Source: a virus | Direction: 5' to 3' (one strand) | DNA: 36,647 nt | IMG/VR virus record: IMGVR_UViG_3300025128_000140 | Location: 1-36,647 of that record | Part shown: positions 1-36,647 of the stretch, piece after piece | Layout: the number at the start of each line of letters is the position of its first letter | Numbering within the stretch: position 1 is the stretch's first letter | The notes under the pieces: model-generated | Told to the model about the DNA's origin: nothing | What the model saw: only the letters and a program-made list of their open reading frames with translations | Databases searched by the model: none | Made by a program: the position numbers and the translations under genes

Positions 1-640
1 CATTGTAGAGTCCTGTAAACAAAGCGTTGCCCGTGCTAACGAGGTTAGCGATTACGGTGTCTCCGGTCGATGCGAGGTTAGCTGCCGTTGCAACGCCTGT
101 GCTCTCGATGGTCGAGAGGCGAGTGTTCAGATTACCGGAAGTGGTGAACACACCGGTCTGGACAGCGTTACCGGTGGAGATGATCGTTGACGAGCTAACC
201 ATGCTACCGGAAACATTGTAGAGTCCCGTAAACAAAGCGTTACCCGTGCTAACGAGGTTAGCGATTACGGTGTCTCCGGTCGATGCGAGGTTAGCTGCCG
301 TTGCAACGCCTGTGCTTTCGATTGTCGAAATGCGAGTGTTGAGATTTCCCGAGGTGGTGAACACACCGGTCTGGACAGCGTTACCGGTAGAGACAATCGT
401 TGACGAGCTAACCATGCTACCGGAAACATTGTAGAGTCCTGTAAACAAAGCGTTGCCCGTGCTAACGAGGTTAGCGATTACGGTGTCTCCGGTCGATGCG
501 AGGTTAGCTGCCGTTGCAACACCTGTGCTCTCGATGGTCGAGAGGCGAGTGTTGAGATTTCCGGAGGTGGTGAACACACCGGTCTGTACAGCGTTACCGG
601 TGCTAACGAGGTTAGCCGCCGTCGCAACACCTGTTGACTC
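1..640 (-). repeat. 213-bp in-frame tandem repeats in fibre gene
   Basis: Near-identical units begin at 1, 214 and 427, a period of exactly 213 bp or 71 codons. A shortened unit follows up to about 640. Each unit encodes STGNALFTGLYN, SSSTIVSTGNAVQTGVF, TTSGNLNTRISTIESTG and VATAANLASTGDTVIANL in order. The copies differ by scattered, mostly silent changes. Related partial units lie at about 1400-1620 and 2950-3140. Confidence 0.9.
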
Positions 641-3600
641 AATCGTACTTAACCTTGAGCTGTTAGAATCAATTTGTGCTCCCGTGGTAGCTGAAAGCGT
701 TGTGCTTACGCTAAATATATTTGGGCTTCCTGAAGTAAATGTAACGGATGTATCTCCAACTCCAGTGATCTGAATTACATTTGAATTATAAATATCAGAG
801 TAGGGTGTTCCTGTTCCTGATACTCTAAAGCTATAGTCTCCACCGGCGGGGCCTGTTGATCCAGTATCACCCTTGTCGCCCTTTGTTCCATCTAATTTAG
901 TAACACTAAACCATGTGGAGTTAGCAGTGCTGGTTCTTGTTGTGTTCCCTGCATTCTCGTTCCAAAGATATATTTCAAAATAATCTCCAGACGTTCCCGT
1001 AACTACCGTGTTTATATTATTGCGTCTGTTTCCTCCGAATGAGGTTTCAGTATAATCTGTGGCCCATGTAACAACAGAGTCTCCGGAAGAACTAGGCAGG
1101 GCTATGCTTCCATTTTTGTAAATACCTAGACCCCAATTACCGAGCTGAGTAAACCCTGCATATGCTACTCCAGCGTTTATGTAGTAAACACCAGTTTCCT
1201 GAAGCGTAATACGTCCGGAAGCTGAAGCCGGATGGATCGAACCACTTATATTTCCATACTCATAGTCTATTACATCAAAGACTGCCTGAGTAGCAACTTC
1301 ATCTGTTACCACAGTTCCCTGTGTTGTAGTAAGTCTACATGCAACAGGCTCTGTTGGAATGAGATCTGCTAGATTTCCGGAAGTGTTATATAGTCCTGTG
1401 AATAAAGCGTTACCTGTACTTATTAGTGTGGAAGAGTCCACCATGTTGCCGGAAGTATTGTAGAGTCCTGTAAACAAAGCGTTTCCGGTGCTAATAAGGT
1501 TAACTGCCGTTGCAACACCTGTGCTTTCGATTGTCGAAATACGTGTATTGAGGTTTCCTGAAGTGGTGAACACACCGGTCTGGACAGCGTTACCGGTGGC
1601 GATGATCGTTGACGAGCCGATAGCAGCGGTGGTTTGTATTGTACCGTCCCCGAACTCGTAGTGTGCTCCACTAATAGCTCCGGTGGAATTTACACTAGCT
1701 ACATCAAGTGTACCTGTTTGCCACACTGTAAGATCTGCGCTACCGCCGTTTCTTTGAACTATCAACCCAACATCAGATGTTGCTTTGGGAATAATTTCGA
1801 GGGTGGCATCTGGGTCAAGATTCCCCGCTCCAACATTACCTATCGCAAGCTTCTTGCTGTCCGTATCTCCAATAATAGTGTGTTCAATATGAAGCTTATT
1901 ACTATTGTCCCCTATTATGCTGTCTCCGTTTCTGTATGTTTGAATTTCTATGTTGTAGTCGCCGCTAATGCCCCTTCCGGCGCTATGACCTATGTACTGG
2001 TTGTATGATCCGGTCGCAACGTACCCAGCTAAATACCCGATAGCATTTGAGTATTTTGGTCCTCCTCCTGTAATAGCAGTTTGCTTTCCAGCCTGATAAC
2101 CGATAAGATTTGAGTAAGCAGTCCCGCTTGTAGAGTTACCCGCATCGTAGCCAACAAAGACGCTATAGTCTGCATCCAGCCCCACATAGCCAGCATTTGT
2201 TCCGATGAAAATAGCATTGTCGTTTCCACTTCCACCGCCAGCAGCAGAATTACGACCCAAGAATATGGTGTCTGTGTTGTTATCGTTGCTAGACCCTGCG
2301 TGGTAACCTATCTCAATAACCTTACTATTCCCGGTGTTCGACGAACCGGCATCTCCGATCTGTATATTGTTATCGGTAAATGTGATCCGATCAAAATGCC
2401 CTGTACCGGTGGTGTTAAACTCTGTTCCCACAAGGGTTAGGCCTGAACCAGCAGTATAGGTAGTTCCCCCTCCTGCTATCTGAGATTGTAAGTCTCCAGA
2501 AACAACCCTGACAGCGTTAGGCGTAACTGCTTTTGTTGTAGAAGTATCAACACTATCTTGAAGTTGAAGAACACCTACTTGACTTGTAGAACCAGCAACG
2601 CCACTTATCGTAACCTTGTGTCTTTTTGACGAGATAAGCTGTCCGGTTGTATATATGCCATTAACGCCACTAAAATCGACGCCTGCTCCCGAACCAATGG
2701 TATTGGAACCAGCCGTAACATAATTGTAATATTCTTTATCTGGATTGCTGACAATCAAAGACCAATTTTCAAAAGCTGTATTTTGATTACTAGCATCAGC
2801 AAATCGTACTCCGCTTACACCAAGGACTAACTCGTCTATGCTTGTATTAAAGGTTAAATTAGTATCAAAAGTTAATCCATCTGTGGCGTCCCAAAGGGCC
2901 AGCTTTTTAATGTTTGTGGAGGGTGCGGAACCAAGTCCGGTAACAGCGCCACTGCTCTCGACAGTCGAAATGCGAGTGTTGAGGTTTCCGGAAGTAGTGA
3001 ACACACCGGTCTGGACAGCGTTACCCGTGCTAACGAGGTTAGCGATTACGGTGTCTCCGGTCGATGCGAGGTTAGCTGCTGTTGCAACGCCTGTGCTCTC
3101 GATAGTCGAAATGCGAGAGTGTAAAACGTTGCCCGTGCTGACGAGGTTTCCTGAAGTGCTGTATATGCCGGTTGTATTAGAATCTATCTTTGCGCCACTT
3201 GTAGGAGTATAGGCAATCCTCTGCTCTTTACCACCGTCTTCAAGGAAAGTAATTCCACTAACTCGAATTCCGCTGCTAAAGTTACCAACACCCGATACGT
3301 CCAAATCGTAAGCTGGAGAAGTATTATTTCCCAGCCCTACAGCTAATTTATTTCCAAATCCGATATTTACTCTATCATCATCTTCGTCCAGTAGCAACAT
3401 TTGATTACCACCAACAACGAATCTTAATCTATCTTCAGAATCTGTTTCAATCCAAGTTCCTTTATCTGATTCAAAATATATTTTTTGATCTTGGTCTAAA
3501 TTTATATCTCCTCCAGCGGTAACAGTGATACCAGAGGCCCCTACGTTTATTCCTGTAGCTAAAGCAATTGAACCCGTAGAAAATACTGAACCTGAAGCAG

Positions 3601-3874
3601 GGTAGGTTACAAAAACAACAGCGCTTCCAGAAAGATAGATTGGGACTCCGGCCCCACTAGCACTATCTAAAACCGTATCTCTAGTAAGAGTAGTACCGCT
3701 ATAAGTTCCTATTCCAACTTCCCAGTTGGTGGATTCTTCTATGGCATAGAAAGTTTCGGAGTTGTTACCTAAAACAGAAAAGTTCTGAAAGCCCCCAAAG
3801 GAACTTGTCAAAGAGATTGTTCCAGCACCGTTTGTTGTAGTGCCCTGTTTTACCCTATCTCTTACAAATATCAT
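1..3874 (-). CDS. Tail fibre / receptor-binding adhesin, C-terminus beyond window
   Basis: An open frame runs from the ATG at 3874 to the left edge without a stop, giving at least 1291 residues. Residues 1-90 match the N-terminal module common in phage fibres (WEVGIGTY, TLTRDTVLDS, VVFVTYPA). Around residues 540-640 lies a YadA-head-like run of short repeats (NAIFIGTNAGY, SVFVGYDAG, NAIGYLAGY). Residues about 840-990 look like a C1q/TNF-type jelly roll (ITLQETGVYYINAGVAYAGF), followed by a short collagen-like GDKGDTGSTGPAG. The visible C-terminal part consists of 71-residue repeats; degenerate copies also occur near residues 245-310 and 745-830. It follows the small tail gene in the same operon. 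Role inferred: trimeric host-recognition fibre. The fibre assignment is secure, the receptor is not. Confidence 0.85.
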   Translation of the reverse strand, partial: MIFVRDRVKQGTTTNGAGTISLTSSFGGFQNFSVLGNNSETFYAIEESTNWEVGIGTYSGTTLTRDTVLDSASGAGVPIYLSGSAVVFVTYPASGSVFSTGSIALATGINVGASGITVTAGGDINLDQDQKIYFESDKGTWIETDSEDRLRFVVGGNQMLLLDEDDDRVNIGFGNKLAVGLGNNTSPAYDLDVSGVGNFSSGIRVSGITFLEDGGKEQRIAYTPTSGAKIDSNTTGIYSTSGNLVSTGNVLHSRISTIESTGVATAANLASTGDTVIANLVSTGNAVQTGVFTTSGNLNTRISTVESSGAVTGLGSAPSTNIKKLALWDATDGLTFDTNLTFNTSIDELVLGVSGVRFADASNQNTAFENWSLIVSNPDKEYYNYVTAGSNTIGSGAGVDFSGVNGIYTTGQLISSKRHKVTISGVAGSTSQVGVLQLQDSVDTSTTKAVTPNAVRVVSGDLQSQIAGGGTTYTAGSGLTLVGTEFNTTGTGHFDRITFTDNNIQIGDAGSSNTGNSKVIEIGYHAGSSNDNNTDTIFLGRNSAAGGGSGNDNAIFIGTNAGYVGLDADYSVFVGYDAGNSTSGTAYSNLIGYQAGKQTAITGGGPKYSNAIGYLAGYVATGSYNQYIGHSAGRGISGDYNIEIQTYRNGDSIIGDNSNKLHIEHTIIGDTDSKKLAIGNVGAGNLDPDATLEIIPKATSDVGLIVQRNGGSADLTVWQTGTLDVASVNSTGAISGAHYEFGDGTIQTTAAIGSSTIIATGNAVQTGVFTTSGNLNTRISTIESTGVATAVNLISTGNALFTGLYNTSGNMVDSSTLISTGNALFTGLYNTSGNLADLIPTEPVACRLTTTQGTVVTDEVATQAVFDVIDYEYGNISGSIHPASASGRITLQETGVYYINAGVAYAGFTQLGNWGLGIYKNGSIALPSSSGDSVVTWATDYTETSFGGNRRNNINTVVTGTSGDYFEIYLWNENAGNTTRTSTANSTWFSVTKLDGTKGDKGDTGSTGPAGGDYSFRVSGTGTPYSDIYNSNVIQITGVGDTSVTFTSGSPNIFSVSTTLSATTGAQIDSNSSRLSTIESTGVATAANLVSTGNAVQTGVFTTSGNLNTRLSTIESTGVATAANLASTGDTVIANLVSTGNALFTGLYNVSGSMVSSSTIVSTGNAVQTGVFTTSGNLNTRISTIESTGVATAANLASTGDTVIANLVSTGNALFTGLYNVSGSMVSSSTIISTGNAVQTGVFTTSGNLNTRLSTIESTGVATAANLASTGDTVIANLVSTGNALFTGLYN

Positions 3875-3892
3875 TTCGATGACCCCTGTTAA

Positions 3893-4318
3893 TTATCTAA
3901 AGAATATGTCGAGGTCTCCGGCGGCAAATGAAAATGTATCTCCGTTAGTAACATTTTTAGGGGTTGTTAATGATCCATAAAGGAGTATGTTATCAGAAGT
4001 GCCAGAGCCATCTGCAATAAATACCCCAGAAACATATCCCCAATTGTTGGTTGCGGACGGAAATGTCAAAGCATTTGTATTTGCAGTTCCCTCTGTGGAA
4101 ACTGTATAAGCATTCCACAAAGAAGAATCCGGACCCCCAGAAACTCTAGCGTAGGAAGCTCCGGTTATCTCGTGCGTGAAAAGTCCGCTTTCCAGACTTC
4201 CTGAATTATACGTGCCTACAAGACCCACATAGATTGTGGATGGAGCGGTGTATGAAGACCCTCTGAAGATATGACCTATAAGGCCAGATTCCAGATAGTT
4301 AGACATTGCAGACATCAT
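3893..4318 (-). CDS. Small tail-associated structural protein
   Basis: This is a 141-residue protein of a type common in marine phage structural modules. It opens with MSNYLESGLIGHIF, has APSTIYVGLVG near residue 25, and ends with the family-typical pattern NGDTFSFAAGDLDIFFR. It is Gly/Ser/Thr rich with no charged catalytic centre, as expected of a beta-rich virion protein. Two ATGs are adjacent (4318 and 4315). The AAGGAG lies 3 nt from the first and 6 nt from the second, so 4315 may be the true start. It sits between the capsid gene's terminator and the fibre gene. Function inferred from family and position: a tail or fibre accessory component. Confidence 0.65.
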   Translation of the reverse strand: MMSAMSNYLESGLIGHIFRGSSYTAPSTIYVGLVGTYNSGSLESGLFTHEITGASYARVSGGPDSSLWNAYTVSTEGTANTNALTFPSATNNWGYVSGVFIADGSGTSDNILLYGSLTTPKNVTNGDTFSFAAGDLDIFFR

Positions 4319-4335
4319 AATCTCCTTGATTTAGT

Positions 4336-4378
4336 AAAAAAGCCGCCCCCAGCAACCTCGGTCGCCAAAGGCGGCTTG
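4336..4378 (-). terminator. Intrinsic terminator after major capsid gene
   Basis: On the minus strand AAGCCGCC pairs with GGCGGCTT across a 20-nt loop and is followed by T6. It lies directly downstream of the capsid gene and upstream of the small tail gene. It should cut or attenuate transcription between capsid and tail genes. Confidence 0.85.
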
Positions 4379-4399
4379 ATGTTTACAGCCGAAAGTTAA

Positions 4400-5407
4400 T
4401 TAGAACGAGCCTAACAGAACTCTTCGGTTATCCAACACAGCAAAGCCATGCTCTGCCCATCCGTAGAGACCGCTTCTACGTTGTCTGTGCAGAGTGTCGT
4501 CTTCGAATATCTGAACATCTGCCCTTACAGGCATAACGAAACTATCTGTGTTTCGCAGGTCCAGTCCAACAACGATTTCAACATCGCCACCGGGCATTGT
4601 ACCACCCAGATCGCTGGTGTAGTAATTCTGATATTCTTGACCTTCACCAAGCTCATCCAAGTCATGTAGGTTAACTTGGAAGATGCGAAGAAGAAGTCCA
4701 CCGTCTTGGGTGATAAGTTCGCGTCGAGTAACAGGATCTACTTCATCAACGCCCCAATTTCGGATATCTTCAATACCCTCTGGGCTCAGGAACAAGTCGG
4801 TAAGCTGACCTCGATTAATCGAGCTACTGTTACCGCCACCATTTCTACGCATAACAGTCTTCATAAGAGAAACAAGTCTCTTTGAGAAAGTTGCATTAGC
4901 AGCATCGCCATCAAAAACTAAAAGGTTTCTGTCAACACCAGCACTGATAATGGTGTGCCATCCGTCGTCATTCATCTTTTTAGTAAATTGAGATTCCATA
5001 ACGCTCATGGCGCGACCTACAACATCCCATCGTGCATCGCGAGCATACTTCAGAAGCCAGTCGATAGAAGCACCTACGTCATAGGTTGGAACCATGACAT
5101 AATCGCCTTCAACGTGTCTTTCCGGAATACGTCCGTGATTTGGAATAGTGTAAGCTACAAAATCTTTTTCAGTTCCGGGCGCAAGAAAATCCAGAGGAAA
5201 TTCAGCGGTTGCCCCAGCTTCAAGTCGGATAGCTTCAAAAATACCATCCAAAATATCTCCGCTCATAACTCCTTTACGAAGTGGCAGCTCAAGAGCTTTG
5301 GCTAGCTCGGCTGTCGCGGAAAGAGACTCTTCCTTTTTGAGTGAACCGGCTCTTACGAGAAGGTCATTCATTTCGGGAGTAGGCTCGAATAATTGTCTAT
5401 TAGCCAT
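4400..5407 (-). CDS. Major capsid protein (HK97-like fold, inferred)
   Basis: The protein has 335 residues, a usual size for this class. It starts at an ATG with AGGAG 8 nt upstream. It follows the portal, protease-scaffold and decoration genes, the standard place for the capsid subunit. Visible features are an N-terminal helical segment (residues 1-50), an acidic central region with DGWHTIISAGVDRNLLVFDG near residue 150, and a C-terminal beta-rich part. It would assemble the procapsid shell on the scaffold and mature after protease action. It is followed by a strong terminator. The assignment rests on gene order, length and general sequence character, not on a catalytic motif. Confidence 0.8.
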   Translation of the reverse strand: MANRQLFEPTPEMNDLLVRAGSLKKEESLSATAELAKALELPLRKGVMSGDILDGIFEAIRLEAGATAEFPLDFLAPGTEKDFVAYTIPNHGRIPERHVEGDYVMVPTYDVGASIDWLLKYARDARWDVVGRAMSVMESQFTKKMNDDGWHTIISAGVDRNLLVFDGDAANATFSKRLVSLMKTVMRRNGGGNSSSINRGQLTDLFLSPEGIEDIRNWGVDEVDPVTRRELITQDGGLLLRIFQVNLHDLDELGEGQEYQNYYTSDLGGTMPGGDVEIVVGLDLRNTDSFVMPVRADVQIFEDDTLHRQRRSGLYGWAEHGFAVLDNRRVLLGSF

Positions 5408-5442
5408 TAATTATCTCCTAGAAATAATAGTTATCTGTTTAA

Positions 5443-5934
5443 TTACCAAGTAACGTCGATATCGACCTTGGCATAACCGTCTGCATCCTTAATGGAAAGC
5501 AAACGACCAACTCTTGGACCACCGTTTCCAACAGCATGAGCTCCCAAAAATCCATCGCCAGTGACATAAAGCGGCTTGCCAATGTCTGCTGCTGCTGGAG
5601 TTCCGGAAATAGCGTTGGTAACAACGGTTCCACGTTTCAACAACAGAACTTTACTTCCAAGCTGGACTTCGTCCTTGTGGAAGTTTAGGTGTTGTCGAGT
5701 AAGGTCGAGGTTTACGACATCATTAAGTAAGATGCCAGCCGCTCTATTTAGATACGAAGCCGCCAGTGCTGGAGATCCCGTGCCGTTAACAACTCTTTGA
5801 TTAGAGTTGTCCATTGCAGCGCCGGAGCCAGCCTGTGCGATATCGTAAAATACAATTTTACCTCTTTCCCCAGTTTCATTCATGAAGAAACTAAGGTCGG
5901 TAAGGTGTTCAACTCTATCTGGTTTAAGTGCCAT
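5443..5934 (-). CDS. Candidate head decoration / capsid-stabilising protein
   Basis: This 163-residue protein lies between the protease-scaffold gene and the major capsid gene, where decoration proteins usually sit. The central part (LGSKVLLLKRGTVVTNAI, IGKPLYVTGDG) looks like the small beta-barrel seen in DUF2190-type decoration proteins. An alanine/glycine-rich stretch lies at residues 35-65. GGAG lies 10 nt before the ATG at 5934. Function is inferred from position and composition; another minor head protein is possible. Confidence 0.5.
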   Translation of the reverse strand: MALKPDRVEHLTDLSFFMNETGERGKIVFYDIAQAGSGAAMDNSNQRVVNGTGSPALAASYLNRAAGILLNDVVNLDLTRQHLNFHKDEVQLGSKVLLLKRGTVVTNAISGTPAAADIGKPLYVTGDGFLGAHAVGNGGPRVGRLLSIKDADGYAKVDIDVTW

Positions 5935-5939
5935 TTCTT

Positions 5940-6653
5940 TTATTCTCCTAATTCTTGATTAAGAACGTAAGTATTTACCCACTCACGAAGATTGGCACGA
6001 ACATGAGATGTTTCATCTTCTGTGTTGTCAGAAGCGACCGACATGTCAATCGTTTCTTCTACAGAAGCAGTTTCGAGTACCTCTTCGTCAACTTCTGAAG
6101 CCTCTTCACGGACTTCATCCTCAGCTTCGGTATTCGCCTCTTCAGCTTCAACTTCTGCTTTGGTGTCTTTTTTGTCTTCATCGTCGGCCTCTTTTTCTTT
6201 GTTGGCCTTCTTTTTAGACATGTATGCGGATTTCAAAGTTTCGGCTACTGCTGCGAACTGTTCATCACTTAAACCATCGAAAGTTTCGATTTTTGCAGCA
6301 GCTTCTTCTTCTGAAAGCCCCGCTTCAATAAGTGTGGCTGTTCGGTCAGCCGTTGCCTTTTCTTTTTGCATCGCTTGTACTAGATCTTCCGCTTCTGTTC
6401 TGGCCGTCACTGCGGCTGCAAGCTTAGCTTCCAGCTCCTCTGACTTAGAAACTTCCGACTCTAGCTCATTGTTAGATTCGGCTATGGAACCTTCAAGAGA
6501 TTCGATTTGAGCCGTAAGTTCAGCAATTTGCTTTTCCCACGTCTCAACATTAGCCTTTGAGAGCTTGTCTGAAAGTTCCTTATTTTCAGCCTGAACGTCA
6601 GCTAGAGCTTCTCGAAGCTCACCAATCTGAGTGTTCAAAATATCAGTAGACAT
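5940..6653 (-). CDS. Nested scaffold protein from internal start
   Basis: Met305 of the protease-scaffold frame (ATG at 6651-6653) is preceded by a textbook AGGAG at 6663-6667 with 9-nt spacing. Initiation here gives a 237-residue protein (MSTDILNTQIGELREAL...) containing only the coiled-coil and acidic scaffold parts. In-frame nested scaffold genes are known from other phages, such as lambda C/Nu3. The ribosome-binding site is visible; the separate product is inferred. Confidence 0.6.
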   Translation of the reverse strand: MSTDILNTQIGELREALADVQAENKELSDKLSKANVETWEKQIAELTAQIESLEGSIAESNNELESEVSKSEELEAKLAAAVTARTEAEDLVQAMQKEKATADRTATLIEAGLSEEEAAAKIETFDGLSDEQFAAVAETLKSAYMSKKKANKEKEADDEDKKDTKAEVEAEEANTEAEDEVREEASEVDEEVLETASVEETIDMSVASDNTEDETSHVRANLREWVNTYVLNQELGE

Positions 6654-7565
6654 ATTTAAATTCTCCTGTCTTTCTGTGCTGGAAAACAATTCTTCTTCTA
6701 CCTTAACAGATACACCATTAGGGCATAAAAACGGGTTTTTTGACAAACAGGCATTGGAAAAATCAAAGGAGCGGTCACTATCAAATATGATGCTGTCTGG
6801 ATTTGCTGGCTTTTCAACGAAGCCTTTTCCAGAAAAAGTTATGTTTTTGAGTAGTCTTCCCACCTTATGATCTTGATATTTGCCGGTTCCACCATATGAT
6901 CTTAAATGCCTTGTGAGAAATGATGTTTCTTCATTTCTAGCAATAATATGGTTTTTGTTGTCAGGTGCGACAACAGCATAGTCAAAACCTCTAAAGAGAC
7001 ATTCCATGGAAACGAACATCTCACCGTTTTCTATTTTCTTTATTAATTCTTCTGCTCTGGCCTGATACTCTGGATCTTGCCACTGTCTATAAATAACAGA
7101 AGAAACTAATATGTGGTAAAAGTCTGGCAGGTCTTCAACGACCATATTATCGTCAATGAGACTAAAGTCATCATTTACGGGCCAGCTACCAATTATTCCG
7201 CCAACAATTTGTTTTTCATCATGTTCTAAATTAGCGGGTTTGTATCGTGGTGTTTCTTTAGCGGCCCAAACTTCTTCTTTATTGAAGACATCATCATTCC
7301 TGTTCCAAGAAGCGCTAACTAGTATAGAAAACGTCTGATAAACATCATCGTCTTCAAGTCCCGCCTTAGAGCGGAGGACTTCCATAGCTTTCTTGTAGGG
7401 TTTTTTGTTATGAACAGAAGAAATGATTTCGTTTAACTCTAACTTTTTACTGTCAGGTTTAACCGGACACACTTGTGAAACATAGGCTAGAGAAGAGTCT
7501 TTTTTTATTTGGTCTTCAAGACCATCGCTCTTTTCGTAACCAAAAACTTTTATATTGTCATTCAT
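5940..7565 (-). CDS. Prohead protease fused to scaffold
   Basis: The protein has 541 residues. The N-terminal 270 residues resemble head maturation proteases: SASWNRNDDVF near residue 85, a likely catalytic His115 in ANLEHDE, a likely nucleophile Ser186 in FVSMECLF, and the closing motif GFVEKPANPDSII at about 249-260. Residues about 305-420 form a long Glu/Lys-rich coiled coil (scaffold). The C-terminal tail (460-515) is extremely acidic. The first part would cleave scaffold and capsid; the second would template the shell. The ATG at 7565 is preceded by GAGG. A nested start for the scaffold alone is listed separately. Confidence 0.8.
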   Translation of the reverse strand: MNDNIKVFGYEKSDGLEDQIKKDSSLAYVSQVCPVKPDSKKLELNEIISSVHNKKPYKKAMEVLRSKAGLEDDDVYQTFSILVSASWNRNDDVFNKEEVWAAKETPRYKPANLEHDEKQIVGGIIGSWPVNDDFSLIDDNMVVEDLPDFYHILVSSVIYRQWQDPEYQARAEELIKKIENGEMFVSMECLFRGFDYAVVAPDNKNHIIARNEETSFLTRHLRSYGGTGKYQDHKVGRLLKNITFSGKGFVEKPANPDSIIFDSDRSFDFSNACLSKNPFLCPNGVSVKVEEELFSSTERQENLNMSTDILNTQIGELREALADVQAENKELSDKLSKANVETWEKQIAELTAQIESLEGSIAESNNELESEVSKSEELEAKLAAAVTARTEAEDLVQAMQKEKATADRTATLIEAGLSEEEAAAKIETFDGLSDEQFAAVAETLKSAYMSKKKANKEKEADDEDKKDTKAEVEAEEANTEAEDEVREEASEVDEEVLETASVEETIDMSVASDNTEDETSHVRANLREWVNTYVLNQELGE

Positions 7566-7602
7566 GCAATTACCTCATACTAGAATTACACCAAACGCGA
7601 GG

Positions 7603-9786
7603 TTATTCGTAATTCTCTTTATAATAGACATAGAAAGAGGCTCTAAGGTTTCTTCTTTCCTCTACCGTCAGTTTTCTACCTACCTCTTGAGACGCTTCTG
7701 AAATCCAGAAATCACACTCAGAATGAATCTCTGAAGATATAGGTTTCATATTAATAGCTTCAGCAATACAAACTTCATCAAAGCCTTTATCTTGATTTAT
7801 ATTACAAAGAATCTCAAACTTAATCTTTTCCGCCTGAAGCGATTCTTCTGATGTTAGGCTTCTCATTGTACTCTTATTGAATTGAGCAAGTATAGCTGGA
7901 TTCATTGTCTGAGATATTGCGTCTTGAGCCTGTTTCGCCCAAAGTTCTAAGGAAGCTCTTCTTTTTGGTTTGAACGTTCTTTTTTCTCTAGGCTGTATAT
8001 CTCTTGAATTTTTTGGCCTTCCGGGACCTTCTGTTTGCGTCTGGTCTTCTTCAAAGGGAAGCTCTAGTTGTTTTTCCGTATTGCTAGGTTCTTTTGGCTT
8101 TTGTCTAAGTTCAAGAGCTGACTCATCTCCGTTCTTAGGCTTTAACTTAACCCCAACCTGAGTGGGGGAGACAACACCTGTCTGAAGAGATATTTTTTCG
8201 AGAGAAAATTCTTTATCGACCGCATGATATGGGCTAATTTTTTCAGACATAGAACCTCCCCTTCTTTTATTTTCCTCATTCTTAAGGCGCTTTCTTTCTA
8301 TATCTGGTTGGGCCTTCACATTTCTTTGAACAAGCTCGTCGCTTATTATGTTTCTATCGGCAAGATTTATCATTAGCTGTGTCATTGCAGCAGGATCATC
8401 CAAGTACATAAAATCGAACTCTACCTTAGCGCCAAACCTAAAGCCCATAGCTTCTTGAACCATCTTGATTTGCTCATTCCAGAATTCAATTAAGATATTC
8501 CTTACATAATTTAACCTCTCCGTTAATGTCTTTAGGGAGATGAAATTATTTGTAGTTCCAGCAGCACCAAATGTTCCTGTAAGAGTAGGGGGAATTCCAA
8601 GGCAGGCGTAAATAGCCATAAGGGTAGGCTTATACTTTTCCTCTCCTAAGAATCTTTGAACGTCTGTTCCTGTTTCTATTAGCTCTATATCTGGACCCCA
8701 GACAATATCTATAGTTCCGCCGCCAACATTCGTTCCTAGTATCTCTCCCAGCGAAGCCGCTGCTGTTGAAGTTGGGGCTAGCTTGTGGTCTAAACTTCCC
8801 AGTTTCCAAACTCTAATTTTTGAAATGGCTCCGTCAAGGGCGGCTTGATCTGCAAGCTTTAGTTTTTCATAAAGTAAAAGGTCTTTAAAGCAAGCGTAGG
8901 TCATAGGATCTGCCCATTCCTGCCAGTCATCCTTCTTGTAATTAAGAAAGAAGGTTTTGTCTGGAGGTAGCAGTATTCCCTTAGATGTTTCAGAAGCTTG
9001 TAATATTTCGTCAGGAACTTGACTTAAAAGAGATCTTTCTGACGCATTGGGGCTGTTTTGTAATTTTTTAATTGACCTTCTTAAAGATGGCGGTAATTGC
9101 ATCTTATAAAGTTTTGAACCCACTAGGTTTGAAATACTACCGCCTACAGGGTCTATTAGGAGTGGATCTAGAAAAATGTATTGCCAAGGAAGCTCTCCCT
9201 TTTTAAATGTGTTATGATTTAGTGTTGCTTGCATATCGGGAGAGGCAACGGATTTTTGCATTTTCAAACGTTTGGTTTTACTTAGCTTTGCTGTCTTCAT
9301 CCTTATTGGAACGTTTGCTTCTCTAAATAAAAGATTACAGATTCTTTCCGAAACAAACTTTCCTCTTGTTCTGCTAAACCAGTCGTTATAGAATTTTTCT
9401 ATTCGAGGGTTCTGGTGAACTAGACGTACTCCTTGACAAGCAAAATCACCCATAAGATCTATAGCATTTCTTATTAATCCAATCCTTCTATAGGCTGATC
9501 TAGCGAAAGCTATTATATCCTTAGGTTTATTTGGAACTGCTTGTCCGGGACGAAACCAATCAAAATCCGCCTGACCTAGACCGGGTCTTCCGCTAAGCCT
9601 AGTTGTTAAGTCGGAAAAGTCTCTTGTTCTTGAACCTAGACTTGCGTAACTGAGTTCAGAAACAGCATCGCTGTAGCTAGCAAGTGCTTTATCTCGTTCC
9701 TTTGGATCGCTTGAATCCCAGCTGACATAGGCTGCGCCCTCCGGAATATTTGATTCACTGCTCTTTGGATAACGTCTTTTTGCCAC
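7603..9786 (-). CDS. Portal protein
   Basis: At 727 residues this is large for a portal. It lies directly after the large terminase and before the protease, as in most tailed phages. The stretch IAFARSAYRRIGLIRNAIDL near residue 90 and the central LGIPPTLTGTFGAAGTTNNF followed by a long helix (LTERLNYVRNILIEFWNEQ) are typical of portal crown and stem regions. The C-terminal third is Lys/Glu-rich and low in complexity. It would form the dodecameric vertex through which DNA enters. The start is GTG at 9786 with GGAG 6 nt upstream. Confidence 0.8.
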   Translation of the reverse strand: MAKRRYPKSSESNIPEGAAYVSWDSSDPKERDKALASYSDAVSELSYASLGSRTRDFSDLTTRLSGRPGLGQADFDWFRPGQAVPNKPKDIIAFARSAYRRIGLIRNAIDLMGDFACQGVRLVHQNPRIEKFYNDWFSRTRGKFVSERICNLLFREANVPIRMKTAKLSKTKRLKMQKSVASPDMQATLNHNTFKKGELPWQYIFLDPLLIDPVGGSISNLVGSKLYKMQLPPSLRRSIKKLQNSPNASERSLLSQVPDEILQASETSKGILLPPDKTFFLNYKKDDWQEWADPMTYACFKDLLLYEKLKLADQAALDGAISKIRVWKLGSLDHKLAPTSTAAASLGEILGTNVGGGTIDIVWGPDIELIETGTDVQRFLGEEKYKPTLMAIYACLGIPPTLTGTFGAAGTTNNFISLKTLTERLNYVRNILIEFWNEQIKMVQEAMGFRFGAKVEFDFMYLDDPAAMTQLMINLADRNIISDELVQRNVKAQPDIERKRLKNEENKRRGGSMSEKISPYHAVDKEFSLEKISLQTGVVSPTQVGVKLKPKNGDESALELRQKPKEPSNTEKQLELPFEEDQTQTEGPGRPKNSRDIQPREKRTFKPKRRASLELWAKQAQDAISQTMNPAILAQFNKSTMRSLTSEESLQAEKIKFEILCNINQDKGFDEVCIAEAINMKPISSEIHSECDFWISEASQEVGRKLTVEERRNLRASFYVYYKENYE

Positions 9787-9843
9787 TTTTTCTCCGATAC
9801 ATATTCAATTACAAAACAATACCTATTGTTTTTACACCAATGG

Positions 9844-11922
9844 TTATTGATTGTTCTTTTTTATTACGAAGCAGGTATTTTGGTTGAATTCCTTTGCCCA
9901 TTCTGGACCAACATACATACTTCCTTCTTGTCCTCTTGATACAGCTTGCCCTGCTATTCTTCCTATAGATTGATATGTGGGCGGTGGTAGTTCTCTGTAC
10001 AAAGTTCTAGCTATCATGTTCGCTATGACTAAAGCACTATAGCGGTCCTTGCGTAACCTTCCCTTTTTTCCTGTTTCTAGTTTAATCTCTGGCGTATTCC
10101 ATCTTTCTCTACCTGCTGGAGTTATGGTCATTACGATACTTGAAAGCTCATCCTTTAGTTCCTCTATCTCCATTACGCCATCCTCTAATGTATCATAGAG
10201 TCTAAGGGCGTCTGTTTCTCCTGTCTTTTGTTTCATTTCGTTAAAAAATATTTTATCTTTTTCTGTCATCAGACTTAGTGTTAATGTATCAAATCTTGGA
10301 AACAATAACACTTTATCTTCTAGGTCTTTTCTCATTCCATGATTCGCCTGTGAAGTCCATGCAGCACTAGCAAAATTAATTAGATGTAAAATGTGGTCAC
10401 CCGCTAAATCATCTGTGTCCTTAGATTTTCCATCCTCTATGATTTCGTATATTGGTCTCTCCCCTTCTTGGAGCTTATCTAAATCTCTTAAAGCTTCTGC
10501 TATTGTATAACCCCCACCCTGAGAGTCTATACCTATACGAACGCAAGGAAAGGCTTTTGCTAAATCTCTAATTTTTCTAGCACAAAAACTATAATAGTCA
10601 TGGCTGTCTGTTAAGCCTATTTTTTTTCTTCCCTGAAAGTCTTTTTTGTTTGTGCTCCAAGTGTAAATGACCCTTTGGTGTTCTGGTCTTAATTCTAATA
10701 TTACAATCGCAAAATTGTCTTGCTCGGAAGCTGGGTCAATTCCCATTACATAAGACATGCCAGAAGACCCTCTTGTTGTTGTATCAAATGGGTTGGGGCA
10801 CCAAGTAGGCCAACCTGTCTTCTCGCAATTCTCATCATTAGAAACACAGGAGTGTATTAAGCTTCTTTTGAAAAAGCCTTGGCTATCAGAAGTAAAACAA
10901 GCACCATACTCCATCTGGTAAATACCGTTATGCATAGTTGCTCTAGCTCTGGCTACTTGCTGGTCATCCATAAAACCCTCAGGTATTAGCTCGTATGGAA
11001 TGCGAATAACAGAAAAGTTTTTCCAGTCTAGCCTTTTCATATATTCTGGAACTTCATCGGGGTCTTCCCCGGCATCTTCCGCAACCTTTTTGAAGTCCCC
11101 TCTGTTTTGTATGGTTGACTTATATTTTTTCCAGTAAGAGGCGTATGGCTCAAACTCATAACCTGCTGTTCCTGCTATGATTGACTGGTTAGCTCTCTTT
11201 TCTTGATATGCTTCCTCGAAAGTGTCTTTCCAAAGGCCCTGCTCCTGCATACTTTTTCTAGCGGCTGCTTGCTTTACATTTTCTGTAGGATTACTAGAAA
11301 CCGCAGCAAAACCAGCAACAACAGTTTCGTAGATATGTGTTGGGATACTATTGAATTCGTCCGCTATAATTGTATGGGCTCTTAAACCACGAATCTTAGT
11401 TCCATCCCCAAGGGGAACAGCCATGGCCCAGCTATCATTTATTCTCATAGTGCATCTGTCAACGTCTCTTCTGGGGCCGCTGCTATCGGAACAAACACTC
11501 TGAAGGAGGGGTGCATTTCTCCAGATAGAATCCATGTATTCAAATATAACCTTAGACTGCCTAAATGCAGCGCCTACTATAACTATTTTTGTTTCTGGGA
11601 TCAATAAGCATCTGAGGAGACAGTACACAGCTAACAAAAACGATTTACCAAAACCACGACTTGCCGTATACATGGGAAACGATCTGATCCAAAGCTCTTT
11701 TAATATGGCTGTTTGGAGTGGCAATAAATCTACATTAAGCATCACCTTTGTTGTCCACTGAAAATATTCTGGTTTCTTCATTAGAGATAAAACGTGTAGG
11801 TGAATATTCTCAATTTGATCGGTTGATAAATTCAGTAGAGGGTTATCGGCGCCCTCCATGTCTTTGGGTGTCACTCCTAACCAAGCATTTTCCGGTGAAT
11901 TTATATCAATTATGGAGTTCAT
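9844..11922 (-). CDS. terL: Terminase large subunit (packaging ATPase/nuclease)
   Basis: The 692-residue protein has an adenine-site region, a Walker A-like SRGFGKS at residues 88-94, and a Walker B TIIADEF at 184-190 with Asp188-Glu189. The nuclease half has an RNase H-like fold, with YVMGIDPASE (Asp396) and VRIGIDSQGG (Asp466) supplying likely metal ligands. It would pump DNA into the prohead through the adjacent portal and cut the concatemer. It overlaps the upstream nuclease gene by 17 nt. Confidence 0.93.
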   Translation of the reverse strand: MNSIIDINSPENAWLGVTPKDMEGADNPLLNLSTDQIENIHLHVLSLMKKPEYFQWTTKVMLNVDLLPLQTAILKELWIRSFPMYTASRGFGKSFLLAVYCLLRCLLIPETKIVIVGAAFRQSKVIFEYMDSIWRNAPLLQSVCSDSSGPRRDVDRCTMRINDSWAMAVPLGDGTKIRGLRAHTIIADEFNSIPTHIYETVVAGFAAVSSNPTENVKQAAARKSMQEQGLWKDTFEEAYQEKRANQSIIAGTAGYEFEPYASYWKKYKSTIQNRGDFKKVAEDAGEDPDEVPEYMKRLDWKNFSVIRIPYELIPEGFMDDQQVARARATMHNGIYQMEYGACFTSDSQGFFKRSLIHSCVSNDENCEKTGWPTWCPNPFDTTTRGSSGMSYVMGIDPASEQDNFAIVILELRPEHQRVIYTWSTNKKDFQGRKKIGLTDSHDYYSFCARKIRDLAKAFPCVRIGIDSQGGGYTIAEALRDLDKLQEGERPIYEIIEDGKSKDTDDLAGDHILHLINFASAAWTSQANHGMRKDLEDKVLLFPRFDTLTLSLMTEKDKIFFNEMKQKTGETDALRLYDTLEDGVMEIEELKDELSSIVMTITPAGRERWNTPEIKLETGKKGRLRKDRYSALVIANMIARTLYRELPPPTYQSIGRIAGQAVSRGQEGSMYVGPEWAKEFNQNTCFVIKKNNQ

Positions 11923-12376
11923 ATACTTTTCTCATTATATCAAAGGCTGTGGCTTCGGCTCTCTTCTTGTCTCCACAAGCTATAACGTGAACCCCATGCT
12001 GTAATCTTGCTGTAGATATAACTCTCATTATATACTTACCCTTAATTCTTAGGCTCTTCCACTTAGAGGTAGGAATATTTGATCCTCTAGGGTAGTTTTC
12101 TATGTCGTGCCATCCGAACTCTAATAATAAAAACGGATAGCGAAAAGAAGCCATCCTTTCGAGTTCTCTATGAAATCTTTTTTCTCCGCAATTTTTGGCA
12201 AGCTCTGCACAACTTTCTTTTCTTTCTATACATAGGATGTGTTCCATATCCTGTATTGTGTAGTCACCTATATCTACCTTTTGAACTATCGTTCCTTCAC
12301 AATACGCATTATCATCGAACCACCATCCGTGACCCTTTTTTTCTCTGGTATCTCTAATTACTGTGAATTTACTCAT
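11906..12376 (-). CDS. ERCC4/XPF-type nuclease
   Basis: The 156-residue protein carries the ERCC4 nuclease signature: VIRDTREK at residues 6-13, DIGDYTI near 36, and IERKESCAEL near 50, corresponding to the family GD...ERK active site. It consists of essentially the nuclease domain alone, without the helicase or helix-hairpin-helix parts of XPF. Such proteins cut branched or flap DNA, so a role in resolving replication or packaging intermediates is likely. The upstream gene ends over its start (stop TAA inside ATGAGTAA). Confidence 0.75.
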   Translation of the reverse strand: MSKFTVIRDTREKKGHGWWFDDNAYCEGTIVQKVDIGDYTIQDMEHILCIERKESCAELAKNCGEKRFHRELERMASFRYPFLLLEFGWHDIENYPRGSNIPTSKWKSLRIKGKYIMRVISTARLQHGVHVIACGDKKRAEATAFDIMRKVYELHN

Positions 12377-12713
12377 CTTCTTTCTTTTTGTTTTTTAACT
12401 TTCTTAAGGCTTGATGCTCCAGAAGCTTAATTAAAAACTCTGAGTATATCTCTTCATTACCAGTTACTATTTGGTGACACTTTTTGCATAATGTTATTCC
12501 ATTAAGCGTGTCGAATCGTAGGGCAGGAAAATCTGACCACTTTCGTATATGGTGGACCTGTAAGTTCTTCTTTGATCCACACGAAGGCCATTGGCACTTA
12601 TTCCCGTCTCTTTTTCTAACCTGCTTTCTGAATTTTGCGTAAGCTGGATCAGACATATTCCTTGCAGAATTACGTCTCCACCCAAACTTCTTTGGCCTCC
12701 TCTTTTTTCTCAT
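12369..12713 (-). CDS. HNH endonuclease
   Basis: The protein has 114 residues from the ATG at 12713; a GTG at 12725 is an alternative. It carries FRKQVRKRDGNKCQWPSC, then LQVHHIRKWSDFP and LCKKCHQIVTGNE. The pattern is Cys-x4-Cys, His-His, Asn and Cys-x2-Cys, a complete HNH motif with structural zinc ligands. HNH proteins beside terminase genes are known to assist cleavage at packaging. It overlaps the dehydratase gene by about 44 nt. A homing role is less likely because it is embedded in the operon with overlapping ends. Confidence 0.8.
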   Translation of the reverse strand: MRKKRRPKKFGWRRNSARNMSDPAYAKFRKQVRKRDGNKCQWPSCGSKKNLQVHHIRKWSDFPALRFDTLNGITLCKKCHQIVTGNEEIYSEFLIKLLEHQALRKLKNKKKEDE

Positions 12714-13797
12714 CTGCAATATCACTTTCTAACATTTGATGTACGAGGTCTTCAAAGCCTATCTCTCTGGTCCATCCAAGAGCCCTCTCTGCCTTGGCTG
12801 GGATGCCTCTCAGATACTCAACTTCTGCTGGCCTGTAAAATTTTGGGTCTATGACTACAAAGGCCTCATAATCTGCTACACCGATATGGTCAAATGCAAT
12901 CTGTAAAAAATCTCTAACACTATATGTTTCTCCTGTAGAGATAACATAGTCATCGGGGTTTTTTTGCTGTAGCATTAACCACATAGCATTAACATAATCT
13001 TTGGCGTGACCCCAATCCCTGTAGGCATCAATGTTTCCTAGGCGCAACTTTGGAAACCTAAGCTCTTCGTTACTAGATACACAAATGTCATCGCCGTCAA
13101 ACACTAAACCACTGCTTTCAATAAGTACATCATGTTTAGACAGCCACCCAGAGAATCTTGCCAGCCACTTTGTAATTTTACGTGTGACAAAGTTTTCTCC
13201 TCGGCGTTCGCTCTCATGGTTAAATAATATTCCACAACATCCAAATACTTTATAACCATCTCGATACATCCGCACCAAATGGTGGGATGCTAGCTTTGCA
13301 GCAGCATATGGGCTTTGAGGCTCAAACGCCGTGTTTTCATCTTGATACATTTTATAATCACTTCCGTCAGGATTTACCTCAGCAACGGTAGGCATGTCTA
13401 CGTTCTTTCCAAACATCTCGCTAGTAGAGGCCTGATAGAATTTTGTTTCCGGTGAAAATCGCCTAATAGCCTCTAGGAAATTGACTACTCCGATTGTATT
13501 GACTTGGAACGTATAGTCTGGTTGATCAAACGATGTTTTTACATGTGACTGTGCTGCAAGGTTATAAACTTCATCAGGCTTATGCTTTTCTATAATTGAA
13601 TAGACGGAACCCGAATCAGATATTTCATATTCTTCTATGTGAAAGCTGCTTGACTTAATATGTTCTATTCTAGATTCTGTGTTTGTGCTGGTCCTTCTTT
13701 TTAGACCTACCACCTCATAATCTTTGGACAATAAAAGTTCCGCTAAGTAAGAACCGTCTTGTCCGGTTATCCCTGTCACTAAAGCTTTCTTTTTCAT
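12670..13797 (-). CDS. gmd: GDP-mannose 4,6-dehydratase
   Basis: The protein has 375 residues. The Rossmann NADP motif GITGQDGSY is at residues 9-17, the catalytic STSE at 125-128 and the Tyr164-x3-Lys168 pair in SPYAAAK. Other family blocks are YNLAAQSHV, RRGENFVTRKIT, GNIDAYRDWGHAKDYV and YYRP-like FYRPAEVEYLRG. It converts GDP-mannose to GDP-4-keto-6-deoxymannose, the precursor of fucose and related sugars. Compared with bacterial enzymes it has an extra segment of about 30 residues near 215-250 and another near 130-150. It sits inside the packaging operon with a 4-nt overlap upstream. Role inferred: altering host surface glycans or supplying a sugar nucleotide. Confidence 0.92.
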   Translation of the reverse strand: MKKKALVTGITGQDGSYLAELLLSKDYEVVGLKRRTSTNTESRIEHIKSSSFHIEEYEISDSGSVYSIIEKHKPDEVYNLAAQSHVKTSFDQPDYTFQVNTIGVVNFLEAIRRFSPETKFYQASTSEMFGKNVDMPTVAEVNPDGSDYKMYQDENTAFEPQSPYAAAKLASHHLVRMYRDGYKVFGCCGILFNHESERRGENFVTRKITKWLARFSGWLSKHDVLIESSGLVFDGDDICVSSNEELRFPKLRLGNIDAYRDWGHAKDYVNAMWLMLQQKNPDDYVISTGETYSVRDFLQIAFDHIGVADYEAFVVIDPKFYRPAEVEYLRGIPAKAERALGWTREIGFEDLVHQMLESDIADEKKEEAKEVWVET

Positions 13798-14597
13798 TCT
13801 TGTTCATCCTTTACTGTATCTGCATTTAAAAATGGTTGATCTAAAGTCCCGTCCTCATACTTATGGTAATCTGCCATAGAATCCACTGCGTTATTTGCCG
13901 CAATCCTGTTAACTTCCATGTCTATACCTTCACGCTTACGAACCTCAATATCGTCAAGCTGCTTTAACCAAGCTGAAAAGTTTGTTTTTGCATCCTCTGT
14001 CCTTCTCTTACGCTGTTCTCTTGTACCCTTTAAGTCTTTCAACAGACGTTCTTTCTTGGTTAGAAGTTTTTCATGTTCATTAATATAAGCTGACTTAGAT
14101 GCGAAAGCAGCCCCTAATTGCGTTTGGAAACTTGCTATAGCCTGAGTGTCTTGCATTACCTCAGGTTTATTCATTTCATCCTCAATAAGCTTATTAAGTC
14201 TTTCTATATTTCTTAAAGCCTCTTGTCTATCTTCCATTCCACGATTAATTAAAACTTCCGTTCTAATAACTTCGAGAATCTGCATTTCTTCGGTATGGGT
14301 AACATCTTCATTAAATTGCTTAAAATAATCAATCCACTGATGTTCAAAGAATATTATTTCAGGGGGCTCTAACTGCTTTCCTAATTCCCTGTAGTAATAG
14401 CGACCGCGTAAATGCACGAGAAGGTGCTCGTCATCGGTCATGTTCCGCGCCTTTAAATTTTCCTTATCAATAAACTTTTGAATAGGAGCTGGTGTGCGGT
14501 TTAGGTGATTAGCAATTTCTTCTACGGAGAGATCAAAGCAGTTCTGACGAATATAGGCCATTTCCCCGTTTGAGAGTTTACCACGTTTCCGGGTCAA
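13794..14597 (-). CDS. Helix-turn-helix/coiled-coil protein, candidate small terminase
   Basis: The protein has 267 residues, starting at TTG 14597 with GGAG 7 nt upstream. Residues 8-48 form a helix-turn-helix (GEMAYIRQNCFDLSVEEIAN...). Residues about 100-210 form a long charged coiled coil, and the C-terminus is acidic. DNA binding plus a coiled coil in front of the large terminase suggests the small terminase subunit, though two nuclease genes and gmd lie between. A transcription or replication accessory factor is possible. Confidence 0.45.
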   Translation of the reverse strand: MTRKRGKLSNGEMAYIRQNCFDLSVEEIANHLNRTPAPIQKFIDKENLKARNMTDDEHLLVHLRGRYYYRELGKQLEPPEIIFFEHQWIDYFKQFNEDVTHTEEMQILEVIRTEVLINRGMEDRQEALRNIERLNKLIEDEMNKPEVMQDTQAIASFQTQLGAAFASKSAYINEHEKLLTKKERLLKDLKGTREQRKRRTEDAKTNFSAWLKQLDDIEVRKREGIDMEVNRIAANNAVDSMADYHKYEDGTLDQPFLNADTVKDEQE

Positions 14598-15186
14598 TGT
14601 TGTTCTCCTTTAGTATAGTTGAGATTTCTTCCAGTATTTTTTGACGCCTAACCTTAGAGATTTTTAAATTATTAATAAACCTAATCCAGTCTTCTCTTGA
14701 AGAAACCGGCATATGTTTATCTAGCATATTAAACATGTCTTTTGTGAATACTGCATCTGCAACGTCTGCTTCTGCTGGCTTATCAAACAAAACAGTGTAT
14801 GAGCTCATAAGATTCCTCTTAGATGTATTACGATCTGTCCAGCCCTTATATAGGGTGCAATCCATTAAATTATCAAACTTAGTGCATCCACTCTCGGAGT
14901 TTTCGCATTTCGGATCGTAAGCCTTTAATGGGCAGTGCTCACAAGGTTTTTCTGGGCGACCGTAATTATTCCTCTTAAAATTATATAGGCGGTTTCTTAC
15001 ATGAATCCAAAGGAAATTTTCAAGAGGCCTTATTCCGTCCCACGAATTCATTCCCTCCCAAGCAAACAAAGAGGCCTGCTGTCTCATGTCCTCATTGGTA
15101 TGATACCCAAACCTAAACTTTGGTCCTAGTCTAGAAGATATCCTATCTATAATTTCAATTATCTCTTGGTCCGACAATTTCTTCAT
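14578..15186 (-). CDS. Sigma-like transcription factor with zinc-binding insert
   Basis: The protein has 202 residues. The block GYHTNEDMRQQASLFAWEGM followed by LENFLWIHVRNRLYNFKRNN is characteristic of sigma70-family region 2, which binds core polymerase and melts the -10. It is followed by a Cys-rich insert (CEHCPLKAYDPKC, then ESGC and MDC) that could bind zinc. The C-terminal 50 residues (VRRQKILEEIST) may hold a reduced region 4. I chose the ATG at 15186; a longer TTG-started form from 15213 exists. Role inferred: phage late-gene sigma for the minus-strand block it heads. Confidence 0.65.
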   Translation of the reverse strand: MKKLSDQEIIEIIDRISSRLGPKFRFGYHTNEDMRQQASLFAWEGMNSWDGIRPLENFLWIHVRNRLYNFKRNNYGRPEKPCEHCPLKAYDPKCENSESGCTKFDNLMDCTLYKGWTDRNTSKRNLMSSYTVLFDKPAEADVADAVFTKDMFNMLDKHMPVSSREDWIRFINNLKISKVRRQKILEEISTILKENNIDPETW

Positions 15187-15382
15187 CTGATTCCAATACT
15201 GTTTCTGCTTCAATATTATTTACTTCTAAACTAAAGTCTTGAAGAACGAGAACAGCATATCCCTTAAAAGCATCAATGCTAATTTCAACAGAGTGAATAC
15301 CTTCTATTCTCTCTCCGGATTCAGCATCAAGTATTTCGGTTTTAGTGGGATCTTTACCATCAAATTTAACGTGAAGTCTCAT
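15155..15382 (-). CDS. Conserved-looking small protein of unknown function
   Basis: The protein has 75 residues and starts at an ATG with AGGGG upstream. It begins MRLHVKFDGKDPTKTEILD and alternates hydrophobic and charged residues, suggesting a small beta-sheet domain, with an acidic tail (ESDEEIVGPRDN). It is coupled to the sigma-like gene by overlap. No family recognised. Confidence 0.6.
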   Translation of the reverse strand: MRLHVKFDGKDPTKTEILDAESGERIEGIHSVEISIDAFKGYAVLVLQDFSLEVNNIEAETVLESDEEIVGPRDN

Positions 15383-15533
15383 TATTCCCCTCTCTAAAAA
15401 CTCCGCTTTCGCTAATCAAACTAGCGATAGACTTTTCTTCCTTTTCCTTCTTAAGCTCTGCTTGGACTTCCTCCTGAAGCTGCGGGGATGCCTTAATCTT
15501 AAGCTTAGACTCTACAAATTTTGGATCTTTCAT
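15366..15533 (-). CDS. Small charged helical protein, first gene of the minus operon
   Basis: The protein has 55 residues and opens MKDPKFVESKLKIKASPQLQ. GGAG lies 7-8 nt before the ATG at 15533. A central Glu/Lys-rich helix (EEVQAELKKEKEEK) dominates. It overlaps the next gene by 17 nt. It is the promoter-proximal gene of the minus-strand block. Function unknown. Confidence 0.6.
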   Translation of the reverse strand: MKDPKFVESKLKIKASPQLQEEVQAELKKEKEEKSIASLISESGVFREGNNETSR

Positions 15534-15639
15534 TATTGTCTCCAGTTTTTAAAAAACACAACCCACTGGGATGTGGATACAATATTATATACACGAAGGA
15601 CCAGTTTTTGAAAATATTTTACGGGGAAACACTTTATAA
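15534..15639. promoter_or_regulatory. Divergent promoter region between the two transcription blocks
   Basis: This 106-bp AT-rich gap separates genes that start outward on both strands. On the minus strand a TATAAT-like box lies at about 15588-15593. On the plus strand TACAAT lies at about 15577-15582. Neither has a convincing -35, unlike the strong promoters further right. That would suit activator- or phage-sigma-dependent transcription, but this is inference. Confidence 0.4.
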
Positions 15640-15909
15640 ATGAATGTTAAGTGGACGGAACAGGAAAAAGACTATATTAGAGAAAATGCTCAGTTTATGA
15701 AAGATAAGGAGTTAGCTAAAAACTTATCCGATAAAAGCGGGCGAACTATCACGGTAGATGCTTTGAGGAAAGTACGACAGAAGCTTGGTATAAAGAAGAA
15801 GCATGGTAGGGGTATATGTGCCTTGGTGTATTCACCTGTAGAGAAAAATGAATCGGGCTCTTTAGATGGGGAGTATAATAGTGGTTCTTCCGAAACAATA
15901 TCTGATTGA
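15640..15909 (+). CDS. Small helix-turn-helix DNA-binding protein
   Basis: The protein has 89 residues. The N-terminal half is a helix-turn-helix: WTEQEKDYIRENAQFMKDKE, then LAKNLSDKSGRTITVDAL. The same ExxYIRxN signature occurs in the endonuclease at 16069-17286 and in the protein at 13794-14597. The C-terminal 30 residues are polar and look unstructured. It overlaps the next gene. Role unknown; a regulator of the divergent region or a homing-module accessory are options. Confidence 0.6.
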   Translation: MNVKWTEQEKDYIRENAQFMKDKELAKNLSDKSGRTITVDALRKVRQKLGIKKKHGRGICALVYSPVEKNESGSLDGEYNSGSSETISD

Positions 15910-16081
15910 TCAGGTTGAGTATCAGATAAGGAAAGCGGAGCGTGGTATTAAGGTGTTATATACTGGAGGTGCTGACTCTAAGAGGATTCTGGAGTATGGG
16001 GAGAAAAGAGAAAAATTAAAGGATAGGTTAGAGGAATTAGCTGGTCGCAGAGAACCGGAATCTCCGGAGTGGCCATTGTAA
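15881..16081 (+). CDS. Small helical protein, function unknown
   Basis: The protein has 66 residues from GTG 15881, which has GGGGAG 7 nt upstream; an in-frame ATG at 15866 would lack a good site. It reads VLPKQYLIDQVEYQIRKAER then KDRLEELAGRREPESPE, mostly charged helix. It is sandwiched by overlaps between the helix-turn-helix gene and the endonuclease gene. No family recognised. Confidence 0.5.
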   Translation: MVLPKQYLIDQVEYQIRKAERGIKVLYTGGADSKRILEYGEKREKLKDRLEELAGRREPESPEWPL

Positions 16082-17286
16082 GAGAGGAAGAGGATGTGGA
16101 GGAGATAGAATCTGGGGATCTATACCGCAAATACCCCAATAGGACTAAGATCAAAAAATATTGCGGCGTCTATGCTATTGTTAATCAAAACAATAAAAAA
16201 ATATATGTGGGCTCGTCATCACATATGTATCACAGGATTAGAACACATGTGTCACACTTGTCTAAGGGGTCTCATTACAATTCCTCTTGGCAGGAGGACT
16301 ATAATAAAAAACATACTTTTAAGTATTATATTGTCTGTAATTGTCCTGAAGGTGAAGAGCTAGCAAAAGAGAAGGAAGTGTTGAACTCCTATAGTATGGG
16401 GCGACTTTATAATACTTGGCGTTCTCAAGGGGTGGATGATCTACTACCGTTCTTAGAAAAGGCTATCGCTAGTAAAACGTACAGAGAGGCTTATACTATA
16501 AACGAAGAAACGGGCTGTTGGGAATCTAATCGTGTGGAGAAAAGAAGTGGTTATAGCAAGATGCAGGTAAGGATAAACGGTAAAGTGAGAAGTCTACTTA
16601 GACACCGCATTGCGTACTGGGAGAGATATGGGGAATATCCTGAATTAGTCCGACATAAGTGTGATAACAAAGCATGTAGAAACCCATCACACCTAGAGAA
16701 GGGTACTCATAAGCAGAATTCAGATGACAAAAGTCGTGACTTTTACAAGAAATTCAGAGAGGTCTGGATAAGCCTTGGTGGAGATCCTGTTGAGATAACG
16801 AAACATTTTGGTTGGAAAACAAACTGTAGCACGACAAGGGGTGGTGTTGCTAGCGCTGTCTATAAGTACGAAAAGAAGACCGGTATAAAAGAAGAGTTTC
16901 CTGAAATTATAAAAAAAAGAAAGCGGGCTGTAAGTGGTAATGCGTCGGGGATTGTTTACAACAAAGATGCTGTAGTGTTTACCAAAGAAGAAGAAGATTA
17001 CATTCGGGAAAATTATAAAAATATGAGTGATAGAAAAATTGCAGAGGAGCTAAACAAGAGAGACGAGAGGTTTACATCTGCTATTTTAATAAAAAGAATG
17101 GATGTTTTTAGGTGTAGGACATATGAATTGCGATTGACAAAGAGGCCTAAATACAATAGAGACAATTTTGATATTGAAAAAGCATTAGAGCTTTATAAGC
17201 AAGGGAAAAGTTTTTTTGCTATAGCTAAAGAATTGTCTGTCTCGGGCAAGGTGGTAAAAAGACTTATAGAAAATGAAATAGAATAG
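16069..17286 (+). CDS. GIY-YIG and HNH endonuclease fusion with C-terminal helix-turn-helix
   Basis: The protein has 405 residues and starts at GTG 16069. Residues 32-120 form a GIY-YIG nuclease: GVYAIVNQ, KIYVGSSSH, an Arg in HRIRTH near 57, a Glu in AKEKEVLNSY near 102 and Asn in LYNTW. Residues about 145-225 form an HNH domain: ETGCWESNR, LLRHRIAYWERYGEYP, VRHKCDNKACRNPSHLEKGT. Residues 325-405 carry two DNA-binding segments (FTKEEEDYIRENYKNMSDRK and ALELYKQGKSFFAIAKELSV). Two nuclease types in one chain is unusual for phage homing enzymes. It lies alone on the plus strand beside the operon junction, as a free-standing homing gene might. Confidence 0.85.
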   Translation: MAIVREEEDVEEIESGDLYRKYPNRTKIKKYCGVYAIVNQNNKKIYVGSSSHMYHRIRTHVSHLSKGSHYNSSWQEDYNKKHTFKYYIVCNCPEGEELAKEKEVLNSYSMGRLYNTWRSQGVDDLLPFLEKAIASKTYREAYTINEETGCWESNRVEKRSGYSKMQVRINGKVRSLLRHRIAYWERYGEYPELVRHKCDNKACRNPSHLEKGTHKQNSDDKSRDFYKKFREVWISLGGDPVEITKHFGWKTNCSTTRGGVASAVYKYEKKTGIKEEFPEIIKKRKRAVSGNASGIVYNKDAVVFTKEEEDYIRENYKNMSDRKIAEELNKRDERFTSAILIKRMDVFRCRTYELRLTKRPKYNRDNFDIEKALELYKQGKSFFAIAKELSVSGKVVKRLIENEIE

Positions 17287-17353
17287 TCAAACGACCAGTT
17301 TTATCTAGTCTGCCTGAAAAATTTTTTAGAATCAAATGACCAGTTTTATCTAG
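17287..17353 (+). repeat. Pair of 22-bp direct repeats after the endonuclease gene
   Basis: Copies at 17287-17308 and 17332-17353 differ at one base and share GACCAGTTTTATCTAG. A partial copy (GGACCAGTTTTTG) lies at about 15599, on the other side of the endonuclease module. They could be cleavage or regulatory sites. The rest of 17354-17506 shows only a weak CCCC/GGGG hairpin near 17430-17448. Confidence 0.7.
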
Positions 17354-17506
17354 AAGTCAGAACCTGTAGCGAGTACCACCTGATGTTTTTCTTGATACGC
17401 GAGGACATAGGATCGGGATTATAATAATACCCCCTTTACCTAAGGGGTGATTCATATATAGGCTATAAATAAATGTGTTTTTTCTAGAAAAATACTTAAA
17501 GAAGCC

Positions 17507-17535
17507 TTGACAAACGTGCCGATATATATTATAAT
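17507..17535 (+). promoter_or_regulatory. Sigma70-like promoter, CGAT spacer
   Basis: TTGACA, 17 bp, TATAAT. The spacer contains GCCGATATATA. It drives the membrane peptide at 17568. Confidence 0.9.
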
Positions 17536-17567
17536 GAGGACATACTAAACACGAAAGGGAGAACACT

Positions 17568-17735
17568 ATGATTAAGAACATTACGATTATCGGACTCGTT
17601 GCGACTCTATTCCTTACGCTTGGATACTTCACCATTAAAGTCAACGCAATGCAAACGAAGTACAAGAGGACTTGCGAATCGTCCGTAAAGAAATCAGAAA
17701 GAATTGTAGAATTAGTGAAAGAATTGAGAAAATAA
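17568..17735 (+). CDS. Small membrane-anchored protein
   Basis: The protein has 55 residues. Residues 3-25 form one hydrophobic helix (ITIIGLVATLFLTLGYF), followed by a positively charged, helical tail (SSVKKSERIVELVKELRK). AAAGGGAG precedes the ATG. It has its own promoter. The probable topology is inner membrane with the tail outside the bilayer. Function unknown. Confidence 0.65.
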   Translation: MIKNITIIGLVATLFLTLGYFTIKVNAMQTKYKRTCESSVKKSERIVELVKELRK

Positions 17736-17748
17736 TTGAAGTTACCCC

Positions 17749-17777
17749 TTGACAAATGCCGATATATATAATATAAT
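17749..17777 (+). promoter_or_regulatory. Sigma70-like promoter, CGAT spacer
   Basis: TTGACA, 17 bp, TATAAT with GCCGATATATA in the spacer. The leader ends ACGAAAGGGAA before the ATG at 17817. Confidence 0.9.
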
Positions 17778-17816
17778 AAGAGCATAACAAACAACATTCC
17801 AACGAAAGGGAATACA

Positions 17817-18062
17817 ATGAGAGTTTCAGATTTACAACCCGCCGCTTACCCAAAATCGCCATCGGTAGAGCTTCCTAATAGTGACGCTCACCGATTGTTC
17901 ACTAACGACTTCAACAAAAACAGCTTCATCGAAGCTCATGGAGATGTCGAGATTGTTTGGAATAACCAGTATAAATACTGGGAAGTTCCAGCCTTTGCCA
18001 AAAGCCGTGAGGCTTACGGCGTCGCTAAACAACGTGCTTGTAATACTTGGGGGTGTGAATAA
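17817..18062 (+). CDS. Hypothetical soluble protein
   Basis: The protein has 81 residues. The polar N-terminus is followed by AHGDVEIVWNNQYKYWEVPA and a C-terminal segment with two Cys (RACNTWGCE). There is no membrane segment. The stop overlaps the next ATG (TAATG), so the two genes are translationally coupled. No family recognised. Confidence 0.65.
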   Translation: MRVSDLQPAAYPKSPSVELPNSDAHRLFTNDFNKNSFIEAHGDVEIVWNNQYKYWEVPAFAKSREAYGVAKQRACNTWGCE

Positions 18063-18160
18063 TGGATAAGTTAGTTGAAACGTTTATTGTTGGGCTTTGT
18101 GTCTTGGCTATCGTCGCCGGTAGCATCTTCGGAACGTGGGCATTATTTCAGACTATGTAG
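18062..18160 (+). CDS. Single-helix membrane peptide
   Basis: The peptide has 32 residues and is almost entirely one transmembrane helix (VGLCVLAIVAGSIFGTWALF) after an acidic MDKLVET start. It starts on the stop of the preceding gene. Small phage membrane peptides can be lysis or exclusion factors, but nothing here decides the role. Confidence 0.5.
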   Translation: MDKLVETFIVGLCVLAIVAGSIFGTWALFQTM

Positions 18161-18169
18161 GGAAGTATT

Positions 18170-18240
18170 GGCACGAGGGGTGCAGGCCGCCATCGACGTA
18201 AGTCGTTACCAGCAAAGGACTTACGACGATTAATATAAAC
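18170..18240 (+). repeat. Intergenic palindromic repeat, copy 1
   Basis: A GC-rich arm (GGCACGAGGGGTGCAGGCCG) is followed by GTAAGTC (18198-18204), a 13-nt loop and GACTTAC (18218-18224). An A+T tract with long T runs follows to about 18270. It lies between a stop codon and the next promoter. It may act as terminator or insulator. Confidence 0.85.
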
Positions 18241-18282
18241 TTTGTTTTTTTGTTTTTTTTTGTTTTTTTCTCATGTAATGGC

Positions 18283-18311
18283 TTGACAGGTGCCGATATA
18301 TATTGTATACT
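18283..18311 (+). promoter_or_regulatory. Sigma70-like promoter, CGAT spacer
   Basis: TTGACA, 17 bp, TATACT with GCCGATATATA. It drives the membrane peptide at 18343. Confidence 0.85.
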
Positions 18312-18342
18312 TGTTATATAAAGTTAATCGAAAGGAAATAAG

Positions 18343-18477
18343 ATGTTAGATAAAATTATAGAATTCAAAAAAGAGTTTGGCTGGCATGGCGTTGTGTTTA
18401 CTGTTGCAGTCGGCTCGTTTTGCGTCTATTGGTATGCTATAGAAATTATGGATATTTTGCAAAAAATAAGCAAATAG
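18343..18477 (+). CDS. Single-helix membrane peptide
   Basis: The peptide has 44 residues: a charged N-terminus (MLDKIIEFKKEFGW), a transmembrane helix (GVVFTVAVGSFCVYWYA) and a short polar tail. CGAAAGGAAATAAG supplies the ribosome site. It has its own promoter. Function unknown. Confidence 0.6.
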   Translation: MLDKIIEFKKEFGWHGVVFTVAVGSFCVYWYAIEIMDILQKISK

Positions 18478-18480
18478 CTA

Positions 18481-18509
18481 TTGACAAATTAAAGTTTTTA
18501 TGTTATAAT
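18481..18509 (+). promoter_or_regulatory. Sigma70-like promoter without the CGAT spacer
   Basis: TTGACA, 17 bp, TATAAT. The spacer is AT-rich and lacks the CGAT core. It starts 3 nt after the preceding stop. Confidence 0.85.
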
Positions 18510-18540
18510 GTCGATATAATTAATAGCGAAAGGAAATAAA

Positions 18541-18747
18541 ATGAGAAGCTACCAAATACAATTAGCAAAACAGAATCATATCGGAATGGTTAAGGTCTCA
18601 TTTAGAGATGGGTGGAGTAGTCACGTTAATATATCAGACGTTGTACTATTATCTAATGACCGTGTTCGCGTTGGTACAGCTCGATGCCGTTGCAGTAAGG
18701 TTAAATCAATTACAGACGGCTCAGAAATATATTACAAAAAATCTTAG
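18541..18747 (+). CDS. Hypothetical basic protein
   Basis: The protein has 68 residues. It is Arg/Lys-rich and beta-prone (MRSYQIQLAKQNHIGMVKVS, DRVRVGTARCRCSKVKSITD). The CRC motif is notable but insufficient for a zinc site. CGAAAGGAAATAAA precedes the ATG. No family recognised. Confidence 0.65.
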   Translation: MRSYQIQLAKQNHIGMVKVSFRDGWSSHVNISDVVLLSNDRVRVGTARCRCSKVKSITDGSEIYYKKS

Positions 18748-18765
18748 AATAATTAAAGATTACCC

Positions 18766-18794
18766 TTGACAAACGCCGATATATATGGTATAAT
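18766..18794 (+). promoter_or_regulatory. Sigma70-like promoter, CGAT spacer
   Basis: TTGACA, 17 bp, TATAAT with GCCGATATATA. The leader has AACGAAAGGAAA. Confidence 0.9.
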
Positions 18795-18820
18795 GAAAGC
18801 ATCATAAACGAAAGGAAAAC

Positions 18821-19129
18821 ATGATGAAAACTGAAGCTGTTAAAACTATATTCAAGTCTGAGGATTATGGGCTTGAAGATCACACACTCACTATCGACAA
18901 GATTAGTGAGCTTGATCCAGAGGGTAACGTAATGGTTGTTAAGTACCTTGCTTACGTTATTGACCCGTTGGACAATGCTATGGTGTTCAACTATTCGCCA
19001 TATGCAAAGTTGGGTGAATTGCTCGATTCCGCTAAGATGTGGATTCAATGCGGTTGTCCTAGCGATGGGGATGCACAGGGCTTTCCTCGTAAGTGGACTA
19101 AAGAAGCATTGCAGGAATGGGCAAGTTAG
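18821..19129 (+). CDS. Hypothetical protein
   Basis: The protein has 102 residues. The first two codons are both ATG (18821 and 18824). It reads TIDKISELDPEGNVMVVKYL and CGCPSDGDAQGFPRKWTKEA. It is soluble and slightly acidic. It forms a single-gene unit with its own promoter. No family recognised. Confidence 0.65.
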   Translation: MMKTEAVKTIFKSEDYGLEDHTLTIDKISELDPEGNVMVVKYLAYVIDPLDNAMVFNYSPYAKLGELLDSAKMWIQCGCPSDGDAQGFPRKWTKEALQEWAS

Positions 19130-19131
19130 GC

Positions 19132-19159
19132 TTGCAATTAGAGAATTATTTGTTATAAT
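19132..19159 (+). promoter_or_regulatory. Sigma70-like promoter, TTGCAA class
   Basis: TTGCAA, 16 bp, TATAAT. The spacer lacks CGAT. The leader has AAACGAAAGG. Confidence 0.75.
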
Positions 19160-19183
19160 AAAAAGAAACGAAAGGTTTTAATT

Positions 19184-19471
19184 ATGTTCGACGACTTCCG
19201 TAATCCTAGAATCACTTGTAGCGATGGCTTCAGTATTAGTGTTCAGGCTTTCGACGGTAGCTATTCAGACCGTGACCGACACGGTAAGCCTATCACAGTA
19301 GAGTGTGGATTCCCTAGCACTACACCCAAGACTAAAGAGTTGCTAGAGTTCGCAGAGCACTTTGGTGATAGCGATTACACTACGACCGTTTACGGTTGGG
19401 TGCCGGTTAAGATAGTACAGGCAGAGCTTGATGCTCATGGTGGAATTGTTCAGGGAGAGATGCCACAATGA
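19184..19471 (+). CDS. Hypothetical protein, first of a three-gene unit
   Basis: The protein has 95 residues and a soluble beta/alpha character (ITCSDGFSISVQAFDGSYSD, TTTVYGWVPVKIVQAELDAH). The stop overlaps the next start (ATGA). No family recognised. Confidence 0.65.
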   Translation: MFDDFRNPRITCSDGFSISVQAFDGSYSDRDRHGKPITVECGFPSTTPKTKELLEFAEHFGDSDYTTTVYGWVPVKIVQAELDAHGGIVQGEMPQ

Positions 19472-19635
19472 CGGATATAATAGTTATGAAAAGAATGGAA
19501 GTAGATGGTTCGGTGATTGAGTTGGTTCATAACCTACACTGTGAGCATTACGAATTGCAGATAGATGGGATTCCTGTATTCAACTGTAAAGAGTACAGAC
19601 AAGCGGAACACGAATATAATATGGAGAAGTACTAA
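19468..19635 (+). CDS. Hypothetical small protein
   Basis: The protein has 55 residues (MTDIIVMKRMEVDGSVIELV, then HCEHYELQIDGIPVFNC). It is coupled to both neighbours: ATGA overlap upstream and TAATG overlap downstream. It has no membrane segment. Unknown. Confidence 0.6.
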   Translation: MTDIIVMKRMEVDGSVIELVHNLHCEHYELQIDGIPVFNCKEYRQAEHEYNMEKY

Positions 19636-19871
19636 TGAAGTTTTTAATTGTTATCTTTGTTTCTTTAGTGTGTATTGATGTTGATGCGAGCATTGACTAT
19701 AAAGCACAGCATGAGATGAGTTATAATAGTGCAGTAAAAAAGAAATCCTTTAGACGCATTATTAAAGAAGTAATTAAGCGTAAGCGAGCCGAGACAAAGA
19801 TCGAAACCGAAACTATTCCTATTCCCCTATATGATTCTATTGAATGGGATAAAGTTAAAAACGTTGCTTGA
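19635..19871 (+). CDS. Predicted exported small protein
   Basis: The protein has 78 residues. The N-terminus is a likely Sec signal peptide (KFLIVIFVSLVCIDVDAS) with possible cleavage after DVDA. The mature part is very basic (KKKSFRRIIKEVIKRKRAET). A small basic periplasmic or secreted peptide could act on membranes or walls, but this is inference. The end of the gene contains the next promoter's -35. Confidence 0.6.
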   Translation: MKFLIVIFVSLVCIDVDASIDYKAQHEMSYNSAVKKKSFRRIIKEVIKRKRAETKIETETIPIPLYDSIEWDKVKNVA

Positions 19872-19895
19872 CATTAGCCGATTGTATGTTATAAT
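19868..19895 (+). promoter_or_regulatory. Sigma70-like promoter overlapping a stop codon
   Basis: TTGACA, 16 bp, TATAAT. The spacer has GCCGATTGTA. The TGA stop of the preceding gene is inside the -35 hexamer. Confidence 0.85.
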
Positions 19896-19920
19896 AAGAA
19901 TATAAGAAAAGGAGAAAGAC

Positions 19921-20103
19921 ATGAAGACTTTAGGAATCAACAGTAAACTAGAATATACTCTGACCGGAGTAAAGGCAACAGTGACAGCGATTGAGAATGA
20001 CACTGTACTCATCGAAACAGAGAAGGGTGAAGAGTTGCGTTCTACGCTTGCCGAGGTCAATGAGTATCTTGACAATGGCACGTTCAAAGTTCTAGAAGTA
20101 TAG
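19921..20103 (+). CDS. Small beta-rich protein
   Basis: The protein has 60 residues (LGINSKLEYTLTGVKATVTA, then VLIETEKGEELRSTLAEVNE). Alternating strands suggest a small barrel, as in SH3-like RNA or DNA-binding folds. It forms a single-gene unit ending in a strong terminator. No family recognised. Confidence 0.65.
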   Translation: MKTLGINSKLEYTLTGVKATVTAIENDTVLIETEKGEELRSTLAEVNEYLDNGTFKVLEV

Positions 20104-20120
20104 AGGCGAATCCTTTCGTT

Positions 20121-20190
20121 GACCGGTAGCGGTGGGTTGTTTATGTTGACTGCTGACACTTCCGCATAACAGTCGCCGCTGCCGGTTTTC
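20121..20190 (+). terminator. Branched intrinsic terminator
   Basis: ACCGGTAGCGG pairs with CCGCTGCCGGT and is followed by a T-rich tract. The 44-nt interior holds a second helix (GACTG/CAGTC). This is larger than a normal terminator loop and resembles the other ornate terminators downstream. Confidence 0.8.
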
Positions 20191-20206
20191 TTTTATTAGG
20201 ATAGAT

Positions 20207-20284
20207 ATGTTAGAAACTAAAATAATAATCTGGAACATAATCGCACAGCCGATCTTTCTGGCTATCGTCTACCTGCTCATCTGA
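20207..20284 (+). CDS. 25-residue membrane peptide
   Basis: The peptide reads MLETKIIIWNIIAQPIFLAI plus VYLLI and is a single hydrophobic helix. AGGATAG precedes the ATG. It lies between the branched terminator and repeat copy 2 and has no promoter of its own that I can see, so expression depends on read-through. Confidence 0.4.
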   Translation: MLETKIIIWNIIAQPIFLAIVYLLI

Positions 20285-20324
20285 GTGTATCAGCCAACCT
20301 AGCTTTCTTAGATAGGGGCAGAGC

Positions 20325-20390
20325 TGGGGGCCCGCGCGCCGCGCTGTAAGTCGTTGCTATCAAAGGACTTACGACGATTTATGTGATTTA
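20325..20390 (+). repeat. Intergenic palindromic repeat, copy 2
   Basis: The GC arm (GGGGCCCGCGCGCCGCG) precedes GTAAGTC (20346-20352), a 13-nt loop and GACTTAC (20366-20372). GACGATTTATGTGATTTA follows, matching copy 3 exactly. Confidence 0.85.
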
Positions 20391-20432
20391 AAAAAACTTA
20401 TTTATTTCTTGATTTTTGTTAATGTTATGGGG

Positions 20433-20461
20433 TTGAATGTGCCGATAATATATAATAGAAT
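20433..20461 (+). promoter_or_regulatory. Sigma70-like promoter, CGAT spacer
   Basis: TTGAAT, 17 bp, TAGAAT with GCCGATAATATA in the spacer. Both hexamers are weaker than in its neighbours. Confidence 0.65.
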
Positions 20462-20474
20462 AAAGGAGATTGAT

Positions 20475-20549
20475 ATGACGTTTTTCTGTTTACTGTTTGC
20501 GGCTTGTTTGATTGGTTTGGTTGGTGCGGAAGTTATGAATGCCCAATAA
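20475..20549 (+). CDS. 24-residue membrane peptide
   Basis: MTFFCLLFAACLIGLVGAEV followed by MNAQ. It is one hydrophobic helix, or a bare signal peptide. AAAGGAG lies 7 nt upstream. It forms a short single-gene unit. Confidence 0.5.
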   Translation: MTFFCLLFAACLIGLVGAEVMNAQ

Positions 20550-20579
20550 AAAAACTTTCAAAAAAATCCGGTTTTCCTC

Positions 20580-20608
20580 TTGACAACCGGCGAACTTTAT
20601 GGTATAAT
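20580..20608 (+). promoter_or_regulatory. Sigma70-like promoter
   Basis: TTGACA, 17 bp, TATAAT. The spacer has GGCGAACTTT, a diverged version of the shared core. The leader has AACGAAAGGGAAAA. Confidence 0.85.
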
Positions 20609-20631
20609 GTAGACATAACGAAAGGGAAAAA

Positions 20632-20793
20632 ATGAACACAAAAAAAATGAAAAAAGAATTATGGGAAGCTTACTACACGGCTAAAGCCGAGGGAGCTTCG
20701 AGGGAAGTTACCAACGCCATTATTGACGTTATGGTTATCGCTGATAAAGAAGCGGAAGAAAAAAAGTTAGAAAAAACTAAAGTTTGCTCTTGA
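20632..20793 (+). CDS. Small charged helical protein
   Basis: The protein has 53 residues: MNTKKMKKELWEAYYTAKAE, VTNAIIDVMVIADKE and a Lys/Glu-rich tail ending KVCS. It is probably all helical. Its TGA stop is embedded in the next promoter's TTGACA. Unknown. Confidence 0.55.
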   Translation: MNTKKMKKELWEAYYTAKAEGASREVTNAIIDVMVIADKEAEEKKLEKTKVCS

Positions 20794-20818
20794 CAAACGC
20801 CGATAAGTATGTTATACT
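20790..20818 (+). promoter_or_regulatory. Sigma70-like promoter overlapping a stop codon
   Basis: TTGACA, 17 bp, TATACT with GCCGATAAGTA. It starts the transcript carrying the acidic protein and, probably, the large structured RNA after it. Confidence 0.9.
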
Positions 20819-20824
20819 TAAGGC

Positions 20825-20905
20825 ATAACGAAAAGGGAACTGGAGCAATAGCTAGGGTTAAGAGCCACTGAATCCCACAGCAACATTTTACGGAAGGTTT
20901 TAGAT
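20825..20905 (+). promoter_or_regulatory. Structured 5' leader of the acidic-protein gene
   Basis: This is about 80 nt, longer than the 25-35 nt leaders of most neighbours. GCTAGGGTT (20850-20858) can pair with AATCCCACAGC (about 20872-20882). The usual AACGAAAAGGG sits at its 5' end rather than next to the start; ACGGAAGG lies nearer the ATG. Confidence 0.45.
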
Positions 20906-21130
20906 ATGGTTAATTTCGACGGATTTATGGAAGATCGACTAAACGGCGGCTATGGTCACGAATTGGATCGCCTACTAAACGACGAGTGGAACGAGTGGGA
21001 AGATTTCGAGGATCTCGAACTCGATACCGATGGCGACGAGTTTGATGGTCAGCCGGATGAGTATACTGAATGGCAGGATTTTTATGACGGCGATGATTGG
21101 GATCATGGCCAATACGACGAAATACTTTAA
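20906..21130 (+). CDS. Extremely acidic small protein, candidate DNA mimic
   Basis: The protein has 74 residues with 17 Asp and 11 Glu against two Arg and no Lys. Acidic and aromatic residues alternate (NEWEDFEDLELD, EYTEWQDFYDGDD). Such composition is characteristic of DNA-mimic inhibitors such as anti-restriction proteins, but no specific family is recognisable. It follows its own strong promoter and structured leader and precedes the large structured RNA. A calcium-binding or chaperone-like acidic protein is an alternative. Confidence 0.6.
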   Translation: MVNFDGFMEDRLNGGYGHELDRLLNDEWNEWEDFEDLELDTDGDEFDGQPDEYTEWQDFYDGDDWDHGQYDEIL

Positions 21131-21600
21131 TACAAGTGCGTGGTAATTGGATAAGGAAACCTCTGCGACTTGGACATGTCAGTCCGCAAGTTAATTCGCT
21201 TTTCCAGTGCCACAACCTACCCACGACGCTGGCGTGGGTGTCACTGTCCGAGGCATCGGGTTGCAGTGGATGAGAGCCGTGGTTCGATCCCCACGCTCAC
21301 CAGCACAATACAACGCCGCTCCCCTTTGGTAAAGTGAAAGCCGAACGTCTGCCACTGGGGTATAAATGCGGCACAATACATATGGCTTGGCGAAGTGCGC
21401 CGGTTGATAAGTCACTGATCCGTGAACGACACGAAACCGAGGATGCCTTGTGGGGCGGTTAACCAAATCGGTGGATACACTGGGACAGCTTAGTCCCGCC
21501 GAGTTCAGTGCAATCGGTCAGAGGTGTAACTCCTCTGCAAGTCGCCTTACAATATGCGGCCCTGCTGGTTTCCTTTCGTGCCGGTGGGGTCGCTTTTTTG
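21131..21600 (+). ncRNA. Large structured non-coding RNA candidate
   Basis: About 470 nt without a credible gene but dense in nested complementarity. Helices seen: GCG-ACTTG-GAC with GTC-CAAGT-CGC (21165-21199); ACCCACG/CGTGGGT (21219-21239); CACTG/CAGTG enclosing CCGA-GGCA-TCGG (21242-21268); a T-arm-like CGTGG-TTCGATCC-CCACG (21278-21295); GCCGC/GCGGC with CCCC/GGGG (21315-21372); GGCG/CGCC near 21394-21406; GGGAC/GTCCC near 21482-21497; CAGAGG/CCTCTG near 21519-21537. GCACAATACA occurs twice (21303 and 21371). A helix GCGGCCC/GGGGTCGC then T6 (about 21558-21600) would terminate it. It is probably cotranscribed from 20790. Confidence 0.7.
21558..21600 (+). terminator. Intrinsic terminator of the large structured RNA
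   Basis: GCGGCCCTGCTGG pairs with CCGGTGGGGTCGC (with G-T pairs), followed by TTTTTT. Repeat copy 3 begins immediately after. Confidence 0.75.
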
Positions 21601-21675
21601 GCACGCGGGGTGCTGGCCGCCGTCGCCCTAAGTCCTTTGATACCAATGACTTACGACGATTTATGTGATTTAAAA
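21600..21675 (+). repeat. Intergenic palindromic repeat, copy 3
   Basis: GGCACGCGGGGTGCTGGCCG, then CTAAGTC (21628-21634), loop, GACTTAC (21648-21654) and GACGATTTATGTGATTTA. GCAC and GTGC in the arm can form a further small hairpin. The next promoter starts about 50 bp downstream. Confidence 0.85.
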
Positions 21676-21722
21676 AAAGTAAGTATATTTCTTAAAAACT
21701 TATTGATTTTGCTGGATTTCGC

Positions 21723-21751
21723 TTGACAAATTGGTCGATATAGATTATAAT
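21723..21751 (+). promoter_or_regulatory. Sigma70-like promoter, CGAT spacer
   Basis: TTGACA, 17 bp, TATAAT with GTCGATATAGA. Confidence 0.9.
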
Positions 21752-21789
21752 GGGGGCATACAAGTTAATCAATCGAAAGGATTTACATT

Positions 21790-21936
21790 ATGGATTTTAT
21801 TTGGAACGAAAACAACCCTATCGCAATCCACGTCACCGATGCGGAGTATTCTCCGGCATCGTGCCAATGGCTGGCAGATTATCACGATTTGCCTGTGCGG
21901 GATTTAATTAACAACAAGGATTATTATCCTCAATAA
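21790..21936 (+). CDS. Hypothetical small protein
   Basis: The protein has 48 residues (MDFIWNENNPIAIHVTDAEY, then CQWLADYHDLPVRDL). It is soluble and acidic, and CGAAAGGATT precedes the start. Single-gene unit. Unknown. Confidence 0.6.
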   Translation: MDFIWNENNPIAIHVTDAEYSPASCQWLADYHDLPVRDLINNKDYYPQ

Positions 21937-21960
21937 TCCAAAAAAAAGTTAAGATTCCTC

Positions 21961-21989
21961 TTGACATTGGCCGATATATATTATATACT
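21961..21989 (+). promoter_or_regulatory. Sigma70-like promoter, CGAT spacer
   Basis: TTGACA, 17 bp, TATACT with GCCGATATATA. The leader is about 60 nt and contains AACTGGGGTAACCGACAGC before ACGAAAGGAAAG. Confidence 0.9.
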
Positions 21990-22055
21990 TAAAACATAAC
22001 AAGGGCAACATTCAACTGGGGTAACCGACAGCACCCTAACACGAAAGGAAAGAAA

Positions 22056-22268
22056 ATGACATTATCAAAATTTGACACACAGCAACACCTAGAGGAAATT
22101 CCATACGAGCCAACACAGGCCGATTGGGACGAATACCATAGCTGCCTTGAAGAAATGCAACGCGACGAAGCCAATGATGAGTTTCTGGCGGAAGCGTCGG
22201 AACACTTCGACATCAATGAGATGGCTATGATTCAGGAGCTTATGGAAGTCGGTTTGTGGGACGACTAA
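22056..22268 (+). CDS. Acidic hypothetical protein
   Basis: The protein has 70 residues, strongly acidic and helical (EEMQRDEANDEFLAEASEHF, DINEMAMIQELMEVGLWDD). Like the protein at 20906 it ends in acidic and aromatic residues, but it has more helix-forming residues. A DNA-mimic or protein-inhibitor role is possible but unproven. Confidence 0.6.
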   Translation: MTLSKFDTQQHLEEIPYEPTQADWDEYHSCLEEMQRDEANDEFLAEASEHFDINEMAMIQELMEVGLWDD

Positions 22269-22286
22269 AAAAAATAAAAAAAGTTC

Positions 22287-22315
22287 TTGCAATACTCGCT
22301 TCGGTATGCTAAAAT
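22287..22315 (+). promoter_or_regulatory. Sigma70-like promoter, TTGCAA class
   Basis: TTGCAA, 17 bp, TAAAAT. The spacer lacks CGAT. It starts a four-gene unit. Confidence 0.75.
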
Positions 22316-22344
22316 ATATATATAACAAAAACGAAAGGTTTATT

Positions 22345-22707
22345 ATGACGAAAAAATTTGAACAACTCAAAGCTGAACTAGACGCCGCAATCATGGAATG
22401 TATTTGGGTTCCTAATGAACAGTTGCCGGAGTCCTATCACGACGACCGTGAAGGCGGTCGAACTCTCGCACGACTTCAACGACAGCTTGAAGAAAAGCCA
22501 GAAATCGACCCCCGTGAAGCTAGCGTTGTAATCTCACACGGAGAAATTCAACACGGCAATCAGGAGAGGATTGACATTCTGAACCGTTACCGTGCTAATG
22601 TCGAAGCCGGTGAGGAAATACAGTACGAGGAAAATGCAGGCCGGTTGTATAGGAATCAACAGGCCTTTGCTTCCGCTATGGAAATTGATTTGACGGAGGA
22701 GTTTTAA
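22345..22707 (+). CDS. Hypothetical protein, first of a four-gene unit
   Basis: The protein has 120 residues, acidic and mainly helical (KKFEQLKAELDAAIMECIWV, RTLARLQRQLEEKPEIDPRE). AACGAAAGG precedes the ATG at 22345. It is followed by two small proteins and a lipoprotein, so it may be part of an envelope-directed set. No family recognised. Confidence 0.65.
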   Translation: MTKKFEQLKAELDAAIMECIWVPNEQLPESYHDDREGGRTLARLQRQLEEKPEIDPREASVVISHGEIQHGNQERIDILNRYRANVEAGEEIQYEENAGRLYRNQQAFASAMEIDLTEEF

Positions 22708-22709
22708 TC

Positions 22710-22799
22710 ATGAAAGAAAAATTTAACGAGTTCTTGTTTTGGGGTTTGTCCGGTTGTTGGACTGTGTTTGGTTGTTGGATTGTATGGGTGACACGATGA
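22710..22799 (+). CDS. 29-residue membrane peptide
   Basis: MKEKFNEFLFWGLSGCWTVF followed by GCWIVWVTR. The helix is rich in Trp and Cys. GGAGG lies upstream of the start, and the stop overlaps the next start (ATGA). Unknown. Confidence 0.5.
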   Translation: MKEKFNEFLFWGLSGCWTVFGCWIVWVTR

Positions 22800-22936
22800 G
22801 AGTAAGAAGGTATCACGCTATTGAAGTAGCTAGGTATTATCAGAGGCTTGAAAATATCGAGCGCAGGCGTAAGGAAGCGGAAGAAGCGGAGAAAAACAAA
22901 AAGGGTTTTTTCAGGAGATTGTTAAGTGTCAAATAA
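22796..22936 (+). CDS. Small basic helical protein
   Basis: The protein has 46 residues and many charges (MRVRRYHAIEVARYYQRLEN, then IERRRKEAEEAEKNKK). A basic amphipathic C-terminus (GFFRRLLSVK) could touch membrane or RNA. It overlaps both neighbours. Unknown. Confidence 0.5.
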   Translation: MRVRRYHAIEVARYYQRLENIERRRKEAEEAEKNKKGFFRRLLSVK

Positions 22937-23084
22937 AAATATAGAAATTAAATCCGCGCTACTGTGCGCGTTGGCCTTTGCTTTAGGTCTGTTCGTTGTT
23001 AGTCTTGCCGGTTGTAAGACCGCCGGAAAAATTGAAGGCGGTGCGGAGCTTATACAGATTGAGCCCGCGAAATCTCAGAAATAG
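22926..23084 (+). CDS. Entericidin-like small lipoprotein
   Basis: The protein has 52 residues from GTG 22926, with AGGAG about 8 nt upstream. The signal peptide is classic: a Lys-containing start, a hydrophobic core (LLCALAFALGLFVVSLAGC) and a lipobox L-A-G-C with Cys30. The mature chain is only 23 residues (CKTAGKIEGGAELIQIEPAK). The CKTxGxxEGGAE pattern resembles bacterial entericidins. It would be lipidated by the host and anchored in the cell envelope. A lysis-related outer-membrane role is also possible. Its presence argues for a Gram-negative host. Confidence 0.7.
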   Translation: MSNKNIEIKSALLCALAFALGLFVVSLAGCKTAGKIEGGAELIQIEPAKSQK

Positions 23085-23097
23085 TTTTCTCTATAAA

Positions 23098-23150
23098 ACG
23101 ACGTAAGTTCAATGATAGCAAGGACTTACGACGGCGGCGGGCAGGCCGCC
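23098..23150 (-). repeat. Intergenic palindromic repeat, copy 4 (inverted)
   Basis: GTAAGTT (23103-23109), loop, GACTTAC (23123-23129), then the GC arm (GGCGGCGGGCAGGCCGCC) on the right. The arm position shows that this copy is inverted relative to copies 1-3. Confidence 0.8.
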
Positions 23151-23220
23151 AAATACCCTCCCCCTACAAGTGGGGATTCTTATATTTATTTCTTAATTAT
23201 TTCTAAAAAATAGCTTAGGT

Positions 23221-23253
23221 GTGACCTAACGTGTCACGACCATGTGCGATAAT
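23221..23253 (+). promoter_or_regulatory. Palindrome-type promoter 1
   Basis: GTGAC-N7-GTCAC at 23221-23237, then 10 bp, then GATAAT. There is no recognisable -35. The palindrome centre lies near -31, as expected for an activator or an operator. Confidence 0.7.
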
Positions 23254-23275
23254 ATATATATAAGGAGTTAAGGAA

Positions 23276-23422
23276 ATGATGAACAACAGAAAAAAAGCAA
23301 TAGCAATGCACAACGCGAACAAGAAACGCTTTGCAGATATATTCACCGGATGCTTAGCACACGGCACATTGAAGCAAACACAGAAGAAAATAAAAACCTT
23401 TAAATTGCCAAAAAATAAATAA
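23276..23422 (+). CDS. Small basic protein
   Basis: The protein has 48 residues, very rich in Lys and Asn (NRKKAIAMHNANKKRFADIF, TLKQTQKKIKTFKLPKNK). Two ATGs are adjacent (23276 and 23279). AAGGAG lies close upstream. It may bind nucleic acid. It is controlled by palindrome-type promoter 1. Confidence 0.55.
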   Translation: MMNNRKKAIAMHNANKKRFADIFTGCLAHGTLKQTQKKIKTFKLPKNK

Positions 23423-23435
23423 TCAACCGGCACGA

Positions 23436-23468
23436 GTGACCAACCGTGTCACACCCCTATGGTATAAT
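23436..23468 (+). promoter_or_regulatory. Palindrome-type promoter 2
   Basis: GTGACCAACCGTGTCAC at 23436-23452, 10 bp, then a perfect TATAAT. No -35 hexamer. Confidence 0.75.
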
Positions 23469-23504
23469 GTAGGTATAACAGAAACGATAACGAAAGGAAA
23501 TAAA

Positions 23505-23708
23505 ATGATTAAAGGTACTAAAACAGCTACAATAGACGGCTTCACTTTTGAATACATCCCGAGCCTGAGAGTGTTGGGCGTCACTAGTCCAACCGGCGGA
23601 ATCGAAATCTACCACCAACTAAGCTACGAAAAAGCCAGCGAAATAGTTGGAGAAATTTTAAAAAAAGCGTCAACCAGTGACCTAACGTGTCACACCCATA
23701 GACGATAA
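23505..23708 (+). CDS. Hypothetical protein overlapping the next promoter
   Basis: The protein has 67 residues (MIKGTKTATIDGFTFEYIPS, then GGIEIYHQLSYEKASEIVGE). The last residues (TSDLTCHTHRR) are encoded by the palindrome and -10 of the following promoter. AACGAAAGGAAATAAA precedes the ATG. Unknown. Confidence 0.6.
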   Translation: MIKGTKTATIDGFTFEYIPSLRVLGVTSPTGGIEIYHQLSYEKASEIVGEILKKASTSDLTCHTHRR

Positions 23709-23709
23709 T
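23677..23709 (+). promoter_or_regulatory. Palindrome-type promoter 3, inside a coding end
   Basis: GTGACCTAACGTGTCAC at 23677-23693, identical to the first copy, 10 bp, then GATAAT at 23704-23709. Confidence 0.7.
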
Positions 23710-23744
23710 ATATATAGTTAAGAAGTTAAACGAAAGGAAATATT

Positions 23745-23999
23745 ATGATTCAACTAGGAACTGCAAACGGCTGGAAAGAAACACCAGCAGAATTCACTAA
23801 GCATCTTGCTGAGTGTGGTACTGAGTACGAAACAACCATCTGCTATATGGAGTACCCTGAAGAGGGTGGTTGTATCAAACGCCAACGCCAAGAGGTTAAG
23901 CGTAAGTACGATATGACCGTTACCCGTAAGGGTAACTGTTACCACAACCACACTTGTAACGAGTGCGGTATTACCTACGATGTAGATTCTGGCGGATAA
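23745..23999 (+). CDS. Hypothetical Cys/His-rich protein
   Basis: The protein has 84 residues. The C-terminal segment has NCYHNHTCNECGITYDVD, a possible metal-binding cluster of Cys and His. The N-terminal half is acidic and contains further Cys. CGAAAGGAAATATT precedes the ATG. It is the third gene behind a palindrome-type promoter. No family recognised. Confidence 0.6.
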   Translation: MIQLGTANGWKETPAEFTKHLAECGTEYETTICYMEYPEEGGCIKRQRQEVKRKYDMTVTRKGNCYHNHTCNECGITYDVDSGG

Positions 24000-24002
24000 T
24001 GC

Positions 24003-24031
24003 TTGCAATTCTATATATGTTATGGTAAAAT
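24003..24031 (+). promoter_or_regulatory. Sigma70-like promoter, TTGCAA class
   Basis: TTGCAA, 17 bp, TAAAAT. The spacer has TATATATG but no CGAT. It starts a six-gene unit. Confidence 0.75.
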
Positions 24032-24057
24032 CAGAGTATAAGACGAAAGGAAATAAA

Positions 24058-24309
24058 ATGAGCAAAACTAGAAACTATCCAACGAACCACGTTAGTTATG
24101 AGAATGTCGGAGCTGTTACTAATCACGAAGAAGGAACGTGTACCTTCGAGCTAGACACAATACCCGAAAAGGGTTTGCGTACTATCGACCTGTTTCAGGG
24201 TGATGAGCGTTTGTTTAGTATATCCATCAGTGATACAGGCGTATGCTATCAGGTGTTATCAGCTGGTGAGGCTAGAGGTTGTTTTACACTTTGGGAGGAT
24301 GAAGTATAA
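24058..24309 (+). CDS. Hypothetical protein, first of a six-gene unit
   Basis: The protein has 83 residues, acidic and beta-prone (EEGTCTFELDTIPEKGLRTI, RLFSISISDTGVCYQVLSAG). ACGAAAGGAAATAAA precedes the ATG at 24058. No family recognised. Confidence 0.65.
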   Translation: MSKTRNYPTNHVSYENVGAVTNHEEGTCTFELDTIPEKGLRTIDLFQGDERLFSISISDTGVCYQVLSAGEARGCFTLWEDEV

Positions 24310-24311
24310 TT

Positions 24312-24500
24312 ATGGATTACTACCCAAAAATAGTTGCAGACAAAATGCAAGACGGGTTAACTAAAGAATCGGCCCAGATTGCCGAAATCGGTCAGGTTCT
24401 GGTTGCTATGGGTAAATCCCGCACTGAGAGAGTTTGGCTTCTAAGTCATGATGAGGATTTTATTCCAGACGTTTTGAGTTGTTATAATTACAAAGGTTAA
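24312..24500 (+). CDS. Hypothetical helical protein
   Basis: The protein has 62 residues (MDYYPKIVADKMQDGLTKES, then QVLVAMGKSRTERVWLLSHD). It follows the previous stop by 2 nt; GGAGG lies 12 nt upstream inside the preceding gene. Unknown. Confidence 0.6.
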   Translation: MDYYPKIVADKMQDGLTKESAQIAEIGQVLVAMGKSRTERVWLLSHDEDFIPDVLSCYNYKG

Positions 24501-24504
24501 GAAG

Positions 24505-24810
24505 ATGTTAAAAGAAAAGACTACTAGAAAAGTTTTAGATAATTGCGGTAAAGAGTGGGAAGTTTATGCGTGGTACATGACTCAACACGGATGGGAATAT
24601 TGGCAGCTAGAGCCGACTGACCAGTACGGGTGCGCTATGTGTTACGTTCAAGGGTTGGCGTGTGAGTTCGGCACTGTTAATCTTCAGCATATTGCTAAGT
24701 ATGTAAACAGTAGTGCAAAGGGTTTAGACTTATGGGATTTATCGCCCCCTCTTGATGGTGATAATAGGGGATGGAGTTGGTCAGAAAATGAAGGGGAAGA
24801 ACTATTATGA
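24505..24810 (+). CDS. Hypothetical protein rich in Trp and Cys
   Basis: The protein has 101 residues with eight Trp and four Cys (EWEVYAWYMTQHGWEYWQLE, YGCAMCYVQGLACEFG). The C-terminus is acidic (SWSENEGEELL). The stop overlaps the next start. Unknown. Confidence 0.65.
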   Translation: MLKEKTTRKVLDNCGKEWEVYAWYMTQHGWEYWQLEPTDQYGCAMCYVQGLACEFGTVNLQHIAKYVNSSAKGLDLWDLSPPLDGDNRGWSWSENEGEELL

Positions 24811-24968
24811 AAATAATTTCAACCGATTGTACTGAAGAGCAGCAGAAGGAAGATATGCCGGAACTGCTTAGGCTTAACGCCGACGCGATAGAAACCGAAA
24901 TGCTTTGGGAATTCTTTGGTGGTACAATTACACTACCAAACGGAAACCAGTATCAAGTAATCAATTAA
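24807..24968 (+). CDS. Hypothetical small acidic protein
   Basis: The protein has 53 residues (MKIISTDCTEEQQKEDMPEL, then EMLWEFFGGTITLPNG). It starts by an ATGA overlap with the preceding gene, so it is translationally coupled. Unknown. Confidence 0.55.
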   Translation: MKIISTDCTEEQQKEDMPELLRLNADAIETEMLWEFFGGTITLPNGNQYQVIN

Positions 24969-24982
24969 TAGGAATTTAAATA

Positions 24983-25192
24983 ATGCCAGCACATAATGTA
25001 AACACCGCCGCACTGGAACAAGTAGTTGAAGCGGCACGACGATTTGAAAGTTTGGCTGAAGCACTAAACTTATCGCCGGTTGATAATGAATTTTGCGACT
25101 TGTCCACTTCTTTGTTGATGATGGATAAGGTTTTGGAAGTTGCTGATGGCAACGGGGCTAGTATATTTTTAGAAGATGGGAGAAGTCACTAA
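24983..25192 (+). CDS. Hypothetical helical protein
   Basis: The protein has 69 residues, mostly helical and acidic (LEQVVEAARRFESLAEALNL, LLMMDKVLEVADGNG). AGGA lies upstream. The stop overlaps the next start (TAATG). Unknown. Confidence 0.6.
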   Translation: MPAHNVNTAALEQVVEAARRFESLAEALNLSPVDNEFCDLSTSLLMMDKVLEVADGNGASIFLEDGRSH

Positions 25193-25311
25193 TGAACTAC
25201 GCGAGTAACTTACAGGTGGCGGCTATAATTTTATCTGTTACTTTATTTATTATGTCTTGGGACTATGCGGTGCCAGTATGTAAAAAAATAAAATCTCTGA
25301 TTAAGGGTTGA
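25192..25311 (+). CDS. Single-helix membrane peptide
   Basis: The peptide has 39 residues with one helix (LQVAAIILSVTLFIMSWDYA) followed by a basic tail (CKKIKSLIKG), the orientation expected for an inner-membrane protein with the tail in the cytoplasm. It is the last gene of the unit and is followed at once by repeat copy 5. Confidence 0.55.
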   Translation: MNYASNLQVAAIILSVTLFIMSWDYAVPVCKKIKSLIKG

Positions 25312-25312
25312 C

Positions 25313-25390
25313 AAATCCCTAGAGGGGCCGGGCCCCCGTCGTCCTAAGTGCTTGATACTAAAGGACTTACGTCAATTTATATAATTTACA
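25313..25390 (+). repeat. Intergenic palindromic repeat, copy 5
   Basis: The GC arm (GGGGCCGGGCCCCCGTCG) precedes CTAAGTG (25344-25350), loop and GACTTAC (25364-25370), then GTCAATTTATATAATTTA. The left palindrome half has diverged at two bases. Confidence 0.75.
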
Positions 25391-25410
25391 TTTTAGTCTA
25401 AAGATTTCGT

Positions 25411-25438
25411 TTGCAATTAGCCGATAATATATTATAAT
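25411..25438 (+). promoter_or_regulatory. Sigma70-like promoter with no gene directly after it
   Basis: TTGCAA, 16 bp, TATAAT with GCCGATAATATA. The next 165 nt hold no credible reading frame, so it probably makes a non-coding RNA. Confidence 0.85.
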
Positions 25439-25444
25439 GGAAGA

Positions 25445-25605
25445 GTAAGGCAGACGGCACGCAGTCAGTCAAGCAGGGAAACCATCAGTCAAGCAGTAAG
25501 TCGTGCCATCTGTCGTACCCCAGATAGCTTCCTTCAGGGTTTTGTGAAAGGTTCAGCACGCGAGTTTCGCACTCAAGATTAACCGGCAAAAAAATCCAAA
25601 AAAAA
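25445..25605 (+). ncRNA. Structured non-coding RNA candidate with own promoter
   Basis: CAGA-GGCACG (25451-25461) pairs with CGTGCC-TCTG (25502-25512). The enclosed loop carries CAGTCAAGCAG twice. A second helix (ACCC/GGGT, 25517-25541) is followed by a short T run. GCGA-GTT-TCGC then forms a third hairpin within the repeat AGCACGCGAGTTT. No start codon with a ribosome site is present. Confidence 0.6.
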
Positions 25606-25618
25606 CTAAAGTTTGGGG

Positions 25619-25647
25619 TTGCAACTGTCCGATATATATAGTATAAT
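25619..25647 (+). promoter_or_regulatory. Sigma70-like promoter, CGAT spacer
   Basis: TTGCAA, 17 bp, TATAAT with TCCGATATATA. Confidence 0.85.
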
Positions 25648-25670
25648 GGGAGCATACAAGGGAGATAAAA

Positions 25671-26072
25671 ATGGTAGCATGTCACAAGATAGAGCCAAAC
25701 AAAAGAGTATATGTGTACTGGAATTTACATCGCAAGTGTTTCAGTATTAGGCAAGGTACGCGAGTTGTTAGGCACATGAATAGTGTTTGCCTTAAAGATG
25801 TTAAGTATCTAGTTCAACCGGCTGGTCGTGCTAGGGTTCTAAGGGAAAAGAAAAAGAATGTTCATGCAGGATTGTCTGCATACTATATTGATCATGTTCC
25901 AGTTCCGGTGATTAGCTTTGACGTTACATATAATCCGTATAAGTATGAGACGTTTGTGAACACTGAAGATCATGAACCTCAGGAATGGTCAGAGTATGCT
26001 TATCTAGAGCGGCAGGGACATAGCCCTACTATTGAGGCTATATTTACTCGGGAATATTTTCAAAAAAGTTAA
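25671..26072 (+). CDS. Hypothetical basic protein
   Basis: The protein has 133 residues. The first 70 are strongly basic and beta-prone (RVYVYWNLHRKCFSIRQGTR, RARVLREKKKNVHAGLSAYY). The last 40 are acidic. GGGAG lies 8 nt before the ATG. It forms a single-gene unit. A nucleic-acid contact is plausible; no family recognised. Confidence 0.65.
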   Translation: MVACHKIEPNKRVYVYWNLHRKCFSIRQGTRVVRHMNSVCLKDVKYLVQPAGRARVLREKKKNVHAGLSAYYIDHVPVPVISFDVTYNPYKYETFVNTEDHEPQEWSEYAYLERQGHSPTIEAIFTREYFQKS

Positions 26073-26081
26073 AGTTCCCAC

Positions 26082-26109
26082 TTGCAAATGACGATATATA
26101 TAGTATAAT
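26082..26109 (+). promoter_or_regulatory. Sigma70-like promoter, CGAT spacer
   Basis: TTGCAA, 16 bp, TATAAT with GACGATATATA. Confidence 0.85.
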
Positions 26110-26147
26110 GAAAGAGTTCAACAGTTAGTTTTTTAAGGGAGAATCGA

Positions 26148-26411
26148 ATGAAGATTCAAGAAACCAAGTCGGTCGCTGTTAGTTTTGACAAGTCAGTTTA
26201 CACCAACACTTATATTTCAAACTACAGTGGTGAAACTGAATTCAAGTTCACAGACTATAGAGAGGATGGTTCTGAGTATAAGTTGAATGTCAACGTACCA
26301 ATAGAAATTGCTCGCTCTATCCTGTCAGAGTTGCAAACCGACCTCGACAACTACGATGCTTTTCAGGCTAAGAAAGCTGAGGAAGCCGCAGAGGAAGCCA
26401 ATCAGGAATAA
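26148..26411 (+). CDS. Hypothetical acidic protein
   Basis: The protein has 87 residues. The N-terminal 60 are beta-prone (KSVAVSFDKSVYTNTYISNY, EFKFTDYREDGSEYKLNVNV). The C-terminal helix is Ala/Glu-rich (AFQAKKAEEAAEEANQE). GGGAG precedes the ATG. Unknown. Confidence 0.65.
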   Translation: MKIQETKSVAVSFDKSVYTNTYISNYSGETEFKFTDYREDGSEYKLNVNVPIEIARSILSELQTDLDNYDAFQAKKAEEAAEEANQE

Positions 26412-26426
26412 CCCTTTCGTGAGCCG

Positions 26427-26450
26427 TGGCGGGCTATAAAACGCCATTTT
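26427..26450 (+). terminator. Short terminator or attenuator
   Basis: TGGCG-N10-CGCCA followed by TTTT, between two genes with no promoter in between. It probably reduces expression of the downstream gene. Confidence 0.6.
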
Positions 26451-26491
26451 ACTAAGTTTACTATTGTTTTTCTAAGACTAGGAGAAGTATT

Positions 26492-26677
26492 ATGAAGGCT
26501 GTTAAAGGAAACCTTTTCGCTGTTGAGATTAAAGGAAAGCTCAACACAACCAACCGTAGCCGTGACCAGTGGGCGCAAATTGTAGACTGTCGATCCGGCA
26601 GAGTTCTGCACACTGGACAACCTCGCTACATTAAGCGAGTGGCTAAGGCTAAGTACAACACACTGTTGGACATCTAG
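26492..26677 (+). CDS. Small basic protein
   Basis: The protein has 61 residues, rich in Lys and Arg (MKAVKGNLFAVEIKGKLNTT, QPRYIKRVAKAKYNTLLDI). AGGAGAAG lies 7 nt upstream. It depends on read-through of the preceding hairpin. Possibly RNA- or DNA-binding by composition only. Confidence 0.6.
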   Translation: MKAVKGNLFAVEIKGKLNTTNRSRDQWAQIVDCRSGRVLHTGQPRYIKRVAKAKYNTLLDI

Positions 26678-26695
26678 TCTTAGGATGGGAGAATC

Positions 26696-26784
26696 GGGGT
26701 AGTGCTTCGGACGGCTATGTATACGCAAGCATTAAACTCAGGTGGCGGAGTCGCTCAACGCCTGAACTATCCCCTTTCTTTTTT
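26696..26784 (+). terminator. Ornate cloverleaf-like terminator
   Basis: GGGGTAGT (26696-26703) pairs with ACTATCCCC (26766-26774), followed by a T-rich tract. Inside, TGCTT/AAGCA (26703-26731) and CAGG/CCTG (26739-26764) form two further arms. This three-way junction is far larger than a simple terminator hairpin. It lacks a T-loop, so it is not a tRNA. Confidence 0.7.
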
Positions 26785-26798
26785 AATACAAATATATG

Positions 26799-27011
26799 CC
26801 GGTTGGGTAGCTCCTAACCGGTAGGATGGTGGCTGAATAACCGGAGCCAGCAGGAGACGGTAAGGCACACACCTAACAGAGTATGTCCAAATGGATGAGG
26901 CTGTTAGGCGATGGTACAAATTAGGGAAGCTCCTTCACTGGGGTAGCCAGATTTTGCCCCGAAAAGTTGTAGGTATCTTTAACTGGAAATCCTACCCATC
27001 CATTTTTATTT
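26799..27011 (+). ncRNA. Multi-branched structured RNA candidate
   Basis: A first hairpin is CCGGTT/AACCGG (26799-26821). Then GGATGG (26824-26829) closes with CCATCC (26996-27001), enclosing TGGCT/AGCCA (26830-26849), CCTAACAG/CTGTTAGG (26872-26908) with an inner TCC/GGA, GGGG/CCCC (26940-26960) and GTAGG/CCTAC (26969-26995). A T-rich tract follows directly, as in a terminator. No convincing gene lies within. No promoter is visible directly upstream, so it would be made by read-through past 26784. Confidence 0.7.
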
Positions 27012-27013
27012 TT

Positions 27014-27085
27014 GGCACATGGGGTGCTGGCCGCCGTCGTCGTAAGTCGTTGCTACATAAGGACTTACGTCGATTTATTTAATTT
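27014..27085 (+). repeat. Intergenic palindromic repeat, copy 6
   Basis: GGCACATGGGGTGCTGGCCG arm, GTAAGTC (27042-27048), 13-nt loop, GACTTAC (27062-27068), then GTCGATTTATTTAATTTAG. The next promoter starts about 33 bp later. Confidence 0.85.
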
Positions 27086-27117
27086 AGTTTTTTTCCCGGA
27101 ATTATTAAAGATACCCC

Positions 27118-27146
27118 TTGCAATTTGCCGATAAATATAGTATGAT
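27118..27146 (+). promoter_or_regulatory. Sigma70-like promoter, CGAT spacer
   Basis: TTGCAA, 17 bp, TATGAT with GCCGATAAATA. Confidence 0.8.
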
Positions 27147-27165
27147 GGTAGTAAAGGGGAGAGTG

Positions 27166-27327
27166 ATGAAAAGAAAAAAGAAGATAATAAAAATAAAAAT
27201 TAAAGTTGGTAAAACCTCAATAGGACACCAATCGCACGTAACCGGCACCGGCGCCCACGACAATCGACCGCGTAAGCAGCGTACTAGGTCGGCAAAAAAT
27301 AGTCGGGCAATTAGGGAATTTTATTAA
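27166..27327 (+). CDS. Highly basic small protein
   Basis: The protein has 53 residues, over one third Lys/Arg (MKRKKKIIKIKIKVGKTSIG, RPRKQRTRSAKNSRAIREFY). GGGGAG lies just upstream. It looks disordered with nucleic-acid affinity, like small phage RNA/DNA-binding proteins. No family recognised. Confidence 0.6.
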   Translation: MKRKKKIIKIKIKVGKTSIGHQSHVTGTGAHDNRPRKQRTRSAKNSRAIREFY

Positions 27328-27336
27328 AGTTTCCAC

Positions 27337-27365
27337 TTGACAAATGCCGATCTATATGATATAAT
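27337..27365 (+). promoter_or_regulatory. Sigma70-like promoter, CGAT spacer
   Basis: TTGACA, 17 bp, TATAAT with GCCGATCTATA. Confidence 0.9.
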
Positions 27366-27393
27366 TGAAGTATCAACACAAGGGAGAAAAGAT

Positions 27394-28185
27394 ATGTTGA
27401 AGTTTTCAAAAGCAAACGCAAAAACAGAAGCACTTGCCAACGATGCGGAATTAGCAGAGTATTTACTTGACAAGCGTAAAATTTATTCGTTGGATTTGTT
27501 AAGCGGGTATTCGTGTCCCGCTGCGGAAAAATGTCTGTCAAAAGCCGTTCAATTACCAACAGGCAAGCGTAAAATAAAAGACGGATTAAAAACAGAGTTT
27601 CGTTGTTTTTCAGCGTCTCAAGAAGTGCAGTATAATAATGTATACAATCTACGTAAGCATAATTTTGATATGCTTCGTAAACTATCGTGCGGTGAAATGG
27701 TTGACATTCTAAACCAGTCCCTTCCCGAAAATGCGGGCATTGTACGGATACACGTTGCGGGTGATTTTTTTAGTGAAGAATATCTAGAAGCTTGGTATTC
27801 AATCGCATTGCTTAATCCTAGCACGTTATTTTATGCTTATACAAAGTCGTTGCGTTATTGGCTTAAAATTAACGAGTTTCCGATATTGCATAATTTTGTT
27901 TTAACTGCTTCGTATGGTGGTCGTTATGATTATCTAATCGACGATAATACTTTTAACTTTCGTTCGGCTAAGGTTGTATTCAGTGAAGCAGAAGCGGAAG
28001 AATTAGGATTAGAGATTGACCACGACGATTCGCACGCCGCTAAACCGTCAATGAGGAATCAAGATTTTGCACTACTGATTCACGGCACACAACCGGCAGG
28101 ATCTGAAGCGGCAACGGCATTAAAAGAATTAAAAGGAAAAGGTAGCTATTCGAGAAAAAAGAATAAAGTTCTTGCAATCGGATAG
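27394..28185 (+). CDS. GP88-family phage protein
   Basis: The protein has 263 residues. It matches the family named after mycobacteriophage gene product 88: an early Cys motif YSCPAAEKC (residues 39-47), a third Cys in FRCFSASQE (71), then RIHVAGDFFSEEYLEAW (118-134) and FYAYTKSLRYW (146-156). The family is widespread in phages and its function is not established; the conserved Cys, Asp and Arg suggest a metal or cofactor site. GGGAG precedes the ATG. The next promoter lies inside its 3' end. Confidence 0.75.
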   Translation: MLKFSKANAKTEALANDAELAEYLLDKRKIYSLDLLSGYSCPAAEKCLSKAVQLPTGKRKIKDGLKTEFRCFSASQEVQYNNVYNLRKHNFDMLRKLSCGEMVDILNQSLPENAGIVRIHVAGDFFSEEYLEAWYSIALLNPSTLFYAYTKSLRYWLKINEFPILHNFVLTASYGGRYDYLIDDNTFNFRSAKVVFSEAEAEELGLEIDHDDSHAAKPSMRNQDFALLIHGTQPAGSEAATALKELKGKGSYSRKKNKVLAIG

Positions 28186-28200
28186 TCGATATAGTATAAT
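28172..28200 (+). promoter_or_regulatory. Sigma70-like promoter inside the GP88 gene end
   Basis: TTGCAA, 17 bp, TATAAT with GTCGATATAG. The -35 encodes the final codons of the preceding gene. Confidence 0.85.
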
Positions 28201-28231
28201 GAGGGAAACAGTTTTTATGGAGGTAGTTATT

Positions 28232-28328
28232 ATGGATACTTGAAAAAAAGGAGGTGTTTATCGGATGGGCTGTTGTTTCAATATTCTTTGGGATAATTAT
28301 AGTTAGTTTCTTATGTGTAGAGGATTAA
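28232..28328 (+). pseudogene. Apparently frameshifted small membrane protein
   Basis: ATG 28232 has GGAGG 8-9 nt upstream but reaches TGA at 28241 after three codons. Removing one T at 28240-28241 would give a 31-residue protein, MDTEKKEVFIGWAVVSIFFG plus IIIVSFLCVED, a typical single-helix membrane peptide of this region. Alternatively translation begins at GTG 28254, giving 24 residues, but AAGGAG then abuts the start. A sequencing error or true mutation cannot be told apart here. Confidence 0.5.
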
Positions 28329-28330
28329 AA

Positions 28331-28609
28331 ATGGAAATTGGAAAAGAAGTAAGTTTCACCTACTTAAAGGGTGCAGAGAATGGTATTGACGCTAACGGCG
28401 TTTTGACCAAAGATTATTCAGCTAATGCTGAAAGCTACGCTGGTAAGGTTCTGGATGTTCGTAACATCGAAGATCAACCGCTGGCATGGGAAACGCTGAT
28501 GTATGGTAAATGCCATGAGCGTTCTCAAAACCTTGTGACCGTCGAACTTGAAGACGGTGAAACTAAAGCGTTCTACGATGGTCGTATGATTGGACTTAAC
28601 GTAGCATAG
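28331..28609 (+). CDS. Hypothetical protein
   Basis: The protein has 92 residues (MEIGKEVSFTYLKGAENGID, RSQNLVTVELEDGETKAFYD). Two beta-rich halves suggest a small barrel that might bind nucleic acid. GAGG lies 8 nt upstream of ATG 28331. It is followed by an ornate terminator. No family recognised. Confidence 0.65.
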   Translation: MEIGKEVSFTYLKGAENGIDANGVLTKDYSANAESYAGKVLDVRNIEDQPLAWETLMYGKCHERSQNLVTVELEDGETKAFYDGRMIGLNVA

Positions 28610-28616
28610 ACCTACG

Positions 28617-28678
28617 GCGTCAGACCGGTGCAGAGGTTCCGTACAGCGGGCTAACCCTCACCGGCTGGCGTTTTTTTT
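28617..28678 (+). terminator. Ornate terminator with conserved apical module
   Basis: CGTCAG-CCGGTG pairs with CACCGG-CTGGCG and is followed by T8. The apex holds GAGGTTCCG-N5-CGGG and TAACCCTC (28633-28659), which folds on itself and is repeated almost exactly at 30073-30099. Confidence 0.85.
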
Positions 28679-28692
28679 ATAGACAAAATAAA

Positions 28693-28797
28693 ATGGAAAT
28701 GCTGGAAATCCTAACGCAGGAACAGATTGATATGCTCGTAGATTTATTTGGGCTTGAGTGGGTCGATTATATAGAATATGTAAATTTAAAGAATTGA
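28693..28797 (+). CDS. Possible 34-residue acidic peptide
   Basis: The peptide reads MEMLEILTQEQIDMLVDLFG followed by LEWVDYIEYVNLKN. It is amphipathic, acidic and helical. No clear ribosome site is present and it lies after a strong terminator, so confidence is limited. It ends where repeat copy 7 begins. Confidence 0.35.
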   Translation: MEMLEILTQEQIDMLVDLFGLEWVDYIEYVNLKN

Positions 28798-28862
28798 CGT
28801 AAGTCGTTGTGCTGTAAGGACTTACGACGATGGGGGCCCGCCCGCCGCGTGCCAATCGGCAC
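28796..28862 (-). repeat. Intergenic palindromic repeat, copy 7 (inverted)
   Basis: GTAAGTC (28799-28805), 13-nt loop, GACTTAC (28819-28825), then a right-hand GC arm (GGGGGCCCGCCCGCCGCG) ending in GTGCC-AATC-GGCAC. Inverted relative to copies 1-3, 5 and 6. Confidence 0.85.
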
Positions 28863-28894
28863 TAAAATTATTATTATTTTTCCTAAAGTATCGC

Positions 28895-28923
28895 TTGCAA
28901 TTAGTCGATATATATAGTATACT
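28895..28923 (+). promoter_or_regulatory. Sigma70-like promoter, CGAT spacer
   Basis: TTGCAA, 17 bp, TATACT with GTCGATATATA. It drives only a 15-codon reading frame. Confidence 0.85.
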
Positions 28924-28958
28924 TAAAGAGTAAGTAAGTTATACAAGGGAGAAAAGAA

Positions 28959-29006
28959 ATGGACTGGAAATCCTACGTCAAGTATTACATCAAGTATAAA
29001 AAATAA
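28959..29006 (+). CDS. 15-residue micropeptide
   Basis: MDWKSYVKYYIKYKK has a full promoter, an AGGGAG ribosome site and a stop codon of its own, and is followed by the promoter of the next gene. It is basic and aromatic, with the spacing of an amphipathic helix. It may be a functional peptide or a short leader, but the next gene has its own promoter. Confidence 0.45.
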   Translation: MDWKSYVKYYIKYKK

Positions 29007-29020
29007 ATTAAAGTTTTGGC

Positions 29021-29048
29021 TTGACATTGCCGATAAATATGTTATAAT
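29021..29048 (+). promoter_or_regulatory. Sigma70-like promoter, CGAT spacer
   Basis: TTGACA, 16 bp, TATAAT with GCCGATAAATA. It drives the DUF932 gene. Confidence 0.9.
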
Positions 29049-29090
29049 GAAAGAGTTAGGATAAGTTACTTTTTTTAAGGGAGAGTTAAA

Positions 29091-30035
29091 ATGGCTCATC
29101 AAGTAGAGAAAATGGTTTTTGCTGGTGCTACTCCGTGGCATGGACTGGGAACTGAAATCGACCAAGATACAGGTTTCTGGGAAGCGTTCGACAGTGCTGG
29201 CTTAAACTGGGAAGTGGACACAAAACCGCTGTTCACTTCTGACGGTGAGAAGGTTTCTCATCGTGCCGCCTATCGAACCTCTGACAATAGGATTCTTGGT
29301 ATTGTTGGAAAGCGTTGGACACCTTTGCAGAATCGTGATGCGTTCGAGATTTTCGAACCATTGGTCGATGCTGGTGAAATGGTGATTCACACCGCTGGTT
29401 CACTTCGTAATGGTGAACGTATTTGGGCGTTGTGTCAACTGAATCAGAATAACAGCGAAATCGTCGCAGGCGATGAAGTTGCTAAGTTTGTTCTGTTGTC
29501 TAACGGTCACGATGGAAAGTTGGCGGTACACTTTGGATTTACTCCAATTCGTGTCGTGTGTGCTAATACCGAAGCGTTAGCCCGTGGAAGTAAAGCATCT
29601 AAATTGGTTAGAGTTCGTCACTCGCGTTTCGTAAAGCAAAATGTGCAAGAGTTGCGTGACGTTATGAACTTCGCCAATCAAGAGTTTGAAGCTACTGCAC
29701 AGCAGTATCGTTACCTAGCGTCGAAGTCAATCAACTCGGACGACCTTGACAAATACATCAAGATTGTTCTCGGTGTTGACAATAAGTCTGACGACGAAAT
29801 GACAACCCGCTCTAAGAATATCATCCTTCAGGTGAAGGGATTATTCGAGGGTGGTAAAGGTTCTGATATTGTCGGAGTTCGGGGAACTTACTGGGGAGCG
29901 TATAACGCTGTCACTGAATACCTGAACTACTCTAAGGGTCGAACTACTAACAACCGTATGGATTCCATGTGGTTCGGGCAGAATGGCACTATGAGTCAGA
30001 AGGCACTCGATACCGCATTGGAGATTAGTGCATAG
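29091..30035 (+). CDS. DUF932 phage/plasmid-like protein
   Basis: The protein has 314 residues. The start (AHQVEKMVFAGATPWHGLGT), the block RWTPLQNRDAFEIFEPLVDA, then FVLLSNGHDGKLAVHFGFTP, RVVCANTEALA and RHSRFVKQNVQELR are hallmarks of the DUF932/TIGR03299 family of phage and plasmid proteins. Function is not established. It is the largest recognisable gene of the cassette region, with its own promoter, a GGGAG ribosome site and an ornate terminator. Confidence 0.9.
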   Translation: MAHQVEKMVFAGATPWHGLGTEIDQDTGFWEAFDSAGLNWEVDTKPLFTSDGEKVSHRAAYRTSDNRILGIVGKRWTPLQNRDAFEIFEPLVDAGEMVIHTAGSLRNGERIWALCQLNQNNSEIVAGDEVAKFVLLSNGHDGKLAVHFGFTPIRVVCANTEALARGSKASKLVRVRHSRFVKQNVQELRDVMNFANQEFEATAQQYRYLASKSINSDDLDKYIKIVLGVDNKSDDEMTTRSKNIILQVKGLFEGGKGSDIVGVRGTYWGAYNAVTEYLNYSKGRTTNNRMDSMWFGQNGTMSQKALDTALEISA

Positions 30036-30053
30036 CACTCTCCCTTGTGCTTG

Positions 30054-30119
30054 CCCTGTCGGGCTGTCGGTGAGGTTCCGCAAGACGGGTTAACCCTCGA
30101 CACTCGGCAGGGCTTTTTA
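30054..30119 (+). terminator. Ornate terminator with conserved apical module
   Basis: GCCCTG pairs with CAGGGC followed by T5. The apex (30073-30099) is GAGGTTCCG-CAAGA-CGGG then TTAACCCTC, matching the module at 28633-28659 except in the loop and one base. Confidence 0.85.
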
Positions 30120-30143
30120 TTACAAATCACAGCAACCCAATCA

Positions 30144-30226
30144 AAGCCTCCTTGCCGTTAAGTCGGAGAAGGGGCGACAGGTCAAAGGTGTTCATTGCGC
30201 AACCCTCTGTCGCGGTGGTATGGCTT
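30144..30226 (+). ncRNA. Small three-way-junction RNA candidate
   Basis: AAGCC (30144-30148) closes with GGCTT (30222-30226). Inside are CTCC/GGAG (30149-30178) and GCGACAG/CTGTCGC (about 30174-30213). It lies just after the DUF932 terminator with no gene and no visible promoter, so expression is uncertain. Confidence 0.5.
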
Positions 30227-30257
30227 CCCATCTTGCTGCTTTTCTAAATTACACAAA

Positions 30258-30357
30258 TCGACGTAAACCCTTATGGCGTAAGGACTTACGGCGCGGGGGG
30301 CTGGCCGAATTAACGTAAACCCTTGCTATATAAGGACTTAGGGAAATTTTATAGAGC
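30258..30357. repeat. Intergenic palindromic repeats, copies 8 and 9
   Basis: Copy 8 (30258-30308) has ACGTAAACC, loop, GACTTAC and a right-hand GC arm (GGCGCGGGGGGCTGGCCG), so it is inverted. Copy 9 (30308-30357) follows directly with ACGTAAACCC, CTATATAAGGACTTA and no GC arm. A fragment with CTATATAAGGACTTACGG recurs at 30431-30448. Confidence 0.75.
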
Positions 30358-30391
30358 AAACAGCGTGCCAAAATAAGCTAAAGATTGCCCC

Positions 30392-30419
30392 TTGAAATGC
30401 CGATAATATATGGTATAAT
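30392..30419 (+). promoter_or_regulatory. Sigma70-like promoter with no gene directly after it
   Basis: TTGAAA, 16 bp, TATAAT with GCCGATAATATA. The first clear coding start downstream is at 30809. Confidence 0.8.
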
Positions 30420-30808
30420 GTAAGTGTAGACTATATAAGGACTTACGGCTATTAAAAATAATAGAAAAAATAAAAAATATATTCCCCTCATTTGGGTGGC
30501 ATGGTATACTTAAGCCTAACCACCTACTTGGGGGGTGCTCTTTTAGGGGGTGTCTTACCCCTTCTTTCTTCTTAGGGTTATGCATAAGAAAATAGCACGC
30601 GAGTTTTGTTACAGGTTACGAAAAATCTTAAGACTCGTCAGTTTAAAAACGGTCGGTAATTTTATTGTAATTTTAAATATTACGTGGGGAATTTGTCTCA
30701 CCCGTTCTAAATTCCTCGGTTATAGTGTGGTTATTAGCACGCGAGTTTAAAAGTACGGTTGGAAAAGATTGTGGGGCACTGGAGCAGTTTTATGGGGTAT
30801 ATATTATT
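30420..30808 (+). other. Long transcribed non-coding stretch
   Basis: About 390 nt after a promoter and before a gene. It holds a partial palindromic repeat (30431-30448), a CCCCT/AGGGG-rich segment near 30520-30565 and two copies of the AGCACGCGAGTTT repeat. One reading frame (ATG 30580 to 30750) crosses the repeat and has a poor ribosome site, so I do not call it a gene. Confidence 0.5.
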
Positions 30809-31093
30809 ATGAGCAAGCTACCAATAGTCAAGAGCGAGATTGGGTATTCCCTATATAGAACTATAAAGGGGATTAAGGAACCTACGGATGAACAGGTTAC
30901 TTATCTAGAAGAATTCTGGGCAGAGTTTAAGAAGGATCAGCCTGAGTTGGCTAAATTAATTATAAAAGAAATGGGCGCGTTCTCTCCAAATAAAAAAGCA
31001 ATGGCCGCTTACGCGCACGGGGTTTGGTTGTGTTATGCGGCACTTAAGTCTCAGCAAGAGGCTGATGAGATGAATGAAAATTGGGGAATTTAA
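30809..31093 (+). CDS. Hypothetical protein
   Basis: The protein has 94 residues (MSKLPIVKSEIGYSLYRTIK, then EQVTYLEEFWAEFKKDQPEL). It is helical and acidic with a C-terminal ADEMNENWGI. The ATG at 30809 lacks a strong ribosome site. It is bracketed by the two long repeat copies. No family recognised. Confidence 0.6.
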   Translation: MSKLPIVKSEIGYSLYRTIKGIKEPTDEQVTYLEEFWAEFKKDQPELAKLIIKEMGAFSPNKKAMAAYAHGVWLCYAALKSQQEADEMNENWGI

Positions 31094-31212
31094 ATAATAT
31101 TCTTTCCCTCTTCTTTAGCTTTAGCTGGTAATATAGCAATAAAAATTGTTTTAAAAAAAACAGCAAGTAACATAAAAGGAACAGATAAAATAATTCTTGT
31201 TTTGTAGATCAA
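31090..31212 (-). CDS. Possible 40-residue membrane peptide on minus strand
   Basis: Starting at TTG 31212 with AGGGG upstream it reads LIYKTRIILSVPFMLLAVFF, then KTIFIAILPAKAKEEGKNII. It has one long transmembrane helix and a charged tail. It overlaps the end of the opposite-strand gene by 4 nt. No good promoter is visible. Confidence 0.35.
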   Translation of the reverse strand: MIYKTRIILSVPFMLLAVFFKTIFIAILPAKAKEEGKNII

Positions 31213-31275
31213 TGTCTCACCCCTTGTACTTTCCTCGGTTAGAGAGTGGTTAATAGCACGCAAGTTTTTAAAAAT

Positions 31276-31514
31276 TAAAGGAAGGTACAGTAGATTACCA
31301 AACCTTTTGTAAAAATAAAAATTTCCCACCAACCACCCCGCAGGTTATAAATAACTAGCGGCAACTTAAAACCCCGATCCATACAGGGAAGTACGGACAG
31401 CAAGATTTCCCTATAGCTCTACTGAACTAATCTTACTAAGGGGGCATTGTAATGGGCGGTGTGATCTCTTGGTATAAATAGTAACAAAAAATAAAGATGC
31501 TACCGCCGTATTCT
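31276..31514. other. Intergenic stretch without a clear gene
   Basis: I see no supported gene or strong promoter. A 9-codon frame (MGGVISWYK, 31452-31481) follows a GGGGG tract and is too short to judge. The middle part (31370-31470) has moderate GC and could be structured, but I found no long helix. Confidence 0.4.
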
Positions 31515-31706
31515 CTAATGTATTATACTATCAAACCTCGCACTTATTAACGCCTCAATAGCAATAAGTTGAGAAAAAATCATAAGTGTCGGTAATTTTT
31601 CATTAAAATTTCCCTCAACATTAAAAATGTACAGGAAAAAGAAAACTAGGGTTAGTATCTTATAAAACCCATAACCGGAAAGATTAGGTTCTTTAGCTTG
31701 TATCAT
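31515..31706 (-). CDS. Possible two-helix membrane protein on minus strand
   Basis: The protein has 63 residues with two hydrophobic segments (YKILTLVFFFLYIF and LMIFSQLIAIEALI) separated by NVEGNFNEKLPT. A TATAAT-like box is present on the minus strand near 31741 but the -35 is poor. It lies in a very AT-rich stretch, which can produce such frames by chance. Confidence 0.35.
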   Translation of the reverse strand: MIQAKEPNLSGYGFYKILTLVFFFLYIFNVEGNFNEKLPTLMIFSQLIAIEALISARFDSIIH

Positions 31707-31984
31707 GTTTTTAATACCCCGTTTCTATTTCTTAAGGTATAATTATATGTAAGACGTATTTATAAACTCTTCTTATATATATCTTATTGTTATTAAATGT
31801 CTATCCTTCATGTATATGTTTAATATCTCTTATCTAGTGAAAGAAAAATATTCTATACCGGATGTACTTATATCATACCACCGGCGAGACTGAATTTCAA
31901 GCAAAAAATTCCTGATCGTGAAAAGTTTTTTAATATTCTGCTATATTCATTAGCCTTTCTACCATAAAAGATTAAAGAACCTTC
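31707..31984. other. AT-rich intergenic stretch
   Basis: Low-GC sequence without a supported gene. It ends at the promoter at 31985. TATTTATA at about 31754 reads TATAAATA on the minus strand, like a T4 late promoter core, but this is expected by chance at this composition. Confidence 0.4.
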
Positions 31985-32012
31985 TTGAAAATTCCGATAT
32001 ATATGCTATAAT
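31985..32012 (+). promoter_or_regulatory. Sigma70-like promoter, CGAT spacer
   Basis: TTGAAA, 16 bp, TATAAT with TCCGATATATA. The 110-nt leader contains CGCGC (about 32020) complementary to GCGCG (about 32075) and a GGGT-AATAA-ACCC hairpin. Confidence 0.8.
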
Positions 32013-32122
32013 GGTATTACGCGCCCAACATCCTTCTTTTTGCTGGTACTTTTGCGGGTAATAAACCCAATTTGCGCGAGAATTTTATTTTTTTAACTTA
32101 TTTCGGCGGGAAGAGGTGCGAA

Positions 32123-32233
32123 ATGAACTATGACGATATGCAGACTAATAAATTTCACTCATATATTATGTTTTGTATTGGTATTGTTCTTATATGTGTT
32201 ATTGAATTAGTTTTTAGGTGGATAGGGATATAA
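32123..32233 (+). CDS. Single-helix membrane peptide
   Basis: The peptide has 36 residues: a polar MNYDDMQTNKFHS, then one helix (YIMFCIGIVLICVIELVF) and a short basic end. GGGAAGAGG lies 6-8 nt before the ATG. It is behind a promoter with a structured leader. Unknown. The following 32234-32462 holds no clear gene or strong promoter. Confidence 0.55.
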   Translation: MNYDDMQTNKFHSYIMFCIGIVLICVIELVFRWIGI

Positions 32234-32462
32234 AGACTATAAAATAAGGGTTTTCGTGACCTCATACAATTAATCACAACAGAAGGGAAATACGGTTGCC
32301 CTGTCTTGTAGGACACTCAAGTTGTAAATAAAAAAGTTGTCGTCTGGTAGCGCTAAAGGGGTATATAAATATATAATCAATTTAAGTTAATTTCAAAGAG
32401 ATTGCTAAATTGATTTATAATTAAAATGAAATCAAAAGAAATACCTACGAGGCACAATAATC

Positions 32463-32657
32463 ATGTCTATAAAAGTACAGTTAGTGCATAACGTTAGCGG
32501 AAAAAGCTATCAAGTCTGGGCTATCTCAAGTACAAGGAGGTATAGGATAGGTAAACCTTTTACGTATACAAAACAAGATTCACAGATTGAGTGCTGGGAT
32601 AGGGCTTTAAAATTAGCTGCCACATTTGAGCAAGATATAGGGAGCAAAAATGGATAG
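32463..32657 (+). CDS. Hypothetical small basic protein
   Basis: The protein has 64 residues (MSIKVQLVHNVSGKSYQVWA, then RRYRIGKPFTYTKQ). It is beta-prone with a C-terminal helix. The stop region overlaps the next start by 8 nt. Only a weak TATAAT at 32416 is seen upstream. Unknown. Confidence 0.6.
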   Translation: MSIKVQLVHNVSGKSYQVWAISSTRRYRIGKPFTYTKQDSQIECWDRALKLAATFEQDIGSKNG

Positions 32658-32802
32658 CGATTTTTTTATAAAGCTACAGAAACTATCACAGATAGAAGAC
32701 AGTGGTGTGGAAGTATATATAGACGAAGATGGGGAGGTTGAATTTGAAATAGACTATGATGTTTTTATGGAGATGTTAAGAGGTGAAGATAAGTACGAGT
32801 AA
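32650..32802 (+). CDS. Acidic small protein
   Basis: The protein has 50 residues, strongly acidic (EVYIDEDGEVEFEIDYDVFM, EMLRGEDKYE). It overlaps the preceding basic protein gene by 8 nt, so the two are coupled; opposite charges could allow binding, which is speculation. Confidence 0.55.
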   Translation: MDSDFFIKLQKLSQIEDSGVEVYIDEDGEVEFEIDYDVFMEMLRGEDKYE

Positions 32803-32860
32803 AAACCTGTGCATCTTGTTCGCCTTCACAAATTTTTTGCTTTTTTTGCTGAATAAGAGC

Positions 32861-32889
32861 TTGACAAATGGTATAATATGTGTTACAAT
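32861..32889 (+). promoter_or_regulatory. Sigma70-like promoter without CGAT
   Basis: TTGACA, 17 bp, TACAAT. A second TATAAT at 32872 lies inside the spacer. Confidence 0.8.
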
Positions 32890-32934
32890 GGTAGCATACG
32901 TTTTGTTCTTTACAATGTCAGATGAGGAAAATAA

Positions 32935-33384
32935 ATGAAAAGGAAAGCCCCACAGAAAGAGTGTCCAAGTTGTCACGAGTTAGTTCACGCTAGAGTTAGT
33001 AAATGCAAGAGTTGCAAACACGTTTTTTATATTAAGAAAAATGTACAGCAAGAGGCATTAGCTAAAAATTGGCGTAACCTGAAAGCTAAAGATGAGATAA
33101 AGGTATTTTCTGGCAGCGGAACATACTTTTTAAGTAAAGACAAAACAAATCCAGATGGCACTCCGATGAAAATTTCAATGGGGCATAAAGGTAAATTTGA
33201 AGTTATTGAAGTGATTGACGAAGGCACTAGAAGCTGTGGTATTATAGGCAAACAGATATTTCCTAGATACAGGGCAACTGTTAGAGAATACATATATATG
33301 GGTGAATCATATTTCAGCGATAATACAGGGCTACATATGCGTCCACATAAAATAAAAGTTATAAAGATAGAAAGCGGTAGTTAG
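32935..33384 (+). CDS. Zinc-ribbon protein of unknown function
   Basis: The protein has 149 residues. Residues 10-30 hold a zinc ribbon (CPSCHELVHARVSKCKSCKH), two Cys-x2-Cys knuckles. The remainder is a basic beta-rich domain (KISMGHKGKFEVIEVIDEGT, YRATVREYIYMGESYF). GAGGAAAATAA precedes the ATG. It first appears in a unit of three genes. A nucleic-acid role is likely but not proven. Confidence 0.7.
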   Translation: MKRKAPQKECPSCHELVHARVSKCKSCKHVFYIKKNVQQEALAKNWRNLKAKDEIKVFSGSGTYFLSKDKTNPDGTPMKISMGHKGKFEVIEVIDEGTRSCGIIGKQIFPRYRATVREYIYMGESYFSDNTGLHMRPHKIKVIKIESGS

Positions 33385-33387
33385 ATT

Positions 33388-33570
33388 ATGGATGACTGCA
33401 AAAGATATGCAAGCTACTACGCTAAAAATGATCGTAAGGAAAGTGACGTTAAGAAACTATGTGAAGACTTAAAGCATGAAAACGCAAAGTTGACACTTAG
33501 GGTAAACAAACTTGAGGATGAAATTCTAGGATTAAAACACAGCCTTAGAAAACTAACCCCAAGTGAGTAA
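33388..33570 (+). CDS. Small coiled-coil protein
   Basis: The protein has 60 residues. Residues 18-55 form a heptad coiled coil (VKKLCEDLKHENAKLTLRVN, KLEDEILGLKHSLRKL). It is coupled closely to both neighbours. It probably oligomerises; function unknown. Confidence 0.6.
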   Translation: MDDCKRYASYYAKNDRKESDVKKLCEDLKHENAKLTLRVNKLEDEILGLKHSLRKLTPSE

Positions 33571-33571
33571 A

Positions 33572-34090
33572 ATGTATGATTTAATATTATTGTTAATTTT
33601 ATTTTTTGATAGCGCACCAAACGAAAACATAATAATCGAAGACAGTTCAGATATTGTTGAGATTAATCACGTTTATCACCTTAACGACAAAAAAGAAATA
33701 GAAAAAAGATTTATTCAAGTAATCTGGTGGGAATGGCGTAATACGGTTCTTTTACCAGAGAAAAATATCGAAGGGGAAAAAACCGGAGACTGGTATAGTG
33801 GTAGTGATTTTGTAGTTAAGGACTACAGGATTACCTCTTCCAGAGGAGAAGAAAAAGTACAGCTGATTCCTTGCAGGGAAAAAGGTCGCTGGATTTCTTT
33901 GTTTTATGACGAGCGTGATAAATGTGTCCGTAGAGTTATGTCTAATTCTAGGATAATATCTCACACCTTATATGATAGAGAAGTAAAAAATCGGGAAATT
34001 GTCCAACAAGACTTAAGAAATAAGTTGACAAAGCCCGATACTAATGTTATAATGAGAGAAATCGAGGAACTAATAGACGCTGACCGATAA
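33572..34090 (+). CDS. Predicted exported or membrane-anchored protein
   Basis: The protein has 172 residues from ATG 33572; an in-frame GTG at 33563 is an alternative. The N-terminus is hydrophobic (YDLILLLILFFDSAPN), a short signal or anchor. The main part is mixed and charged (KRFIQVIWWEWRNTVLLPEK, CREKGRWISLFYDERDKCVR). The next promoter lies within its 3' end. No family recognised. Confidence 0.6.
   Translation: MYDLILLLILFFDSAPNENIIIEDSSDIVEINHVYHLNDKKEIEKRFIQVIWWEWRNTVLLPEKNIEGEKTGDWYSGSDFVVKDYRITSSRGEEKVQLIPCREKGRWISLFYDERDKCVRRVMSNSRIISHTLYDREVKNREIVQQDLRNKLTKPDTNVIMREIEELIDADR
34025..34053 (+). promoter_or_regulatory. Sigma70-like promoter inside a coding sequence
   Basis: TTGACA, 17 bp, TATAAT with CCCGATACTAA. 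It is wholly within the gene at 33572-34090 and 48 bp before the next ATG. Confidence 0.85.
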
Positions 34091-34100
34091 AGGAAAAACA

Positions 34101-34349
34101 ATGAGAAAGTATTATGTAAAGTCAGGCGACTTAAGAGTAATCATACTCGGAGAAGATGAAAAAGATGCTATTATGAGAGCATTAGAGTTTGTAACCACTA
34201 GCGATGTTCAGGCAACAAAACCTGCGGCTACACTTGACCACTTCTTCTACGCTAATGAACGAGGATTTGTGTCGATGGATGACAGCGACTTCAGGATGAA
34301 TACAGAAGAAGTTATTTTAGAGTTAATGGATTGGGATTGGGAAGAGTGA
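34101..34349 (+). CDS. Hypothetical protein, first of a coupled four-gene unit
   Basis: The protein has 82 residues (MRKYYVKSGDLRVIILGEDE, KDAIMRALEFVTTS, then MDDSDFRMNTEEVILELMDW). It resembles small conserved proteins of large marine phages, without known function. AAAGGAAAA precedes the ATG. The stop overlaps the next GTG start. Confidence 0.65.
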   Translation: MRKYYVKSGDLRVIILGEDEKDAIMRALEFVTTSDVQATKPAATLDHFFYANERGFVSMDDSDFRMNTEEVILELMDWDWEE

Positions 34350-34849
34350 ATATATTTTATCTATCAGAATGTCCTGTAGAATCAGCACGGTCGCAATGTG
34401 ACAAGCATGTTGTAAAGATGATACTTGAGTCGGCACAGATGCTTTGCACAGCGCACCATGCGTGTCCGACCCACGCAACACGACCTGAGAAGTTCTACAA
34501 GCAGGCTCACCTCAACCACCCATCAACTATTTGGGTCAGGACTACTACCGCTAACTATGAGTGGATGATTATCCATGCTTTAGCTTTGTGTGAGGAATAT
34601 ACCCATAGGTACGGCAAGGTACACGCTAGTCAAGCATTGATTGAGTGGTGTGCTGATAACATACCGGATATTCCAGAGGCAGAGATGACAAAAATGCCTC
34701 AGTGTATGCCCGATGAGTTCAAGGAAGAATGTAGCGTATCTGCTTACCGGCACTTTTATAATGTAGATAAGCGTAGGAGCTTTAAGTGTGTATGGACTGA
34801 CCGCAAGGAACCAGAATGGTGGAGTAATAACTTAGAATTAGTAAAATGA
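34346..34849 (+). CDS. Conserved phage protein of unknown function
   Basis: The protein has 167 residues from GTG 34346; family members begin M-N-IFYL, supporting this start. Hallmarks are CDKHVVKMILESAQMLCTAH, the segment KQAHLNHPSTIWVRTTTANY, EWMIIHALALCEEYTHRYGK and MPQCMPDEFK. The His and Cys spacing near the N-terminus could hold a catalytic or metal site. The family is common in large phages; a link to DNA glycosylases has been suggested for related sequences but I cannot confirm it here. It is coupled by 4-nt overlaps on both sides. Confidence 0.7.
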   Translation: MNIFYLSECPVESARSQCDKHVVKMILESAQMLCTAHHACPTHATRPEKFYKQAHLNHPSTIWVRTTTANYEWMIIHALALCEEYTHRYGKVHASQALIEWCADNIPDIPEAEMTKMPQCMPDEFKEECSVSAYRHFYNVDKRRSFKCVWTDRKEPEWWSNNLELVK

Positions 34850-35052
34850 ATGATCCATTAGACCTACAACTAGAACTAGAATGTAATTACTGCGACTATG
34901 TAGAAAGAATAACTGTGCATGAATCTGACTATATTACTTGGCATAATGGAGGGTTTATACAAGAGGCTTTTCCCTATCTGTCAGCAGATCAGAGGGAACT
35001 TATGATAAGTAATACTTGTGATGACTGTTGGAATAAGTTTTTTCCAGAATGA
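34846..35052 (+). CDS. Small zinc-finger-like protein
   Basis: The protein has 68 residues with CNYCDYVERITVHESD near the start and CDDCWNKFF at the end, two Cys-x2-Cys pairs about 43 residues apart. The middle (EAFPYLSADQRELMISNTC) resembles a recurrent small phage family. Four-nt overlaps join it to both neighbours. Confidence 0.65.
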   Translation: MNDPLDLQLELECNYCDYVERITVHESDYITWHNGGFIQEAFPYLSADQRELMISNTCDDCWNKFFPE

Positions 35053-35198
35053 GCCTTTCTGATTGGTATATAAGAGCTATCATGGCTTTAGCTATAACAG
35101 TGCAGATTCCATGCTTAATAGCTGTTATATATATTCTTATACCTATTTTAATCATAGACTTTTTCATAAAAAAAATTAAAGTTCCTCTTGACAAATGA
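35049..35198 (+). CDS. Membrane peptide with one or two helices
   Basis: The protein has 49 residues, hydrophobic over most of its length (RAIMALAITVQIPCLIAVIY, ILIPILIIDFFI) with a basic end (KKIKVPLDK). Its last codons are the -35 of the next promoter. Unknown. Confidence 0.55.
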   Translation: MSLSDWYIRAIMALAITVQIPCLIAVIYILIPILIIDFFIKKIKVPLDK

Positions 35199-35216
35199 CG
35201 ATTAGTATGATATACT
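35188..35216 (+). promoter_or_regulatory. Sigma70-like promoter overlapping a coding end
   Basis: TTGACA, 17 bp, TATACT with GACGATTAGTA. Confidence 0.9.
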
Positions 35217-35250
35217 CATAGCATAACAAGTTTTAACTAGGAGATTTACA

Positions 35251-35844
35251 GTGAACTTAAAAGCAATGATTAATGACAATATGGCAGTCTTAGAAGCTGA
35301 GTCAAACCATAAAGAGATGTTAGCAAAAGAAAAGCTACAACGCCAACGTGAGGCACTTATAGAACTTCGTGAGGAAATTAAACCAGTTATTGAAGAAGCT
35401 GGGTATAGCATTGGGCTACGGAGGGATGGTAACATATTTTCCAAGAAGTGGCGTGCCTATGAAGATTCTTGGGAAAGGTCAGTGGAGAAGGTCTACTTCC
35501 TCAAGGTAGAATTTGAGGATTCCAGACATCTCAAAAACACTGGTGAGAGTGAGAGCTTTTACGCTCCAGATACACAATACGCTGGGCAACACTGTGGTAG
35601 TAATAAACCTGCTTACATCAAGATTCGTTGGGATGATGATAAAGGTTTGTATCATATAATGCCTAATGTAGCTTTTGACCATAATAAGGAAGTTGAAGGG
35701 CTTGATCCATTAACATATAAAGAGCTAACAGGTACTAAGGATATGGTTATTGAGCGATTGGCTGTTGTACTTGCTAATGCAATGCGATATGAACAAAGCG
35801 AGGCAAGTAGAATCGCACAGAAGTGGGAAGAAAAGAATTCCTAA
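35251..35844 (+). CDS. Hypothetical protein with N-terminal coiled coil
   Basis: The protein has 197 residues from GTG 35251, with AGGAG 9 nt upstream. Residues 1-50 form a charged helix (SNHKEMLAKEKLQRQREALI). A mixed domain follows (WERSVEKVYFLKVEFEDSRH, NKPAYIKIRWDDDKGLYHIM) and then a C-terminal helix. It is alone in its unit. No family recognised. Confidence 0.65.
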   Translation: MNLKAMINDNMAVLEAESNHKEMLAKEKLQRQREALIELREEIKPVIEEAGYSIGLRRDGNIFSKKWRAYEDSWERSVEKVYFLKVEFEDSRHLKNTGESESFYAPDTQYAGQHCGSNKPAYIKIRWDDDKGLYHIMPNVAFDHNKEVEGLDPLTYKELTGTKDMVIERLAVVLANAMRYEQSEASRIAQKWEEKNS

Positions 35845-35853
35845 AGTTTCCTC

Positions 35854-35881
35854 TTGCAACTGACGATAAGTATGTTATAAT
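35854..35881 (+). promoter_or_regulatory. Sigma70-like promoter, CGAT spacer
   Basis: TTGCAA, 16 bp, TATAAT with GACGATAAGTA. It drives the structured leader at 35887. Confidence 0.85.
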
Positions 35882-35886
35882 GAAAT

Positions 35887-35995
35887 CAACTGGCGAGGTC
35901 ACAATTCCGGTGTGATCCAAAGCCGTAACCGAGTAACTTGGAGGCGTGCATGTCTTAGTTACGTCAAGTCGGTAAGCCAGTTTTTATTTAGGAGA
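35887..35995 (+). ncRNA. Structured leader RNA with terminator-like end
   Basis: AACTGGC (35887-35893) closes with GCCAGTT (about 35976-35982), followed by TTTTATTT. Inside, GGTCACA/TGTGATCC forms one hairpin and GTAACT/AGTTAC another. It lies between a promoter and a five-gene unit, so it may be an attenuator, riboswitch-like element or small RNA. No known class recognised. Confidence 0.65.
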
Positions 35996-36001
35996 TTGAA
36001 G

Positions 36002-36124
36002 GTGAGTAATTGCACATGTAATAATTCTGTTTTCTGGGATGGTATAAGGTACTGTCCTGATTGTAACACACATGGTACTGCACCTACACAAGACGAACTA
36101 AACAAGGAGATTGAAGATGAGTGA
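36002..36124 (+). CDS. Small zinc-ribbon protein
   Basis: The protein has 40 residues from GTG 36002, with AGGAG 9 nt upstream. SNCTCNNSVFWDGIRYCPDC gives a C-x-C and a C-x2-C pair. The end (LNKEIEDE) is encoded by the ribosome site and start of the next gene. Confidence 0.6.
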   Translation: MSNCTCNNSVFWDGIRYCPDCNTHGTAPTQDELNKEIEDE

Positions 36125-36287
36125 ATATAGGAATAGAACTATCTGTGTAGACAAGCATGAGATAGTAGTAGATAGAGTTCATGAAATTACAGTAGTTATT
36201 GAAGGCGGCATGTGTGTAGATGTCAGAGGACTACCAGAAGAATGGGACTATGCTATTGAAGATTATGATGTGGAGAAGCAAGGATGA
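36117..36287 (+). CDS. Hypothetical small acidic protein
   Basis: The protein has 56 residues (MSEYRNRTICVDKHEIVVDR, then VHEITVVIEGGMCVDVRG). It is beta-prone. GGAGATTGAAG upstream is shared with the junctions of its neighbours. Four-nt overlap with the next gene. Confidence 0.6.
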   Translation: MSEYRNRTICVDKHEIVVDRVHEITVVIEGGMCVDVRGLPEEWDYAIEDYDVEKQG

Positions 36288-36418
36288 GTAAACTTGATAA
36301 GGCTTTGCAGGCATTAAAAGCAGTAGTAAATGGTATGCCAGAAGAAATGATTGACACTCATGTAAGAAATCTACTTGACGGGTGCGAACGAGTTATACAG
36401 GAGATTGAAGATGAGTAA
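36284..36418 (+). CDS. Hypothetical helical protein
   Basis: The protein has 44 residues (MSKLDKALQALKAVVNGMPE, then HVRNLLDGCERVIQEIEDE). It is all helical. The C-terminal QEIEDE is again encoded by the next ribosome site. Unknown. Confidence 0.6.
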   Translation: MSKLDKALQALKAVVNGMPEEMIDTHVRNLLDGCERVIQEIEDE

Positions 36419-36599
36419 CTCAACTAAAGTTGAAAACAATGAAGACAATCGTGAGAAGTTAGCAGAAGAAGTTGTAGACAGTTGGGACATGGATTGTTTA
36501 CTGGAATATGCACGAACAAGTCTAGTAGTGCAGTATAGAGATGAGGATGAAGATTTCCAGAGAGATTGGCAAGATATGATGGGAGATGAAGATGAGTAA
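36411..36599 (+). CDS. Conserved small acidic phage protein
   Basis: The protein has 62 residues. MSNSTKVENNEDNREKLAEE and VVDSWDMDCLLEYA resemble a small family seen in large marine myoviruses. The C-terminus is very acidic. Function unknown. It is coupled upstream and downstream. Confidence 0.65.
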   Translation: MSNSTKVENNEDNREKLAEEVVDSWDMDCLLEYARTSLVVQYRDEDEDFQRDWQDMMGDEDE

Positions 36600-36647
36600 G
36601 ACTATATACCTACATTTAGAACCACATATGATAAGTCCTGAGTCTGG
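36592..36647 (+). CDS. Start of a further gene, cut by window edge
   Basis: ATG 36592 overlaps the preceding stop and has GGGAG 8-10 nt upstream. The visible part reads MSKTIYLHLEPHMISPES and is open to the edge. Too short to identify. Confidence 0.55.
   Translation, partial: MSKTIYLHLEPHMISPES

Follow-up and report, generated by a model that had tools for sequence, protein, structure and literature searches.

The DNA that was analysed, hereafter the window, is the whole 36,647-nt stretch of IMG/VR record IMGVR_UViG_3300025128_000140, and the region under study comprises its positions 21131-21600. The promoter, the gene, the RNA modules with their parts and linkers, and the terminator described below all lie on the plus strand. 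A sigma-70-type promoter, TTGACA-17-TATACT (20790..20818), matched the consensus at 11/12 positions in a consensus scan, in agreement with the strong promoter that a first-pass annotation had placed at 20790; the relative L004 has a TTGACA...TATAAT promoter in the equivalent position. Next comes the gene of an acidic 74-aa protein (20906..21130), with the C-terminal sequence WQDxxxGDDWDHGQYD and without a Pfam match, which precedes the RNAs as had been noted. The region itself holds no credible gene, also as annotated: indels of 1, 2, 3 and 7 nt separate relatives from the window, and they have no open frame in common. It ends in a strong intrinsic terminator (21556..21599; a 13-bp stem followed by T6, z -4.95), which had been seen at first pass as well; in L003 and L007 the terminator stem is swapped for a different stem of equal complementarity. 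The description of 21131-21600 as structured RNA that is non-coding and ends at a terminator holds, and the positions of its three RNA modules (A, B and C) place them in one predicted transcription unit in the window.

Near-perfect sigma-70 promoters are very dense in the window between 17000 and 22000, where they precede tiny genes; the scan gave 46 sites in 9 kb, with 22 expected in all, and seven of them are perfect (12/12). Recurrent 5'-leader elements, of GGGTTAAGAGCCACTG type and GGGCAACATTCAACTGGGGTAACCGACAGCACCC type, lie at 20831-20880 and 22000-22035. Leaders of these types are found 5' of several small genes in the window and in relatives and have no Rfam match. A palindromic repeat, CTAAGTCCTTTGATACCAATGACTTACG, is located at 21628-21655, and repeats resembling it occur in many intergenic copies in relatives (e.g. 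L001 8550 and 9970). Finally, one ORF (16069-17286) combines GIY-YIG and HNH domains with a weak helix-turn-helix match at its C-terminus.

The many helices reported earlier for 21131-21600 were confirmed. They are organised as three independent RNA modules on A-rich linkers, and not as one 470-nt molecule: module A (21133..21308, about 175 nt), module B (21315..21372, 58 nt) and module C (21384..21547). The duplication of GCACAATACA is real, with two copies, and its reading has changed: both are linkers, one between A and B (21303..21312), unpaired and with first bases that may also close module A, and one between B and C (21371..21380), assigned from the sequence. Comparable A-rich linkers, of ACAATACA type, lie between the modules in relatives.

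The division into three modules follows from the relatives, because A, B and C occur there apart or in other combinations. Short patterns from the first half of the region led to L001, L003 and L004, and later to L005 and L006; a search with an alignment of the protein of gene 88, which lies nearby, gave 44 phage loci and a single-sequence gene-88 search nothing. The homologue search with models R1-R3 covered the DNA-pattern matches and the fetched loci. The entire region is present in the viral records G002 and G003, at about 88% identity. Related phages have A, B or C singly, or the combinations A-C, B-C, C-B or A-B-C. The order A-B-C is kept in three relatives (L003/G002, L007/G003 and a SAR202-binned contig, L015), C comes after A in L001 and after B in L052, and in L064 C precedes a B-like element, to which the R3 match is weak (E 0.012). 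In seven phages (L028, L032, L038, L046, L056, L065 and L066) C is found alone with its own promoter, in six of the seven just 5' of gene 88, and C is therefore a gene in its own right. No record has more than one copy of any given module. The genome-collection matches L013, L014 and L016 were set aside as resembling unrelated coding DNA, and the extra loci that a broader DNA pattern for C had produced (L076-L089) were chance matches, without C by model R1.

This organisation bears on the first-pass proposal of one large RNA comparable to GOLLD; taken further, an RNA of the GOLLD/ROOL kind would fold across 470 nt and act as one particle. GOLLD and ROOL are structured phage RNAs of unexplained function, from tRNA-rich genomes or near tRNAs (PMC12286853), and the region resembles them in being a structured phage RNA; the A-B-C order kept in L003/G002, L007/G003 and L015 points the same way. 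However, these RNAs are single molecules of about 600-800 nt or more with an Rfam match. Whereas such an integrated RNA would reach at least about 600 nt, with modules always together and joined by inter-module pairing, the region consists of 470 nt in three short modules without a match, which are separable, are found apart and reordered, and need no inter-module helix. We regard the single particle as very improbable.

Rfam 15 gave no match at A, B or C, at the gathering threshold and up to E 10, and relatives behaved likewise, which bears out the earlier remark that no known class was recognised. A blastn search against 50,697 deposited phage records, in which module B was queried only as part of the whole region, returned chance matches and no homologue, and literature searches found no published description of A, B or C.

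The decisive support for structure is covariation and not folding energy. The whole 470 nt folds better than dinucleotide shuffles, but modestly (z -1.85, 3/100 as good), and the z values per module are -3.0 for A, -2.0 for B and -1.1 for C. The covariation analysis was run on homologue alignments that were not fitted to any structure, and it supported all three modules: 90.5% of the cells are paired in A, with 12 double-changed pairs versus 3.9 in shuffles, 99% in B (5 versus 1.9) and 93% in the sister subfamily of C (17 versus 10.3). When one strand is slid, pairing falls to about 34-55%. The paired percentages lean upward because the structures were derived from those same sequences; as evidence, the double changes carry more weight. 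The window's own subfamily of C (5 sequences) gave the same architecture independently, with 10 compensatory pairs. Moreover, a model made from the sister subfamily alone recovered the window's C with E=1.2e-5 in 742 kb, as well as L064 with 9e-9. The joint C alignment, which was fitted to the model, has double changes in 37/49 pairs (score 0.402 versus 0.133). A further member, L062 2122-2276, came from a separate scan for T-arm, acceptor and NCC and folded unaided into the same C shape; the T-arm/acceptor scans returned mostly canonical tRNAs, tmRNAs and members of C.

Model R2 matches module A in 7 phages, and 12/35 of its pairs have changes on both sides; a candidate pseudoknot, UUGGACA/UGUCCGA, has one pair broken in L058. 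The sequence CGTGG-TTCGATCC-CCACG, which had been taken for a tRNA-like T arm, is indeed present, as a hairpin of module A (21278..21295), but its T-loop is not conserved among the homologues of the module. These have GUGG-UUGAUCG-CCAC (close homologues) or GGGG-AAUGAUCG-CCCC, L005 has a different hairpin at this position, and the T-like sequence is common to the window and L001 only. On this comparison the T-arm likeness in module A is accidental. The genuine tRNA-like T-arm, together with an acceptor, is in module C, which the first-pass annotation did not single out.

From the position of module A, the region could be read as a structured 3' untranslated region with a stabilising or regulatory role for the mRNA of the acidic protein. 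Homologues of the acidic-protein ORF sit before module A in L035, L022, L036 and L058, and A lies immediately 3' of the gene in the window, L003, L007, L006 and L058. Nevertheless, in L005 the gene that precedes A is unrelated and A stands alone ahead of a terminator, L037 has the acidic-protein gene without A, and in relatives B and C have their own promoters without a preceding gene, which makes a 3' untranslated region improbable. In L006 and L058 module A precedes other RNAs. The contig with module A alone, L005, also carries a Type II hammerhead ribozyme (2551-2617, minus strand; Rfam 54 bits).

Module B is a two-part stem with a conserved loop, AAGUGAAAGCCnAACG, and an internal loop UAUAAA(C/U). 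Model R3 matched in 9 phage contigs with E < 1e-12. L037, L044, L050 and L051 have the module but neither A nor C, and in L037, L044 and L050 it is the first RNA after the promoter. A permuted twister ribozyme was considered for B and rejected, as judged by eye the topology differs, and there is no Rfam match. A separate conserved RNA of ~280 nt (AGCCCTGTGGGAGGTATAGTATCTCACT...GGAGAGAAGTAGGGTTGG) was seen in two phages (L006 6950-7240 and L037 778-1040); it adjoins module B in L037 and precedes tRNA-Asp in L006, and no Rfam match was reported for it in L006.

Module C, which measures 148-169 nt in its members, is supported in the window by the match to the sister-subfamily model, covariation and the consensus fold of its own subfamily. 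Its ends form an acceptor helix, in which GGCUUG (21384..21389) pairs with CAAGUC (21538-21543). Most members have 7 bp in this helix, and the window's subfamily has 6; C replaces U71 in L028, L052 has a compensatory change, L038, L046 and L056 have two mismatched pairs each, and L062 and L064 have a different 7-bp helix that is perfectly paired. Directly 5' of the acceptor's 3' strand lies the T-arm, CAGAGG-UGUAACU-CCUCUG (21519..21537), with 6 covarying pairs. The arm has a seven-base loop, for which the sister subfamily shows UUCGAnn and the window's subfamily a UGYRAnn type, where UGUAACU departs from the canonical UUCRANY. The 3' tail is GCCU in the window (21544..21547); among the 14 members it is GCCA in 11/14, GCCU in two (the window and L041) and ACCG in one. 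Since CCA is missing from the genes of the canonical tRNAs and tmRNAs in these phages, its encoding in C does not reflect a general habit. L062 keeps the GCCA tail though a 5' UGGC pairing partner is absent. Several members could instead close the acceptor by UGGC:GCCA pairs around a GUC bulge (the form in model R1); this alternative covaries, and was rejected as misfitting L062 and L064, which have continuous helices and an NCC tail.

The remainder of module C is built on two helices, P2 and P3, which together comprise about 12 bp, have a bulge of some six bases and carry hairpins at the tip. The P2 5' strand CCGGUU (21400..21405) pairs with 21512-21517, with strong covariation across the subfamilies, and the P3 5' strand CACUGA (21413..21418) pairs with 21505-21510, as covariation and the consensus fold indicate. 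From the bulge, UAAG (21408..21411) can pair with CUUA (21489-21492) in the loop of the last hairpin. Counterparts of this putative pseudoknot are UGAG:CUCA in the sister subfamily and UAACC:GGUUA in L062, so that it is supported by comparison, with few independent changes. By sequence comparison, the shape of C is an acceptor with NCC(A) stacked on a T-arm, i.e. the top half of a tRNA, in which the P2/P3 limb with its bulge pseudoknot takes the place of the D and anticodon arms.

Module C shares with tRNA (RF00005) the acceptor helix followed by a discriminator and CCA (14 members, of which 11 encode GCCA and three have an imperfect helix) and a T-arm with a T-loop, which in the sister subfamily is a UUCRANY loop. 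Unlike tRNA, it has about 150-170 nt, no anticodon arm and no cloverleaf of 70-95 nt, and neither ARAGORN (tRNA/tmRNA) nor the Rfam tRNA and tmRNA models recognise anything at C. The acceptor, the T-arm, the long helix that replaces the anticodon arm and the pseudoknot in the body are also found in the tRNA-like domain of tmRNA (RF00023), and real tmRNAs are carried by these phages, which could argue for C as a degenerate tmRNA or as a tRNA gene interrupted by an intron. Yet C has at most half the length of tmRNA, no match to RF00023 or by ARAGORN, and no recognised tag reading frame; G003 has C plus a separate, complete tmRNA at a different locus; a group I intron and a tRNA would not fit into the 148-169 nt of C; and the covariation of P2 and P3 extends across the would-be intron. 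Either origin is highly improbable. A, B and C are three unclassified RNA families, and C is a tRNA-like RNA that is not filed as tRNA or tmRNA because features that define each of them are lacking.

Complete phage tmRNA genes were located in L022 (16364-16702), L026 (19900-20373), L048 (19205-19546) and L061 (6564-6903), with the tags AEKNFALAA, AEENFSLAA, AETSFALAA and AKKQYALAA, respectively.

Viral RNAs that imitate part of a tRNA have a parallel in the tRNA-like structures of plant RNA viruses, which are located at the ends of RNA genomes and of which many have a pseudoknotted acceptor. The stable RNAs C and D of phage T4 (species 1 and 2), which originate from a tRNA region and whose function is unexplained, are comparable by general description.

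We tentatively favour, with confidence a little short of even, a co-transcribed array in which C would be matured like a tRNA and act as a tRNA mimic on host proteins that handle tRNA. Transcription from the promoter at 20790 would yield, as one unit, the mRNA of the acidic protein, the RNAs A, B and C, and the terminator. The modules are independent RNA genes in a string resembling a tRNA array, and are exchangeable between phages. Host RNase P and the 3'-trimming and CCA enzymes may cut C out of the transcript and leave it with a CCA end. The mature C, presumably stable, would then act as a decoy or regulator at the time of infection by binding to at least one host protein that handles tRNA; a synthetase, EF-Tu, RNase P, the CCA enzyme or a tRNA-directed defence nuclease can be guessed at as partners, and the specificity would probably come from the distal domain. 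A and B may be further stable RNAs, or elements for processing or stability of the same transcript. In favour of this picture stand the separate and reordered occurrence of the modules, the covariation of all three, the promoter of its own that C has in seven relatives, the acceptor, NCC(A) tail and T-arm in 14 members, the lack of encoded CCA in the canonical tRNAs and tmRNAs, and the unaided fold of L062. The acceptor mismatches in L038, L046 and L056, the alternative UGGC:GCCA pairing open to some members, the T-loop that is not UUCRANY, the GCCU tail of the window and the few independent changes behind the pseudoknot are points against a mimic.

The main rival holds that the tRNA-like ends of C serve maturation and stability only: host tRNA-processing enzymes would provide exact, protected ends for a non-coding RNA whose function lies wholly in the distal domain, through base pairing or through protein binding unrelated to tRNA. 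This would fit the conservation of acceptor and T-arm while the distal domain varies between subfamilies, the location of C in multi-RNA transcripts that need cutting, and the imperfect acceptor in three members. On the other hand, transcription in L038, L046 and L056 is predicted to start at or near the 5' end of C, so RNase P is unneeded there, yet these members keep the T-arm and GCCA. We consider this rival possible but rather unlikely.

More widely, C could be the first RNA family of DNA phages, neither tRNA nor tmRNA, that is both matured and recognised like a tRNA (through charging, or through binding to EF-Tu or a synthetase) and is carried in exchangeable arrays, as a decoy against host enzymes that target tRNA or as a means to retune host translation; this wider claim is speculative and we hold it with low confidence. 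The RNAs already known from phages include tRNAs, some tmRNAs and ornate RNAs that lack an explanation. To these C adds a tRNA top half, supported by covariation, on a different body with a pseudoknot, and it is exchanged as a cassette alongside two other unclassified RNA families. It is a short (about 150-170 nt) and testable object for what phage non-coding RNAs do. It may point to a mechanism of counter-defence or translation control that imitates tRNA, and phages may use tRNA-imitating RNAs for something other than decoding. In addition, libraries of RNA families could take up A, B and C as three entries.

Apart from two contigs, both binned in a single SAR202 MAG, every carrier is an IMG/VR contig. 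Of these two, one measures 64 kb and has A-B-C (L015, of the same phage type), and the other measures 153 kb, has C and shares 99.8% identity with a phage contig of IMG/VR along 18.6 kb. Among 197 genomes of the order of this MAG no further one has C, and among 393 genomes of its class no further one has B. SAR202 as host is uncertain, and a binning error is possible. The phage tmRNA in the SAR202 bin differs from the bin's own tmRNA (tag GENKLALAA).

Several other tRNA-like elements were observed in these phages. L062 has a 67-nt tRNA-like RNA of a form without a D-arm (2391-2457, GGACAGG...CCTGTCC), L058 a mini tRNA-like form at about 5990-6060 (GACTC...GAGTC with a T-arm), and L057 two tRNA-like RNAs 5' of gene 88 at about 9670-9930. 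Also 5' of gene 88, L023, L024, L027 and L029 share a recurring element, TGAGTCCGGTGAA...CATCGCGATTGAAATAGCGGC, which occupies the site of C or of tRNA-Asp in other phages.

Follow-up and report, generated by a model that had tools for sequence, protein, structure and literature searches.

At the middle promoters of phage T4, the MotA element lies near -30 in place of a -35 hexamer, upstream of the -10. LexA-independent DNA-damage responses run by WYL activators are known in mycobacteria and in Caulobacter (PMC5656591, PMC12340889). DriD, the ssDNA-binding DNA-damage activator of Caulobacter crescentus (PMC12340889, PMC4211646), spans the -35 region in its structures, with sigma region 4 held between its two DNA-binding domains, and anchors polymerase at promoters whose -35 and -10 are poor; the promoters in these DriD–polymerase structures carry a G at -14 (PMC12340889). 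The motif of the mycobacterial activator PafBC is tTGTCRgtg-N8-TannnT (PMC5656591).

We analysed a 36.6-kb linear virus record (IMG/VR IMGVR_UViG_3300025128_000140, positions 1 to 36,647), here called the window. A sequence-only reading had pointed to three palindromes, each 10 bp ahead of a TATAAT or GATAAT hexamer and without a -35, and we confirmed all three, at 23221, 23436 and 23677 (Table 1). The distance from site end to -10 hexamer is exactly 10 bp every time, two of the three promoters have an extended -10 (upstream TG) that can be read directly from the sequence, and a search of the three for a convincing -35 found none, the best candidate being GTCACA at site 3 (9/12 overall). Exact GTGAC-N7-GTCAC occurs in the window at these sites and nowhere else, against a chance expectation of about 0.035 in 36.6 kb by simple arithmetic; matches with two mismatches number nine elsewhere, which is chance level (12 found versus 8.8 expected). 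The remaining promoters of the region are of a strong TTGACA-N16/17-TATAAT type, so the palindrome promoters form a separate class, as had been proposed, and the three units do stand side by side, each site ahead of a small ORF (48, 67 and 84 codons). Packing is tight, since the unit 2 ORF has site 3 within its 3' end. Downstream of the three units are relatives of mycobacteriophage L5 gp82, Pfam GP88 and DUF932 proteins (25671-26072, 27337-28185, 29091-30035; + strand), and a GDP-mannose 4,6-dehydratase-like gene (12670-13797, - strand) sits just past the terminase in the structural-gene region.

Table 1. Promoter elements and ORFs of the three units in the window, and planctomycete genes found behind the same element, by locus.
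Feature	Position or locus	Strand	Sequence or remark
Site 1	23221..23237	+	GTGACCTAACGTGTCAC, candidate polar activator element
-10 of unit 1	23248..23253	+	GATAAT, TGC upstream (extended -10)
ORF of unit 1, 48 aa	23276..23422	+	protein begins MMNNRKKAIAMHNANKKR
Site 2	23436..23452	+	GTGACCAACCGTGTCAC
-10 of unit 2	23463..23468	+	TATAAT, TGG upstream (extended -10)
ORF of unit 2, 67 aa	23505..23708	+	3' end overlaps site 3
Site 3	23677..23693	+	GTGACCTAACGTGTCAC, same letters as site 1
-10 of unit 3	23704..23709	+	GATAAT
ORF of unit 3, 84 aa	23745..23999	+	protein begins MIQLGTANGWKETPAEFTKHLAECG
nrdJ(-like)	L066, L070		
dprA(-like)	L065		
recA	L076, L183, L188		
imuA-like	L088		
addB-like	L096		
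csrA(-like)	L100 (G003), L176 (G218)		
vWA gene	L083, L090, L189		

The three window sites share the consensus GTGACC(T/A)A(A/C)CGTGTCAC. What had been described as a 17-bp palindrome is palindromic in its arms; its centre is conserved yet asymmetric (GTGACC-TA-AC-GTGTCAC), and the site is therefore polar. Because it occurs in one orientation only, a symmetric operator for the repressor envisaged near -31 fits poorly, and the other regulator envisaged there, an activator contacting polymerase from a site that replaces the -35, is the most likely. CRP sites have the form GTGA-N6-TCAC, and a CRP-like site was rejected on the window spacing of GTGA-N9-TCAC. A role for the palindrome as an RNA element or as an N4-type hairpin promoter in single-stranded DNA is extremely improbable: although the 5-bp arms could pair in two of the three sites, folding is no better than that of shuffled sequences (z = -1.5, -0.2 and -1.1), which speaks against a stable extruded hairpin, Rfam gave no match, a normal -10 follows, and the loop bases are conserved, as they are in the chromosomal sites described below.

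A search of relatives for the palindrome at a fixed distance from a -10, which the sequence-only reading had proposed, recovered the strict unit (site, 10 bp, -10) in 61 stretches of IMG/VR contigs. The same arms with a flipped centre gave one stretch, on a contig already in the set; no stretch came from the reversed string or from gaps set to 7 bp or 14 bp. The gap to the -10 is 10 bp in 90 of 93 unique phage sites, most of which had been chosen with that gap. In a logo of 98 unique sites, GTGACC and GTGTCAC are invariant and flank a conserved, non-palindromic centre, and a C usually leads into a -10 that reads GATAAT in most cases. Upstream, A-rich stretches recur about every 10-11 bp, as DNA curvature or contacts with the alpha-CTD might explain. 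Whole phage records of up to 163 kb, scanned without the -10, hold one to five sites each (reversed control, 0), nearly always grouped in one region of small genes and mostly on the same strand. The carriers are uncultured, mostly aquatic phages. The proteins encoded behind the sites are small and varied, hardly annotated and without a recognisable repair function; what stays constant is the promoter. The 48-aa family of unit 1, for which neither PHROG nor Pfam gave a match, recurs behind the element at 12 distinct phage sites, the 67-aa family of unit 2 at 10, and the 84-aa family of unit 3 (no database match) at 7.

Among 84,980 bacterial and archaeal genomes, one per species, the strict unit occurs in seven stretches, with about two expected by chance from simple arithmetic. 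Four are Planctomycetota chromosomes; the other three are one stretch inside a Lentilactobacillus gene and two contigs of the same phage group that are apparently mis-binned in a Thalassolituus MAG (L068) and a Cytophagales MAG (L071). Exact sites are present in 65 of 100 genomes of one planctomycete family, here called Pirellulaceae-like, with a near-empty reversed control, and a phylum-wide draw of Planctomycetota was almost empty of them. Translations of the ORFs downstream, from which we read the gene names, place recA and further repair genes behind the element (Table 1). The core GACC-N4-(G/T)TGTC lies upstream of recA in sense orientation in 60 of 78 family regions, and in antisense in 0 of 78 (shuffles, 0.28%). 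The -10 of planctomycete recA stands at the phage distance of 10 bp, often with the phage-type CGAT start, and the non-consensus CGATA(A)T -10 is common to the phage and planctomycete elements. Preferred centres are TAAC in phages and AGAC or AAAC in planctomycetes; among the planctomycetes sampled, TAAC does occur (G145, G146, G147, G183 and G220) but in a minority.

Two genomes carry many copies. The 9.0-Mb planctomycete chromosome G219 has 19 exact copies (L156-L174); behind many of them comes a degenerate repeat, N10-TCTAAT ... CTTTCTCAATTTGGTA, in which no ORF is clear. This may be a dispersed repeat, a mobile element or a family of small RNAs that the putative damage promoter apparently drives. 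In G218, several sites of the form GTGACCTGATGTGTCAC precede near-identical transposase-like genes of the REP-associated type (L179, L181, L182, L184, L185), and recA and csrA are also behind the element.

Palindromic arms ahead of recA and other repair genes might suggest a host LexA (SOS) operator, with LexA covering the promoter until damage releases it. We consider this very unlikely. Seven genomes with exact sites lack LexA (G001, G002, G132, G146, G173, G196 and G218), one of which, G218, has 13 exact sites, that of recA included; the recA core shows no association with LexA presence (P = 0.66); the lexA genes of the same family carry a different upstream palindrome, of the TATACGAGTGTACA type; and the site is strictly polar, in place of the -35. 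The reading as a LexA-dependent operator, which the lexA promoter should have in common with these sites, was accordingly rejected. The likely LexA box of the family, TATACGAGTGTACA / TATTCATCTGTTCA, is seen before lexA (L123, L222, L223, L225) and also in several recA promoters (for example L286 and L304); like its mycobacterial counterpart, recA may therefore be served by a pair of damage promoters.

A candidate regulator is a conserved planctomycete protein of about 345 aa with WYL and WCX domains and, by inspection, an HTH-like segment at its N terminus; its significant PDB sequence matches are Caulobacter DriD and WYL fragments that align identically, and nothing else. G001, G002 and G003 each encode exactly one WYL protein. 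Across the family, the recA core is present in 57 of 64 genomes with an orthologue of this protein and in 3 of 14 without (P = 1.1e-6, an optimistic value because related genomes are counted as independent). Seven genomes thus have the orthologue without the core, and three, G127, G193 and G185, have the core without the orthologue; in G127 and G193, both unfinished assemblies, no WYL protein of any kind was found. Presence or absence of all sites per genome is weakly associated with the orthologue (P = 0.02), probably blurred by incomplete genomes and non-canonical centres; the single-locus recA test is the cleaner one. The three exceptions would be expected if some other host activator read the element, a reading we regard as improbable given the strong WYL association across the family and the exact match to the half-site, spacing and -10 register of DriD.

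A phage-encoded activator or sigma-appropriation protein of the T4 MotA type, the example named in the sequence-only reading, would likewise explain the fixed distance to the -10, the missing -35, the centre near -31 and an element common to related phages. We judge it unlikely: the identical element, with the same spacing and -10 register, stands at bacterial repair genes, and our screen for WYL proteins found none in the phage loci or in 13 large records from phages with the element.

The comparison with DriD can be made base by base. The DriD target oligo GACAGTAACTGTC reads GAC-N7-GTC, and so do the window sites GACCTAACGTGTC and GACCAACCGTGTC; from GTC to the -10 there are 12 nt both in the window sites (GAC-N7-GTC-N12-GATAAT) and in DriD promoters, and the mycobacterial motif tTGTCRgtg-N8-TannnT likewise resolves to GTC-N12-(-10). 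The register that we derived places a G at -14 in all three DriD promoters, although that of the bapE promoter depends on a weak site match (9/21); agreement with the G at -14 stated by the authors of the structures supports the register (PMC12340889). The window thus has, as DriD promoters do, half-sites separated by N7 and a -10 at a fixed 12 nt, and lacks a consensus -35, with the 12 nt also in the promoters of PafBC, so that the window promoters fit, by anatomy, a DriD/PafBC-type class of putative WYL-activated damage promoters. Placement ahead of repair genes, a further feature of that class, is seen in the planctomycetes (recA and imuA-, addB-, dprA- and nrdJ-like genes) and not for the phage genes.

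We therefore consider it probable that the three sites are DriD/PafBC-type promoters that are read by a host WYL activator and have been copied by phages. The activator, a DriD-like homodimer that senses ssDNA, would bind the GAC-N7-GTC half-sites flanking the missing -35 and hold the housekeeping polymerase on a -10 lying 12 bp past the second half-site; binding of the element by the planctomycete WYL protein, its activating homodimeric form and ssDNA as its signal are what we infer from these parallels. In planctomycetes its targets upon DNA damage would be recA and further repair genes. Phages would have copied the promoter ahead of one to five small genes and, seemingly without a WYL protein of their own, would use that of the host. 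As infection makes ssDNA, processing of, or damage to, the DNA of host or phage would switch the units on, be it during injection, replication, breakdown of the host genome or attack by host nucleases; small takeover or counter-defence proteins are a natural guess for the products. We also infer a planctomycete with the WYL protein as the host, together with the use that the phage would make of the element. Weighing against this host, a search of 241 genomes from the planctomycete family gave no match to the window terminase, and GC is lower in the phage (about 0.40) than in the host loci seen (0.51-0.61). Relatives of the terminase reach only 23-30% and belong mostly to Bacillus and Staphylococcus phages, and no cultured phage relative was found at the DNA level. 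On balance we lean, with somewhat less assurance, towards the wider picture, in which these uncultured aquatic phages are joined to a LexA-independent, ssDNA-sensing host damage regulon whose WYL activator switches small takeover or counter-defence genes, and in which a DriD-like protein is a main controller of recA in the sampled planctomycetes.

Our literature search returned no description of a WYL-run damage response in planctomycetes and none of phage genes under one; as far as that search reached, this promoter type is new in phages and in Planctomycetota. Because the phage promoters match the putative damage promoters of planctomycetes in both bases and spacing, our data suggest that the phage reads the DNA-damage alarm of its host to turn on small genes. 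If so, the virus senses that alarm by activation rather than by the lifting of a repressor, and the small genes that follow the element can be counted as candidates for roles in damage or defence. For a phylum whose promoters are little known, the gain would be a regulon together with a testable promoter architecture, GAC-N7-GTC-N12-(-10), and for a large group of uncultured phages it would be a promoter-based clue to the host.

Set beside known systems, the window promoters resemble T4 MotA promoters, as generally described, in having an element near -30 that replaces the -35; MotA, by contrast, is phage-encoded and recognizes another box, whereas the class here is a host one. With DriD promoters they share GAC-N7-GTC, 12 nt to the -10, the want of a usable -35 and a homologous WYL-WCX protein; they differ in their outer bases, GT..AC here versus TAC..GTA in DriD, in a planctomycete regulon headed by recA, nrdJ and addB-, imuA- and dprA-like genes, and in the existence of phage copies. 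They are like the PafBC-dependent RecA-NDp promoters of mycobacteria (PMC5656591, PMC11804915) in placing a TGTC half-site 12 nt before TAnnnT without a -35, and in a regulon that includes recA alongside LexA control; PafBC, however, is a heterodimer acting on a non-palindromic site, whereas here two inverted half-sites go with one WYL protein.
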